Source: a virus
DNA: 43,626 bases
IMG/VR virus record: IMGVR_UViG_3300022223_000009
Span: 1 to 43,626 of that record
Direction: 5' to 3' (one strand)
Below are positions 1 to 43,626 of this stretch, in pieces; position 1 is the stretch's first letter, and each line of letters opens with the position of its first letter. The position numbers were made by a program, and so were the translations under genes. The notes beneath the pieces are model-generated. The model was not told the origin of the DNA. It ran no database searches and was given only the letters and a program-made list of their open reading frames with translations.

Positions 1-394
1 CCACCTCGAAGCCCTCGGGCAGCGACGGGACGGCTGTGGCAGGGGTGACGAGGTGGAACTGCTGCGACAGCTCCCCGAGCTTCTGGTTGACCTCGGCGGC
101 GTTGCGAGACGCGAGCAGCCCGCCCGACGAATGCCTCACCATCTCCCGCCCACCCTGCCGCGGTGCGGCCTGCTGCTGGGGCGGTGGAGCCGCCTGCTGA
201 GTGCCGCCTGCGGCGCGCCGCTGGAGCTCGGCCTGCGCCGCCTCCAGCCAGGCTCGGTCGCGGTCGGCGAAGCGCTTGCCGGGGTCCTGCTCCAGGTCTC
301 CGCCGATGCGCTTCACCCAGTACTCGATGTCGCGATCGTCTGCCTCTTCGATGGGTGTGCCCTTCTTGTTGCCGCCCGGGATCGTGAATTCCAT
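1..394 (-). CDS. Putative phage recombination-associated protein, N-terminal part (runs off left edge)
   Basis: The minus-strand frame opens at an ATG preceded by GAAGGGAAGGACATC, a good ribosome site, and is still open at base 1 after 131 codons. It begins MEFTIPGGNKKGTPIEEAD, like the small 'GKxKGTPI...YW' domains at the start of some phage proteins. A Gln/Ala/Pro-rich linker follows, and then a segment containing QQFHLVTPA and LPEGFEV. From memory, that segment precedes a block reading LGLTKxALDRIAGAAGISW in a conserved phage family. Exactly such a block opens the truncated minus-strand gene at the right edge. I infer that the two pieces belong to one gene split by the ends of the window. 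The function is not proven; proximity to a PD-(D/E)XK nuclease and SbcCD suggests recombination. Confidence 0.7.
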   Translation of the reverse strand, partial: MEFTIPGGNKKGTPIEEADDRDIEYWVKRIGGDLEQDPGKRFADRDRAWLEAAQAELQRRAAGGTQQAAPPPQQQAAPRQGGREMVRHSSGGLLASRNAAEVNQKLGELSQQFHLVTPATAVPSLPEGFEV

Positions 395-439
395 GATGTC
401 CTTCCCTTCTTTCTGTGCGCCCGCGGGCGCGGTAACTCT

Positions 440-661
440 CTACGAGGCCGCCCGGTCTGGCAGTCTCAGTGGCTCGCCCAGCTCCCGAAGCACAGCATCG
501 AGGGCGTCCTGCTCGACCTTCACCGTCATGCGCAGGCGCAGCTGACGGATCGCCTCGGCGTCGTGCCATCGCTCGCCCAGCTCCCTCTCGACGATGCGCC
601 AGCCCACCTTGCGCGCGATCCCCTCGAGGGTGCCGGGCAGAATGTCGCCGACATGCGTCAC
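440..661 (-). CDS. Hypothetical protein, 73 aa
   Basis: Small early-operon protein with a GTG start that overlaps the stop of the upstream gene (GTGA). The product begins MTHVGDILPGTLEGIARKVG and then carries a charged helical stretch rich in Arg and Glu. I recognise no domain and see no membrane segment. Coding is supported by the 4-base coupling and by codon third positions rich in G and C. It lies directly upstream of the split recombination gene in the leftward unit. Confidence 0.6.
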   Translation of the reverse strand: MTHVGDILPGTLEGIARKVGWRIVERELGERWHDAEAIRQLRLRMTVKVEQDALDAVLRELGEPLRLPDRAAS

Positions 662-840
662 GCTCTCCCGCCGCCCGCCATCTCGACCTGAAACCACGGC
701 AACGCGACGATCTCCTCCACGTCCTCCCAGAGCTTCGCGGCATCGGCGCCGGCATCGGCATCGGCGAAGCGGCCGAGCTCCTGCAGCTTTGTGCGCAGCC
801 AGGCGTGAGCGGCGACTCGCGGGGTCGTCTGAAGCTGCAT
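658..840 (-). CDS. Hypothetical protein, 60 aa
   Basis: The ATG overlaps the stop of the preceding gene (ATGA), and its own stop overlaps the next start. The product is a small acidic helical protein: a QLQTTPRVAAH N-terminus, then an Asp/Ala-rich middle and ...DVEEIVALPWFQVEMAGG at the end. No family is recognised. It is one of five consecutive coupled small genes whose products are probably made in similar amounts from one leftward message. Confidence 0.6.
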   Translation of the reverse strand: MQLQTTPRVAAHAWLRTKLQELGRFADADAGADAAKLWEDVEEIVALPWFQVEMAGGGRA

Positions 841-1208
841 CACGCCGCCTTCCCAGCCGGGTCGTTCCGCCCGGGCTCGAGGGCGTGGTCGCGCTGGCGC
901 AGCACGTCCTCCCCACGCTCGACGTAGGCGCGGGCGAAGCGGAGGATGGCGGCGCTCGCCTTCTCACGGCGCAGGTAGCACCGGTCCCACGCCTCTCTGC
1001 ACTCCGGGGAGCGCTCGCTGCCGATGGCGGTGTACTCGTGGCGCCAGGCGGCGTAGTGATCGCTGTAGGCTCTGTCAGCCTCGACCAACTCGACCAGCAA
1101 CGGCGCGATGCTCTCGGGCGCCTCGAGCAGGGCCTGGTGCTCGCGGACGACCCGCGAGGCGTCTGTGATGGCGGCCAGCGCAGCGGACAGGGTCTCGGCA
1201 CGGGTCAT
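840..1208 (-). CDS. Hypothetical helical protein, 122 aa
   Basis: The start chosen is the ATG in the ATGA overlap with the upstream gene; a GTG one codon earlier is possible. The product looks all-helical (MTRAETLSAALAAITDASRV... then REHQALLEAPES...), rich in Ala, Glu and Arg, with no signal or membrane segment. I cannot assign a function. Its position in the leftward unit argues for an early accessory role such as host takeover. Confidence 0.6.
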   Translation of the reverse strand: MTRAETLSAALAAITDASRVVREHQALLEAPESIAPLLVELVEADRAYSDHYAAWRHEYTAIGSERSPECREAWDRCYLRREKASAAILRFARAYVERGEDVLRQRDHALEPGRNDPAGKAA

Positions 1209-1522
1209 CACGCTGCCCTCCTCGGGTGACCGCTGCCGCCGCAGCGGGCGTACTTTGCATCCTCCAGCGCGTCCTGCAGCGCCTCGGCTGCTGGGGTATC
1301 GGTCCCGAGCACAGGCTGACGCCCGGAATGGAACGCCAGCCCGCTGTCAGCTTCCCACTCGGCATCAGCGGCAGCCTCATCGAGCGACCGCCCGTCGTCG
1401 ACAGCGATGTAGTGGACGCCGGCATCCTCCAGGTGAGTCCGGACCAGACTGCGAGCGTGGCCAGCGTCATCAGCTGAGACCCAGATCTCCACGTCGGCGC
1501 GTACGAGGTAGATGTCAGCCAT
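1208..1522 (-). CDS. Hypothetical protein, 104 aa
   Basis: Starts MADIYLVRADVEIWVSADDA, an alternating beta-strand pattern followed by helical acidic sequence. The ATG lies in the ATGGCTGA overlap with the upstream gene. The C-terminus ends CGGSGHPRRAA. No recognised domain. The 21 bp around its start codon are identical to the 21 bp around the start of the next gene upstream (1885-1905); see the repeat features. Confidence 0.6.
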   Translation of the reverse strand: MADIYLVRADVEIWVSADDAGHARSLVRTHLEDAGVHYIAVDDGRSLDEAAADAEWEADSGLAFHSGRQPVLGTDTPAAEALQDALEDAKYARCGGSGHPRRAA

Positions 1523-1535
1523 GGTCGGACTCCCG
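1515..1535. repeat. 21 bp direct repeat at gene junction, copy 1
   Basis: Identical to bases 1885-1905. It spans the overlap of one gene's stop and the next gene's start (CATGGCTGA on the minus strand). The distance between copies is exactly 370 bp, one gene unit. Confidence 0.85.
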
Positions 1536-1892
1536 CAGCGTCTCACAGATCGCGGTCTCGACCGCGTCCGTCACCTGACACTCCTCCAGCACCTCGGCCC
1601 CTTCATCGAGCGACTCGCGCACAGCGTCCGTCGTCAGCATGGGCACGAGAGCGCGATGCAATGCAGCGGGGTCGAGGACCGGGACGAAAGCCGCGCCGCC
1701 GCTGATGTCGAGCTCCGGCAGCTCGTCAGCTCGGAACAGCTCACGCGCGTCGGCAGCGAATCGATGGATCACGACGCCGGCCGGTTTTCTGCAGTAAGTG
1801 CACCCGAGGTGTGTCTCGATGACGTAGACGATACCATCAGGCCCGGGGAATCGGCGCTCGCCCTGATAGTCGTCACACGGACACTCAGCCAT
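1515..1892 (-). CDS. Hypothetical protein with CxC and CxxC pairs, 125 aa
   Basis: Begins MAECPCDDYQGERRF and has a second cysteine pair in HLGCTYCRK, so four Cys are placed as in a small zinc site; metal binding is inference. The remainder is acidic and helical, ending TLRESDHG. The start is the ATG of the ATGGCTGA overlap with the upstream gene. The last residues ESDHG are the same as the end of the upstream gene because both junctions carry one identical 21 bp sequence. The gene can therefore be viewed as a cassette framed by direct repeats. Function unknown. Confidence 0.6.
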   Translation of the reverse strand: MAECPCDDYQGERRFPGPDGIVYVIETHLGCTYCRKPAGVVIHRFAADARELFRADELPELDISGGAAFVPVLDPAALHRALVPMLTTDAVRESLDEGAEVLEECQVTDAVETAICETLRESDHG

Positions 1893-1905
1893 GGTCGGAC
1901 TCCCG
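1885..1905. repeat. 21 bp direct repeat at gene junction, copy 2
   Basis: Second identical copy of the junction sequence at 1515-1535. Recombination between the copies would remove one gene cleanly and leave the neighbouring stop and start codons intact. Confidence 0.85.
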
Positions 1906-2223
1906 GGCGCTCGGCAGGATGCCGAGCATTTGCTGGGAGAGCATGACGCGCGCGGCCTCGCGCAGCGACACATCGCCCTTTTCCACCGCGTCGACCAGAT
2001 CCGCAGCGCCGCGCGGGTCGTCCTGCCCGGCGATGTCCGCAGCCGCGTAGGCGTCGGCGTAGTGCAGCGCGATGCGGGCGTGATACTCTGCGCGCCTCTT
2101 GGCCTCCTCGGCGCACGCTGCCTCGACGAGCAGCCGTCCGTCGAGCGTCACCCAGTAGAGACTCACGCGCCCCTCGCGAGTCGCGGGCGGGGAGCGAAAC
2201 GTGAGCGTGGGTACTGGCTGCAT
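1885..2223 (-). CDS. Hypothetical protein, first gene of the leftward early unit, 112 aa
   Basis: The ATG is preceded by AGGAGACCACC, a strong ribosome site, and lies about 40 nt downstream of the predicted leftward promoter start. The product has an N-terminal strand-rich part (SLYWVTLDGRLLVEAACAEE) followed by Ala/Glu-rich helices, ending ARESDHG. No domain recognised. As promoter-proximal gene of the leftward operon it should be among the earliest expressed and directly controlled by the palindromic operator at 2270-2283. Confidence 0.7.
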   Translation of the reverse strand: MQPVPTLTFRSPPATREGRVSLYWVTLDGRLLVEAACAEEAKRRAEYHARIALHYADAYAAADIAGQDDPRGAADLVDAVEKGDVSLREAARVMLSQQMLGILPSARESDHG

Positions 2224-2269
2224 GGTGGTCTCCTCGTGTCTTGCTCGCGCATGCGGCGAGCCCTTGTCC

Positions 2270-2283
2270 AGGGTAGCTACCCT
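2270..2283. promoter_or_regulatory. Operator palindrome, left copy
   Basis: AGGGTAGCTACCCT is its own reverse complement. It shares 14 of 14 bases with the core of the right copy at 2541-2556. The likely ligand is the HTH protein encoded at 2564; this is inferred from position. Confidence 0.7.
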
Positions 2284-2297
2284 ATACCCCGCGTCAA
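2270..2297 (-). promoter_or_regulatory. Leftward early promoter with overlapping operator
   Basis: On the minus strand, TTGACG (2297-2292), a 16 bp spacer, then TACCCT (2275-2270), with transcription expected to start near 2263. The -10 lies inside the perfect 14 bp palindrome AGGGTAGCTACCCT (2270-2283). That geometry is typical of repression by a dimeric HTH protein. The same palindrome sits at the same place in the divergent rightward promoter. Confidence 0.65.
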
Positions 2298-2402
2298 GAC
2301 AAAAATTCCCCCCTCTGCCTCCCGTGTGACATTCGTCAGCTCAAATCGCTTGCTCACAGCATGCCGGGGGAGCCAGACTAGATGCGAGCAAAGGAGACGC
2401 CG

Positions 2403-2543
2403 ATGGGGTGCTGCGCAAGTGAGGCGATGGCTAGAGCAGGGATGCCCAGCGAGGGTCAGCCCGACCCAGGCAAGCTGGCTGAGGCCCTGATTGGGCCCAA
2501 GTGGCTAGAGTTGGCGCCACGACCCTTGACAGGAAGGGGATAG
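2403..2543 (+). CDS. Possible small protein, 46 aa, in the control region
   Basis: A short open frame preceded by AAAGGAGACGCCG, a good ribosome site, begins MGCCASEAMARAGMPSEGQ and ends ...PRPLTGRG at a TAG inside the right operator. It fills most of the otherwise empty 340-base control region. No family recognised and no clear promoter of its own. The alternative is that this is untranslated leader or control DNA. Confidence 0.35.
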   Translation: MGCCASEAMARAGMPSEGQPDPGKLAEALIGPKWLELAPRPLTGRG

Positions 2544-2555
2544 GGTAGCTACCCT
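2526..2555 (+). promoter_or_regulatory. Rightward promoter of the regulator gene, probably giving a leaderless mRNA
   Basis: TTGACA (2526-2531), 18 bp spacer, TACCCT (2550-2555). The ATG of the HTH gene begins at 2564, so transcription should start within one or two bases of the start codon. No Shine-Dalgarno sequence precedes the ATG, which agrees with leaderless translation as known for lambda cI from PRM. Confidence 0.65.
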
Positions 2556-2556
2556 A
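2541..2556. promoter_or_regulatory. Operator palindrome, right copy
   Basis: TAGGGTAGCTACCCTA is a perfect 16 bp palindrome covering the -10 of the rightward promoter. It has the same core as 2270-2283. The two copies are about 270 bp apart, one per divergent promoter, so one protein could shut both and could loop the DNA. Confidence 0.75.
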
Positions 2557-2563
2557 GTCGCTC

Positions 2564-2839
2564 ATGAGGCAACAGATCGGTGAGCCCGATGGGCCAAGCA
2601 AGTTGGAGGCGTTCCTGGACCACCACAAGATCCCGGTGAAGGAGGCCGCACGTCAGCTCAAGGTGAGCCATGCCAGCGTGTTCGATTGGCTTGCCGGCAG
2701 GAGGTCCCCGAGCACGCGGTGGCGCCAGCGGATCGCCGTCTGGACGAGGGATGAGGTGCCCGAGCTGTCGTGGATGACAGCTAGCGAGCGGCGGGAGTTG
2801 CAGAAGCAGCGGCCTTTCGACGCAACAGGGACGTCGTGA
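2564..2839 (+). CDS. Small HTH (XRE-like) transcriptional regulator, probable repressor, 91 aa
   Basis: The central part, roughly residues 20-60, reads as a helix-turn-helix: EAARQLKVSHASVFDWLAGRR followed by a basic segment. It is a one-domain protein without a C-terminal autocleavage domain, so it would not be a LexA-type inducible repressor. It is immediately downstream of operator and promoter and has no ribosome site, so leaderless translation is likely. Because the operator covers its own -10 it should be autoregulated. I infer it is the lysogeny switch regulator; a Cro-like role is equally possible. The GTG of the next coupled frame overlaps its stop. Confidence 0.75.
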   Translation: MRQQIGEPDGPSKLEAFLDHHKIPVKEAARQLKVSHASVFDWLAGRRSPSTRWRQRIAVWTRDEVPELSWMTASERRELQKQRPFDATGTS

Positions 2840-3035
2840 CTCTGCCCGTCGGTGGGCTGCCCCGCCGGAGAAGCGGGAGAGCACCGAACCGCGGCCGACC
2901 AAGCTGCAGGAGACCGAGGCAGGCCGGCTGGCGCTGGCCTACGCAGCGGGGACCGAGGCGTGCGCGGAGGTGCTGAGGCGGGAGGGGTACGAGGTAGCGC
3001 CGCCGGAAGAGGCGGCAGGAAGGCAGGCAGCGTGA
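2836..3035 (+). pseudogene. Small gene with an apparent frameshift near 2860
   Basis: A GTG overlapping the regulator stop (GTGA) opens a frame starting MTLPVGGLP. The convincing coding sequence, however, is one frame over: PPEKRESTEPRPTKLQE... to ...EEAAGRQAA, with GC-rich third positions. It ends in a TGA overlapping the next GTG start at 3032. That second frame has no ATG, GTG or TTG start after its last upstream stop. A one-base change at the CCCC run near 2860 would join both into a protein of about 65 residues. It is either a sequencing indel, a real mutation or a programmed shift. Confidence 0.5.
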
Positions 3036-3271
3036 AACGACGAGGATTCTTCGCGGCGCTCAGCGCCATGGTCGCTGGCTCGGTCGGCAAGGCGGAAGCG
3101 GCGCCGCGGCTGACGTTCTCGAACGACGCGCGCGGGTTCTACACCTACGTGCTCGACGTGGAGACCAGCCCGGAGCTGCAACGGCGGCTGGATGCGCTGA
3201 CGCGGGATCTTCGCGCGCACGGACTGCTCAGTGACGACGGAAATTCAGATCAGGGAAGCGCGTCCTCATGA
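3032..3271 (+). CDS. Hypothetical protein with twin-Arg/signal-like N-terminus, 79 aa
   Basis: GTG start in a GTGA overlap with the preceding frame. The N-terminus MKRRGFFAALSAMVAGSVG has an RR pair followed by a hydrophobic stretch and AEA, which resembles a twin-arginine or Sec signal with possible cleavage after about residue 23. The rest (PRLTFSNDARGFYTYVLDV...) is a small soluble domain. I cannot name it. Its 3' end overlaps the convergent minus-strand gene by 44 bp. Confidence 0.55.
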   Translation: MKRRGFFAALSAMVAGSVGKAEAAPRLTFSNDARGFYTYVLDVETSPELQRRLDALTRDLRAHGLLSDDGNSDQGSASS

Positions 3272-3455
3272 TGTCCACAGCCGTGTCGAGGAGTTGCTCC
3301 TGCAGTGCCGCGAGATCGGCCTCTTTCGGCGCGGCCAGTCGAAGCGCCGCGATCATGCCAATCGAGTGCGCGCTCGCGATCCCGTCGATGATCTGTGCCT
3401 CGCGCTCAGAGACGCGATCCCTGTCGAAGTCCCACGGTGGTTCTTTGATGCCCAT
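3228..3455 (-). CDS. Hypothetical acidic helical protein, 75 aa, antisense to neighbours
   Basis: This frame has good codon usage and a plausible soluble helical product: MGIKEPPWDFDRDRVSERE... then ...EADLAALQEQLLDTAVDIM. The start is the first ATG that keeps this composition; no clear Shine-Dalgarno precedes it. It lies alone on the minus strand within the rightward unit, convergent with the 3032-3271 gene. No domain recognised. Confidence 0.5.
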   Translation of the reverse strand: MGIKEPPWDFDRDRVSEREAQIIDGIASAHSIGMIAALRLAAPKEADLAALQEQLLDTAVDIMRTRFPDLNFRRH

Positions 3456-3501
3456 GGTGGAGGACGGTAGGGGAGAAGCCGGGTCAGCGGAAGTTGACCG
3501 A

Positions 3502-3648
3502 GTGTTCAGCGGTTCTCGCAGCCTCCACGGCACCCTCGTCCACCTCCTGGAGCTGGAGCAGCGCAAGGCTTTCGAGGCGCGCGACTTCGAGCAGCTGCAG
3601 CACCTGGAGCGGCTGCTGTGGCTGGCTGAGGGGAGGAGGGCGGCGTGA
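3502..3648 (+). CDS. Hypothetical protein, 48 aa
   Basis: GTG start with GGAAG eight bases upstream; ATG codons at 3448 and 3454 in the same frame would lengthen it but lack a ribosome site. The product is one amphipathic helix rich in Leu, Glu and Arg (HLLELEQRKAFEARDFEQLQ). Its stop overlaps the GTG of the Xis-like gene, which supports coupled translation. Function unknown. Confidence 0.45.
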   Translation: MFSGSRSLHGTLVHLLELEQRKAFEARDFEQLQHLERLLWLAEGRRAA

Positions 3649-4043
3649 CGGCCCCCGCTCTCACCGAGAGCGCCTCCGGCCTCCTCACGCGCCGCGAGGC
3701 TGCCGCCTATCTGCGCGTCTCCCTGGCGACCCTTGACGCTCACGTCCGCCCGGCCGTACCCCCGAGGCAGATAGGTCGCCGGGTCTTCTGGCGCCGAGGA
3801 GATCTCGATCAATGGCTCGCCAATCAGGAGGATGGGTCCTGCGACGCCGCTCCGAGGGCGGCGTCTACTACGCGCGGTGGACCATCGCTGGCCGCACTAC
3901 CGAGCGATCCACGTTCGCTCGCCAGGAGAGAGAGGCTCGAGAGGCGGCGGCGCGAATGTACGCTCATGCAGTCGGCGCAGCGAAGCGACGGCGGCCGCGC
4001 CGAGCCGGCTCCGGTGGTGTCTCTCTCGAGGAGGCAGGGCTAG
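3645..4043 (+). CDS. MerR/excisionase-type HTH protein (putative Xis)
   Basis: Residues about 14-60 form the compact winged-HTH of the excisionase/HTH_17 group: LLTRREAAAYLRVSLATLDAH, then IGRRVFWRRGDLDQWL. Such proteins bend DNA to direct phage excision or act as regulators. It sits directly before the integrase gene. The GTG start overlaps the previous stop. The frame stays open 231 bp into the integrase gene, and that low-complexity tail is probably incidental. The recognisable domain ends near base 3830, at the integrase start, so a frameshift fusion of the two is conceivable. Confidence 0.7.
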   Translation: MTAPALTESASGLLTRREAAAYLRVSLATLDAHVRPAVPPRQIGRRVFWRRGDLDQWLANQEDGSCDAAPRAASTTRGGPSLAALPSDPRSLARRERLERRRRECTLMQSAQRSDGGRAEPAPVVSLSRRQG

Positions 4044-4933
4044 CATGGCTCGCGTCGCTCGAGGCCACCTACGACGCCGACACGGTGCGGCTCTACGAGC
4101 TGTACCTATCGACGCACTGGATGCCGCGATGGCTCCACCTGTCGGACGTGACCGAAGGCGAGACGACGGCCTACCGGGACGAGCGACTGGGGAGCGTGAG
4201 GGCCTCGACAGTGCGGCACGAGCTGTCGGCGCTGCGGGGGCTGCTGCGTCACGCGGGCCGCGAGGTGGTGGTGCCCTCGGTGCCGCGCCACGCGGTGGGA
4301 GAGAGCCAGCACGTGCGGCGGGAGTCCGCCCCCGAGCTCTCCCCCGACCAGGTGGAGGCGCTGCTCGATGCGCTGCCGGAGTACACCACGAGTCACCGCT
4401 GCCAGCGGTGGCCGGTGCGCGGGCGCTACATCGTGCAGTACGAGACGGGGCTGCGCAGCTCCACGATCGCCGCGCTGAGCGCGCCGGACTGCTACCGCGT
4501 GGGGGCGGCGTGGCTGCGGGTCTTCGCCGGCTCCGACAAGGCGCGGGCGGCTCGCGATGTGCCGCTGTCGGATCGGGCTCGCGCCTATCTCGACGCGGCC
4601 TGCCCCGACGAGGGGCTGATATTTGGGGCGCCGGACCTGCGGGAAGCGTGGCGCCGGGCCTGCGCTGCGGCGCTGCCCCCGGAGCTCGCCCGGCGGGTTA
4701 TCCCGTCCCACCTGCGGAGCGCGAGAGCCACGCACCTGCTGGACGACGGGGCGCCCCTGTCCGGCGTCCAGTATCTGCTGGGGCACGCCAGGACCAGCAC
4801 CACGTCGATCTACGTGCGGCCGTCGATGCGGGCGGCCATGGCCGCCCTGGAGGCCACGGACCGGGCTGTCAAACTGGGGGCCCCCAAGAAAGAGCGCAGG
4901 GGGCGAGCGCGGCCGAAATCGAAATCCGGCTAA
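3812..4933 (+). CDS. int: Tyrosine-type site-specific integrase, 373 aa
   Basis: N-terminal arm-binding-like segment (WVLRRRSEGGVYYARW), a core-binding helical domain around residues 70-170 and a C-terminal catalytic domain. Visible catalytic residues are Arg in ETGLRSS (near residue 215), Arg in SHLRS (near 300), His in LLGHARTS (near 324) and the nucleophile Tyr in SIYVRP (near 334). At the first box-II His position of the usual HxLR the residue is Ser, with His one place later. The attP core lies 8 bp beyond the stop codon. The enzyme should integrate the phage at a host tRNA-Leu gene and, with the Xis-like protein, excise it. Confidence 0.93.
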   Translation: MARQSGGWVLRRRSEGGVYYARWTIAGRTTERSTFARQEREAREAAARMYAHAVGAAKRRRPRRAGSGGVSLEEAGLAWLASLEATYDADTVRLYELYLSTHWMPRWLHLSDVTEGETTAYRDERLGSVRASTVRHELSALRGLLRHAGREVVVPSVPRHAVGESQHVRRESAPELSPDQVEALLDALPEYTTSHRCQRWPVRGRYIVQYETGLRSSTIAALSAPDCYRVGAAWLRVFAGSDKARAARDVPLSDRARAYLDAACPDEGLIFGAPDLREAWRRACAAALPPELARRVIPSHLRSARATHLLDDGAPLSGVQYLLGHARTSTTSIYVRPSMRAAMAALEATDRAVKLGAPKKERRGRARPKSKSG

Positions 4934-4940
4934 AAACCAG

Positions 4941-4999
4941 TGCGAAGGAGAGGACTCGAACCTCCACGGGAGTTACCCCACTAGCACCTCAAGCTAGCG
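4941..4999 (-). other. attP core: 3' half of a tRNA-Leu(GAG) gene
   Basis: Read on the minus strand this is a tRNA 3' half. It has a perfect 5 bp anticodon stem CTAGC/GCTAG around loop TTGAGGT (anticodon GAG), a long class II variable arm, a T arm GGAGG-TTCGAGT-CCTCT, the acceptor strand CCTTCGC and discriminator A. The 5' half (D arm) is absent and no CCA follows. Lying 8 bp after an integrase gene, this is the standard signature of a phage attachment site that restores the host tRNA-Leu gene upon integration. Confidence 0.9.
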
Positions 5000-5057
5000 A
5001 GAATCGCAGGAAATGCGGCAAAAACAGGCCCAATAGCGCCCTGAGACGGGCAGAAAA

Positions 5058-5099
5058 CTGGGGGGATTTTTCTCAACTTGGGGGGATTCTTGGGGGGCT
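5058..5099. repeat. Three TTGGGGGG(ATT) direct repeats beside attP
   Basis: CTGGGGGGATT at 5058, TTGGGGGGATT at 5078 and CTTGGGGGGCT at 5089 lie 60-160 bp from the core on the side away from int. Spacings of about 20 and 11 bp place them on one helix face, as expected for integrase arm-type or accessory protein sites. The assignment is inference. Confidence 0.45.
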
Positions 5100-5128
5100 G
5101 CTGGTGGCGTGGGTGGAGGGAGGGGCTG

Positions 5129-5695
5129 ATGCCTGACCTCACTCTCCCCGGCATCGTCCCGCGCGCCAGCTGCCCCCAGGCCGTGTTCTCCCCTTGCGCG
5201 ACATGCGGCACCACCGCTCTCTGCGGGCCGCACGGTCACCAGTCCTACCGCTACTCCTTGCAGTGGCCCACCGGCGTGGACGCCGACACCTTTGCGCTCT
5301 TCGTGCTGGCCAACCCGAGCAAGGCCACGGCCGAAGAGGCCGACCCGACAATCCGCAGGTGCATCGGCTACGCCAGGCGCTGGGGGTACGGCTGGGCGCT
5401 CATTGGGAACGCCCGAGCATGGCGTGAGACCGACCCCGACCTGGTGCCCCCCGACCCGAAGGCGATCGGGCCGTACAACGATGACTGTCTACGGCACCTG
5501 CTCGGATTCTCGGGCATCGTGGTTTGCGGCTGGGGCAAGCTCGGCGGAGCACGTGGACCTGAGGTGCTGAGGCTCATCCGCGCGGCGGGGAAGGTCCCGC
5601 ACGCGCTGCAGCTGAACAAGGACGGCAGCCCCGCTCACCCGCTGTACCTGAGGGGTGACCTGGTGCCGGTAGCGATGGGAGGGGCCCATGACTGA
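5129..5695 (+). CDS. DUF1643 family protein, 188 aa
   Basis: The ATG is preceded by GGAGGGAGGGG. The domain spans about residues 35-185: YRYSLQW near the start, FVLANPSKATAEEADPTI, then RCIGYARRWGYGWALIGNARAW with TDPDLVPPDP, IGPYNDD and VVCGWGKLGG. These are the recurring blocks of DUF1643, a family frequent in phages and near restriction or DNA-modification genes but without an established reaction. An extra N-terminal cysteine cluster (ASCPQ...SPCATCGTTALCG) could bind zinc. It opens the modification/replication unit beyond attP. Confidence 0.8.
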   Translation: MPDLTLPGIVPRASCPQAVFSPCATCGTTALCGPHGHQSYRYSLQWPTGVDADTFALFVLANPSKATAEEADPTIRRCIGYARRWGYGWALIGNARAWRETDPDLVPPDPKAIGPYNDDCLRHLLGFSGIVVCGWGKLGGARGPEVLRLIRAAGKVPHALQLNKDGSPAHPLYLRGDLVPVAMGGAHD

Positions 5696-5786
5696 CCTCA
5701 CCCAGGCGCAGCGGATCGCGCTGCTAATGTGCGTGCTCGCGCTCTGCTGCACGGTCCCGAGCGATGCACTGGAGGCCGGGCGATGA
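5688..5786 (+). CDS. Possible single-span membrane peptide, 32 aa
   Basis: The ATG overlaps the end of the DUF1643 gene by 8 bp and the stop overlaps the ATG of the methyltransferase gene (ATGA). The product has one hydrophobic stretch, RIALLMCVLALCCTV, long enough for a membrane helix. Coupling at both ends supports translation; function unknown. Confidence 0.45.
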   Translation: MTDLTQAQRIALLMCVLALCCTVPSDALEAGR

Positions 5787-6694
5787 CCCTCCCGATGCAC
5801 ATCGGCTCGCTCTTCTCCGGCATCGGCGGGCTGGAGCTCGGGCTCGAGTGGGCGGGACTCGGCCCCGTGCGCTGGCAGGTCGAGCAAAGCGACTACTGTA
5901 GAGCCGTGCTCGAGCGGCACTGGCCGGAGGCATCGAGGTATGACGACGTGCGAGCAGTGGGAGCAGACCTCGCTCCCGTCGATCTCATCTGCGGCGGGTT
6001 CCCCTGCCAGGACGTGTCCAGCGCAGGAGCGCGCAAGGGCCTTGCTGGAGACCGCTCGGGCCTGTGGGGTGAGTTCGCTCGTGTGGTCGGGGTACTCCGG
6101 CCTAGGTGGGTCGTCGTCGAGAACGTCGCCAGCGGGGCAACCCTCTGGCTCGACGCCGTGGTGCGTGAGTTGGGAGAGCTCGGCTATGCAGCGCTACCGG
6201 TCCCACTGTCGGCGGCGGATGTCGGAGCTCCACACCGGCGAGCACGCATTTTCGTCATTGCTTCCGACGCTGACAGCGAGCGTCGCGAGCCGGGGGCGCG
6301 CGGCACGAGGGCCGAACGCCCAGGGGGGGCCGTCGCTGACCGAGGTGCTGCTGCCGACGCTGACCGAGACGGGCAACCTGGCATCTCCGTCAATGCAGAA
6401 GTGGCCCGGGCATCGGAGGCTGGCGACGCTGTGCGCTCGGGACGCAAAGGGCTCGGGCCCGGCGCAAGGCAGGCAAGGCGGGGACGACCTGCCACGCCAG
6501 CTTGGCGGCCACCTGTCCCCGACTTTCTGCGAGTGGCTGATGGGCTTTCCCGGGGACTGGGGTCGCCTAGACGACGCATAGCCGCCCTCGGCAACAGCGT
6601 GGTGCCCCAGTGCGCTGAGGTGATCGGGTGGATGGTGAGGGAGTTGGCGGCAGAGCAAGCACTAGCGCGCATGGCGCGGAAGGAGGCGAGGTGA
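5783..6694 (+). CDS. C5-cytosine-specific DNA methyltransferase (Dcm-type), 303 aa
   Basis: Transfers a methyl group from S-adenosylmethionine to cytosine C5. Motif I SLFSGIGGLELGLEWAG (residues 9-25), motif IV GGFPCQDVS with the catalytic Cys (about 74), motif VI VVVENV (about 111), motif VIII HRRARIFVIA (about 151) and motif X ALGNSVVP (about 268) are all visible. Residues about 165-250 are the target-recognition region, with the repeated DADxxR style seen in phage enzymes. GGAGG lies 7 bp before the ATG. Likely protects phage DNA from restriction. The region from 5940 to 6581 also encodes a protein-like product in the +1 frame. Confidence 0.92.
   Translation: MTLPMHIGSLFSGIGGLELGLEWAGLGPVRWQVEQSDYCRAVLERHWPEASRYDDVRAVGADLAPVDLICGGFPCQDVSSAGARKGLAGDRSGLWGEFARVVGVLRPRWVVVENVASGATLWLDAVVRELGELGYAALPVPLSAADVGAPHRRARIFVIASDADSERREPGARGTRAERPGGAVADRGAAADADRDGQPGISVNAEVARASEAGDAVRSGRKGLGPGARQARRGRPATPAWRPPVPDFLRVADGLSRGLGSPRRRIAALGNSVVPQCAEVIGWMVRELAAEQALARMARKEAR
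5940..6581 (+). CDS. Candidate overlapping gene inside the cytosine methyltransferase gene, 213 aa
   Basis: A +1-frame ORF wholly inside the methyltransferase gene starts with ATG behind GGAGG (5926-5930, 9 bp spacing). Its product has blocks I recall from stand-alone phage hypothetical proteins: AGSPARTCPAQERARALLE, SGLGGSSSRTSP, an RYRSHCRRRMSELHTGEH stretch, two LLPTLT repeats and CEWLMGFPGDW. The two frames align motif to motif: FPCQD over SPART, DADSER over LPTLTAS, RVADGL over EWLMGF. This could be a true second product, the trace of an ancestral frame change, or a chance effect of GC-rich codons. No function can be assigned. Confidence 0.45.
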   Translation: MTTCEQWEQTSLPSISSAAGSPARTCPAQERARALLETARACGVSSLVWSGYSGLGGSSSRTSPAGQPSGSTPWCVSWESSAMQRYRSHCRRRMSELHTGEHAFSSLLPTLTASVASRGRAARGPNAQGGPSLTEVLLPTLTETGNLASPSMQKWPGHRRLATLCARDAKGSGPAQGRQGGDDLPRQLGGHLSPTFCEWLMGFPGDWGRLDDA

Positions 6695-6697
6695 GCC

Positions 6698-7264
6698 ATG
6701 GCTGACCCCGACACCACCCCCTGCCCTCCCCCGGTGGAGGACCGCGGCCCCTGGCTTCAGACCTACACCGGCCGGGCCTTCTACCCGCTCGCCCCTCGCG
6801 TCGAGGACGTACACCTCGAGGACATCGCCCACGCCCTCGCGCACCAGTGTCGCTTCGCCGGGCACGTGAGGACCTTCTACAGCGTCGCCGAGCACAGCGT
6901 CCGGGCATCGGTCATCGTGCCGCGCGAGTACGCCCTGGCGGCGCTGATGCACGACGCGACCGAGGCCTACGTGGTGGACGTGCCGAGACCGCTCAAGCAA
7001 GCGGTGCCCGCGTTCGGGCTCATCGAGGACGCGGTGGCGATCATCATAGGCGCGGCGTTTGGCGTGGAGCTGTCGAGGCTCCCCAAGGCCGTGAAGCTGG
7101 CCGACCAGGTGATGCTGGCAACCGAGGCCCGTGACCTGATGGCGCCGCCGCCGCGGCAGTGGATGCCGATGCCAGAGCCGCTCGCGGCCGTGATCGAACC
7201 CTGGGGGCCGGAGCAAGCCAAAGGGGCCTTCCTACAGCGCTTCGAGGAGCTGAGGCATGGGTAA
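6698..7264 (+). CDS. HD-domain phosphohydrolase (YfbR-like), 188 aa
   Basis: Metal-dependent phosphohydrolase of the HD superfamily. Visible are a His-rich first helix (DIAHALAHQCRFAGH), FYSVAEHSV and the defining His-Asp in LMHDATEAYVVDVPRPLK (about residue 84), followed by a late VKLADQVMLATEAR helix carrying the distal Asp. This arrangement resembles phage and bacterial 5'-deoxynucleotidases. The likely role is nucleotide-pool adjustment during phage replication; the substrate is inferred. It ends within the start of the MT-A70 gene. Confidence 0.85.
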   Translation: MADPDTTPCPPPVEDRGPWLQTYTGRAFYPLAPRVEDVHLEDIAHALAHQCRFAGHVRTFYSVAEHSVRASVIVPREYALAALMHDATEAYVVDVPRPLKQAVPAFGLIEDAVAIIIGAAFGVELSRLPKAVKLADQVMLATEARDLMAPPPRQWMPMPEPLAAVIEPWGPEQAKGAFLQRFEELRHG

Positions 7265-7769
7265 CCGCGTCACCCGCTACCGCTGCCTCGTCGCCGATCC
7301 GCCCTGGAAGTTCGGCGACTCCCTCCCCGGCAAGGGCCGCGGGGCTGCCAAGCACTACGACTGCATGCCGCTGGCCGAGCTCTGCACCTTCGAGCTCCCG
7401 CCGATGCTGCCGGACTCGTGGCTCTTCCTGTGGCGGGTGGGCTCGATGCAGCAGGAGGCTCTCGCGGTGGCGCGAGCCTGGGGCTTTTCGGTGACCTCGG
7501 AGATCGTCTGGGTGAAGCCGCAGATGGGCATGGGCCGCACCGTGCGCAATTGTCACGAGGTGTGCCTCGTGTGCAGGCGCGGGAAGCCCGAGCGCAAGTC
7601 GGCTGCCGTGCGGTCGTGGTTCGAGGCGCCGCGAGGCCGGCACAGCGCGAAGCCGGAGCGGTTCTTTGAGCTGGTCGAGCAGCTCACCGAGGGGCCCTAC
7701 GTGGAGCTCTTCGCGCGGCGGCAGCGGCCCGGGTGGGTGTGCCTGGGGGCGGAGGTCGAGCAGCCGTGA
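7257..7769 (+). CDS. MT-A70-family adenine-N6 DNA methyltransferase, 170 aa
   Basis: The catalytic motif DPPW occurs near the N-terminus in CLVADPPWKFGD (about residue 15), followed by LPDSWLFLWRVGSM and SEIVWVKPQMGMGRTVRNCHE, the usual order in phage MT-A70 enzymes; ...FFELVEQLTEGPYVELFARR closes the SAM fold. It methylates adenine N6, probably as an anti-restriction or regulatory mark on phage DNA. Its start overlaps the HD gene and its stop overlaps the GTG of the next gene, so the three are probably co-translated. Confidence 0.9.
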   Translation: MGNRVTRYRCLVADPPWKFGDSLPGKGRGAAKHYDCMPLAELCTFELPPMLPDSWLFLWRVGSMQQEALAVARAWGFSVTSEIVWVKPQMGMGRTVRNCHEVCLVCRRGKPERKSAAVRSWFEAPRGRHSAKPERFFELVEQLTEGPYVELFARRQRPGWVCLGAEVEQP

Positions 7770-8002
7770 GCCGCACGCCCCGCCGCAAGAAGCTCCCCCA
7801 GTGCGGCCTGTGCCGGCACTTCGGCCACACCGTCTTGGAGTGCCGCCTGCGCAAGCCCAGGCGCATCTGCCGCGTCTGCCAAGACCTCCCCCACCGCCGC
7901 GAGCAGCCCGCGTGCTCGGGGTGCGGGCGGCCCTACGCCGAGGATCCTCCGGCGGAGCTGGTGACCCGGCGCGAGGACCAGAGGACCTATCCCATCGCAT
8001 GA
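7766..8002 (+). CDS. Small zinc-knuckle protein, 78 aa
   Basis: GTG start in a GTGA overlap. The motif CGLCRHFGHTVLEC is a CX2CX4HX4C zinc knuckle (residues about 13-26), the nucleic-acid-binding fold known from retroviral nucleocapsids. A second group, CRVCQDLPH...CSGCG (about 35-53), gives a CX2C...CX2C pair. The rest is basic. Tight coupling to the MT-A70 gene suggests a nucleic-acid-binding partner in modification or replication; this is inference. Confidence 0.65.
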   Translation: MSRTPRRKKLPQCGLCRHFGHTVLECRLRKPRRICRVCQDLPHRREQPACSGCGRPYAEDPPAELVTRREDQRTYPIA

Positions 8003-8056
8003 GCTCACGGTGCGCACGCGCGCCGGAGACCACCACCCCAGATCTGGGAGAGACCG

Positions 8057-8263
8057 ATGCCAAAGACCCCCGACGCACTCGATCGCGCTGTCGCGCACGG
8101 GCAGATCGCCCACCACGCCGTCGGAGCAGCCCAAGCCGCCGTTCAGGGCGGTGTGTCCACCGAGGAGGTCATGGCGATCTTCATCGCTGCTCGGGCCCAG
8201 GTGGAGGTGGCTCGGGCACAGGCCCAGCAGCAGCAGGCCGAGACGGCCGGGAAGCTGAACTAG
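8057..8263 (+). CDS. Hypothetical helical protein, 68 aa
   Basis: The ATG follows GGGAGAGACCG. The product is Ala- and Gln-rich: an N-terminal charged helix, AQAAVQGGVSTEEVMAIF in the middle and a C-terminal AQAQQQQAE coiled-coil-like tail. No domain recognised. It precedes the AAA+ ATPase gene by three bases and may be a small adaptor for it. Confidence 0.6.
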   Translation: MPKTPDALDRAVAHGQIAHHAVGAAQAAVQGGVSTEEVMAIFIAARAQVEVARAQAQQQQAETAGKLN

Positions 8264-8266
8264 CCG

Positions 8267-9223
8267 ATGAGCGCATCCAACATCGTCCTCGACCTCATCC
8301 GCGCCCACTACCGCGGAGACGAGCAGGCCTTCCGGGCCTTCGCGATCCGGCTCGCCCGCATCACGAAGAGCCCCATGACCCAGAAGACCATGCTGGAGAC
8401 GCTGGAGCGGGCGAGGAAGGCGCAGGGCAGCGGCACTCAGAAGCCCCCAGCTCCGCCGCCCACGAGCCCGGCAGGCGGCTCCAGCATCCTCGAGCCAGTG
8501 AAGCCGGTCAGCCTCGACGACCTACTGCTGCTCGAGGGGCTGCGCAGGGAGCTCGACGAGGTGGTGCTCGAGATCGCCCACCGCCAGCCGCTGGCAGAAA
8601 GCAACCTCTCGCCCCGCTCCCGCCTGCTCTTCTCTGGGCCCCCGGGCAACGGCAAGACCTCAGCCGCCGCCGGCATCGCCCACCAGCTCGGGGTGCAGGC
8701 CTACGGCGTCTCGATTCCTGCCCTGGTGAGCCAGTTCCTCGGGGCCACGGGGAGCAACCTGCACGCGCTCTTCGGGTCGCTGCATGACGGGACGGTGGTG
8801 GTGCTCGACGAAATCGACGCCATCGGCGGCCACCGTACCGCTCCGGACCAGGCAGCCGCGAAGGAGCAGAACGCCATCGTCAACACGCTCCTCACCCTCA
8901 TGGACCGCAACCAGGGCGGGGTCTTCGTCGCGACCACCAACCGGTCGGACGTGCTCGACCCAGCCCTGCGGCGCCGCTTCGACGACGAGCTCTACTTCCC
9001 AGAGCCCACCATCGAGCAGCGCACCTTGCTCGCCCGGCGCATCGCGGACCAGCACGGCATCGACCCCGTGCCGGTGGACGACTGCCGCAACTACGACGCT
9101 GTGACCAAGCGCACTCTCGCCGAAGCTAGGCGGGTGGTGATGCGCCAGATCCTTGCAGACCTGACGGACGGGACCGACGACCTCGCTACTGAGGACGAGG
9201 CTCCGCCGAAGCGACTGCACTGA
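8267..9223 (+). CDS. AAA+ ATPase, 318 aa
   Basis: Walker A GPPGNGKTS (about residues 124-132), Walker B VVVLDEIDAIG (about 176-186), a sensor-1-like VATTNRSDVLDPALRRRFD and an arginine-finger segment mark a classical FtsH/CDC48-type AAA+ module. The first 80 residues are helical with a Pro-rich linker (PPAPPPTSPAGG), probably substrate binding. No protease domain is attached. Position among replication genes suggests remodelling of a protein-DNA or replication complex. Confidence 0.85.
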   Translation: MSASNIVLDLIRAHYRGDEQAFRAFAIRLARITKSPMTQKTMLETLERARKAQGSGTQKPPAPPPTSPAGGSSILEPVKPVSLDDLLLLEGLRRELDEVVLEIAHRQPLAESNLSPRSRLLFSGPPGNGKTSAAAGIAHQLGVQAYGVSIPALVSQFLGATGSNLHALFGSLHDGTVVVLDEIDAIGGHRTAPDQAAAKEQNAIVNTLLTLMDRNQGGVFVATTNRSDVLDPALRRRFDDELYFPEPTIEQRTLLARRIADQHGIDPVPVDDCRNYDAVTKRTLAEARRVVMRQILADLTDGTDDLATEDEAPPKRLH

Positions 9224-9237
9224 ACCAGGAGAGACCG

Positions 9238-9693
9238 ATGCCCAGGAAGAAGAAGGACAAACAGGAGATCGACAAGAAGCCCGACGAGACGAAGGTCGAG
9301 CAGCTCACCAGGATGCTGCGAGTCGTGCTCACTCGCGACGAGGTGGAGGAGCGCGCCGACCGCGCCGCTCACCTCCTCTCTGAGCGCGACGCCAAGCAGG
9401 AGATGGCCAAGGCGGCCGCCAAGCAGATGAAGAGCGAGATCGAGGCCCTGGAGGCCCAACTGCGAGAGGTCTCGACGCAGGTGCGCGACAAGGCCTGCTA
9501 CCGCGAGACCGTCTGCGAGCGGGTCTTCAACTACACAGCCGCCACCGTCACCGTCCGCCGTCTCGACACCCACGAGGTCATCGAGGAGCGGGCCATGACC
9601 ACCTCGGAGCGCCAGATGGGCCTCGACCTCGACGATGAGGCGAAGGGGCTAGAAGACGACTTCAACGAGGACGAGCCGCAAGCCGCCGAGTGA
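9238..9693 (+). CDS. Coiled-coil hypothetical protein, 151 aa
   Basis: AGGAGAGACCG precedes the ATG. A basic N-terminus (MPRKKKDKQEID) is followed by a long charged coiled coil through about residue 90, then a short beta-rich part (NYTAATVTVRRLDTHEVIEE) and an acidic tail. The organisation resembles small phage proteins of unknown function that sit before RusA-type genes. No catalytic motif seen. Confidence 0.65.
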   Translation: MPRKKKDKQEIDKKPDETKVEQLTRMLRVVLTRDEVEERADRAAHLLSERDAKQEMAKAAAKQMKSEIEALEAQLREVSTQVRDKACYRETVCERVFNYTAATVTVRRLDTHEVIEERAMTTSERQMGLDLDDEAKGLEDDFNEDEPQAAE

Positions 9694-10193
9694 TGCCTAC
9701 CCCCTTCAACCCCGGCGAGGCCCTGTGCCGAGCGGACGAGATCCTCTCTCGTCCGCCGGCGCGGCCCCACATCGTGCGTCCCGCCCCCGTCGGCGCACGC
9801 GTGTGGCGCTGCGCCCTCCCGCTCGAGCTACTCCAGCCCCAGAACCGCACCCGCCACGGTGCTCGCTGGGAGCTGGGCAAGCTCAAGGCGGAGGTCTGGA
9901 TCCGGATGTTGGCGCAGCACGGGCTCCCCGTTCGCCAGCTCCCCCTCCCGGGCCGGCCCCAGGTGCTCTGCACGCGCTTCAGCGCCGCCGAGCCCGACCG
10001 CTACGCAGACTGGGCCAAGGCCGCGGTGGACGCGCTGTGCCTGCCGTCAGGGCGGCGCAAGCGGGGGCTCGGTCTGCTGCGAGACGACAGGCCCAAGGAC
10101 GTGGACCTTCACCAGTGGTGGGAGCCTGGGCCGCGGGGGGCGGGGTTTGGTGTGATCGAAGTGAGAATCGAAGTGAGAGAAGGAGAGCCATGA
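9693..10193 (+). CDS. RusA-like Holliday-junction resolvase (probable), 166 aa
   Basis: Start is the ATG in a TGATG overlap. The C-terminal half shows the RusA pattern: PDRYADWAKAAVDALC followed after a loop by GLGLLRDDRPKDVDL and a final GFGVIEVRIEVRE strand. RusA enzymes cut branched DNA as dimers using Asp residues of this kind. The first motif is usually D-x-D-N, here PDRYADW, so the assignment is by pattern and by the replication context, not by a perfect motif. Confidence 0.6.
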   Translation: MPTPFNPGEALCRADEILSRPPARPHIVRPAPVGARVWRCALPLELLQPQNRTRHGARWELGKLKAEVWIRMLAQHGLPVRQLPLPGRPQVLCTRFSAAEPDRYADWAKAAVDALCLPSGRRKRGLGLLRDDRPKDVDLHQWWEPGPRGAGFGVIEVRIEVREGEP

Positions 10194-11239
10194 TCGTCAT
10201 CAAGGAAGAGTTCTTGACCGAGGAGAAGACCCGGCGCGCCATCAAGCTCGGCGGGTGGGAAGCTATCGGCATGTGGCTCGCGATGAAGAGCTACGCCGCG
10301 CGCAAGAACACTCGCGGCTTCGTCCCAAACGACGCGATCGATGACCTGCAGGGAGCCCCCAAGCGCGCACGCAGGGCGCTGAAGGCGCTCGTGGAGTGCG
10401 GCCTACAGAAGCAAGCCGGGGGCGAACGCGGCGCCGGGCTCGTGGACGAGGGCCCGGACGGGTGGACACTCCACGACTACGAGGATCACTCCGTCAGCGC
10501 CGACGAGGAGGAGCTCAGGCGCGAGAAGGCGAGGGCCAAGAAGCGCGAGCAACGCGAGAGGAAGCGCCGAGAGCTCGAGGCTCTACGAGCGCGAGAAGGC
10601 GGGGACAACGAGTGGACAGACGGGGGACGTGTCCCGGGGACAGCAGGGGGACAGCAGGGGGACACTGGCAGTGCCTGTCCCGGGGACCCTCGGGCGCAGG
10701 CCCGCGCGCACGCGGGGGCAGGCGCGCGTCCCCAGCCCAGCCCAGCCCAGCCCAACCAAGAAGATCCTCCTGATAGCTACCACCAAGACCTATCAGGTGG
10801 GGGACCACCGGAGACGAGGCAGCAGCAGTCGCGGGGAGCGATCCGCTGTCCGCCGGACCTGGAGCTGGACGGGGGCACCGTCGCCAACATCGGCATGGCG
10901 CGGGGCGTGAGCGCGCAGCTCGTCGCCTTCGCGGTCCGCGAGTGGGCCATCCAGCAGAGCGCGGTACCGGACCGCACGCGCCCACTTGGGGCCTGGATGT
11001 CCTCTGCCGCCCGGGCCATCCAGGCGCAGCTCAGCGACCCCAGGCGCCGCCAGGAGCTCCAGGCGCAGCTCGCCGAGCACGAGCGCCGCCCCGAGGACCC
11101 GGAGGCTCACCGCAGGCGCATCGAGGCGGAGAACGCCCGGCACATAGCCGAGCTCCAGGCCGGCAGCGCCCCACCGGTGGACCGCGCCGAGACCCTGCGC
11201 CGCCTCGACGCCCTCGTGGGCGGGAGGGCCCATGCCTGA
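10190..11239 (+). CDS. Phage replisome organiser / helicase-loader-like protein, 349 aa
   Basis: The N-terminal 90 residues resemble a winged-helix initiator domain: KTRRAIKLGGWEAIGMWLAMK, then a second helix-rich part with GWTLHDYEDH. A highly basic and acidic coiled segment follows (about 110-140), then a Gly/Pro/Gln linker and a C-terminal domain (CPPDLELDGGTVANIGMA...) like helicase-loader C-termini. It overlaps the dnaB start by 8 bp, the usual order initiator-helicase. Its linker DNA contains iteron-like repeats, as in lambda O. Confidence 0.7.
   Translation: MIVIKEEFLTEEKTRRAIKLGGWEAIGMWLAMKSYAARKNTRGFVPNDAIDDLQGAPKRARRALKALVECGLQKQAGGERGAGLVDEGPDGWTLHDYEDHSVSADEEELRREKARAKKREQRERKRRELEALRAREGGDNEWTDGGRVPGTAGGQQGDTGSACPGDPRAQARAHAGAGARPQPSPAQPNQEDPPDSYHQDLSGGGPPETRQQQSRGAIRCPPDLELDGGTVANIGMARGVSAQLVAFAVREWAIQQSAVPDRTRPLGAWMSSAARAIQAQLSDPRRRQELQAQLAEHERRPEDPEAHRRRIEAENARHIAELQAGSAPPVDRAETLRRLDALVGGRAHA
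10601..10805. repeat. GGGGAC iteron-like cluster, candidate replication origin
   Basis: GGGGAC occurs at 10601, 10623, 10636, 10647, 10658, 10682 and 10800. Three copies form a tandem 11 bp array (GGGGACAGCAG twice, then GGGGACACTGG) and the first two are 22 bp apart, so they are helically phased. Eleven is not a multiple of three, so the repeat is at DNA and not protein level. GTCCC inverted partners and a CCCAG pentamer array (10731-10753) lie beside it. Confidence 0.5.
10769..10797. other. Inverted repeat CCTGATAG/CTATCAGG inside the initiator gene
   Basis: Perfect 8 bp arms (10769-10776 and 10790-10797) around a 13 nt spacer, in a locally less GC-rich stretch next to the iteron cluster. 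It fits an origin element or protein site better than a terminator, as no T-run follows. Confidence 0.5.
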
Positions 11240-12626
11240 GCGTCTGCCCCCGCACAGCCTCGACACCGAGGCGGCGGTGCTGTCGGCGCTGCTCCTGCAC
11301 CCGGATGCCATCGCCGAGGTGGAGCCCGTCGTGAGCCCGGCGGACTTCTACGCCTCCGCAAACCGCACGATCGCCGAGACCATCTGGGCGCTCGATGCCG
11401 CAGGCGACCCCGTGGACGTGTCGACGGTGGCCCACCGGCTCCACGTCCACGGCAAGCTCGACGCCGTGGGCGGGGCCCCCTACCTCGGGCAGATCATCGA
11501 TGCGACGCCCGCGGTGGCCCACGTCGAGGCCCATGCCCGCATCGTGGCGGACCTGGCTGCCGTGAGACGTGTGCAGGCCGCCTGCGCCACAGTGAGGGCC
11601 GGGGGCTTCGGGGACCTCGCGGACGTGCCGACCTGGCTCGCCTCGGCGGAGCGGCAGCTCGGAGAGGCCCTGGACCGGCGGGAGGTGGCGGAGACGCAGG
11701 CGACGGTGAGCGAAGCGGCGGCGGCCGAGTACACCGAGCTCAGCAAGCGCGACGCCCCCCGGGACATCGTAGGCCTGCCCACGGGCATCCCAGGCCTGGA
11801 CCGCACGCTCCGCGGCCTGCAGGACGGAAACCTCTACATCGACGCCGCCCGCCCCGGCGTGGGCAAGACGGCGCTCGCTGGCCAGATCGCGCTGCACGTG
11901 GCTCCCCGTCTCGCGCGGGAGGGTCGGGCGGTGTTCTTCGCCTCCCTCGAGATGCCCCGCGGCCAGCTGATGCAGCGCCTGCTCACCCAGCAGTCCGGCG
12001 TCTCCCACGATGCCGTCGTCACCCGCAGGATCGCAGGCTCCGACTGGGGGCCGCTGGCGAACGCCGTGGAGCAGATCGGCGCCATGCCCATCGTGCTGGA
12101 CGACCGCTCCGGCATCGGTCCGCACCAGCTCCGCTCGGCGGTGCGCCGCGGGATGCGTCGGCTCCCAGGCAACCCGCGCCCCGGGCTGGTCATCGTCGAC
12201 TACCTGCAGCTCATGGCCACCCCGGGTGGGAGGGGCCGCAACCAGACCAGGGAGGACGAGGTAGCGGGCTTCTCGCGCGCCCTGGCCACCATGGCCAAGG
12301 AGTGGAGCTGCCCCGTGCTCGCCCTCAGCCAGCTCAACCGGGACTCGACGAAGACCGGCCGCCGTCCCCAGCTCAGCGACCTGCGCGAGTCCGGCGCCAT
12401 CGAGCAGGATGCCTACGCCGTGCTCTTCCTGCACGCGCTCGATGACGGCGGAGCGCGGGAGCTCATCGTGGCGAAGCACCGCAACGGAGACACCGGCATC
12501 GTGCGCGCTCGCTACATGGGCGAGGTGCTGAGGCTCCGGGAGGAAGAGCGGGAGCCAGAGCCGGACCACGCTGGGGGCATCGGGTGGGACGGGTACGAGG
12601 ACCACAGCGAGGAGCGCTACGGGTAG
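11232..12626 (+). CDS. dnaB: Replicative DNA helicase, DnaB family, 464 aa
   Basis: Full-length DnaB. The N-terminal helical domain runs from about residue 8 (HSLDTEAAVLSALLLHPDAI) to 110. After a linker, the RecA-like domain opens with LPTGIPGLDRTLRGLQDGN, Walker A ARPGVGKTALA (about 206-216), Walker B VIVDYLQLMA (about 320) and the ALSQLNRDS and DLRESGAIEQDAY motifs. It unwinds DNA at the phage fork, loaded by the overlapping upstream gene product. Phage-encoded DnaB implies theta or rolling-circle replication, not Mu-type transposition. Confidence 0.95.
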   Translation: MPERLPPHSLDTEAAVLSALLLHPDAIAEVEPVVSPADFYASANRTIAETIWALDAAGDPVDVSTVAHRLHVHGKLDAVGGAPYLGQIIDATPAVAHVEAHARIVADLAAVRRVQAACATVRAGGFGDLADVPTWLASAERQLGEALDRREVAETQATVSEAAAAEYTELSKRDAPRDIVGLPTGIPGLDRTLRGLQDGNLYIDAARPGVGKTALAGQIALHVAPRLAREGRAVFFASLEMPRGQLMQRLLTQQSGVSHDAVVTRRIAGSDWGPLANAVEQIGAMPIVLDDRSGIGPHQLRSAVRRGMRRLPGNPRPGLVIVDYLQLMATPGGRGRNQTREDEVAGFSRALATMAKEWSCPVLALSQLNRDSTKTGRRPQLSDLRESGAIEQDAYAVLFLHALDDGGARELIVAKHRNGDTGIVRARYMGEVLRLREEEREPEPDHAGGIGWDGYEDHSEERYG

Positions 12627-12641
12627 GCCCACAGGCCCTTT

Positions 12642-12661
12642 GCGCCCCTCCGCTGGGGCGC
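12642..12661 (+). terminator. GC hairpin after dnaB, possible terminator
   Basis: GCGCCCC-TCCGCT-GGGGCGC, a perfect 7 bp stem with 6 nt loop 15 bp after the dnaB stop. The following bases (TTCGCTATGG) are not a T-run, so intrinsic termination would be weak. It separates early/replication genes from the late block. Confidence 0.5.
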
Positions 12662-12687
12662 TTCGCTATGGGCTGGAGTGATATGTT

Positions 12688-13401
12688 ATGAACAATAAGG
12701 TTGGCAAAAAGACACGGAAGAAGGCATCTGTGGCCCATCGGCCTGTGCACAGTACTGGGGGTTCGATGGCCATGCGGGGGCCTGAGCGCGCGTCGGCCAA
12801 GGGGCCCAGATCGAAATCTGACGACAGGCCGGCCCCGAAGGGGCGCTCGATGCGCTCCGTCGGGTCGGTCGCGTTCCGCAAGCTCCCGGGCAGCTCCGCA
12901 GACCTCGCCCAGAAATTCAAGGTCAGCGTCGCCACCGTGGACGCCTGGAAATCTGGCCGCCGCAAACCTCAGCCGGCGCACCGTCGCGCCATCGCTCGGG
13001 CGGGTGGCCCGCCCGCCAAGGCCTGGGACCAGGAGCCGGAGAAGCCGGCGCCAAAGCAGCGCTCCACCCCTCCCGCAAAGGCGCTCCCAACGAAGGCCAC
13101 CCCAGAGGCCGCCCGGGCTCTCGCCGACCAGTTGCTCGCCGATGCGCGGACGCTGCAGGCCGAGATCATGGCGGTGGAGGACGGAGACCTCGCCCGCAAG
13201 GCTCGGCTGCTGCGGGATCTGGCCCGGGTCACCACCGAGCTTGGGAAGCTCACCGGCGCCGCCCAGCCGAACGAGCGGGCGATCCGCGCGAGCCCGCACT
13301 GGAGAGCGCTGGTGGACTTCCTCGTCGAGACGCTCGAGCCCTGGCCCGACGCCATGCGCGCCCTAGGCCAGGCCCTGCTCGCGCGTGAAGGCGAGAGCTG
13401 A
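12688..13401 (+). CDS. HTH protein, possible small terminase subunit or late regulator, 237 aa
   Basis: The ATG has GGAG nine bases upstream. The N-terminus is basic and disordered (KKTRKKAS...). Residues about 70-100 form an HTH, DLAQKFKVSVATVDAWKSGRR, sharing the KVSxAxVxxWxxGRR pattern of the regulator at 2564. A Pro/Lys linker and a helical C-terminal domain follow. Position two genes before the large terminase and the HTH plus helical oligomerisation layout fit a small terminase subunit. A DNA-binding late regulator is the alternative. Its stop overlaps the sigma-factor ATG. Confidence 0.5.
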   Translation: MNNKVGKKTRKKASVAHRPVHSTGGSMAMRGPERASAKGPRSKSDDRPAPKGRSMRSVGSVAFRKLPGSSADLAQKFKVSVATVDAWKSGRRKPQPAHRRAIARAGGPPAKAWDQEPEKPAPKQRSTPPAKALPTKATPEAARALADQLLADARTLQAEIMAVEDGDLARKARLLRDLARVTTELGKLTGAAQPNERAIRASPHWRALVDFLVETLEPWPDAMRALGQALLAREGES

Positions 13402-14201
13402 TGGCCGAGGACACGGAGACGCTTGCCCTGCTCGCGCGCGCGCAGGCCGGCGACCAGCGGGCGCGCAACGCCCTGATCGTTGAGCACCTCGGTCTCGTCC
13501 ACCAGATCGTTGCCCAGGTCGCCAGGCAGACAGGCCGCCAGGACCTGCGCGAGGAGATGGCCCAGGCGGCGGTCGCTGGCCACGCTGGCGACGGACGCGA
13601 GGGCCTCGTCCGCGCGATCGAGCTGTTCGACGCCGCGCGCGGCTGCCGGTTCGCCACCTACGCCCGGCCGTGGATCGCCAAGGCTTGCCAGCGGTGCGTC
13701 AACCACCACGCCGCTGGAGGCGTAGCCGGCCGAGGCACTATCGAACGCCGCTCGCGCATCCGCCGAGTCCACGCCACGCTGGCCGGCACAGCCAACGGCG
13801 CCCCAGTGCAGCCAGAGGAGGTCCACGCTGAGCTGGCCCGGACGCAGAGGGCGCCGCTGACGCTGGCCACGGTGCGCCGAGCCATCGAGGAGCCACTCCG
13901 CGTCGCAGCGCTTGACGAGCTCCCAGACGCTCAGAGCACCGACGACGAGGCCGCCATCGTCCGAAACCTCGAGCACGAGCGCATTGTGGCCCTGCTCGAC
14001 GACGAGTCCGTGGGTCTGACTCCTACCGAGCGCGCCGTCATCCGCTGGCGCTTCGGCCTGCACCACCCTGGCGCTCGCTGCTGTGAGCTCTCCGAGATCG
14101 CGGCAGAGCTGCGGATCTCGAGCTCCCGCGTGGGAGCGCTGACGAGCAACGCGCTGGCAAAGCTACGAGCGGCGCTCGAGGAGCCTCATGCCCTCACATA
14201 G
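13401..14201 (+). CDS. Phage-encoded RNA polymerase sigma-70-family factor, 266 aa
   Basis: Region 2 spans about residues 8-100, with LVHQIVAQVARQTGRQD and the core-binding/-10 part LFDAARGCRFATYARPWIAKACQR. A middle region 3-like segment follows. Region 4 lies at about 205-262, with LTPTERAVIRWRFGLHHPG and the HTH LSEIAAELRISSSRVGALTSNALAKLR. This is the full layout of a small group-3-type sigma that redirects host RNA polymerase. Sitting just before the terminase and in a TGATG overlap with the preceding gene, it probably drives late virion genes. Confidence 0.85.
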   Translation: MAEDTETLALLARAQAGDQRARNALIVEHLGLVHQIVAQVARQTGRQDLREEMAQAAVAGHAGDGREGLVRAIELFDAARGCRFATYARPWIAKACQRCVNHHAAGGVAGRGTIERRSRIRRVHATLAGTANGAPVQPEEVHAELARTQRAPLTLATVRRAIEEPLRVAALDELPDAQSTDDEAAIVRNLEHERIVALLDDESVGLTPTERAVIRWRFGLHHPGARCCELSEIAAELRISSSRVGALTSNALAKLRAALEEPHALT

Positions 14202-15771
14202 CGGCTCGATGGGGCTCGATGTGGCGCGCGCCCTGCTGGCTCGCTCTGAGCAGCTCGCGCCAGCCGAGACCGACCTCGATCGGATCATGAGGTACCGCGA
14301 CGACCCGGTGGCCTTCGCGGTCAACGTGCTGGGGATCACGCCCTGGTCGAGGCAGGCTGAGATCGTGGCGGCCCCGCTCGAGCACGAGCGCGTCGCCGTC
14401 GTCTCCGGGCACAAGACGGGCAAGAGCACCGCGCTGGCGGTCATCGCGCTGTGGTTCTACAGCACGAGGCCAGGTGCCCGCGTGGTCATTATGGCGACGA
14501 CGGATCGCCAAGTGAACGGGATCATCTGGCGAGAGATCAAGCGTCTGGTGCGCGGCGCGCGCGTGCCGATACCGGGGGCCGCGGCGATCAAGGTACGCGC
14601 GAGCTCGGGCCTGACCGACCCCGCGGACTTCTCGGAGATCCGAGGCTACACCGCTCGCGAGGCCGAGGCCGTCGCCGGGGTGAGTGGCGCGAACATCCTC
14701 TACCTGGTGGACGAGGCGTCGGGAGTAGCGCAGGCCATCTTCGAGGCCATCGAGGGCAACCGCGCCGGCGGTAGCGCTTTCGTCTTCCTGATCTCGAACC
14801 CGACGCGCGCCGAGGGGGAGTTCTACGACGCCTTCCACGGGAAAAGTTCCGAGGCGCTGGGGAGCGCCGGCTATCACACGATCCGGATCGACTCGCGCGA
14901 GAGCCCCAACGTCACCGGAGAATGGCGCGAAATCTCCGACGCGCCGGTGCCTGGGCTGGCGACCCCTGGCTGGGTCGAGGAGAAGCGGCGCGAGTGGGGC
15001 GAGGAGTCGGCCATGTTCCAGGTCCGCATCGTCGGATCCTTCGTGGTGGCCGAGGAGAGCAAGGTCTTTCAACTCGACCTGCTCACGGCAGCTCAGACGC
15101 GCTGGGGGGAAACGACGGCAGAGGGGCGCCTCTACATCGGCGTGGACCCTGCTGGGGACGGTGACGGTGGCGACGAGTCGGCTTTCGTGGCCCGTCGCGG
15201 GCGGAAGGTCACCGCGATCCGCGCACGCTCTGGGCTCGCCCCCATGGGCCACGTGACCGAGGTGGAGGACATCATCGCAGCCGAGGGGCGTGGGACTCCA
15301 CTGGTGCCGATCGTGTCGGTTGAGTCCGAGGGTGAGGCAGGGTGGAAGGTCTACGTCGCCCTGCGGGAGCACGCCGACCGGACGCGCGCCTTCGAGGTGT
15401 CGCGCGTCCGGACGAGCCAGCGCGCCATGCGTCGGCCGCTGGAGTTTGATCGCGTGCGTGAAGAGCTCTGGGCCAACGCTCGCGAGTGGATGCGCGACGG
15501 GGGCGCCATCCCGGAACACGCCAAGCTGGAGCGCGACCTGCACGCCCCAGAGTTCGCCAGCAACATGCAGGGCCGGCTGAAGCTGACCGCCAAGCGTGAT
15601 CTGAAGAAGATGCTCGGGAGGTCGCCGGACGTGGGCGACGCCTTCTGTCTTTCGGTCTGGGAACCCATGAGCGCCAGGGTCCAGGAGGCGCCGCCCCCTG
15701 CCCACCCGGAGCACGACGACTGGGCAGCGCCGACCCTCGACCCCTACGACGGCGCTGGGGCCTGGCGGTAG
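14188..15771 (+). CDS. terL: Terminase large subunit (packaging ATPase-nuclease), 527 aa
   Basis: Walker A VVSGHKTGKSTALAV (about residues 71-85), coupling segment MATTDRQVN, Walker B ILYLVDEASG (about 170-179) and motif III FLISNPTRAEG form the packaging ATPase. The RNase H-like nuclease follows with GVDPAGDGDGGDESAF (about 318) and a late Asp in SPDVGDAFCLSVWEP. Length and arrangement match the Mu gp28-type large terminases. The first ATG overlaps the sigma gene by 14 bp; a second ATG at 14209 is possible. Confidence 0.93.
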   Translation: MPSHSGSMGLDVARALLARSEQLAPAETDLDRIMRYRDDPVAFAVNVLGITPWSRQAEIVAAPLEHERVAVVSGHKTGKSTALAVIALWFYSTRPGARVVIMATTDRQVNGIIWREIKRLVRGARVPIPGAAAIKVRASSGLTDPADFSEIRGYTAREAEAVAGVSGANILYLVDEASGVAQAIFEAIEGNRAGGSAFVFLISNPTRAEGEFYDAFHGKSSEALGSAGYHTIRIDSRESPNVTGEWREISDAPVPGLATPGWVEEKRREWGEESAMFQVRIVGSFVVAEESKVFQLDLLTAAQTRWGETTAEGRLYIGVDPAGDGDGGDESAFVARRGRKVTAIRARSGLAPMGHVTEVEDIIAAEGRGTPLVPIVSVESEGEAGWKVYVALREHADRTRAFEVSRVRTSQRAMRRPLEFDRVREELWANAREWMRDGGAIPEHAKLERDLHAPEFASNMQGRLKLTAKRDLKKMLGRSPDVGDAFCLSVWEPMSARVQEAPPPAHPEHDDWAAPTLDPYDGAGAWR

Positions 15772-15801
15772 AGACCGGGCGTCCCGCGGAATAGGCCCAC
15801 T

Positions 15802-17172
15802 ATGCCCCCCAGCCCCCTCACCCGCGTCGCAGACGCAGCGCGTGCTCTGCTCGGGATCTCTGCCTACACGCAGCAGGGACCACAGTACGCGACGGTGGAC
15901 GAGGACTCTGCAGCACGCATCCGCAAGGCCTTGGGCGGACAGCTGCAGCCGCTGCCGCAGACCCCGACGCGGCTCTACCTGTCGGACATCGAGACCGCGA
16001 CCCGGATGGCCGACGGCGGAGACCTCTCGAAGATCGGGCAGCTCTGGCGCGCCATGCGGCGAGACGGGATGCTCGGCGGGCTCCTGAAGACCCGCACCGC
16101 CGGACTCGTGGCGCTGCCCATGCGCTGGCGGGGGAGCCAGGAGATCATCGAGGCGCTGACCACGGACAACGCAACGCGCACGGTCTTTTCCGAGATGTTC
16201 CCAGCGACCGAGCTCGCCCTGCTCGCGGCCGACGGCATCGGCTGCGGCGTGGGGATCGCCGAGCTCGTCCCCGTGGTGGGCCGCGACTATCCAGTCATGG
16301 TGCGCCTCGACCCCGAGTTCCTTCTGTACCGCTGGAACGAGGGACGGTGGTACTACCGCTCGGTGGCCGGCCTCCTGCCGGTGACCCCAGGCGACGGGCG
16401 TTGGATTCTGCACACTCCGGGGGGACGCCAGAACCCCTGGCAGTTCGGTGCTTGGCCGGCCCTGGCCAGGGCGGCGATCACGAAGGAGCACGCCATGCTA
16501 GCGCGCGGCAACTTCGCAGCGAAGCTGGCCAACCCCGCCCGAGTCGCCTACGCGCCGGCGGCCGCCACCGAGGCCCAGCGCCTCGGCTTCCTCGCGCGGT
16601 TGATAGCGTGGGGCGTGAACTCCGTCTTCGAGCTGCCGCCCGGGTGGGAGGCGAAGCTGCTGGAAAGCAACGGGCGCGGTTGGGAGGTCTTCGGCACGGA
16701 GATCGAGACGGCCAACTTGGAGATCATGATCGCGCTTGCCGGCCAGGTGGTTACCGTCACCGGCGGGACCGGCTTCGCGAACGCTGACATCCACCAGACG
16801 ATCCGCGCCGACCTCATCAAGGAGACGGCCGAGGCCCTCGCCCATACCATCAACACGCAGGGTCTGCCCCAGTACGTGGTCACCCACCACGGCGTGGAGG
16901 CGCTCGAGGAGAGCGTCCGGGTGGAGTGGGACATCAAGCCGCCGATCGACCAGATGCAGGCCGCAGAAGCGATGACGAAGACGGCCGAGGCGATCACCGC
17001 CATGGTCGCAGCTCTCGCGGCGGCAGGCATCGTGCTCGATGTGCGCGAGATCATCAACCGCTTCGGTGTGCCAGTGGTCGAGGGAGCCAAGCCGCCGGAA
17101 CCGACCACCACCGAGGACGCCGACGAGGAGACAGAGGACGATGCCGACTCCACCGAAGAGCCTGATAGCTGA
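15802..17172 (+). CDS. Portal protein, Mu gp29-like (DUF935), 456 aa
   Basis: Forms the dodecameric portal at the head vertex. The order LYLSDIETATRMADGGDLSKI, LWRAMRRDGMLGGLL, then RTAGLVALPMRW and a middle part with LDPEFLLYRW and GGRQNPWQFG is that of DUF935 portals. The C-terminus is acidic (TTTEDADEETEDDADSTEE). No good Shine-Dalgarno precedes the ATG. The end overlaps the protease start by 32 bp, as in packed head operons. Confidence 0.88.
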   Translation: MPPSPLTRVADAARALLGISAYTQQGPQYATVDEDSAARIRKALGGQLQPLPQTPTRLYLSDIETATRMADGGDLSKIGQLWRAMRRDGMLGGLLKTRTAGLVALPMRWRGSQEIIEALTTDNATRTVFSEMFPATELALLAADGIGCGVGIAELVPVVGRDYPVMVRLDPEFLLYRWNEGRWYYRSVAGLLPVTPGDGRWILHTPGGRQNPWQFGAWPALARAAITKEHAMLARGNFAAKLANPARVAYAPAAATEAQRLGFLARLIAWGVNSVFELPPGWEAKLLESNGRGWEVFGTEIETANLEIMIALAGQVVTVTGGTGFANADIHQTIRADLIKETAEALAHTINTQGLPQYVVTHHGVEALEESVRVEWDIKPPIDQMQAAEAMTKTAEAITAMVAALAAAGIVLDVREIINRFGVPVVEGAKPPEPTTTEDADEETEDDADSTEEPDS

Positions 17173-18604
17173 CCGCCCCGTCTTCGCCCGCGGAGGACTG
17201 CTCGCCCTCGAGCAGTCTGCCCTCGGGATGCTCTGGCCCACTCCTGGGTCACCGAGCGACCCCTATCTCGTGGCCGCTGGCGCCGCCGCCGTGGTGGATA
17301 TCCGTGGCCCCCTGGCCCACGCCGAGGGAACTAGCGAGGGCGAGAGCTACGCGAGCATCAAGGCGCGCGTAGCCTCCGCTCTGGAGACCTCCGCACCCAC
17401 CATCGTGCTGCGCGTCAGCTCGCCGGGCGGCGACGTGTACGGCGCCTTCGACGCTGCGCGGGCGATCCGCGCAATGGCGGCCGCTGCTGGCAAGAGACTG
17501 ATCGCCTACTCCGACGGCCAGGTCGCCAGCGCTGCCTATGCCCTCGCGTCGGCGGCGAGTGAGATCGTGGTGAGCGACACGGCCACAGTGGGGTCGATCG
17601 GTGTGATGCTGGTTTCCGTGGACGCAAGCAAGGCCGAGGAGGCGATCGGGCTGCGTTTCTCTGTCATCGCCTCGGGCGGACGCAAGGCGGACAGCAACCC
17701 ACACACGCCGATGACGCCGGACGCGCTCGCCTCCCTGCAAGCCCAAGTGGATGAGCAGGCCCGAGTGTTCTGCGAGCTTGTGGCAGAGCATCGGGGCCTC
17801 GACCCCGAGGCAGTGGCGGGGCTCGAGGCCGGCGTCTTCGTGGGCGCCCAGGCGGTCGCCGCTGGTCTCGCGGACCGGGTCGCGCCCTGGGAATCGTTCC
17901 TGGGCGGCGTTGAATTTCTGGCGGCGGGTGGAATTGGACCTTCAGAGACCACACGGTCACCCCACGACGGAGCCGAAATGGATCACGACGAAGAAGCCAA
18001 GGGCAAGGCCCAGGACGACGAGGAGAAGCCCGACGCTGTGCGCGCTGCACTGGCGAAGGCTGCGGAGTCCGACGACGAGGAGAAGGCGGCCCGCGCACGT
18101 CGCGCTTTGCAGGCCTACGACGCCAAGGCTGAGGACGACGAAGAGGGCGCGAAGGGCAAGGGGAAGGCCGAGGACGACGAGGAGGAAGCCAAGGCGACCG
18201 CCGCCGCGGCCTCGGCGACTGCCGCGAGCCTGGCGCAGACCGTCGAGTCTCAGGGTCGCGAGATCGCCTCGCTGAAGGCAAAGAACATCGCGGCCGAACG
18301 CGCCGCCATCTTCGGGGCGCGCCCGGATCTCTCGAAGGCCACGATCTCGGCTCTGAAGGATGCCCCGATCGCTATGGTCCGCAGTGTTGTGGATAGCATC
18401 GCGAAGGCACCCGGATCCGCGAGCGTGGACACTCAGGCTGGAGCCAACGCGACGCGCGGCGGTGCCCCGGGAGTTGCCGGAGTGTCCAGCAACCCGACCC
18501 TCGACGCCCAGATGGGCCTCGTTGAGACAAAGGCAACCGTCAAGCATGACGGCGTGATCACCCAGCTGGGGGTACGCATCCCGGCTGAAGGGAGCGACCG
18601 ATGA
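17141..18604 (+). CDS. Head maturation protease (S49/SppA-type) with C-terminal scaffold domain, 487 aa
   Basis: Residues about 50-250 are an S49 peptidase: AAVVDIRGPLAH, IVLRVSSPGGDVYGA, the active Ser in SDGQVASAAYALAS (about 132) and ATVGSIGVM. Residues about 280-370 are extremely acidic and Lys/Ala-rich, like scaffold proteins. The tail (ATVKHDGVITQLGVR) may bind capsid. Comparable to Mu I and lambda C. It cleaves and removes scaffold during capsid maturation. An internal in-frame start at 17978 may produce the scaffold alone. Confidence 0.87.
   Translation: MPTPPKSLIADRPVFARGGLLALEQSALGMLWPTPGSPSDPYLVAAGAAAVVDIRGPLAHAEGTSEGESYASIKARVASALETSAPTIVLRVSSPGGDVYGAFDAARAIRAMAAAAGKRLIAYSDGQVASAAYALASAASEIVVSDTATVGSIGVMLVSVDASKAEEAIGLRFSVIASGGRKADSNPHTPMTPDALASLQAQVDEQARVFCELVAEHRGLDPEAVAGLEAGVFVGAQAVAAGLADRVAPWESFLGGVEFLAAGGIGPSETTRSPHDGAEMDHDEEAKGKAQDDEEKPDAVRAALAKAAESDDEEKAARARRALQAYDAKAEDDEEGAKGKGKAEDDEEEAKATAAAASATAASLAQTVESQGREIASLKAKNIAAERAAIFGARPDLSKATISALKDAPIAMVRSVVDSIAKAPGSASVDTQAGANATRGGAPGVAGVSSNPTLDAQMGLVETKATVKHDGVITQLGVRIPAEGSDR
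17978..18604 (+). CDS. Nested scaffold protein from an internal start, 208 aa
   Basis: An in-frame ATG inside the protease gene is preceded by GGAG with a 5 bp gap and begins MDHDEEAKGKAQDDEE, exactly where the protease fold ends and the scaffold-like part starts. In Mu (I/Z) and lambda (C/Nu3) the scaffold is made from such a nested start. Known for those phages; inferred here. Confidence 0.55.
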   Translation: MDHDEEAKGKAQDDEEKPDAVRAALAKAAESDDEEKAARARRALQAYDAKAEDDEEGAKGKGKAEDDEEEAKATAAAASATAASLAQTVESQGREIASLKAKNIAAERAAIFGARPDLSKATISALKDAPIAMVRSVVDSIAKAPGSASVDTQAGANATRGGAPGVAGVSSNPTLDAQMGLVETKATVKHDGVITQLGVRIPAEGSDR

Positions 18605-19044
18605 CCGCCCTCGCAAGCAAGCGTGCGGTGAAGGTGAAGTCCTTCACCGTGATGGATCTCCCTCACGCCACCGAGCAGGTCTACCAGGGTGGCATCGCCT
18701 GCTGGGACACCACGGCCGCCCTCGTGGCGAAAGGGAAGGCGAGCGCGACGCTGCAGCCGATCGGCTACTACGTGGAGGACAAGAACGTCGGCGCGGGCGA
18801 AAGCGCGCTGGTGCGCCTCTTCCAAGAAGTATGGGCGGCCTGGTACGCCAACGACGGATCGATCGCAGCGGCCGACCTCGGGGGCCTCTGCTACCTCGTG
18901 GACGACCAGACCGTTTCCGACAATGACGCCGCCAATACGCTATCGGTCGCCGGCAGAATCTGGGCGGTGGATTCCGCCAAGGGCGTGCTGGTCGAGTTCC
19001 GCGACACGGGCGCCGCACGCGCTGAGACTGGCCTCGACGTCTGA
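18601..19044 (+). CDS. Head decoration-like protein, 147 aa
   Basis: ATGA overlap with the protease. A compact beta-rich protein between protease and capsid genes, the place of head decoration or fibre-like proteins: VKVKSFTVMDLPHATEQVYQ, GYYVEDKNVGAGES, GGLCYLVDDQTVS and GRIWAVDSAKGVLVEF. The turns resemble DUF2190-type decoration proteins, but the match is by style and position only. Confidence 0.6.
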   Translation: MTALASKRAVKVKSFTVMDLPHATEQVYQGGIACWDTTAALVAKGKASATLQPIGYYVEDKNVGAGESALVRLFQEVWAAWYANDGSIAAADLGGLCYLVDDQTVSDNDAANTLSVAGRIWAVDSAKGVLVEFRDTGAARAETGLDV

Positions 19045-19069
19045 GTCGCGGCCTAGGAGCTGATGGATC

Positions 19070-20113
19070 ATGGGACAGCTGACGCCTGAATTTCTGTTCG
19101 ATGTCGAGAGCCGCATGCGCGTGCTCTCCGAGCGCGAGTACGAGCGACTCACCGGCAATCTGATCTGGACCCGTATGGCCAAGGAGATGTCGAGCCAGAG
19201 TAAGCAGGAGCGCCTGCTCTGGCTGCTCGACACCGCCATGATCGAGTACGGATCCCGGCTCGGCGGAGAGGTGGAGTTCGATCAGATCCTGGCCAAGGAC
19301 ACGCAGTTCGTGGCCAAGGCCGCGACGGCTGGTCTGAAGCTGAACCGCTTCCAACTGGAAGACCACGACGGCGGCGGCGTGCAGCTCGCCGCGCACTGGG
19401 CGCGGCAGATGGGCAGCTATGCCGCCTACTGGCCCCAGAAGCAAGTCCTGAAGGCGATCCGTGACGGCGGCGCCGCCAGTTCGACCGCCTACGACGGGAA
19501 GGTCTTCTTCGCGACGGACCACCCCAACAACCCCTTCGACAGCGCTGCTGGCGACTACGCGAACGACCTCACCGGTGCAGCGTCTGGCAGCTATCCAGGT
19601 GCCGTCCCGATCGGTGGAGCGACGACTGTCGACGTGGCCCTGGACAACCTCGGGAAAGTCTTCGCCTACATCCAGGCGCTGAAGATGCCCAACGGGGAAG
19701 ACCCCCGGATGCTGCGACCCGCGTTCATCATGGCGCCGCCCGCGCTCACGCCTCGCGTGCAGCAGCTCACGGACGCGAAGTTCATCGCCCAGGCCGCGGC
19801 CTCGGGTGGAGGCTCGGCCGACGTGGCGGCGGTGATCCGCAAGTGGGGCCTGGGAGAGCCGCTCGAGGCGCCCGAGCTGGCCGCGAATTTCGGCGGAAGC
19901 GATTCGACGTACTACATCGGCGTCGAGCAGATGGGGGCCAGCGACCTCGGCGCCCTGACCTACGTCAACCGCGAGCCATTCAGCATCGTCTGGAATGGCG
20001 AGATGACGGACGCGCAGCTGGCGCGAGCCAATGAGCTGCAGTGGGTGACGCGCGGTCGTAACGTGGTCGGCTACGGCCACCCGTACCTGCTCTTCCGTTG
20101 CCAGGCGACCTGA
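19070..20113 (+). CDS. Major capsid protein, Mu gpT-like, 347 aa
   Basis: AGGAG lies 10 bp before the ATG. MGQLTPEFLFDVESRMR and then the conserved head-subunit blocks ELRYGSRLG-like (here IEYGSRLGGEVEF), LAAHWARQMGSYAAYWPQK and VFFATDHPNNP match Mu-type major head subunits, with ...RGRNVVGYGHPYLLFRC at the end. It builds the icosahedral shell with the HK97 fold known for this family. The gene directly follows decoration and protease genes. Confidence 0.88.
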   Translation: MGQLTPEFLFDVESRMRVLSEREYERLTGNLIWTRMAKEMSSQSKQERLLWLLDTAMIEYGSRLGGEVEFDQILAKDTQFVAKAATAGLKLNRFQLEDHDGGGVQLAAHWARQMGSYAAYWPQKQVLKAIRDGGAASSTAYDGKVFFATDHPNNPFDSAAGDYANDLTGAASGSYPGAVPIGGATTVDVALDNLGKVFAYIQALKMPNGEDPRMLRPAFIMAPPALTPRVQQLTDAKFIAQAAASGGGSADVAAVIRKWGLGEPLEAPELAANFGGSDSTYYIGVEQMGASDLGALTYVNREPFSIVWNGEMTDAQLARANELQWVTRGRNVVGYGHPYLLFRCQAT

Positions 20114-20123
20114 TGGTGGCCTC

Positions 20124-20588
20124 ATGGCCGCCTATCTCGACCTGACCACCTTCAAGGCGCGCACACTCGCCCCGGCTACCTACGCCGACGCGGTGGAGGC
20201 GGCCGAGCCCGGGTGGGTCGCAGGACAGCTCGAGTACTGGTCCCGGTGGCTCGATGCTCGCCTGGCGAAGCGCTACGTGGTGCCCTTCGACGCGACCAGC
20301 CCGCCTGTCGCCGTCGTCGGGTGGCTGGCTCGGCTTGTCACACACCAGCTCTACTTGAAGAGAGGCGTGGACCCGACGGACGCCCAAGTCGAGGCGATCC
20401 GCCAGGACATGCTCGAGGCTCGCGAGGAGATCAAGGAGGCCGCTGACGCGGAGGGCGGGCTCTTCGAGCTCCCGCTCAAGAGCACCACCACGGCCGAGGG
20501 AGTCACGCGCGGAACACCGCTCGGGTACTCAGAGGCCGACCCCTACACGTGGAGCGTGAAGCAGCGCGAAGCGGCGGCCGACGAGTGA
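20124..20588 (+). CDS. Head-tail connector, Mu gp36-like (DUF1320), 154 aa
   Basis: MAAYLDLTTFKARTLAP, then WVAGQLEYWSRWLDARLAKR and a long C-terminal helix (VEAIRQDMLEAREEIKEAAD) are typical of DUF1320 proteins that sit behind the capsid gene in Mu-like phages. Likely part of the head completion ring. Ends 2 bp before the next ATG. Confidence 0.75.
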   Translation: MAAYLDLTTFKARTLAPATYADAVEAAEPGWVAGQLEYWSRWLDARLAKRYVVPFDATSPPVAVVGWLARLVTHQLYLKRGVDPTDAQVEAIRQDMLEAREEIKEAADAEGGLFELPLKSTTTAEGVTRGTPLGYSEADPYTWSVKQREAAADE

Positions 20589-20590
20589 GC

Positions 20591-20986
20591 ATGGCCAAGG
20601 CGACAGACATCGACGGCATGATCGCCCACCTCCGTGGGCTACGGAAGCTCCCCGGCGAGGTAGCGACGGCCATCGCCCCGGCGCTCGACGCGGCGCTGAA
20701 GCAGCAGATCTCCGCCGGCCAAGGCCCGCACGGCAAGCCCTGGCCGAAGCGCCAGGACGGCGGCCACGCCCTGGCAAACGCCGGCAGCTATCTACAGGTG
20801 CGCCCGGTGGACATGGCCGCCCGCACGGTGGTGCTCGCCAGGCTCCCGAAGCCGATCGCGCTGCACGACCTCGGGATCGCGCGAGGTGGCGTCAAGCGCC
20901 AGGTGCTACCGGACGGCGAGCTACCCGGTCGCCTCGCTGCGACCGTGAAGGAGGCCGCTGAGCGGCACCTGCGGAGGCGCGGCTGA
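20591..20986 (+). CDS. Virion morphogenesis protein, Mu gpG/tail-completion-like, 131 aa
   Basis: Begins MAKATDIDGMIAHLRGLRKL and carries GPHGKPWPKRQDGGHALANAGSYL, the 'G.pW..r..g...L..tG.L' pattern of the phage virion morphogenesis family, then KRQVLPDGELPGRL. The ATG was preferred over a GTG two codons upstream. In Mu gpG lies before the protease; here it follows the gp36-like gene. It probably completes the tail or connector. Confidence 0.7.
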   Translation: MAKATDIDGMIAHLRGLRKLPGEVATAIAPALDAALKQQISAGQGPHGKPWPKRQDGGHALANAGSYLQVRPVDMAARTVVLARLPKPIALHDLGIARGGVKRQVLPDGELPGRLAATVKEAAERHLRRRG

Positions 20987-21528
20987 TGGCCGATACCCTC
21001 GCGCTCGAGCACCTGTACACCGAGGTCGTGGCCCGCTTCACGGCCGAAGGTACGACGGCCGTCCAGACCTTCGGGTGGCGTGAGCCCGCGCACCAGTTGC
21101 TTGCGCCTCAGCGGATCGTGTGGGTCCCCGGGAACCCGAGCGGATCCGTGGGGGCCATCAAGGGGGCCCGCTTCCCCGGGCAGAACCCTCGCCCGCTCCA
21201 CACGTTGGACGAGCTCTTTCACGTGCTCGTCTCAGCGCAGGACGCCACGCAGCCCGAGGACGAGCTCGCGCAGTACCGCGCTGCGCGCTTCCTCTTCGAT
21301 GACTGGCTCCGCGCTGTCTACCTGGCGGCGCACGGCGTCGTCCGTGTGGAGGCGCTCAACTGGGTGCTCGATAAAAATGAGCGGCGGCACGGCGCAACAA
21401 TCCTCGCCGTCTGCGGAATAGAAGCAATGATCCCCGATACGGTGGCCGGTTCGGCGCCGGTGGACACCAAGGCGGTGATCGACACCACCCTGCTCGATGT
21501 GACCGAGCAGGAGGAAATCACCCCCTGA
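20986..21528 (+). CDS. Tail terminator-like protein, Mu gp37-like position, 180 aa
   Basis: TGATG overlap with the previous gene. Residues about 1-70 contain LEHLYTEVVARFTAEGT and QRIVWVPGNPSG; the middle reads HTLDELFHVLVSAQDAT with ARFLFDDWLRAVYL, and the C-terminus is acidic. This alternation of helices and strands is like tail terminators and gateway proteins found directly before sheath genes. Family assignment rests mainly on order. Confidence 0.65.
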   Translation: MADTLALEHLYTEVVARFTAEGTTAVQTFGWREPAHQLLAPQRIVWVPGNPSGSVGAIKGARFPGQNPRPLHTLDELFHVLVSAQDATQPEDELAQYRAARFLFDDWLRAVYLAAHGVVRVEALNWVLDKNERRHGATILAVCGIEAMIPDTVAGSAPVDTKAVIDTTLLDVTEQEEITP

Positions 21529-21538
21529 GAGAGCCACC

Positions 21539-22969
21539 ATGAGCGTCCCCGTAGTCACCCCGAACGAGCTCGACGGCGCCCTGGGCGTCCTCCCTGCTGG
21601 ACTGAAGCCCATCGTCATCGTGGGCGCTGCCGACGCTGGTCCGCTCGACACGCCGGCGTCCTTCGCCCGGACGAAGGACGTGGTCGCCAACTTTGTCGGC
21701 GGGCCCCTCGTCGAGGCCGCTGCCTACGTGATCAAGAACACTGGTCGCCCCGTCGTGCTGGTGCGTACCGGAAACTCGGTTGCAGCCACGAACGAGACGA
21801 TCGACGTGACCGGCGTGACCGGGACCTCGGTCGTGACCGACTCTGGCACCGTCGCGAACGATGACTACGAGCTGTACTTCAAGGTGATTGCCGGTGGGAC
21901 CGTCGGCACCGAGGGGATCACCTACCAGGAGAGCACCGACGGCGGGCGAACGCTGAGCGCCGTCAAGGCCCTGGGCACAGCTAACTCTGTCGTGATCGGC
22001 GGGACCGGTGCCGGCTTCGACTTCGCGGCTGGCACTCTCACCGCCGGCGCCGTGGTGGAGATGCGCTGCAATGCACCGCAGTGGAACGCCACGGAGCTCG
22101 GGACCGCGCTGCAGGCCGCCAAGGCATCCGCGATCGACTGGGCTCTGGTGCTCATCGTCGGAGACATCGACGCGACCGACTTCGACACGATCGGGACGGA
22201 GTTCAGCAGCGGCAACTACACCTGGGTCGGCAGCGTCCGGGACCCTGACCCGGGCGAGACCGAGGCTGCCTATCTGTCCTCTCTCACCACGGCCTTCGCC
22301 TCGAAGGCCAACAACTTCGGTGTCGTCTGCGCCGGAGCTGCGAAGATCACCAGCGGCCTGTCCTTCGAGCAGCACCGCAAGCCGATCGCCACGGTGGTCG
22401 CCTCGCTCCTGTCCAAGGTGAGCGAGGAGATCGACATCGCGGCGATCGACCTCGGGTCCCTGCCGGGTGTCGCGATCCGGGACGTGAACGGCAACGCCGA
22501 CGAGCACGACGAGGACATCAATCCTGGCCTCGACGACGCGCGCTTCACCGTGCTCCGAACCCACAAGGGCTACGGCGGTGTCTACGTCAACAACCCCAGG
22601 ATCTTCAGCGCATCGGGCTCGGACTTCGAGTTCGCACAGCACCGACGTACCATCAACCTGGCGAAGGTCGCGCTCACGACCTACTTCAAGCGCCGCCTGA
22701 GCAAGCCGATCCTCGTCGACAAGGACACGGGCTACATCCTCGAATCCGAGGCGCTGGAGATCGAGTCCGGAGCGACGGCCATCATGCGCGCGGTGCTGAC
22801 GGCCAAGCCGAAGGCTTCGGCCGTGTCCTTCGCGCTGTCGAGGCTCGACAACCTGCTGAGCACGAAGACGCTCAACGGCCAGGCCGGGGTGACCCCCCTC
22901 GCCTACCCGAAGCAGATCAGCTTCGATATCGGATTCACCAACCCCGCGCTTGCGCTCTCGGCGGTCTGA
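21539..22969 (+). CDS. Contractile tail sheath protein, Mu gpL-like, 476 aa
   Basis: Starts MSVPVVTPNELDGALGV and has the sheath pattern of an N-terminal part (RTKDVVANFVGGPLVEAAAYV), an inserted variable domain with repetitive beta sequence (about 80-170), and a conserved C-terminal lattice domain with GYGGVYVNNPRIFSASGSDF and RRTINLAKVALTTYFKRRL. Defines the particle as a myovirus. Followed after 8 bp by the tube gene. Confidence 0.9.
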   Translation: MSVPVVTPNELDGALGVLPAGLKPIVIVGAADAGPLDTPASFARTKDVVANFVGGPLVEAAAYVIKNTGRPVVLVRTGNSVAATNETIDVTGVTGTSVVTDSGTVANDDYELYFKVIAGGTVGTEGITYQESTDGGRTLSAVKALGTANSVVIGGTGAGFDFAAGTLTAGAVVEMRCNAPQWNATELGTALQAAKASAIDWALVLIVGDIDATDFDTIGTEFSSGNYTWVGSVRDPDPGETEAAYLSSLTTAFASKANNFGVVCAGAAKITSGLSFEQHRKPIATVVASLLSKVSEEIDIAAIDLGSLPGVAIRDVNGNADEHDEDINPGLDDARFTVLRTHKGYGGVYVNNPRIFSASGSDFEFAQHRRTINLAKVALTTYFKRRLSKPILVDKDTGYILESEALEIESGATAIMRAVLTAKPKASAVSFALSRLDNLLSTKTLNGQAGVTPLAYPKQISFDIGFTNPALALSAV

Positions 22970-22977
22970 GGTAGGCC

Positions 22978-23457
22978 ATGGCTGACAAGAAGCGAATCAA
23001 CGGGAACCTGATCAGCTGGGGATCGATCAAGGTCAAGGTGGACGGCGAGGTCTTCTATGGCTTCACTTCCCTGTCCTACGGCGACAAGCGCGAGCGGGTG
23101 AAGCACTGGGGCATGGGAAAGCACCACGCCCCGCGAGGCCGCTCGAAGGGCAAGTACTCGACCGAGCCGACGAAGCTGAAGGGGCCCAAGGGCACCATGC
23201 AGGAGCTCCGCGCTGCGCTGGCCGCCCGCGCTTCCGACGGTCGGAGCTACGGCGACGTCGAGTTCGAGATCGTGGCGCTCTACACCGAGTCGGACGAGAC
23301 CCCGCAGAAGGTCGAGATCGAGCGCTGCGTGATGGTCGGCAATACGACCAGCGAAGAGGAGAGTCCCGATCCCAACTTCGAGGAGGTCGAGATCGACTGC
23401 ATGTTGATCCGCCGCAACGACCTCGTGCTCTTCGACGAGTCCGAGGGCTCGCCCTGA
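22978..23457 (+). CDS. Tail tube protein, Mu gpM-like, 159 aa
   Basis: MADKKRINGNLISWGSIKVKVDGEVFYGF, then a basic loop (KHHAPRGRSKGKYS) and YGDVEFEIVALYTE with ...EEVEIDCMLIRRNDL at the end: the small beta-barrel of Mu-type tube proteins, which stack as hexamers inside the sheath. Position directly after the sheath is diagnostic. Confidence 0.88.
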   Translation: MADKKRINGNLISWGSIKVKVDGEVFYGFTSLSYGDKRERVKHWGMGKHHAPRGRSKGKYSTEPTKLKGPKGTMQELRAALAARASDGRSYGDVEFEIVALYTESDETPQKVEIERCVMVGNTTSEEESPDPNFEEVEIDCMLIRRNDLVLFDESEGSP

Positions 23458-23464
23458 GGTTTTC

Positions 23465-23478
23465 GGCCCGTAAGGGCC
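23465..23478 (+). other. GNRA-capped hairpin between tube and chaperone genes
   Basis: GGCCC-GTAA-GGGCC, a perfect 5 bp stem with a GTAA tetraloop, lies just after the tube stop and 22 bp before the chaperone start. No T-run follows. It may serve as an mRNA stability or attenuation element that lets tube outnumber chaperone; inference. Confidence 0.4.
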
Positions 23479-23500
23479 CCTGACAGGAGAGACACATATC

Positions 23501-23938
23501 ATGGCGAACGAAGACGAGCTGCGTAAGCGCCTCGAAGCGGCGAAGAAGCAGGCATCATCGGAGCGGGAGAAGCGAGAGACCGCGGCCCAGCCGACGCTCG
23601 AGCAGCAGGTCGAAGAGGCCGAGCGGCGGGCACGAGACGAGGCGGCGATCACTGCAGCCGAGGCCGAGCACGGGCCCGAGAAGGTGGCCGCGCTGCACAC
23701 CCCCATGGGGACCATCGTCCTGAAGCGCCCGAACGCCGTCGCGTTCAAGAAGTTCCAGGACACCGAAGGCGTCAACATCGACGAGCTCGAGAAGTTGGTC
23801 CGGCCGTGCGTCGTGCATCCCAGCCACGACCGCTTCGACGCGATCCTCGAGGAGCTCCCTGGCGTGCTCGGTGACCTCGCGAAGCAGTGCAGCGCCCTCG
23901 CTGGTGTGGGGAGGAGCAAGCTTGAGGGAAAATCCTAG
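23501..23938 (+). CDS. Tail assembly chaperone, short form (Mu gp41 / lambda G analogue), 145 aa
   Basis: CAGGAGAGACACATATC precedes the ATG. An N-terminal charged coiled coil (residues 1-55) leads to a domain with AALHTPMGTIVLKRPNAV and FKKFQDTEGVNIDELEKLV, resembling tail chaperones that coat the tape measure. It ends SKLEGKS at a TAG four bases beyond a GGGAAAA slippery heptamer. Most ribosomes would give this short form. Confidence 0.8.
   Translation: MANEDELRKRLEAAKKQASSEREKRETAAQPTLEQQVEEAERRARDEAAITAAEAEHGPEKVAALHTPMGTIVLKRPNAVAFKKFQDTEGVNIDELEKLVRPCVVHPSHDRFDAILEELPGVLGDLAKQCSALAGVGRSKLEGKS
23926..23932 (+). other. -1 programmed frameshift slippery site GGGAAAA
   Basis: In the zero frame the codons are GAG GGA AAA TCC TAG, so the heptamer sits as X XXY YYZ, the canonical -1 arrangement. 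The -1 frame then stays open for 61 codons until just before the tape-measure gene. Position between chaperone and tape measure matches the G/GT shift conserved in tailed phages. Confidence 0.88.
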
Positions 23939-24117
23939 AGCTGCGAGAAGCCGCGCGGGGCGACGTGGGCGTCGAGGCGGACCTGGTTCTCGCGGCGTTC
24001 GGGAACGACCCGCAGACGGAGGGAGAGCTGGCCCGGGCCCATGCCGGGGCTGTCCTCCTAGTGGAGCGGCTCCGCGAGCTCACGGTGCTCCGCCGCCTCC
24101 TGACTTCCCATGAGTAA
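23932..24117 (+). CDS. Frameshift extension of tail assembly chaperone (T domain), 61 codons
   Basis: Has no start of its own; read after a -1 slip at 23926-23932. It continues ILELREAARGDVGVEADL, then LAAFGNDPQTEGELARAHAG and LRELTVLRRLLTSHE, stopping at TAA three bases before the tape-measure ATG. Codon use is normal for the region. The fusion product would be about 205 residues (144 plus 61). As with lambda gpGT, the extension is expected to recruit tube subunits to the tape measure. Confidence 0.85.
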   Translation: MLELREAARGDVGVEADLVLAAFGNDPQTEGELARAHAGAVLLVERLRELTVLRRLLTSHE

Positions 24118-24120
24118 CCG

Positions 24121-25986
24121 ATGGCCCTGGAATCCACATATACGCTCAATGTCGATTCCAACGCCGGCGACGTAGGCGACGACGTAGCGGGAAAGATCGC
24201 CTCGCTCAAGGATCAGCTCCAGGGAGGGACGGCCGAGCTCCGCGAGATGCAGAAGGCCCTCCGGAACATGAAGGGCGTCTCCGGCGTCTCGGCCTCGACG
24301 GTGCAGGACCTGAAGGACAAGATCACCGTCCAGAAGCAGGCCCTCGGGCAGGCCCAGGCGAGCTACATCGAGGCAGGTGGATCGCTCTCAGACCTGGGCA
24401 AGCGGACCAAGACCACGCAGCAGAGTGTGCTGGGCATGGTGCCGGCCTCGCTCAAGGCGAAGCTGGCGATCGGTGCGATGGCCGCGGCCTCGACCGCGGC
24501 CGTCGGAGCGCTCGTGCGCTATGGCATCGCTCAGGCAGACGCGCGCCGCTCGGAGCTACTACGCCTCGAGGGTCTGACGAAGATCCGCCGCTTCATGGTG
24601 GCCGGGGACGCGGTTGGCTTCCGCGAGGTCGGGGGCTCCGCGAGCTTCCTGCAGGGGGAGATCGATCGGGTCTCCGACTCGGTGGCGATCGGCCGCGACA
24701 AGGTGGCCGGCTACGCCCGCGAGCTCGCCCTGGTGGGGCTGAAGGGTGGCGCCCTGCAGGACGCGCTCGAGGGCATGGCGATCACTGCGGCCACTCAGGG
24801 CGAGTCACAGGCACAGCAGTTCAAGGCCATGGCCCTCGGCTACAGCATGACGGGGCAGAGCGTGAAGGAGCTCTCCGATGATGTGCGCGCGCGGCTGGGG
24901 GGGATCGCAAAGCGCCAGATGCTCGACTGGAACGTCCAGACGACGAAGCTCCGCGAGAACTTCGGGAAGCTCTTCGACGGTCTGAAGATCGACAAGATGC
25001 TCGGCGGTATGAAGGAGTTCACCGACCTCTTCAGCCAGAGCACCGTCACAGGCCGGGCGCTGAAGGGGATCATGACGAGCCTCGTGCAGCCCTTCACCGA
25101 CGGGCTGGGCGTGGCGGGCCGCTTCGCGAAGGAGTTCTTCCAGGGCGTGGTGATCGGCGTCCTCGAGATGAGGGTCGCCTTCCTCCGGACGAAGATCTGG
25201 ATCAAGCAAACCTTCGAGATCCCGAAGGAGCTCAAGGGCATGGTCGACGCCGTGGACCTCGGCACGGCTGCCGTGTGGGGGCTGGGCGCCGCCGTGACTG
25301 CCCTCGCTGTGGGGCTTGGGATCATGGCTGTGGCCGCCTTCCCGGTCACTGCCCTCGGCATCGCGATCGCGGCCCTCGGCTCCTACATCGTCGACGGGAT
25401 CGGCGGCATCGACTGGGACTTCCTGGCGGACAAGATGACCGGCTGGTTCGACGACACGATCGCCGCCTTCGGGGACTTCGGCGGGATGGTCCTGGACGGC
25501 CTCGTCGGTGGGATCAAGAAGGGGATCAGCAAGGTCACCGACGCGGTGCGGTGGGTGGGGAAAATGGCGAGGAGCGCGTTCGGCTCTGAGCTCAAGATGC
25601 AGTCGCCCTCGCGTGTATTCATGGGCGCGGGGCTGAACGTGTCTCTCGGCGCTGCGCGCGGGATAGACCGGGGGCGGCTGCACGTAGTTCGCGCCTCTAC
25701 TCGGCTGGCGCAGGCGTCGGCGGAGACGTACAAGGCGCAGCAACTGCCCGGCGTGGCGCCTGGGGCCTTCCGCCTCGCCGCCCCCCGGGTAGCGCCTGCC
25801 CGCTCACCAGCGGCCAGGGTGGCGGCACCAGCGGCCCCACGGGCTCGCTCAGGCCCGGTGGTGCAGATCAATGAGCTGCACGTTCACGCACAGACTGGAG
25901 ATCCGGAGGGGCTGGCCGCTGCCGTGAAGGCGGCCATCGAGCAGGCCTTCGAGGGGGCGGCGACCCAGATGGGAGCGGCGGCCTGA
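24121..25986 (+). CDS. Tail tape measure protein, 621 aa
   Basis: N-terminal 110 residues form a charged coiled coil (SLKDQLQGGTAELREMQKAL). A long helical body follows, and residues about 380-425 form a strongly hydrophobic stretch (GLGAAVTALAVGLGIMAVAA...). The C-terminal part has the usual closing pattern ARSAFGSELKMQSPSRVFMGAG with GAARGI, then an Ala/Pro-rich tail. It sets tail length; 621 residues predicts a fairly short contractile tail. Confidence 0.88.
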   Translation: MALESTYTLNVDSNAGDVGDDVAGKIASLKDQLQGGTAELREMQKALRNMKGVSGVSASTVQDLKDKITVQKQALGQAQASYIEAGGSLSDLGKRTKTTQQSVLGMVPASLKAKLAIGAMAAASTAAVGALVRYGIAQADARRSELLRLEGLTKIRRFMVAGDAVGFREVGGSASFLQGEIDRVSDSVAIGRDKVAGYARELALVGLKGGALQDALEGMAITAATQGESQAQQFKAMALGYSMTGQSVKELSDDVRARLGGIAKRQMLDWNVQTTKLRENFGKLFDGLKIDKMLGGMKEFTDLFSQSTVTGRALKGIMTSLVQPFTDGLGVAGRFAKEFFQGVVIGVLEMRVAFLRTKIWIKQTFEIPKELKGMVDAVDLGTAAVWGLGAAVTALAVGLGIMAVAAFPVTALGIAIAALGSYIVDGIGGIDWDFLADKMTGWFDDTIAAFGDFGGMVLDGLVGGIKKGISKVTDAVRWVGKMARSAFGSELKMQSPSRVFMGAGLNVSLGAARGIDRGRLHVVRASTRLAQASAETYKAQQLPGVAPGAFRLAAPRVAPARSPAARVAAPAAPRARSGPVVQINELHVHAQTGDPEGLAAAVKAAIEQAFEGAATQMGAAA

Positions 25987-26525
25987 TGCCCTCTCTCGAC
26001 ACCTTCGACCCGCTGGCGACGCCTCGCGACTACGTGAAGATCGGCGGCAAGCGCACGCCCGGGACGGCGCAGATCGCCGGACTCTCGTCGAAGCACGAGT
26101 ACGCGGAGTGGCGGACGTGGGGCTCCGGAGGCGCCGTGGTGGTCTACCGCGGCCGCAAGCCCAGTCACTTCTCGATCGTCGTGCGGCTCTCTACAGGGGC
26201 CGACTGGGCAGCGTGGCACGCGTTCCGCGTCGTCCTCGACCGCGAGACGGACAGGAACCGCAACCGAGGCCTCGACATCGAGCACCCGTGGTGCACCATG
26301 CACGGGATCCGGTCGGTGGTGGTGGAGGAGGTCTCGCAACCCGTCGAGGCCGACAACGGGGACTACCTCATCACCGTCAAGGTGATCGAGTCCCGCCCGG
26401 TGAAGCGCTCGCTCGCGAAGGTGGAGGGGTCCAAAGGCCCGGAGCCCGCGGACCCGGCAGAGATCCGGATGCAGCAGCTAACGCAGCAGGTCCAGCAACT
26501 CGCGGAGATTGACTCACGGCTATGA
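25986..26525 (+). CDS. Baseplate or tail protein, 179 aa
   Basis: TGATG overlap with the tape measure. A beta-rich protein: TPRDYVKIGGKRTPGTAQIAG, EYAEWRTWGSGGAVVVYRG, then FSIVVRL and NGDYLITVKVIESRPV, with a C-terminal Gln-rich helix. It lies where phages encode the hub adaptor linking tube to spike. It resembles LysM-free tail proteins of that position, but I cannot name the family. Confidence 0.6.
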   Translation: MPSLDTFDPLATPRDYVKIGGKRTPGTAQIAGLSSKHEYAEWRTWGSGGAVVVYRGRKPSHFSIVVRLSTGADWAAWHAFRVVLDRETDRNRNRGLDIEHPWCTMHGIRSVVVEEVSQPVEADNGDYLITVKVIESRPVKRSLAKVEGSKGPEPADPAEIRMQQLTQQVQQLAEIDSRL

Positions 26526-27673
26526 CCGCCTCCCCCGTCACCCTCAACGGCTACGCTGTCACCGGCGGGCAGCTCCACGTCCCCGGAGTGGGCGCGTGGT
26601 TTGCTGATCTCGACCTGGCCGACGACGCCGAGGTCTCGGGCGCGGCCGTGCTGACCGTCGGCGACACCGAGCTGCGCGGCACCGTCTCGCCCGCAGCGGA
26701 CGGCACCTTCGGCGCCAGACGGCGCACCCGCATCGTGGCCGGCGCCGGCGGCTGGGGCACCTCCCTCGCCGCGAGGCACTACCACAACGACGCCGGCGTC
26801 CGGGCGGCCACCGTTGCAGAGGACGCAGCGCGGGACGTGGGCGAGTCGCTCGCGAGCTTTGCCGGGGCGGCCGCTACCCTGGGGGCCGACTACGTGCGGC
26901 GCGCTGGGACGGCCAGCACGGCGCTCGAGGGGGCCGCTGGCGGCGCCGACTGGTGGGTGGACTACGACGGGCAGACCCACGTCGGGACTCGCCCAGTGGC
27001 GACCGCTGGGGCCACGGGCAGCTACGCCGTGGTGGACTACCACCCGCGAGAGCGGCTGCTCACCGTCGCGCTCTCCGACCTGACGGAGATCGGCGTGGGC
27101 TCGGTCGTCTCCGACCCCCTCGACGAGCCGCAGACGGTACGGGCCTTCTCGGTGGAGATCACCGCCGAGGGGCTTACGATGCGCGCATGGTGCGGCGAGG
27201 GCCGGCAGACCCGGCTGCTCGACTCGCTGCGCGCCATCGTGGCCCAGGCGCTCGGCGGGCGCCTGTACGCGATCTATCGCTACCGTGTGGTGCAGCAGGC
27301 CGCCGAGTCGCTGAATCTTCAGGCGGCGAGCAAGGCGCCGGGCCTGCCCGACCTGCTCACCATCCGATCCGCTCCCGGGCTTCCAGGCGTGGCCGTGAGC
27401 CCGCAGGTGGGCACCGAGTGCTTCGTGTCCTTCGTCGAGGGCGACCCGACGCAGCCCGTGGTCATCGCCTACCAGCGGGGAACCGACGGCACCCTCGCCG
27501 AGATCGCGCGCAAAGGCGACACCGTGGAGGTCGTGCTGGGGCCCGCGGTGTTCAACGGCACGATCCTGATCGGGGGCACGCCGTCACCGGCTGCCGGCGT
27601 CCTGACCTGGGCCCCTCCGAAGACCCTCGGCACCATCACCACCGGGAGCACCCGGGCGAGCATGGAGACCTAG
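26522..27673 (+). CDS. Baseplate hub/spike protein (Mu gp44/gp45-like), 383 aa
   Basis: The first 280 residues are hub-like, with repeated beta segments (LNGYAVTGGQLHVPGVGAW, DYHPRERLLTVALSDLTE). After a linker, an OB-fold domain of the gp5/VgrG/gpV type appears: VGTECFVSFVEGDPTQPVVIAY, followed by a short repetitive strand region (GDTVEVVLGPAVFNGTILIG) as in spike tips. Hub and spike therefore seem fused. It punctures the outer membrane on sheath contraction. Confidence 0.72.
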   Translation: MTASPVTLNGYAVTGGQLHVPGVGAWFADLDLADDAEVSGAAVLTVGDTELRGTVSPAADGTFGARRRTRIVAGAGGWGTSLAARHYHNDAGVRAATVAEDAARDVGESLASFAGAAATLGADYVRRAGTASTALEGAAGGADWWVDYDGQTHVGTRPVATAGATGSYAVVDYHPRERLLTVALSDLTEIGVGSVVSDPLDEPQTVRAFSVEITAEGLTMRAWCGEGRQTRLLDSLRAIVAQALGGRLYAIYRYRVVQQAAESLNLQAASKAPGLPDLLTIRSAPGLPGVAVSPQVGTECFVSFVEGDPTQPVVIAYQRGTDGTLAEIARKGDTVEVVLGPAVFNGTILIGGTPSPAAGVLTWAPPKTLGTITTGSTRASMET

Positions 27674-27675
27674 CG

Positions 27676-28167
27676 ATGGCCCTGGACTACCTCGGATCGC
27701 TCACCATTGGCGCCACCATCCCGGGCCCCGTCGCAGCGCTCTCTCTCGCGGTGCCCGACTTGCAGGCGCGGCTCGACGCGCTGGCTGCCTTTGCGCCGGC
27801 TGACGTCTCGCTCTCCGCGCAGCTGACGCTCGCCACGGACATCCTCGCCAACATCAACACCTCGATCAGCCTCGGGATCTCCCCCCCGAGCATTGCGGCG
27901 CAGATCTCCGCAGTCGCTGCCCTGATCGCAGGCCTGGAGGCGGATCTTCTGGCCATCGTGGCCGTGACGGATCTCTTCGCCACTGCAGGGGTGCACGCCT
28001 ACGCCTACAGCGGCCGCGCCGATGCCCTCGGCGCTGCGTTTTCCGCCGAGCTCTCCGGGGGCTTCCCCGGCGGGTCCGGCGCGGACACCACGAACGCCCT
28101 GCTGCTCGCAACCACCATCGGCGCGACGTGGACGGCAATGGGCGGGGTTTTCAAGGTGACGCCATGA
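27676..28167 (+). CDS. Hydrophobic Ala-rich tail protein, 163 aa
   Basis: ATG 3 bp after the previous stop. Low complexity and hydrophobic: SLTIGATIPGPVAALSLAV, then Ile/Ala/Leu-rich segments (AAQISAVAALIAGLEADLLA) and a Gly-rich C-terminus. Such proteins occur between hub and gp46 genes in many Mu-like phages. It could be structural or membrane-active. Not clearly a holin, because the segments lack a typical two-helix topology. Confidence 0.55.
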   Translation: MALDYLGSLTIGATIPGPVAALSLAVPDLQARLDALAAFAPADVSLSAQLTLATDILANINTSISLGISPPSIAAQISAVAALIAGLEADLLAIVAVTDLFATAGVHAYAYSGRADALGAAFSAELSGGFPGGSGADTTNALLLATTIGATWTAMGGVFKVTP

Positions 28168-28634
28168 CGGACGTTGTGCGTGACTTCATCGCGGCCGAGA
28201 CGGCCAAGCTCGAGCGGGTGCTGCTGCGGAAGATCGTCGTCGAGGGCTACGGCGTCGACCTCCGGTGCACGACGGACGTGCTGCCGCGCCTCGACGAGGT
28301 GGACCCGTTCAGCACGCTGGCGATCGGCGAGGCGCTCTTTCGGATGTGCGCCTGCGCTCGTGAGGGGCTACCCGACGATCCGAGCTACGGGATCGATGTG
28401 GTCGGGATGCTGCACCGGCCCACCACGCCCGAGGAGCTTGCAGGGATGGCGGGCGAGATTCACGCGCAGTGGGTCACCGACGATCGTGTGGATAGCGTGT
28501 CGGTGGAGGTGACGGCGCCGAGCCCGGGCGAGCTCCAGATCTCGGGGCGGGTGACGCCCGTGGATTCGAGCGAGACCTTCGCACTCGTGATCGTGGTCCA
28601 GGAGGGTGCAGCGATGTTGGAGGCGCTCAGCTGA
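28164..28634 (+). CDS. Baseplate wedge protein, Mu gp46-like, 156 aa
   Basis: ATGA overlap. MTDVVRDFIAAETAKLERVL followed by the typical YGVDLRCTTDVLPRLDEVDPF, LAIGEALFRM, then LPDDPSYGIDVVGML and a C-terminal EVTAPSPGELQISGRV strand pattern match the gp46/gp25-like wedge proteins. They connect the baseplate hub to the J-like wedges encoded next. Confidence 0.78.
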   Translation: MTDVVRDFIAAETAKLERVLLRKIVVEGYGVDLRCTTDVLPRLDEVDPFSTLAIGEALFRMCACAREGLPDDPSYGIDVVGMLHRPTTPEELAGMAGEIHAQWVTDDRVDSVSVEVTAPSPGELQISGRVTPVDSSETFALVIVVQEGAAMLEALS

Positions 28635-29830
28635 TGGCCACGATAGACGAACTCACCACACCCCTGACGACCGACGAGGTGAAGGCGTCGATCTACTCCG
28701 TGCTGGAGATGACGGGAGTCACGACCACGGCCTGGAAGCCCGGGTCCGTCGTGCGTGCCATCATCACCGCGTGCGCCATCGTGATCGCGGCCCTGAGCCA
28801 GCTGGTGGCCCTGATCGCGAAGAGCGGCTTTCTCGAGTACGCCGAAGGCGCCTGGCTCACGCTGAAGGCCTATCACGACTTTGGTGTCGATCGCATCAAG
28901 GCGAGCGCGGCGAGCGGGAATGTCGTCCTCGACAACACGGGCGGCGGCTCCTACTCGCTCGGCGTGGGCGAGCTGACCGTCGTCAACAGCACGACGGGCA
29001 AGGCGTACCGCAACACCGCTGCGTTCACGCTCGACCCCCTCGAGACCGGCGTGCTCGTGCCTGTCGCTGCGGTGGAGGCAGGCTCCGCGTCTACTGCCAT
29101 CGCCGGCGAGATCGACACGCTGGAGACCGCGCTGCTCGGCGTCACCGTGACGAACACCGAGGCCCTGATCGGCGTCGACGCCGAGGAGGATCCGGCTCTC
29201 AAGACCCGGTGCGGCGCCAAGCTCGGAGCCCTCAGCCCGAACGGCCCGCGCGACGCCTATTCGTTCGTCGCGACGGGCGGCGCCGATCGCCTCAATGGCA
29301 CCAAGAGCGGCACGAGAGCGGACGGCACCGCGATCGGTGTCAATCGTACCCGCGTTGTCAACGACGACGGCGTGGTCTCTGTCTACATCGCGACGCCGAG
29401 CGGAGCTGTAGCCGCGTCGGACGTGGCGATCATCGACGACGACGTGCAGCAGCTGTGCACCCCGATCGGGGTGACCTCGGACGTGATCTCCGCGACGCCG
29501 ATCGCGATTGACGTGACCTATGAGATCTGGCTCTACGACACGCTATCGCTCGATGACGACACCGTGGCCGATGCGGTGTCCGATGAGCTGACAGCTTTCA
29601 TCGCGGCAGAGCAGATCGGCGGCAACATCATCGACGCCAACCCGGGCAAGGTCTTTGTAAGCGCGATCGAAGCGGCGATCGGGCGCACACACTACGGCGA
29701 GACGCACCTTCGGATCTTCCGCGTCAGCGTCACTGAGCCGGCCGCCGACGTCGAGCTCCTCGCGTCGCATGTCCCCACGCTGGGGACGCTCACGGTGGCA
29801 GCCATCCACCAGATCGCGAAGCCGGACTGA
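28634..29830 (+). CDS. Baseplate J-like protein, Mu gp47, 398 aa
   Basis: Starts MATIDELTTPLTTDEVKASIY, then an early hydrophobic helix (IITACAIVIAALSQLVALIA), EGAWLTLKAYHDFGVDRI, and repeated beta domains (GEIDTLETALLGVTV, TNTEALIGVDAEEDPAL with RCGAKLGALSPNGPRDAYS). This set is characteristic of baseplate J proteins. It forms the wedge scaffold. TGATG overlap with its neighbours. Confidence 0.87.
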   Translation: MATIDELTTPLTTDEVKASIYSVLEMTGVTTTAWKPGSVVRAIITACAIVIAALSQLVALIAKSGFLEYAEGAWLTLKAYHDFGVDRIKASAASGNVVLDNTGGGSYSLGVGELTVVNSTTGKAYRNTAAFTLDPLETGVLVPVAAVEAGSASTAIAGEIDTLETALLGVTVTNTEALIGVDAEEDPALKTRCGAKLGALSPNGPRDAYSFVATGGADRLNGTKSGTRADGTAIGVNRTRVVNDDGVVSVYIATPSGAVAASDVAIIDDDVQQLCTPIGVTSDVISATPIAIDVTYEIWLYDTLSLDDDTVADAVSDELTAFIAAEQIGGNIIDANPGKVFVSAIEAAIGRTHYGETHLRIFRVSVTEPAADVELLASHVPTLGTLTVAAIHQIAKPD

Positions 29831-30477
29831 TGCTGAAGACCTTCCGAGACGCGACCCGCGAGGTCTCTCCCCGGTGGCTGCAGAGCGGCACGGCGGAGAA
29901 GATCTTGTACGCGATCGCCCTGCACTTCGATCTGCTGGCAGAGTCCGCGGTGCTGGCCGTGCGGAGGCGCTTCACTGATCTCGATGACACGGACGCGCTC
30001 GCGTTGCTGGGTCGCGAACGGCGCATACGCCAGGGGCTCACTGAGCCGGATTCGGTGTACGCCTCCCGGCTCCGCCGCTGGCTGGACGACCACAAGACGC
30101 GCGGCGGCCCTTACGCCATGCTGCGCCAGCTCCAGGCCTACTACGCCGCGGCACCCTTCGAGATCCAGCTCATCTACGCCATGGGGCGGCGGTTCACGAT
30201 GACGACCGACGGGACGATCACGATCGACGCCGTCGCTGCCGACGGACAGACCTGGCCGCACTGGCGCCTGGAGTACGCCTGGCCCGACGCTCTGTCGGAT
30301 GACGGCTACTGGGGAGACCCGGGCGTCTGGGGTGACGGCGGAGTGTGGGGCAGCGACCTCGACCCCGACACGGTGGAGACCATCGTCCAGATCCCCTCCG
30401 AGTGGAACGCCGCGCACGCGCGCGGAAAGATCTACCTGCACAACGGCGGAAACACCGTCGAGTTGGTGGTGCCATGA
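29830..30477 (+). CDS. Tail protein, Mu gp48-like / tail protein I group, 215 aa
   Basis: Helical N-terminus (FRDATREVSPRWLQSGTAEKI), then RRRFTDLDDTDALALLGRERRI and a C-terminal aromatic, Gly-rich strand part with DDGYWGDPGVWGDGGVWGSD. In Mu-type order this follows gp47 and attaches the tail fibres. Family membership is inferred from order and the RFTDLDDTDALALLGRERRI pattern. Confidence 0.7.
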   Translation: MLKTFRDATREVSPRWLQSGTAEKILYAIALHFDLLAESAVLAVRRRFTDLDDTDALALLGRERRIRQGLTEPDSVYASRLRRWLDDHKTRGGPYAMLRQLQAYYAAAPFEIQLIYAMGRRFTMTTDGTITIDAVAADGQTWPHWRLEYAWPDALSDDGYWGDPGVWGDGGVWGSDLDPDTVETIVQIPSEWNAAHARGKIYLHNGGNTVELVVP

Positions 30478-31052
30478 GTAAAGCTCTCGTAGATGCAAGC
30501 GCCTGGGCCAGTGTGATCGTGCCCGAGGACGGGATCGACCTGCGCAACGCCGCGTCGGTGGAGACCCCCTTCCAGACCTTGACCGATCGCACCAAGTGGC
30601 TCGCCGAGCAGGCCAACACCCTCGAGTGGAATTATCCGATCGTCGGCGACTCCCTGCTGAACTTCGACACGTTCAGCACCACCAGCTACACGAAGCCGAC
30701 CAGCGGAGGCTATGTGGATGTGCCGTCGGTGGCGGTCGGCGACGTGGTGATCGCGACGCTTGCGCTGCAGATCACCAACGAGAACACCGTGGCTAACGGC
30801 ATCGTCCGGGCCTACCTGATCGAGGACCACGGCGGCACCCCGACCGAGACGCCTAGCGACACCGCGAAGGCGATCATTGAGCCGAGTACTGGGCGTGCGC
30901 TCTCTCACTGCCTGCAACTCCGCCACGTGGCGACCAAGGCCGGGACTCTCCGGATTGGGATCGAGGGCAAACTGGTGGCCCTCGACGGCACCAACTATCT
31001 GCGACTGCGCGGCACCCAGTCGATCATCGCATCACACCAGAGGCAGCCATGA
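30474..31052 (+). CDS. Fibre-associated protein, 192 aa
   Basis: ATGA overlap. The N-terminus has a fibre-attachment flavour (GIDLRNAASVETPFQTLTDRT), and the remainder is a jelly-roll-like beta domain with VGDVVIATLALQITNEN, TVANGIVRAYLIEDHGG and TNYLRLRGTQSI. Likely a short fibre or adaptor before the main fibre gene. No enzyme motif. Confidence 0.6.
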   Translation: MSKALVDASAWASVIVPEDGIDLRNAASVETPFQTLTDRTKWLAEQANTLEWNYPIVGDSLLNFDTFSTTSYTKPTSGGYVDVPSVAVGDVVIATLALQITNENTVANGIVRAYLIEDHGGTPTETPSDTAKAIIEPSTGRALSHCLQLRHVATKAGTLRIGIEGKLVALDGTNYLRLRGTQSIIASHQRQP

Positions 31053-33409
31053 GCCTCCTCGACAGACTGCTAGGGATCCGACTGGTCCAAGACAGCGGAG
31101 CGGACGAGACCTTCTATCAGACGCTGAATTTCGGCACGGGCTTCGTTGTCACCGAGGACGCCGCGAACGAACGGCTGACGGTCACCGCCACGGCTGCCAC
31201 CGGAGGCGAGATACCAGTCGGGCACGTTGCCCCCGTGCGCCTTGTGACGACGCAGAACGACACGCTGAACGGGCTTGCGGCACGCAACGGAGTAACGCCC
31301 GTGGCCGGCGATCGCGTGCTGGTGCCCGCTCAGACCGCCGCCACGGAGAACGGTATCTACATCGCCGCGGTCGGCGCATGGTCGAGAGCCACCGACTTCG
31401 ACGAGGACGCCGAGGTGGTGAGCATGACCCTCGTGCCAGTCGAGGAAGGCGGCACTGCCTACGACGACGGCACCGTCTTCGCGCTCGTGAGCCCCAACCC
31501 GGTCACGGTCGGCGTGACTGCTCTCACCTTCGATCAGATCACCACGAGCCTGGCCGGCACCGAAGGCCAGTTTCTCGCCATCGACCAGAACGGCGTCGCG
31601 AAGCTCACCAACACCCTCACCTTCGCCGACCTAGCCCAAAACTCCGCCGTCGCGATCTGGCTCCGCAACCGCACCGCGGCCACAGCGCTCGAGGAGCAGC
31701 AATTCTCGCCCGGGATCATGTTCACCGGCCACAACTGGTCGGGCTCCGCCTCCGAGCGGCACGACTGGTTTCTTCTCGTCGAGTCGCAGGGCAGCACTGC
31801 GCCCGGTGCGTCCGAGCTCGTCGTTGTCCACGACCTCGATACCGCGGGCGCGCAGGAGTACTTCCGCTTCGGCCGTCGCGAGGCGGGCGCGGTCGTCTAC
31901 AACTACGCCGCGTTCGGCCAGAACGCCCGCGACAACACCAACGGTGGCTTGCTGCGCCTGGACTACGACGCCGACCCAAACGGCGCGCTGATTACGTACA
32001 CAGCCAACGTGGGCGGCGACTCCTACGCCCTGATCTACACGCACGGCATACTCGAGGCGATGACGTTCGGCGACGATGCCGCTATCACCGCGATCAACGG
32101 CTCGCCCGTCAAGATCGGCGTCGCCGGCACCGAAGTCGCTCGATTCACGAGCACGCTTGCCAGCTTCACGACCCTCGGCGTCACGACGACCGGCTATGTC
32201 GGCGTAGGCTCTGCGCTGCCAACGACGGGCGGGCTGAGGGTGGCGAATGCCGTCGGGTTCTACTCGCGCACAGTCGGCGGGACCGACGTTCGGATCGCTT
32301 CGGTAGACGCTTCGGGCAACATCCTGTTTGGCGGGGACGCGGGCGACAACGGTCTGCACTTGCGGTCGGGCACAAGTGTGTGCGCCTATGTGGGCGGAGT
32401 TCGGCAACTCTTGATCGACACCGTAGGCGCCGACTTTGAGGACAACACGATCACGACCACGGGCGTGATCCGCGCGGGCGCCGGGACAACGAGCTTTCCG
32501 GGGCTGAGCTTCAGCGGGTACACGGGCCACGGTTTCAGCGCTACCGCTGCCACGGTCGTTGCGAGCGTATCGTCGACGAACGTCGGCTGGTGGACGGCAT
32601 CGTCGTGGAACTTCAACGTTCCGACCCTGCGGTGGGCGGCGGCCGTTACAGCGCCGTCCGTGTCTCAAGCCGCCGCCGGCGACGCCCTCGGCGAGACGCT
32701 CTCAGTCCTCGCCCAAGGCAACGCCAGCGCCACGCTGAAGGCCGGCAAGCTACTCCTCGGCAGCGGCTACAACTCGCTCGCGGGCGGGCACGGCGCCGTA
32801 GAGATCTGGCGAGGCGGGGCGAGTGGTACGCGTGTCGCGAACTTCGCTGGTGCCTCGTCGGATTTCATCGCGCTCGGCGCGGACGTGTCGACGCAAGGCA
32901 CACTGCGCACCGGCAACGATACGCACTGGTGGGGGCGGCAAAGCGGCGCGGGCAGCGACTACCACCTGATCGGGATCGGCTCGACCAACAGCGTGGAGAT
33001 CAGCAACAGCGGGCGCCCGATCGTGCTCAGCGGGACGGTGACCATGAACGTCGCCACATTTCGGTGGGCGTCGTCCGCATCGTCTCCGGTGATCACGCAG
33101 CTAGCAGCAGGTGCCGCGACCGGCAACGATCTCAGTGTCACTGCCCAGGGCAACGCGAGCGCATCGCTGCTAGCAGGCGATCTGCTGCTCGGAGGCGGCA
33201 CGAACACGACCGACGCGACGAAGAGCGGCAACATTGCGCTCGGGGCTCTGCCTGTCGGCTGGGGCGCGATGGCCGCAGGCGTCTTCGTCGTGAACGCAAG
33301 CGCGGCGCCGTCGAGCAACCCGACCGCCGGAGGATTCCTCTACGCCGAGGGAGGCGCGCTGAAGTGGCGCGGCTCGTCCGGCACCGTCACCACGATCGCA
33401 GCAGCATAG
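31049..33409 (+). CDS. Tail fibre protein, 786 aa
   Basis: ATGA overlap. Residues about 50-170 contain repeated fibre motifs (VRLVTTQNDTLNGLAA, RVLVPAQTAATENGIYIA, then AFALVSPNPVTVG-like turns). The middle is beta-repeat shaft. Two related blocks near the C-terminus, QAAAGDALGETLSVLAQGNA and QLAAGAATGNDLSVTAQGNA, mark an internal duplication. No intramolecular chaperone or peptidase is evident. Ends GTVTTIAAA. It recognises the host surface. Confidence 0.85.
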   Translation: MSLLDRLLGIRLVQDSGADETFYQTLNFGTGFVVTEDAANERLTVTATAATGGEIPVGHVAPVRLVTTQNDTLNGLAARNGVTPVAGDRVLVPAQTAATENGIYIAAVGAWSRATDFDEDAEVVSMTLVPVEEGGTAYDDGTVFALVSPNPVTVGVTALTFDQITTSLAGTEGQFLAIDQNGVAKLTNTLTFADLAQNSAVAIWLRNRTAATALEEQQFSPGIMFTGHNWSGSASERHDWFLLVESQGSTAPGASELVVVHDLDTAGAQEYFRFGRREAGAVVYNYAAFGQNARDNTNGGLLRLDYDADPNGALITYTANVGGDSYALIYTHGILEAMTFGDDAAITAINGSPVKIGVAGTEVARFTSTLASFTTLGVTTTGYVGVGSALPTTGGLRVANAVGFYSRTVGGTDVRIASVDASGNILFGGDAGDNGLHLRSGTSVCAYVGGVRQLLIDTVGADFEDNTITTTGVIRAGAGTTSFPGLSFSGYTGHGFSATAATVVASVSSTNVGWWTASSWNFNVPTLRWAAAVTAPSVSQAAAGDALGETLSVLAQGNASATLKAGKLLLGSGYNSLAGGHGAVEIWRGGASGTRVANFAGASSDFIALGADVSTQGTLRTGNDTHWWGRQSGAGSDYHLIGIGSTNSVEISNSGRPIVLSGTVTMNVATFRWASSASSPVITQLAAGAATGNDLSVTAQGNASASLLAGDLLLGGGTNTTDATKSGNIALGALPVGWGAMAAGVFVVNASAAPSSNPTAGGFLYAEGGALKWRGSSGTVTTIAAA

Positions 33410-33422
33410 CAGGAGAGACACC

Positions 33423-33695
33423 ATGCCAGCACGAACCATCCCCCGCCCCTCAATCACCCTTCCCGACGCGGCCACCGCCACGCGCGGCGTCGTCCACCTT
33501 CGCCTCAACCCCACTCTAGGGGAGCTGGAGGTCGTCGCTGAGATCGAAGACGGCGAGGGCAGCGTCGTCGCCGAGGTCAACCGGGCCACCGCGCTCGGGC
33601 TCACCGCCGAGCAGCTCGCCGCGCTCGAGGCCGCCAGGGTCGCAGCCTACAACGCCGCGATGAACAAGCGCGCGGACCGACTCGCGGGCGCCTGA
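33423..33695 (+). CDS. Hypothetical protein, 90 aa
   Basis: AGGAGAGACACC precedes the ATG. Begins MPARTIPRPSITLPDAATA, with a strand-rich middle (GVVHLRLNPTLGELEVVAEIE) and a helical C-terminus (LGLTAEQLAALEAARVAAYN). The C-terminal helix resembles small tail-associated or fibre-assembly accessory proteins. No firm family. Confidence 0.65.
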   Translation: MPARTIPRPSITLPDAATATRGVVHLRLNPTLGELEVVAEIEDGEGSVVAEVNRATALGLTAEQLAALEAARVAAYNAAMNKRADRLAGA

Positions 33696-33732
33696 GCCCG
33701 GACACTGAGAGAACAGCAAGGAGAGACACGTC

Positions 33733-34143
33733 ATGAGCAAGACCAGCTACCGCTACGTCCAAGTCCCCAAGCCCGTGCAGTTCATGGGCCTGGAGATCGG
33801 CCTGCTTCAGATCGTAACCCACGTCTGCGACACCGACGCGCGATTCACGCGCACCGCTGCAGGCGGACGCGCCGCCATGCGCATCCTGTCGGACCTGGAG
33901 ACCCTGGAAGGTGCGACCTGGAAGGTGCACCCCACCGACCACGAGATCCTCAAGGCCGTGCTGGAGGAGCCCGAGAAGGGCTACCTCACACTCACCCGAC
34001 GCGCCGCTGACGGCAGCGTGCTCGAGGAGTACGCGATGCCAGCGCGCCTCGCCCTGCCCATCGTCGATGCGATCGTCGACGCGCCCACGACACCGCCCGC
34101 GATCGAGGCCGTCGAGCCCAAGGAGGATGCCGACGCGGCCTGA
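33733..34143 (+). CDS. Hypothetical protein, 136 aa
   Basis: AGGAGAGACACGTC precedes the ATG. A mixed alpha/beta protein: YRYVQVPKPVQFMGLEIG, then AMRILSDLETLEGATW, KVHPTDHEILKAVLEEPEKG and an acidic C-terminus (EAVEPKEDADAA). Not recognised. It sits between fibre and host-exit genes, and the 170 bases after it contain only weak hairpins and the next gene's ribosome site. Confidence 0.65.
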   Translation: MSKTSYRYVQVPKPVQFMGLEIGLLQIVTHVCDTDARFTRTAAGGRAAMRILSDLETLEGATWKVHPTDHEILKAVLEEPEKGYLTLTRRAADGSVLEEYAMPARLALPIVDAIVDAPTTPPAIEAVEPKEDADAA

Positions 34144-34313
34144 CCACACGCAAGCCCGCCGCCTGCTGAGCTGGGAGGTCTTCTCCTGCCCCACCCCGGG
34201 GCCCGCCAGTGGGCGGCGGCATTCTTCTCACGCCCCCGCGTCTGCCGATCCTCCTGACGGCGGGCCATCGGGGGCACCACTACGCGCGCCGCTGGCGCGA
34301 ACAGGAGAGATCC

Positions 34314-34547
34314 ATGTCCACAGCCCGATTCTACCTCGCCCTTGCCCTCTGTCTGCCGGCCTGCTCCGGCGTCCTCGCCGCGGTCGAGACGGTGGCCGAC
34401 TACCACCGTCGCGCCTGCGAGATCCTGGCCGAGCAGGAGGGGGCCCAGGGGGCGGTCCTCGACCGCTTCGTCGAGACCTGCACGGCCCGGCTCGGGGCCG
34501 CCGGAGAGGCAGAGGCCATGGGCCTGCGCCGCGAGGCTGCCCGGTGA
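34314..34547 (+). CDS. Small lipoprotein, 77 aa
   Basis: AGGAGAGATCC precedes the ATG; an in-frame upstream ATG at 34209 lacks a ribosome site. The N-terminus MSTARFYLALALCLPACSG is a lipoprotein signal with lipobox LPAC, so the mature protein starts at Cys 17. It is short and helical (VADYHRRACEILAEQEGAQG). It could be a spanin-type or superinfection-exclusion lipoprotein. The next gene's GTG overlaps its stop. Confidence 0.7.
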   Translation: MSTARFYLALALCLPACSGVLAAVETVADYHRRACEILAEQEGAQGAVLDRFVETCTARLGAAGEAEAMGLRREAAR

Positions 34548-35305
34548 ACGCCTCTCCTTCCACCCGGGGCCTCGGCTGCCGCCCTGACCCTGAGGACGCG
34601 CGAGACCGCGAGCTCGGCCAGCTCCTCGGCGTCCTCGCATCCTCCCCTCCCCCGGCCTCTGCCAGCGTCGCCCACCCCCTCGTGGTGCCGCGCGACCAGG
34701 GTCCCACCCAGAGCTGCACCGGCCAGGCCGTGGCCCAGGCGGTGCGGCTCGCCTACCTGGCGCAGGGTGTGGAGTGCCCGGACCTCTCCGCGCTCGCCCC
34801 CTACTGGTGGGGGAGGTCGGAGTGGGGCGGCGAGCGGGTCGACGACGGGAGCCACCTCAGGACCACTATCCGGGCGGTGCAGCGCTTCGGGTGCCCGTCC
34901 GAGGAGGCCTGGCCCTTCGCAGCCGCGCGCGTGCAGCGCTCTCCCGGCTGGGCCGCGACGCGCGACGCCTACGACCGTCGGGGAGTGCGCGGGTACTACC
35001 GCATCGTCTCGGGCGACGTGGACGGGGTGCGCCGCGCCATCGCCGCCGGGCTGCCCGTGGTCGGCGGCTGGCGGGTGGACAGGCCCTTCACCCGTAGCGA
35101 GGGCCCCCTCGTCATCGACGCTCCGCAGGAGTCCACCATCGGCGGGCACGCCGTGGTGCTCGAGGACTACGAGCCTGACGGGACCTTCGGGCTGCTCAAC
35201 AGCTGGGGCACCAGCTGGCGCAACGGGGGCCGCGCCCGGGTGACCGAGACCTTCGTCTCCCTGGGGCAGGACCTCTGGGCGATCGACGTGGAGGCAACCT
35301 CATGA
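34544..35305 (+). CDS. Papain-like (C1 family) cysteine peptidase, 253 aa
   Basis: All catalytic parts of the papain fold are visible in order: oxyanion Gln and nucleophile Cys in RDQGPTQSCTGQAVAQAV (Gln six residues before Cys, about residues 52-58), His in STIGGHAVVLEDY (about 204) and Asn in LLNSWGTSWRNGG (about 219). No signal peptide. GTG start in a GTGA overlap with the lipoprotein gene, and its end overlaps a second lipoprotein. A phage C1 peptidase is unusual. It may process phage or cell-envelope protein or assist lysis; the role is open. Confidence 0.85.
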   Translation: MNASPSTRGLGCRPDPEDARDRELGQLLGVLASSPPPASASVAHPLVVPRDQGPTQSCTGQAVAQAVRLAYLAQGVECPDLSALAPYWWGRSEWGGERVDDGSHLRTTIRAVQRFGCPSEEAWPFAAARVQRSPGWAATRDAYDRRGVRGYYRIVSGDVDGVRRAIAAGLPVVGGWRVDRPFTRSEGPLVIDAPQESTIGGHAVVLEDYEPDGTFGLLNSWGTSWRNGGRARVTETFVSLGQDLWAIDVEATS

Positions 35306-35619
35306 TCCGAAAGCTCCGAGCCCTCCTTGCCCTCCTGCCCCCGCTCGCCCTCGCCTGCGGTCCGGTCCACCACGAGGTGCACATCACCCCGCTGCGCCCC
35401 GGGCCCGCGGACGCCGGCACCCCCGCCGACTGCGCCACAGCGTGCGACCACCTGCGCGAGCTCGGCTGCCCTGAGGCGGAGCCCACCCCTGGCGGAGCGA
35501 CCTGCGAGGAGGTCTGCCGCAACGCCGAGGCCTCCGGCACCTTCACCCTGAACCCCAGGTGCATCGCCGAGCTCGGGAGCTGCGACGGTCTGGACTCCTG
35601 CACCTACGGGGTCGAGTGA
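35302..35619 (+). CDS. Cysteine-rich lipoprotein, 105 aa
   Basis: ATGA overlap with the peptidase gene. MIRKLRALLALLPPLALACGP is a lipoprotein signal with lipobox LALAC. The mature domain has many cysteines (DCATACDHLRELGC, ATCEEVCRNAEAS, NPRCIAELGSCDGLDSC), suggesting a disulfide-stabilised periplasmic domain. This Cys pattern recalls lipoproteins of myxobacterial-type genomes. Partnership with the adjacent peptidase is plausible. Confidence 0.75.
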   Translation: MIRKLRALLALLPPLALACGPVHHEVHITPLRPGPADAGTPADCATACDHLRELGCPEAEPTPGGATCEEVCRNAEASGTFTLNPRCIAELGSCDGLDSCTYGVE

Positions 35620-36041
35620 TGCTCGGGCGGCTCTGCTACCGGGTCTTGCCGCGCGACGGCTGGCGCTTCCGCCGACTCGGCTGGAAGTACGAGCTCACGG
35701 CGCCTCACTCGTGCGGCGTGCAGGTGTTCCCCGGCGCTGGCCGTGAGGTGGCGCAGGACGGGTGGATCCGACTGTCGCCCACCGGGCAACTCACGATCGC
35801 TCGAGGCTACGCCTGGGACGGCCCCTCAGGCCCGACGCTGGACACGCCGAGCTTCATGCGGGGGTCCCTCGTCCACGATGCGCTCTATCAGCTCATGCGG
35901 GAGGGGCGCCTCAGCCGCGACTGGCGCAAGGGCGCGGACATGGAGCTCCGGCGGCTCTGCCTGGCAGACGGGATGAGCCCGCTCCGGGCGTGGTGGGTCT
36001 ACTGGGGGGTCCGGCTCTTCGGGGGGAGGCACGCCCGATGA
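35619..36041 (+). CDS. DUF1353 family protein, 140 aa
   Basis: TGATG overlap. The centre contains GYAWDGPSGPTLDTPSFMRG and SLVHDALYQLMREGRLSRDW, the signature blocks of DUF1353, a family found beside phage lysis genes but without known reaction. The His-Asp in VHDALYQ could be a metal or catalytic site. A C-terminal aromatic stretch (RAWWVYWGVRLFGG) may touch the membrane. Confidence 0.8.
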   Translation: MLGRLCYRVLPRDGWRFRRLGWKYELTAPHSCGVQVFPGAGREVAQDGWIRLSPTGQLTIARGYAWDGPSGPTLDTPSFMRGSLVHDALYQLMREGRLSRDWRKGADMELRRLCLADGMSPLRAWWVYWGVRLFGGRHAR

Positions 36042-36142
36042 TCTCCTCCGTCTGGTTCTTCGTCCAGCTCGGCTGGGCACTGCTGCTCGACTGGTTCTTC
36101 CCAGTGAGGTATCCCCATGATCGTACTCACACCCCCACCTGA
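36038..36142 (+). CDS. Possible single-span membrane peptide, holin-like position, 34 aa
   Basis: ATGA overlap with DUF1353 and a 26 bp overlap with the amidase. One hydrophobic helix (VWFFVQLGWALLLDWFF) followed by a short charged tail. Size and place before the endolysin suggest a pinholin or membrane helper, but no family can be named. Confidence 0.45.
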   Translation: MISSVWFFVQLGWALLLDWFFPVRYPHDRTHTPT

Positions 36143-36935
36143 GAACTGGCGCCAGACTCTGCGACGCGGCGACCGCGGCGAGGACTGCGCCTCATGGCAG
36201 CGCGTGCTCGAGCACTCGGCGCTCTCGCTCGCGCCCTACGGGGCGGACGGCGCTTTCGGCCGCCTCACGGAGAAGCGCACCATCGTCTGGCAGGCCCGCC
36301 GGGGGCTGGTCGCCGACGGTATCGTGGGCCCCGCGACGCGCGCGGCAATCGGGGCTCCTTCACTGCAGCCGACGCCGCCCACCGAGACGCACGCCGATCC
36401 GATCTGGCCGCTGGTGCACGCAGCAGGGTGGCGCTGGGCCAACCGCGAGCGGATCCGCCTGATCGTCATCCACACGATGGAGACGCCGGAGCGGCACGAC
36501 ACCGCCGAAGGAGTAGCGGCGTGGTTCGCGGGACTCAGGGGCGAGCCGCCGAAGGCCTCGGCCCACGTCTGCGTGGACGACGACTCCCTCGTGCGCTGCG
36601 TCCCTCCCCAGCACATCGCCTGGGCAGCACCCGGCGCCAACCGGGACGGCTACCACGTCGAGCTCGCCGGCAGAGCGCGGCAGAGCGCCGCGGAGTGGAG
36701 CGACGAGTACTCCACCGCCATGCTGGGGATCGCTGCCCGGCACTGCGCGGTCATCGCGCGCCGGTACAAGGTCCCCCTGCGGCGGCTGAGCGTCGAGCAG
36801 GTGAATGGCGGCAAGGCCTCGGGCTTCTGCGGGCACCACGACGTGAGCAAGGCCTTCGGCAAGTCGACCCACTGGGATCCGGGGCCGCACTTCCCCTGGG
36901 ACGGCTTCCTCGAGCGCGTGAGGGCCGCGTCGTGA
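36117..36935 (+). CDS. Endolysin: peptidoglycan-binding domain plus N-acetylmuramoyl-L-alanine amidase, 272 aa
   Basis: Residues about 15-80 are a PGBD1-type wall-binding domain (LRRGDRGEDCASWQRVL, DGAFGRLTEKRTIVWQARRG, then GIVGPATRAAI). Residues about 105-270 are Amidase_2: IVIHTMETPE with the first zinc His, GYHVELAGRA, then GHHDVSKAFGKSTHWDPGPHFPW with the remaining ligands and the DPGP motif. It cleaves the amide bond between glycan and peptide. No signal, so release needs a holin. Confidence 0.92.
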   Translation: MIVLTPPPENWRQTLRRGDRGEDCASWQRVLEHSALSLAPYGADGAFGRLTEKRTIVWQARRGLVADGIVGPATRAAIGAPSLQPTPPTETHADPIWPLVHAAGWRWANRERIRLIVIHTMETPERHDTAEGVAAWFAGLRGEPPKASAHVCVDDDSLVRCVPPQHIAWAAPGANRDGYHVELAGRARQSAAEWSDEYSTAMLGIAARHCAVIARRYKVPLRRLSVEQVNGGKASGFCGHHDVSKAFGKSTHWDPGPHFPWDGFLERVRAAS

Positions 36936-37378
36936 TCGGGATCGGGATCGGTCCCAACGGCGGCGGCAGCAACGTGCTGACGGAGCTCGCCGAGATCCGG
37001 ACAGCTCTCGGCACACACGTCGAGGACGATCACCGGGTGCAGCACAGCATCCTCGACCAGCTCGAGCGCATCGGTACCGCCGTGACCCGCCTCGACGCCC
37101 GCCTCGACCTGATTGCGGACGAGCAGGTGCGGCAGAACACGCGGGTCTCCAAGCTCTTCGCGAGCGATGCCGTGCAGACGGCACAGCTCGACAGCGTGCG
37201 CCCGAAGTTGGCGAGCCTGCACGACGAGCAGATCAAGCTGTCGGTGATGCAGCGCCACCCGAAGGCCACCGCCGGCGTGACCGGCGGCGTGGCGGCCGTC
37301 CTCGGCGTGGTGCTCGGACACACCGATGCCGTCGAGCGGCTGCTGGCTGCGGCCCTAGGGCTATTCGGGGGCCCATGA
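36932..37378 (+). CDS. Coiled-coil protein with C-terminal membrane segment (XhlA/holin-like), 148 aa
   Basis: GTG start in a GTGA overlap. After a Gly-rich start, residues about 15-100 form a coiled coil (LTELAEIRTALGTHVEDD, LDQLERIGTAVTRLDARL, then VSKLFASDAVQTAQLD). The C-terminus is hydrophobic (AGVTGGVAAVLGVVLGHTD, ERLLAAALGLFGG). This layout resembles XhlA-type holin partners, or it could anchor the lysis complex. Confidence 0.6.
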   Translation: MIGIGIGPNGGGSNVLTELAEIRTALGTHVEDDHRVQHSILDQLERIGTAVTRLDARLDLIADEQVRQNTRVSKLFASDAVQTAQLDSVRPKLASLHDEQIKLSVMQRHPKATAGVTGGVAAVLGVVLGHTDAVERLLAAALGLFGGP

Positions 37379-37497
37379 CCACGCAGCTCATCGCCGCCCT
37401 GCTGGCGGTCGCGCCCGCCCGCCCTTGCAGAAGAACGCGACGAACCACTCCGGGTTCTGCCCCGGGAACCCCTCCCGCTCCACATCCTCCGGCGTGA
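37375..37497 (+). CDS. Possible short secreted Pro-rich peptide, antisense to the ASCH gene, 40 aa
   Basis: ATGA overlap with the previous gene. The N-terminus MTTQLIAALLAVAPARP is signal-like and the remainder is Pro/Arg/Thr-rich, which recalls small spanin-like partners. It overlaps the 3' end of the opposite-strand ASCH gene over most of its length, so it may be a chance frame. Confidence 0.3.
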   Translation: MTTQLIAALLAVAPARPCRRTRRTTPGSAPGTPPAPHPPA

Positions 37498-37702
37498 TGG
37501 CGTCCAGCCTCTCCCGTCGGACGCTCACCACCTCGATCTCCCCGAGCACCACCTGCTTGTCGCCCTTCTTGAGCCCCATGCCCTTCTCGATGCCGAGCAG
37601 GTGGGTGCCTGGCTCGAGGTCCTGCCAGCCGAGCCGGCGGGTCACGTCCTTGGAGCCATCGAGGAACTGGGGCGTGGTCAGGGAGAAGCTGATGCGTCTC
37701 AC
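37388..37702 (-). CDS. ASCH-domain-like protein, 104 aa
   Basis: The GTG start at 37702 overlaps the previous stop (GTGA), with GGAGAGAC just upstream. RRISFSLTTPQFLDGSKDVTR, RLGWQDLEPGTHLLGIEKGMG and VVLGEIEVVSVRRERLDAI match the compact beta-barrel ASCH fold of phage proteins that I recall starting the same way; FVAFFCK follows. ASCH proteins bind RNA or modified nucleotides. It is the last gene of the leftward unit, meeting the rightward genes nearly end to end. Confidence 0.75.
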   Translation of the reverse strand: MRRISFSLTTPQFLDGSKDVTRRLGWQDLEPGTHLLGIEKGMGLKKGDKQVVLGEIEVVSVRRERLDAITPEDVEREGFPGQNPEWFVAFFCKGGRARPPAGRR

Positions 37703-38016
37703 GACCGTCTCTCCAAATGCCTCGCCCAGATCGGTCGCTCCCTCTCCGGAGCCCGACGGCGAGGGATGTCCCTCTCCCACCCTACCCCCATCAGGTGCCG
37801 CGCGTGCCAGCGGCAGACGCAGCGGCGCTTGGGCCCCCTTCGGACCACCACGCGCCAGCGGCGGGTGCACCTCCCTGAGAGCCAGCCTACGTGCTCGCAG
37901 GTGGCAGCCCGATCAATGCGGGTAGGGCGGCGCAGGAGGAAGGTGGGCCACTCCTCGCGCTTGTAGTCGTCAGGGTTGGTGCGGCAACGGCCGCGGATCA
38001 TGCCTGACTCACCCAT
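37699..38016 (-). CDS. Basic Cys/Trp-rich hypothetical protein, 105 aa
   Basis: Begins MGESGMIRGRCRTNPDDYK and is very rich in Arg, with Trp and Cys (ATCEHVGWLSGRCTRRWRVV, KRRCVCRWHARHLMG). Four or five Cys and several His suggest a small zinc-binding nucleic-acid protein; this is inference. Its start overlaps the end of the upstream gene by 8 bp and its stop overlaps the ASCH start. Confidence 0.6.
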   Translation of the reverse strand: MGESGMIRGRCRTNPDDYKREEWPTFLLRRPTRIDRAATCEHVGWLSGRCTRRWRVVVRRGPKRRCVCRWHARHLMGVGWERDIPRRRAPERERPIWARHLERRS

Positions 38017-38731
38017 TGTCCGGCTCCTTCAGCGCGTCCCGCAGCTCGGGCACGTAGCGCACGCGGAATGGGGTCCCGAGTCGTCGCGAGCCGAGCACGA
38101 CCTCTGCCTCAGCGCGGATCAGCGATGTGTACCGCCAGGACGCGTGCCAGCCCCCTGTATGCGCGGACTGGTATTCCACGGCCCAGCACAACGGCTCGTC
38201 TTCGGGCTCGGCGGCCACGATCGACTCGGCGCGCGCTTCGTCTCGCTCCCGCCTCAGCTCAGAGATCTTCGCGCGGGCCTCTCTGAGCTCGTCCAGCGCC
38301 GCGTCGAGGTGCTTCATGGTGACGTGATACGCTTTCCGCGCCGCTTCGCGCGCTTTCCGCTCTTCTTCACGCGCTTTCGTCGCCGCGTCCCGCTCCTCGC
38401 GGGCTCGCTGCAGTCCGGTCCGCAGCGCCGTGATCTCGTCCTGCTGCATCGCGACGCGCTCCCGCGGCTCGGTGTCGCTCGGCTCGGCGGGCCCGCAGCC
38501 TGGCGGCAGCGGGTAGGGATTCCACTTGGCGTCGCCACCCTGCCACCACATCGTGCCGTCGTCGCAGAGGCAGCGATCAAGACCATCGTGCCCGTTCCAG
38601 GCGTGAATGACTTTGCGGGGTGGAGCGTTGTCGCGCGCGACGATCACGCGGGCTGATGCCGAGTACAGTGGCTCGTTGCGCTTGAGTAGGCGCTCTAGAT
38701 CGTCAATCGCTTCGGTGAGTTCTGGTGTCAT
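38009..38731 (-). CDS. Coiled-coil hypothetical protein, 240 aa
   Basis: The N-terminal helix TPELTEAIDDLERLLKRN is followed by a small domain (WNGHDGLDRCLCDDGTMWWQ), a long charged coiled coil at about 90-175 (QDEITALRTGLQRAREERDA...) and a C-terminal strand part (LCWAVEYQSAHTGGWHASWR). Modular phage protein of unknown role. Coupled by ATGA to a tiny frame after the SbcC gene. Confidence 0.65.
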   Translation of the reverse strand: MTPELTEAIDDLERLLKRNEPLYSASARVIVARDNAPPRKVIHAWNGHDGLDRCLCDDGTMWWQGGDAKWNPYPLPPGCGPAEPSDTEPRERVAMQQDEITALRTGLQRAREERDAATKAREEERKAREAARKAYHVTMKHLDAALDELREARAKISELRRERDEARAESIVAAEPEDEPLCWAVEYQSAHTGGWHASWRYTSLIRAEAEVVLGSRRLGTPFRVRYVPELRDALKEPDNG

Positions 38732-38799
38732 CGGTCGGTCTCCGTGTCTGTGAATCCCAGCAGCGCGCGAAGCCGCTCGAGATCGATTCGGTCAGCCAC
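38728..38799 (-). CDS. Possible 23-residue peptide bridging SbcC and coiled-coil genes
   Basis: GTG start inside the last codons of the SbcC gene and a TGA overlapping the next ATG (ATGA). The product begins MADRIDLERLRALLGF and ends DTETDR: one amphipathic helix. Exact coupling at both sides suggests it is translated, or at least that ribosomes are handed through it. Confidence 0.4.
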   Translation of the reverse strand: MADRIDLERLRALLGFTDTETDR

Positions 38800-41224
38800 C
38801 GTCCACCTCCACCGTCACCCCGCCGTCCGCCACGACGATCCGTGCGTCAGCGAGCTCCCACAGCTCCCGCGAGTGGGACACGAAGAGCACCTTGTCAGCG
38901 CCCACGATCCCCGCTGCCCGCCGCAGCATCGCGACGTACCGCCGGCCATTCTCCGCGTCGAGCGCGGCCCCGCTCTCGTCGCGCACCAGCGTTGGCCGCT
39001 CGACGCCCGCTCTCCGGCACGCCACCATGGTGAGCGCCAGCGACAGGGCCTCGGAGACGATCACCCGCTCGCCGCCGCTCAGCGTCTCGGCCGGCGCTTC
39101 CCTGCCCCGCTCCGTGTCGATCACGGTCACGTCGAAGCTCTCGAGCTCTCGCTTGCCGTCGGCCGACGGCTTCGTGGTGTCGAGCCGCACGGTGAAGCGT
39201 GGACCGAACGCCTCGTGGAGCAGGTCATTGGTCAGCGTCGAGATCTCCGGGCCCGCCGCGTCGATCTCCAGAGCCTGCAGCCCCTTCTTGCCGAGGTCCT
39301 CGTCGAGGCGGGTCCAGTCCGCGAGCTGCTGGTCGAGGGCCACCCGCTCGGCGTCGAGCTCCAGGGCGCGGGCGGCCGACTGCCGGGCGGCCTCCAGCCG
39401 CTGCCCGAGCACGGCGACCTGCCCGTGAGCTCCCCTCGCCCTCTTCTCGGCGCTCTCCAGCGCTGCGCGAAGTGGAGCCACTGCCGGGGCCGGGGAAGGG
39501 AGGGGTTGTGGTGAGAGCGGCCCCGGCAGGGCGTCCAAGTCTTTCGTGGCGCGGTCGATGCGCGCGCCCAGACCCTCGAGCTGGGGACGCAGCTCGGCGA
39601 TGCGCGCCTCGGCCTGGGCCAGGGGGGCGACCCGGGCCAGCAGGGGCGCGAGCGCGTCCCGCTCGCGGCGGAGCTGGCCCGGGCGACCGCGGAGCCGTGC
39701 GGCGCGACCGCTCTCCGCCTCGGCCTGCACGCCTGCTGCCGCGCGCTCCCCATCCAGGTCATTCGCCTCCTTCTCTGCTGCGGCCAGGTCAGCCTCGGCG
39801 TCCGCCATCTCCTGGGAGCGACCCGCCAGACGGGCGGCATCGTCGCGGGCCCTGGTGGCGCCAGTGAGGGCCCGGGCGGCGTCGCTAGCAATCCCCTCGG
39901 CCGCGGCCACGTCTGCCGGCAGCGTCGCGGCGCGCCACACCGTCTCGTCATCAGCCTGCAGGGTGCGGTCGGCTACTCCCGCCGCGTCGCTCCAGTCCAA
40001 GGTAATTGTCGCCAGGCCCTCGCGCAGCTCGAAGATCCGCTCCTCGGCGCCGGCGAGCCGCTCTCTCTGCAGCCGGTGCAGCTCCTGGGCAGCCTGGTCG
40101 CTGTCTTGCTGAGCCTGCACCACGGCCCGCTCCAGGTCCGGTAGGGCCTTGACGGCCACCGCTACCCGCTCGCGGTCCCGGAGGCGTGACCGGGCCCGGT
40201 CGGCGCGCTGCAGGGCCTGCTCTTGCCTCTGCGACAGCGCCGCAGCATTGCTGGCAGCCCGCTTGGATTCCTCCTCCGCTGCTCTGCAGTCCGCCTCGGC
40301 CTGGGTGATCTCCTCCTTCAGCTGCTCGGCCCGGGCCTCGGCCTCGCGGATCTCGCTCGCCCGCCCGAGCAGGTCCTGGTTGTTGGCGATCCGCCGCTCG
40401 ATGTCGGCCGCCTGCTTGTCGAGCTCGCCGAGGCCCTGGCGGAGCCCGGCGCGCTGCTGCTCGAGCTCTGCGGCCCGCTGGCGCCGCTCCTCCACCGCGG
40501 CCAGCGCCCGCTCGTACTCGGCTCCCAGGCGCTCGGCGTCGGCCACGGCTCCCCGGGCCTTCTCGACCTCGGCGTCGGCCTGGACGGCGGCCTGCTGGGC
40601 CTGGGCGAGCTCGGCGGCCAGAGCCTCGGCGTCCCCTCCCCTCTCCCGCTCGTCGTCGATGCGGGCCCGGAGGGTGTCGAGAGCGCGGGAGGTCTCCGCT
40701 CGGTGCCTGCGCGCCCCTTCGGCGAGGGCTTCCAGCTGCTCGATGCCCAGGGCGCGGAGCAGCACCTGCTTGCGCTCGGCGGCCTTCATCGCGAGGAGAC
40801 CCCCGCTCCCCTGCGCCGCGAAGACGCTGGCGTAGAACACCTCGGGCGGCGGCAGGTGCTTGGCGGCCCAGGTCCCGAAGCTCGTGACCTTCGCGTCGCC
40901 GAGCACGGGATCACCGTCGGCGTCGAGCACCAGAGCCTCGCCCTTGCCGCTGATGGCATCGACGCTTTGCCGGATCGTGTAGCGAGAGCCGTTGACCACC
41001 GTGGCTTCGACGAAGGCGTCGCGCTCGGTGGCGAGCTTGGACAGCTTGCCGCGGGTGGGCCCCTCCCGGTACAGGGCGCTCGGGAAGAGCTCGTTGAGCG
41101 TGGACTTCCCTGCCCCGTTGCTGCCGACGACTGCGACCAGGGTGGCGTCGAGCTCCGTCAGGGCGACGGTCTGCTCGCCCTTGAAGGGTCCGAGCCCGCG
41201 GAACTTCAGTGATTCGAGTCTCAT
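38792..41224 (-). CDS. sbcC: SbcC/Rad50-like SMC-type ATPase, 810 aa
   Basis: Walker A VAVVGSNGAGKSTLNE lies at about residues 31-46, a very long Ala/Glu/Arg coiled coil at about 170-640, then signature LSGGERVIVSEALSLAL (about 712), Walker B TLVRDESGAALD and the H-loop VLFVSHSREL. This is the order of SbcC/Rad50/T4 gp46. I find no CxxC zinc-hook motif in the coiled coil. With SbcD it processes DNA ends and hairpins. ATGA overlap with SbcD. Confidence 0.92.
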   Translation of the reverse strand: MRLESLKFRGLGPFKGEQTVALTELDATLVAVVGSNGAGKSTLNELFPSALYREGPTRGKLSKLATERDAFVEATVVNGSRYTIRQSVDAISGKGEALVLDADGDPVLGDAKVTSFGTWAAKHLPPPEVFYASVFAAQGSGGLLAMKAAERKQVLLRALGIEQLEALAEGARRHRAETSRALDTLRARIDDERERGGDAEALAAELAQAQQAAVQADAEVEKARGAVADAERLGAEYERALAAVEERRQRAAELEQQRAGLRQGLGELDKQAADIERRIANNQDLLGRASEIREAEARAEQLKEEITQAEADCRAAEEESKRAASNAAALSQRQEQALQRADRARSRLRDRERVAVAVKALPDLERAVVQAQQDSDQAAQELHRLQRERLAGAEERIFELREGLATITLDWSDAAGVADRTLQADDETVWRAATLPADVAAAEGIASDAARALTGATRARDDAARLAGRSQEMADAEADLAAAEKEANDLDGERAAAGVQAEAESGRAARLRGRPGQLRRERDALAPLLARVAPLAQAEARIAELRPQLEGLGARIDRATKDLDALPGPLSPQPLPSPAPAVAPLRAALESAEKRARGAHGQVAVLGQRLEAARQSAARALELDAERVALDQQLADWTRLDEDLGKKGLQALEIDAAGPEISTLTNDLLHEAFGPRFTVRLDTTKPSADGKRELESFDVTVIDTERGREAPAETLSGGERVIVSEALSLALTMVACRRAGVERPTLVRDESGAALDAENGRRYVAMLRRAAGIVGADKVLFVSHSRELWELADARIVVADGGVTVEVDGG

Positions 41225-42357
41225 TGCATTGCCTCGCTCTGTAGCTGGGTCGTCATCCCGAGAAGTCGAGCCCTGCGCTCCGTCTCGGGCACGGTGCCGC
41301 GTGAGTCCCAGAGCAGACCGAGCTTGTCGGCCAGGGTGGTCGCCGTGGCCACCTCGGGGAGGCGGGCAGTCGAGGTGGCGACCACGCGCTCCTCGAGCTT
41401 GACGGAGTGGGCTCCTGCCTCGGTGATTCGGTCACGCCACGCGAGAGCAGCGGCGCGAGCCGCGTCCCGCTCATCTGCAGGGACGGCGTAGCGCGCTCGC
41501 ACCTCGGCGCCGAGCAGGGAGGGATGCTCGAGGCCCAGCAGCTGGCCGTCGCGCCACCGCCCGTCGAGCTGCACCATCGGCCTGGCCGGCGTCGCCTCTC
41601 GCCTCCAGAGCAGCTGCCCGCCGGGCCCCCACTCCACGACCGTGACGCTCTTCTCCTCCACCTCTCCAAATGCGGTGCGGACAGGGGACCCGGTGTAGAC
41701 GATCGGCGACCCGTTCCACTCCCACTCCTGCGGCTTGTGAATGTGCCCGGCGATCGTGATGTCCGCGCCGGCCAGCCCGAGCTCCTCGCGCCCCACGTTG
41801 AGCTCGGCCCCGATGAGCGGCTGCCCCGTGCTCGTCTCCGAGCCGTCGATCATCGCGTGCGTGAGCAGCACCGACGGGCCGGTCCCGCGCGTCTCGATGC
41901 CCCGGCGGAGCCCGCGCAGCACGTCTCCCATCAGCGCCCGCGCCGTCTGGTCCCGAGCCTCCCCCGCCTGCCCGGTCTGCCGAGCGAGCCAAGCGGTGTT
42001 CGGCCAGGCCATGCAGGCCACCGCAACGCCCCCCACGACGTGCACCGCCGCCCCCTCCTCGACGATGACCGGGTGCCGCGTGCGGAGCCTCCCGAGCAGC
42101 ACGAGGTCGCGGTGCTTGTCGTGGTTGCCGCGCACGATGACCACCGGGCAGACCTCGGCGATCCGCGTGAGCCAGTCGGCCACAGCTTCCCGTTCGACCG
42201 GGGTGCTCGCCCGGTCGTAGAGGTCGCCGGCGGAGAGGAACGCATCGGGGCGCTCCTCCTCCACCAACTCGGCGATCCAGGTGTGGACGCGGACGCACTC
42301 CTCAAAGCGCGCCCCCTCGGCGAAGTGGTGATCGCCGGATGCGATGATCTTGTGCAT
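41221..42357 (-). CDS. sbcD: SbcD/Mre11-like nuclease, 378 aa
   Basis: AAGGAGCAGACC precedes the ATG; the open frame upstream of it does not continue the family. The calcineurin-type phosphodiesterase motifs are complete: SGDHHFAEG (residue about 8), SAGDLYDRAS (about 46), VRGNHDKHRD (about 75), LTHAMIDG and AGHIHKPQEW (about 203), with TGSPVRTAFGE. The C-terminal 120 residues would bind SbcC. Two-metal exo/endonuclease paired with the overlapping SbcC gene, like T4 gp47/gp46. Confidence 0.93.
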   Translation of the reverse strand: MHKIIASGDHHFAEGARFEECVRVHTWIAELVEEERPDAFLSAGDLYDRASTPVEREAVADWLTRIAEVCPVVIVRGNHDKHRDLVLLGRLRTRHPVIVEEGAAVHVVGGVAVACMAWPNTAWLARQTGQAGEARDQTARALMGDVLRGLRRGIETRGTGPSVLLTHAMIDGSETSTGQPLIGAELNVGREELGLAGADITIAGHIHKPQEWEWNGSPIVYTGSPVRTAFGEVEEKSVTVVEWGPGGQLLWRREATPARPMVQLDGRWRDGQLLGLEHPSLLGAEVRARYAVPADERDAARAAALAWRDRITEAGAHSVKLEERVVATSTARLPEVATATTLADKLGLLWDSRGTVPETERRARLLGMTTQLQSEAMQ

Positions 42358-42389
42358 GGTCTGCTCCTTCCTCGTCAAGGTGGTACCGG

Positions 42390-43043
42390 TCAGGCTGCGC
42401 GCAAGGCCTTCGCCTCGTTGGCGAGCGTCTTGTCGATGTCGAAGAGCTCGCGCATCCGGAGGAAGGCAGCGACGGCGGAGCCCCTCACGCTCTCCGGCAC
42501 TTCGTACTCCTGCCAGGCTCCGTCGTCCTTGCCGATGCGCAGAACGATCGGCGGAGCGTCGAGCGGGATATCGGCCTCGCGCGCCAGCATGTCGTAGGCG
42601 CAGACCTGGATGATCGAGTCCGGGTAGATCGCCCCTGTCTTCAGATCGAGCACGCGCGACTTGCCGCGCACCAAGCCAACGATGTCGATCACCCCACCGA
42701 AGAGGTGGGTCTCCGAGATGAGCTGGCACTCGCTGCGCTGCACGTGGAAGTCCTGCGCGACCTTCCACCCGCAGAACGCCTGGAAGGACCGCTCGGCGCC
42801 CTTGCGCAAATCGCTGGCGAGCTCGGGGTAGACGGTCAGCTCGCGCCCCGCCAGGTGATCGCTGCACCACTGGTGGGCGACGGTGCCAACGGCGAGCGGT
42901 CCCTTGCGGGCCTCGACGAGCGTCTTGCCCGCGAGGCCCTGCTTGTTGGCCCAAGCGATCAGGGCGCCGCTCTCCTTGAAGCGGTTGACAATGGTGGTGA
43001 CGGCGGGGACGCGCTGCCCCGCCCGGGTCTTCAGTACAGCCAT
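42390..43043 (-). CDS. PD-(D/E)XK nuclease (Cas4/RecB-like family), 217 aa
   Basis: CGGAGAGATCACC precedes the ATG. Early motif TTIVNRFKESGALIAW, a helix with VGTVAHQWCSDHL, then the catalytic core HLFGGVIDIVGLVRGKS (Asp about 119) and RVLDLKTGAIYPDSIIQVCAYD (Asp-x-Lys about 130-132, Gln and Tyr of the RecB motif) are clear. No Cys cluster for an iron-sulfur site. It should resect DNA ends. Its neighbour may be the matching annealing or ssDNA-binding protein. Confidence 0.87.
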   Translation of the reverse strand: MAVLKTRAGQRVPAVTTIVNRFKESGALIAWANKQGLAGKTLVEARKGPLAVGTVAHQWCSDHLAGRELTVYPELASDLRKGAERSFQAFCGWKVAQDFHVQRSECQLISETHLFGGVIDIVGLVRGKSRVLDLKTGAIYPDSIIQVCAYDMLAREADIPLDAPPIVLRIGKDDGAWQEYEVPESVRGSAVAAFLRMRELFDIDKTLANEAKALRAA

Positions 43044-43076
43044 GGTGATCTCTCCGTCTCGGGTGGTGGTGGCCGC

Positions 43077-43626
43077 TCAGTAGCGGGCGTCGTAGTCGTC
43101 TTCCTGCCCGCTCGGGCGCTGCGCCGGCGGGGGGAACTGCACCGTGTCGCGCACCGGCGGCGGCGCCGCGGGCGGCCCGAAGAGCGCGGCCTCGGCCTGC
43201 ATGGACTGCTCGAAGGCCTTCATCGCGAATGCCCGCCTGAGCTCCGGGTCGTCGGTGGCCCCGGTGCGCATCAGGCGCGCGACCGCAAACGGCTTCTGCA
43301 GCTCCTGCGGCGTGTAGGAGGTCTGGATGCCGAGCGCGCGGATGACGCGGTTCTTCGCCTTCGACTCCGCCATCTCCACGATGAACTTGCGCTGCTGCGG
43401 TAGCTGCTTCGCGCTCATCTTCTGGGCGTCGGCGGACCCGTCGCGCAGGTCGCTGGTCTTGTTGGCCATCAGGCTGCGCGGCGTACCATCGAAGAGGAAC
43501 ACACGGCCGCACGCCTCCCACTCCACGTAGTAGGGGTGGGAGCGATCGTCGATCCGGCGCGATGAGAGCCAGGAGATCCCAGCGGCTCCAGCGATCCGAT
43601 CGAGGGCAGCCTTCGTGAGCCCCAGC
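43077..43626 (-). CDS. Putative phage recombination-associated protein, C-terminal part (runs off right edge)
   Basis: The frame is open from the right edge and enters as LGLTKAALDRIAGAAGISWL, then RRIDDRSHPYYVEWEACGRV, DLRDGSADAQKM, EMAESKAKNRVIRALGIQTS and TPQELQKPFAVARL, ending in a Pro-rich tail. The 'ESKAKNRxIRALG' segment is reminiscent of single-strand annealing proteins and of a recurrent phage family. The pairing with a PD-(D/E)XK nuclease supports a recombination role, but this is inference. The missing N-terminal part is probably the fragment at 1-394. An internal ATG at 43526 is not the true start. Confidence 0.7.
   Translation of the reverse strand, partial: LGLTKAALDRIAGAAGISWLSSRRIDDRSHPYYVEWEACGRVFLFDGTPRSLMANKTSDLRDGSADAQKMSAKQLPQQRKFIVEMAESKAKNRVIRALGIQTSYTPQELQKPFAVARLMRTGATDDPELRRAFAMKAFEQSMQAEAALFGPPAAPPPVRDTVQFPPPAQRPSGQEDDYDARY

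Follow-up and report, generated by a model that had tools for sequence, protein, structure and literature searches.

Overlapping frames of a phage C5-cytosine methyltransferase locus probably encode the two subunits of one split enzyme

Tools for targeted methylation have been built from split C5-methyltransferases. In M.EcoHK31I (YGGCCR), the enzyme of Lee, Kam and Shaw 1995, the small subunit is reportedly produced from an alternative frame inside the gene of the large one. Two separate families of phage proteins, PHROG 363 and PHROG 1008, are both labelled DNA methyltransferase and their overlap is not stated. M.EcoHK31I is described as consisting of two polypeptides (PMC3404938): the large one carries motifs I-VIII and X, the small one motif IX. 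Its recognition domain (TRD) is assigned there to the large subunit by prediction, not by experimental definition (PMC3404938). The same source describes M.AquI (CYCGRG) as a naturally split C5-methyltransferase of two polypeptides, with motifs IX and X in the small subunit (PMC3404938).

The locus examined here lies in a viral record of 43,626 nucleotides (IMG/VR IMGVR_UViG_3300022223_000009), the whole of which is called the window below. The record belongs to a GC-rich temperate phage in which integrase, DnaB-like helicase, terminase and portal are present. Two overlapping open reading frames, alpha and beta, are considered, with the following parts.

5783..6694, + strand: alpha, predicted large subunit of a C5-cytosine methyltransferase (motifs I-VIII and X; from PF00145, phrog_363 and the sequence)
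5926..5930, + strand: GGAGG, Shine-Dalgarno-like, for beta, 9 nt before the beta ATG and within the alpha codons W-P-E-A
5940..6581, + strand: beta, +1-frame ORF of 213 aa with an ATG start, proposed small subunit (TRD and motif IX; from phrog_1008 and the tests of openness and selection)
5999..6010, + strand: alpha motif IV, FPCQ, with the catalytic Cys; its +1 partner is SPAR (from the translation)
6119..6127, + strand: alpha motif VI, ENV (from the translation)
6090..6253, + strand: dual-coding stretch, in which the catalytic region of alpha, as far as motif VIII (PHRRARIF), coincides with the conserved beta N-terminal module (beta columns above the synonymous null, no stops)
6254..6560, + strand: variable region between motifs VIII and IX, with LPTLT-type repeats in beta; alpha is open and apparently unconstrained in relatives (from pN/pS and the wobble position)
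6513..6560, + strand: beta motif IX, LSPTFCEWLMGFPGDW, read in alpha as LRVADGLSRGL (conserved among beta relatives, in the catalytic frame in natural relatives)
6587..6610, + strand: alpha motif X, LGNSVVPQ, which shares the catalytic frame in loci of the window type (from the translation)

Alpha begins at ATG 5783, with GGAGG at 5771-5775, and GTG at 5729 offers an alternative start. It possesses the PF00145 motifs I, IV (PCQ), VI (ENV) and VIII that mark a C5-cytosine methyltransferase, and it has no TRD with motif IX on its own chain; motif IX sits in the +1 frame. The Pfam match (E 3e-34) covers residues 5-167 only and ends after motif VIII. Searches with the protein of each frame, as proposed in a preliminary description of this DNA, led from alpha to PHROG 363 (E 2e-65) and from beta to PHROG 1008 (E 2.9e-12). 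That description had reported the +1 ORF, its 213 codons and ATG, and a well-placed GGAGG upstream, all of which are exactly as claimed; counted from stop to stop, the beta frame spans 264 open codons. The frame partners that it named are also right (GFPCQDVSSAG/GSPARTCPAQE, SDADSER/LPTLTAS and LRVADGLS/CEWLMGFPG).

Downstream of alpha, the segment 6698-7264 holds a deoxyribonucleoside 5'-monophosphate phosphatase-like gene, followed by a second DNA methyltransferase at 7257-7769 (phrog_359, DPPW motif), probably an N6-adenine enzyme. Towards the end of the window, two ORFs of 810 and 766 aa (38792-41224 and 41221-43521) lie on the minus strand amid many plus-strand ORFs.

As in the published description of M.EcoHK31I, motifs I-VIII and X of the window lie on alpha and motif IX on beta. 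The small subunit proposed here is moreover a nested +1 ORF under selection, an arrangement that M.EcoHK31I is said to share. The two systems differ in the TRD, which is predicted in the large subunit of M.EcoHK31I, whereas the recognition repeats of the present locus belong to beta, judging by selection and by single-frame relatives. Unlike M.AquI, the window type keeps motif X in alpha (6587-6610), so that its small subunit does not combine IX with X. M.HhaI and the other PF00145 monomers share with the window the large domain (I-VIII) plus motif X as found in alpha and the order of TRD, then motif IX; however, they consist of one chain read in one frame, whereas the small domain is here borne by a second, overlapping ORF.

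In the window gene alone, a +1 stretch of this length has a probability of 0.004 under synonymous codon permutation; this is unusual and not decisive at 69% GC, and relatives decide. An alpha search (80 loci) and beta searches together gave 137 distinct loci with a GC content of about 0.36-0.71. Between the FPC motif and motif VIII, 26 stops were counted in the +1 frame versus 226 expected, and all 26 precede conserved beta, at codon 6, 8 or 15 past FPC. The interval from motif VIII to motif IX contains a single stop versus 177 expected. After motif IX the number is close to expectation (25 versus 30), and the constraint therefore stops at motif IX, where beta ends. Stops in the +2 frame are near expected in both intervals (429/464 from FPC to VIII, 717/745 from VIII to IX). 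As a control, 225 flanking ORFs on the same contigs contained 1881 +1 stops versus 1995 expected (ratio 0.94), and none of the 225 was open. With beta as the reference, the alpha frame shows 0 stops versus 371 expected between motifs VIII and IX. The beta frame is also open in relatives at GC 0.34-0.45. Both frames are held open by selection. A single in-frame stop, the sole case in the 137 loci, occurs in the beta variable region of L066, possibly a degraded copy or one with a sequencing error.

Substitution rates by codon position, a check suggested at the outset for both frames, locate the selected frame. Before the overlap, alpha follows the usual coding pattern, with rates of 0.166, 0.106 and 0.424 at positions 1, 2 and 3 (20 disjoint close pairs). 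In the variable region the rates at beta positions 1, 2 and 3 are 0.154, 0.140 and 0.315 (20 disjoint pairs); the wobble position there is the beta third position, which is the alpha first. Furthermore, pN/pS between motifs VIII and IX amounts to 0.34 for beta and 1.17 for alpha (18 pairs), and identity in the variable region is higher for beta than for alpha in 18/18 pairs. The variable region is selected as beta, not as alpha. Within the catalytic overlap, constraint falls mainly on alpha (pN/pS 0.25), and synonymous change drops from 0.648 to 0.358. The conserved N-terminal module of beta begins at codon 31 after FPC, and beta residues in this overlap (codons 31-85) exceed the synonymous conservation null, 79.6 versus 19.6. 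Since the +2 frame also lies above its null (56.8 versus 19.8), this conservation test is inflated by shared ancestry. In each of the two start groups, combinations of a beta ATG with a Shine-Dalgarno sequence are more numerous than under the synonymous null (14/19 versus 5.1 and 32/118 versus 10.8). Stops or free substitution in the +1 frame of close relatives, which would speak against a second coding frame, were looked for and did not occur.

The beta relatives share one order of elements: an N-terminal module (SSWRTSQ...WPRSGMMRNG), then [LWF]PTPTA repeats, then LNPxFVEWLMGFPxGW. Each of the 74 beta proteins that were tested hits PHROG 1008. Most LPTPxARD repeats and the F.EWMMGWPxGW of mycobacteriophage DillTech15 gp66 and its kin are located in the catalytic frame, between motifs VIII and X, and single-frame relatives of this type align with beta over the entire stretch (alignment checked by eye). 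PF00145 matches two loci end to end, L360 (profile 2-323) and L266 (4-317), with this motif IX included. The segment LNPDWVEWLMGFPIGW...LGNAVVP of L355 is collinear with motifs IX-X of M.HhaI, at a weak score. Because natural relatives have these elements in the catalytic frame and alpha is devoid of motif IX, beta is best read, from its sequence relationships, as the TRD plus motif IX of a two-polypeptide methyltransferase.

Pfam gave no match for beta, a search of PDB sequences with a beta profile gave no relative, and the N-terminal module had no counterpart among the families searched. With the window beta alone, tblastn against annotated phages returned nothing; beta proteins of relatives did find matches. 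In AlphaFold2, beta alone folds poorly (pLDDT 61). The frame-shifted reading that joins alpha (I-VIII) to beta (TRD-IX) reaches a pTM of 0.55, with Foldseek matches in the PDB of about 165-210 columns, mostly in the large domain.

Across relatives, the catalytic part occupies frame 0 in all layouts, and four arrangements of the remaining motifs are distinguished. In layout D, the window type, TRD and IX are in +1 and X in frame 0; it accounts for 142/147 viral loci that came from the beta searches and could be scored, and for 58/80 loci in bacterial genomes; most of the others are truncated or escaped the motif pattern. The bacterial-genome loci come from many phyla, judging by record title. 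Layout Q puts TRD, IX and X together in +1 (phage loci L275, L285, L290, L292-L294, L296, L298); alpha stops after VIII, and a long +1 ORF overlaps it by about 200-370 nt. These layout Q loci resemble M.AquI in uniting IX and X in the second ORF. In layout R, the TRD is in +1 while IX and X are in the catalytic frame (L257, which is Gordonia phage Rabbitrun, L355, L360, L414, L130, L131, L133), and AT-rich Rickettsiales-type genomes with a GC content of 0.34-0.36 are included. Layout S, found in mycobacteriophages, keeps IX and X in frame 0 along with most TRD modules. In one Micromonospora locus (L403), the beta frame holds the N-terminal catalytic motifs and alpha holds the others, which looks as though alpha had been broken by a frameshift.

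The preliminary description had linked the blocks of beta to free-standing phage proteins, and this did not hold up: beta overlaps alpha in every examined locus that extends far enough. A search for free-standing beta in 160 viral loci and in 80 from bacterial genomes gave no example, and those long enough have alpha in frame -1, fused or in mosaic form; the motif pattern used in this search missed 13 viral and 8 bacterial loci, and six of the viral ones were read by eye. An apparent free-standing beta in Vibrio phage 1.236.O (L421) was rejected, as the catalytic alpha is present in the overlapping frame. Annotation is uneven. Both ORFs have been annotated, by annotators working independently, in Paenibacillus phage Shelly (gp55/gp56, 'g55 internal gene'), in Bloom (56/57) and in Escherichia phage K1ind3 (ORF30/ORF29); alpha alone in N15 (gene 58) and Lacticaseibacillus phage R9.1; and beta alone in Vibrio phage 1.236.O (as a hypothetical protein) and Microcystis phage Mwe-JY08. 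Such beta-only annotations can explain the proteins described as free-standing. Gene 58 of the laboratory coliphage N15 (L427:24547-25542) contains an unannotated beta of 242 open codons (P = 0.0075, synonymous permutation). This N15 cytosine methyltransferase gene is a handy test system for beta.

Three other explanations have to be weighed. Openness of the +1 frame might be a by-product of high GC and conserved enzyme codons, with PHROG 1008 as an annotation artefact; the window at 69% GC does contain many long spurious ORFs. A chance ORF at high GC is ruled out by the synonymous nulls and the control genes. The beta frame stays open in AT-richer relatives, the near-absence of +1 stops between VIII and IX has no parallel in the matched +2 frame or the 225 flanking genes, and the variable region is selected as beta rather than alpha, which together leave this explanation extremely improbable. 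Programmed +1 ribosomal frameshifting after motif VIII would instead yield one fused enzyme (I-VIII plus TRD-IX) with no separate initiation. Such a product would look like a canonical enzyme, single-frame relatives exist, and in most layout Q loci alpha ends 7-14 codons past VIII, leaving TRD, IX and X to the +1 frame. However, the window layout retains X in frame 0, so that the fused chain would either have no X or require another shift. Conserved beta residues are found in codons 31-85 of the catalytic region, ahead of any site for such a shift, and internal Shine-Dalgarno/ATG sites are enriched. We regard frameshifting as unlikely.

It is slightly less likely again that beta is a true overprinted protein outside the methyltransferase, for example an unrelated regulator or an anti-host factor. 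The lack of a Pfam domain and an N-terminal module that stands apart from the families searched would suit such a protein. Against it, natural single-chain methyltransferases carry the repeats and motif IX collinearly, within their own reading frame between VIII and X; the enzyme encoded by alpha is short of exactly this motif; and in the loci examined that extend far enough, beta was never seen without alpha.

We therefore prefer to read the locus, with a probability of roughly 0.87, as encoding a split C5-cytosine DNA methyltransferase, the two subunits of which occupy different, nested frames. Translation of beta, complex formation, activity and target are parts of this reading that we infer. 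Alpha, in frame 0, would provide AdoMet binding and catalysis (motifs I-VIII) as well as motif X, and between VIII and X it would be a passenger, required to stay open and otherwise free. Beta would initiate at the internal Shine-Dalgarno/ATG site in the +1 frame. Its conserved N-terminal module, perhaps the part that binds alpha, would be followed by target-recognition repeats and then motif IX. Upon association of the two, beta would supply the small DNA-recognising domain in trans to the catalytic large domain of alpha. The likely purpose is methylation of phage DNA to evade host restriction. The preliminary description had offered two products of one region and two families that are frame-shifted readings of one gene as alternatives, and each half stands in part: depletion of stops in both frames and selection on +1 in the variable region point to two products, the second of them presumably translated, and PHROG 1008 and PHROG 363 are frame partners of one gene.

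On balance, we also favour a more general picture: a large phage and prophage family of cytosine methyltransferases, spanning phyla, in which the catalytic gene systematically bears the recognition subunit as an overprint. TRD, IX and X would be split between frames in at least four layouts, and the gene would be a frame-switching mosaic, one frame evolving sequence specificity and the other just staying open. The split of M.EcoHK31I with motif IX on the small subunit is already known; new are the breadth, the evidence for the TRD in beta and the four layouts. No report of a phage-wide overlap was found in the literature searched, which took in few subscription papers.

If this reading is true, many phage and prophage genes labelled 'DNA methyltransferase' encode two required proteins, of which usually one is annotated. 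A cloned alpha alone may then be inactive, and predictions of specificity from alpha would use the wrong frame. For the study of overlapping-gene evolution, the loci would offer a natural collection of long dual-coding genes that is uncommonly large and persists at 34-70% GC. Lastly, the site of recognition in split C5-methyltransferases would be revised.
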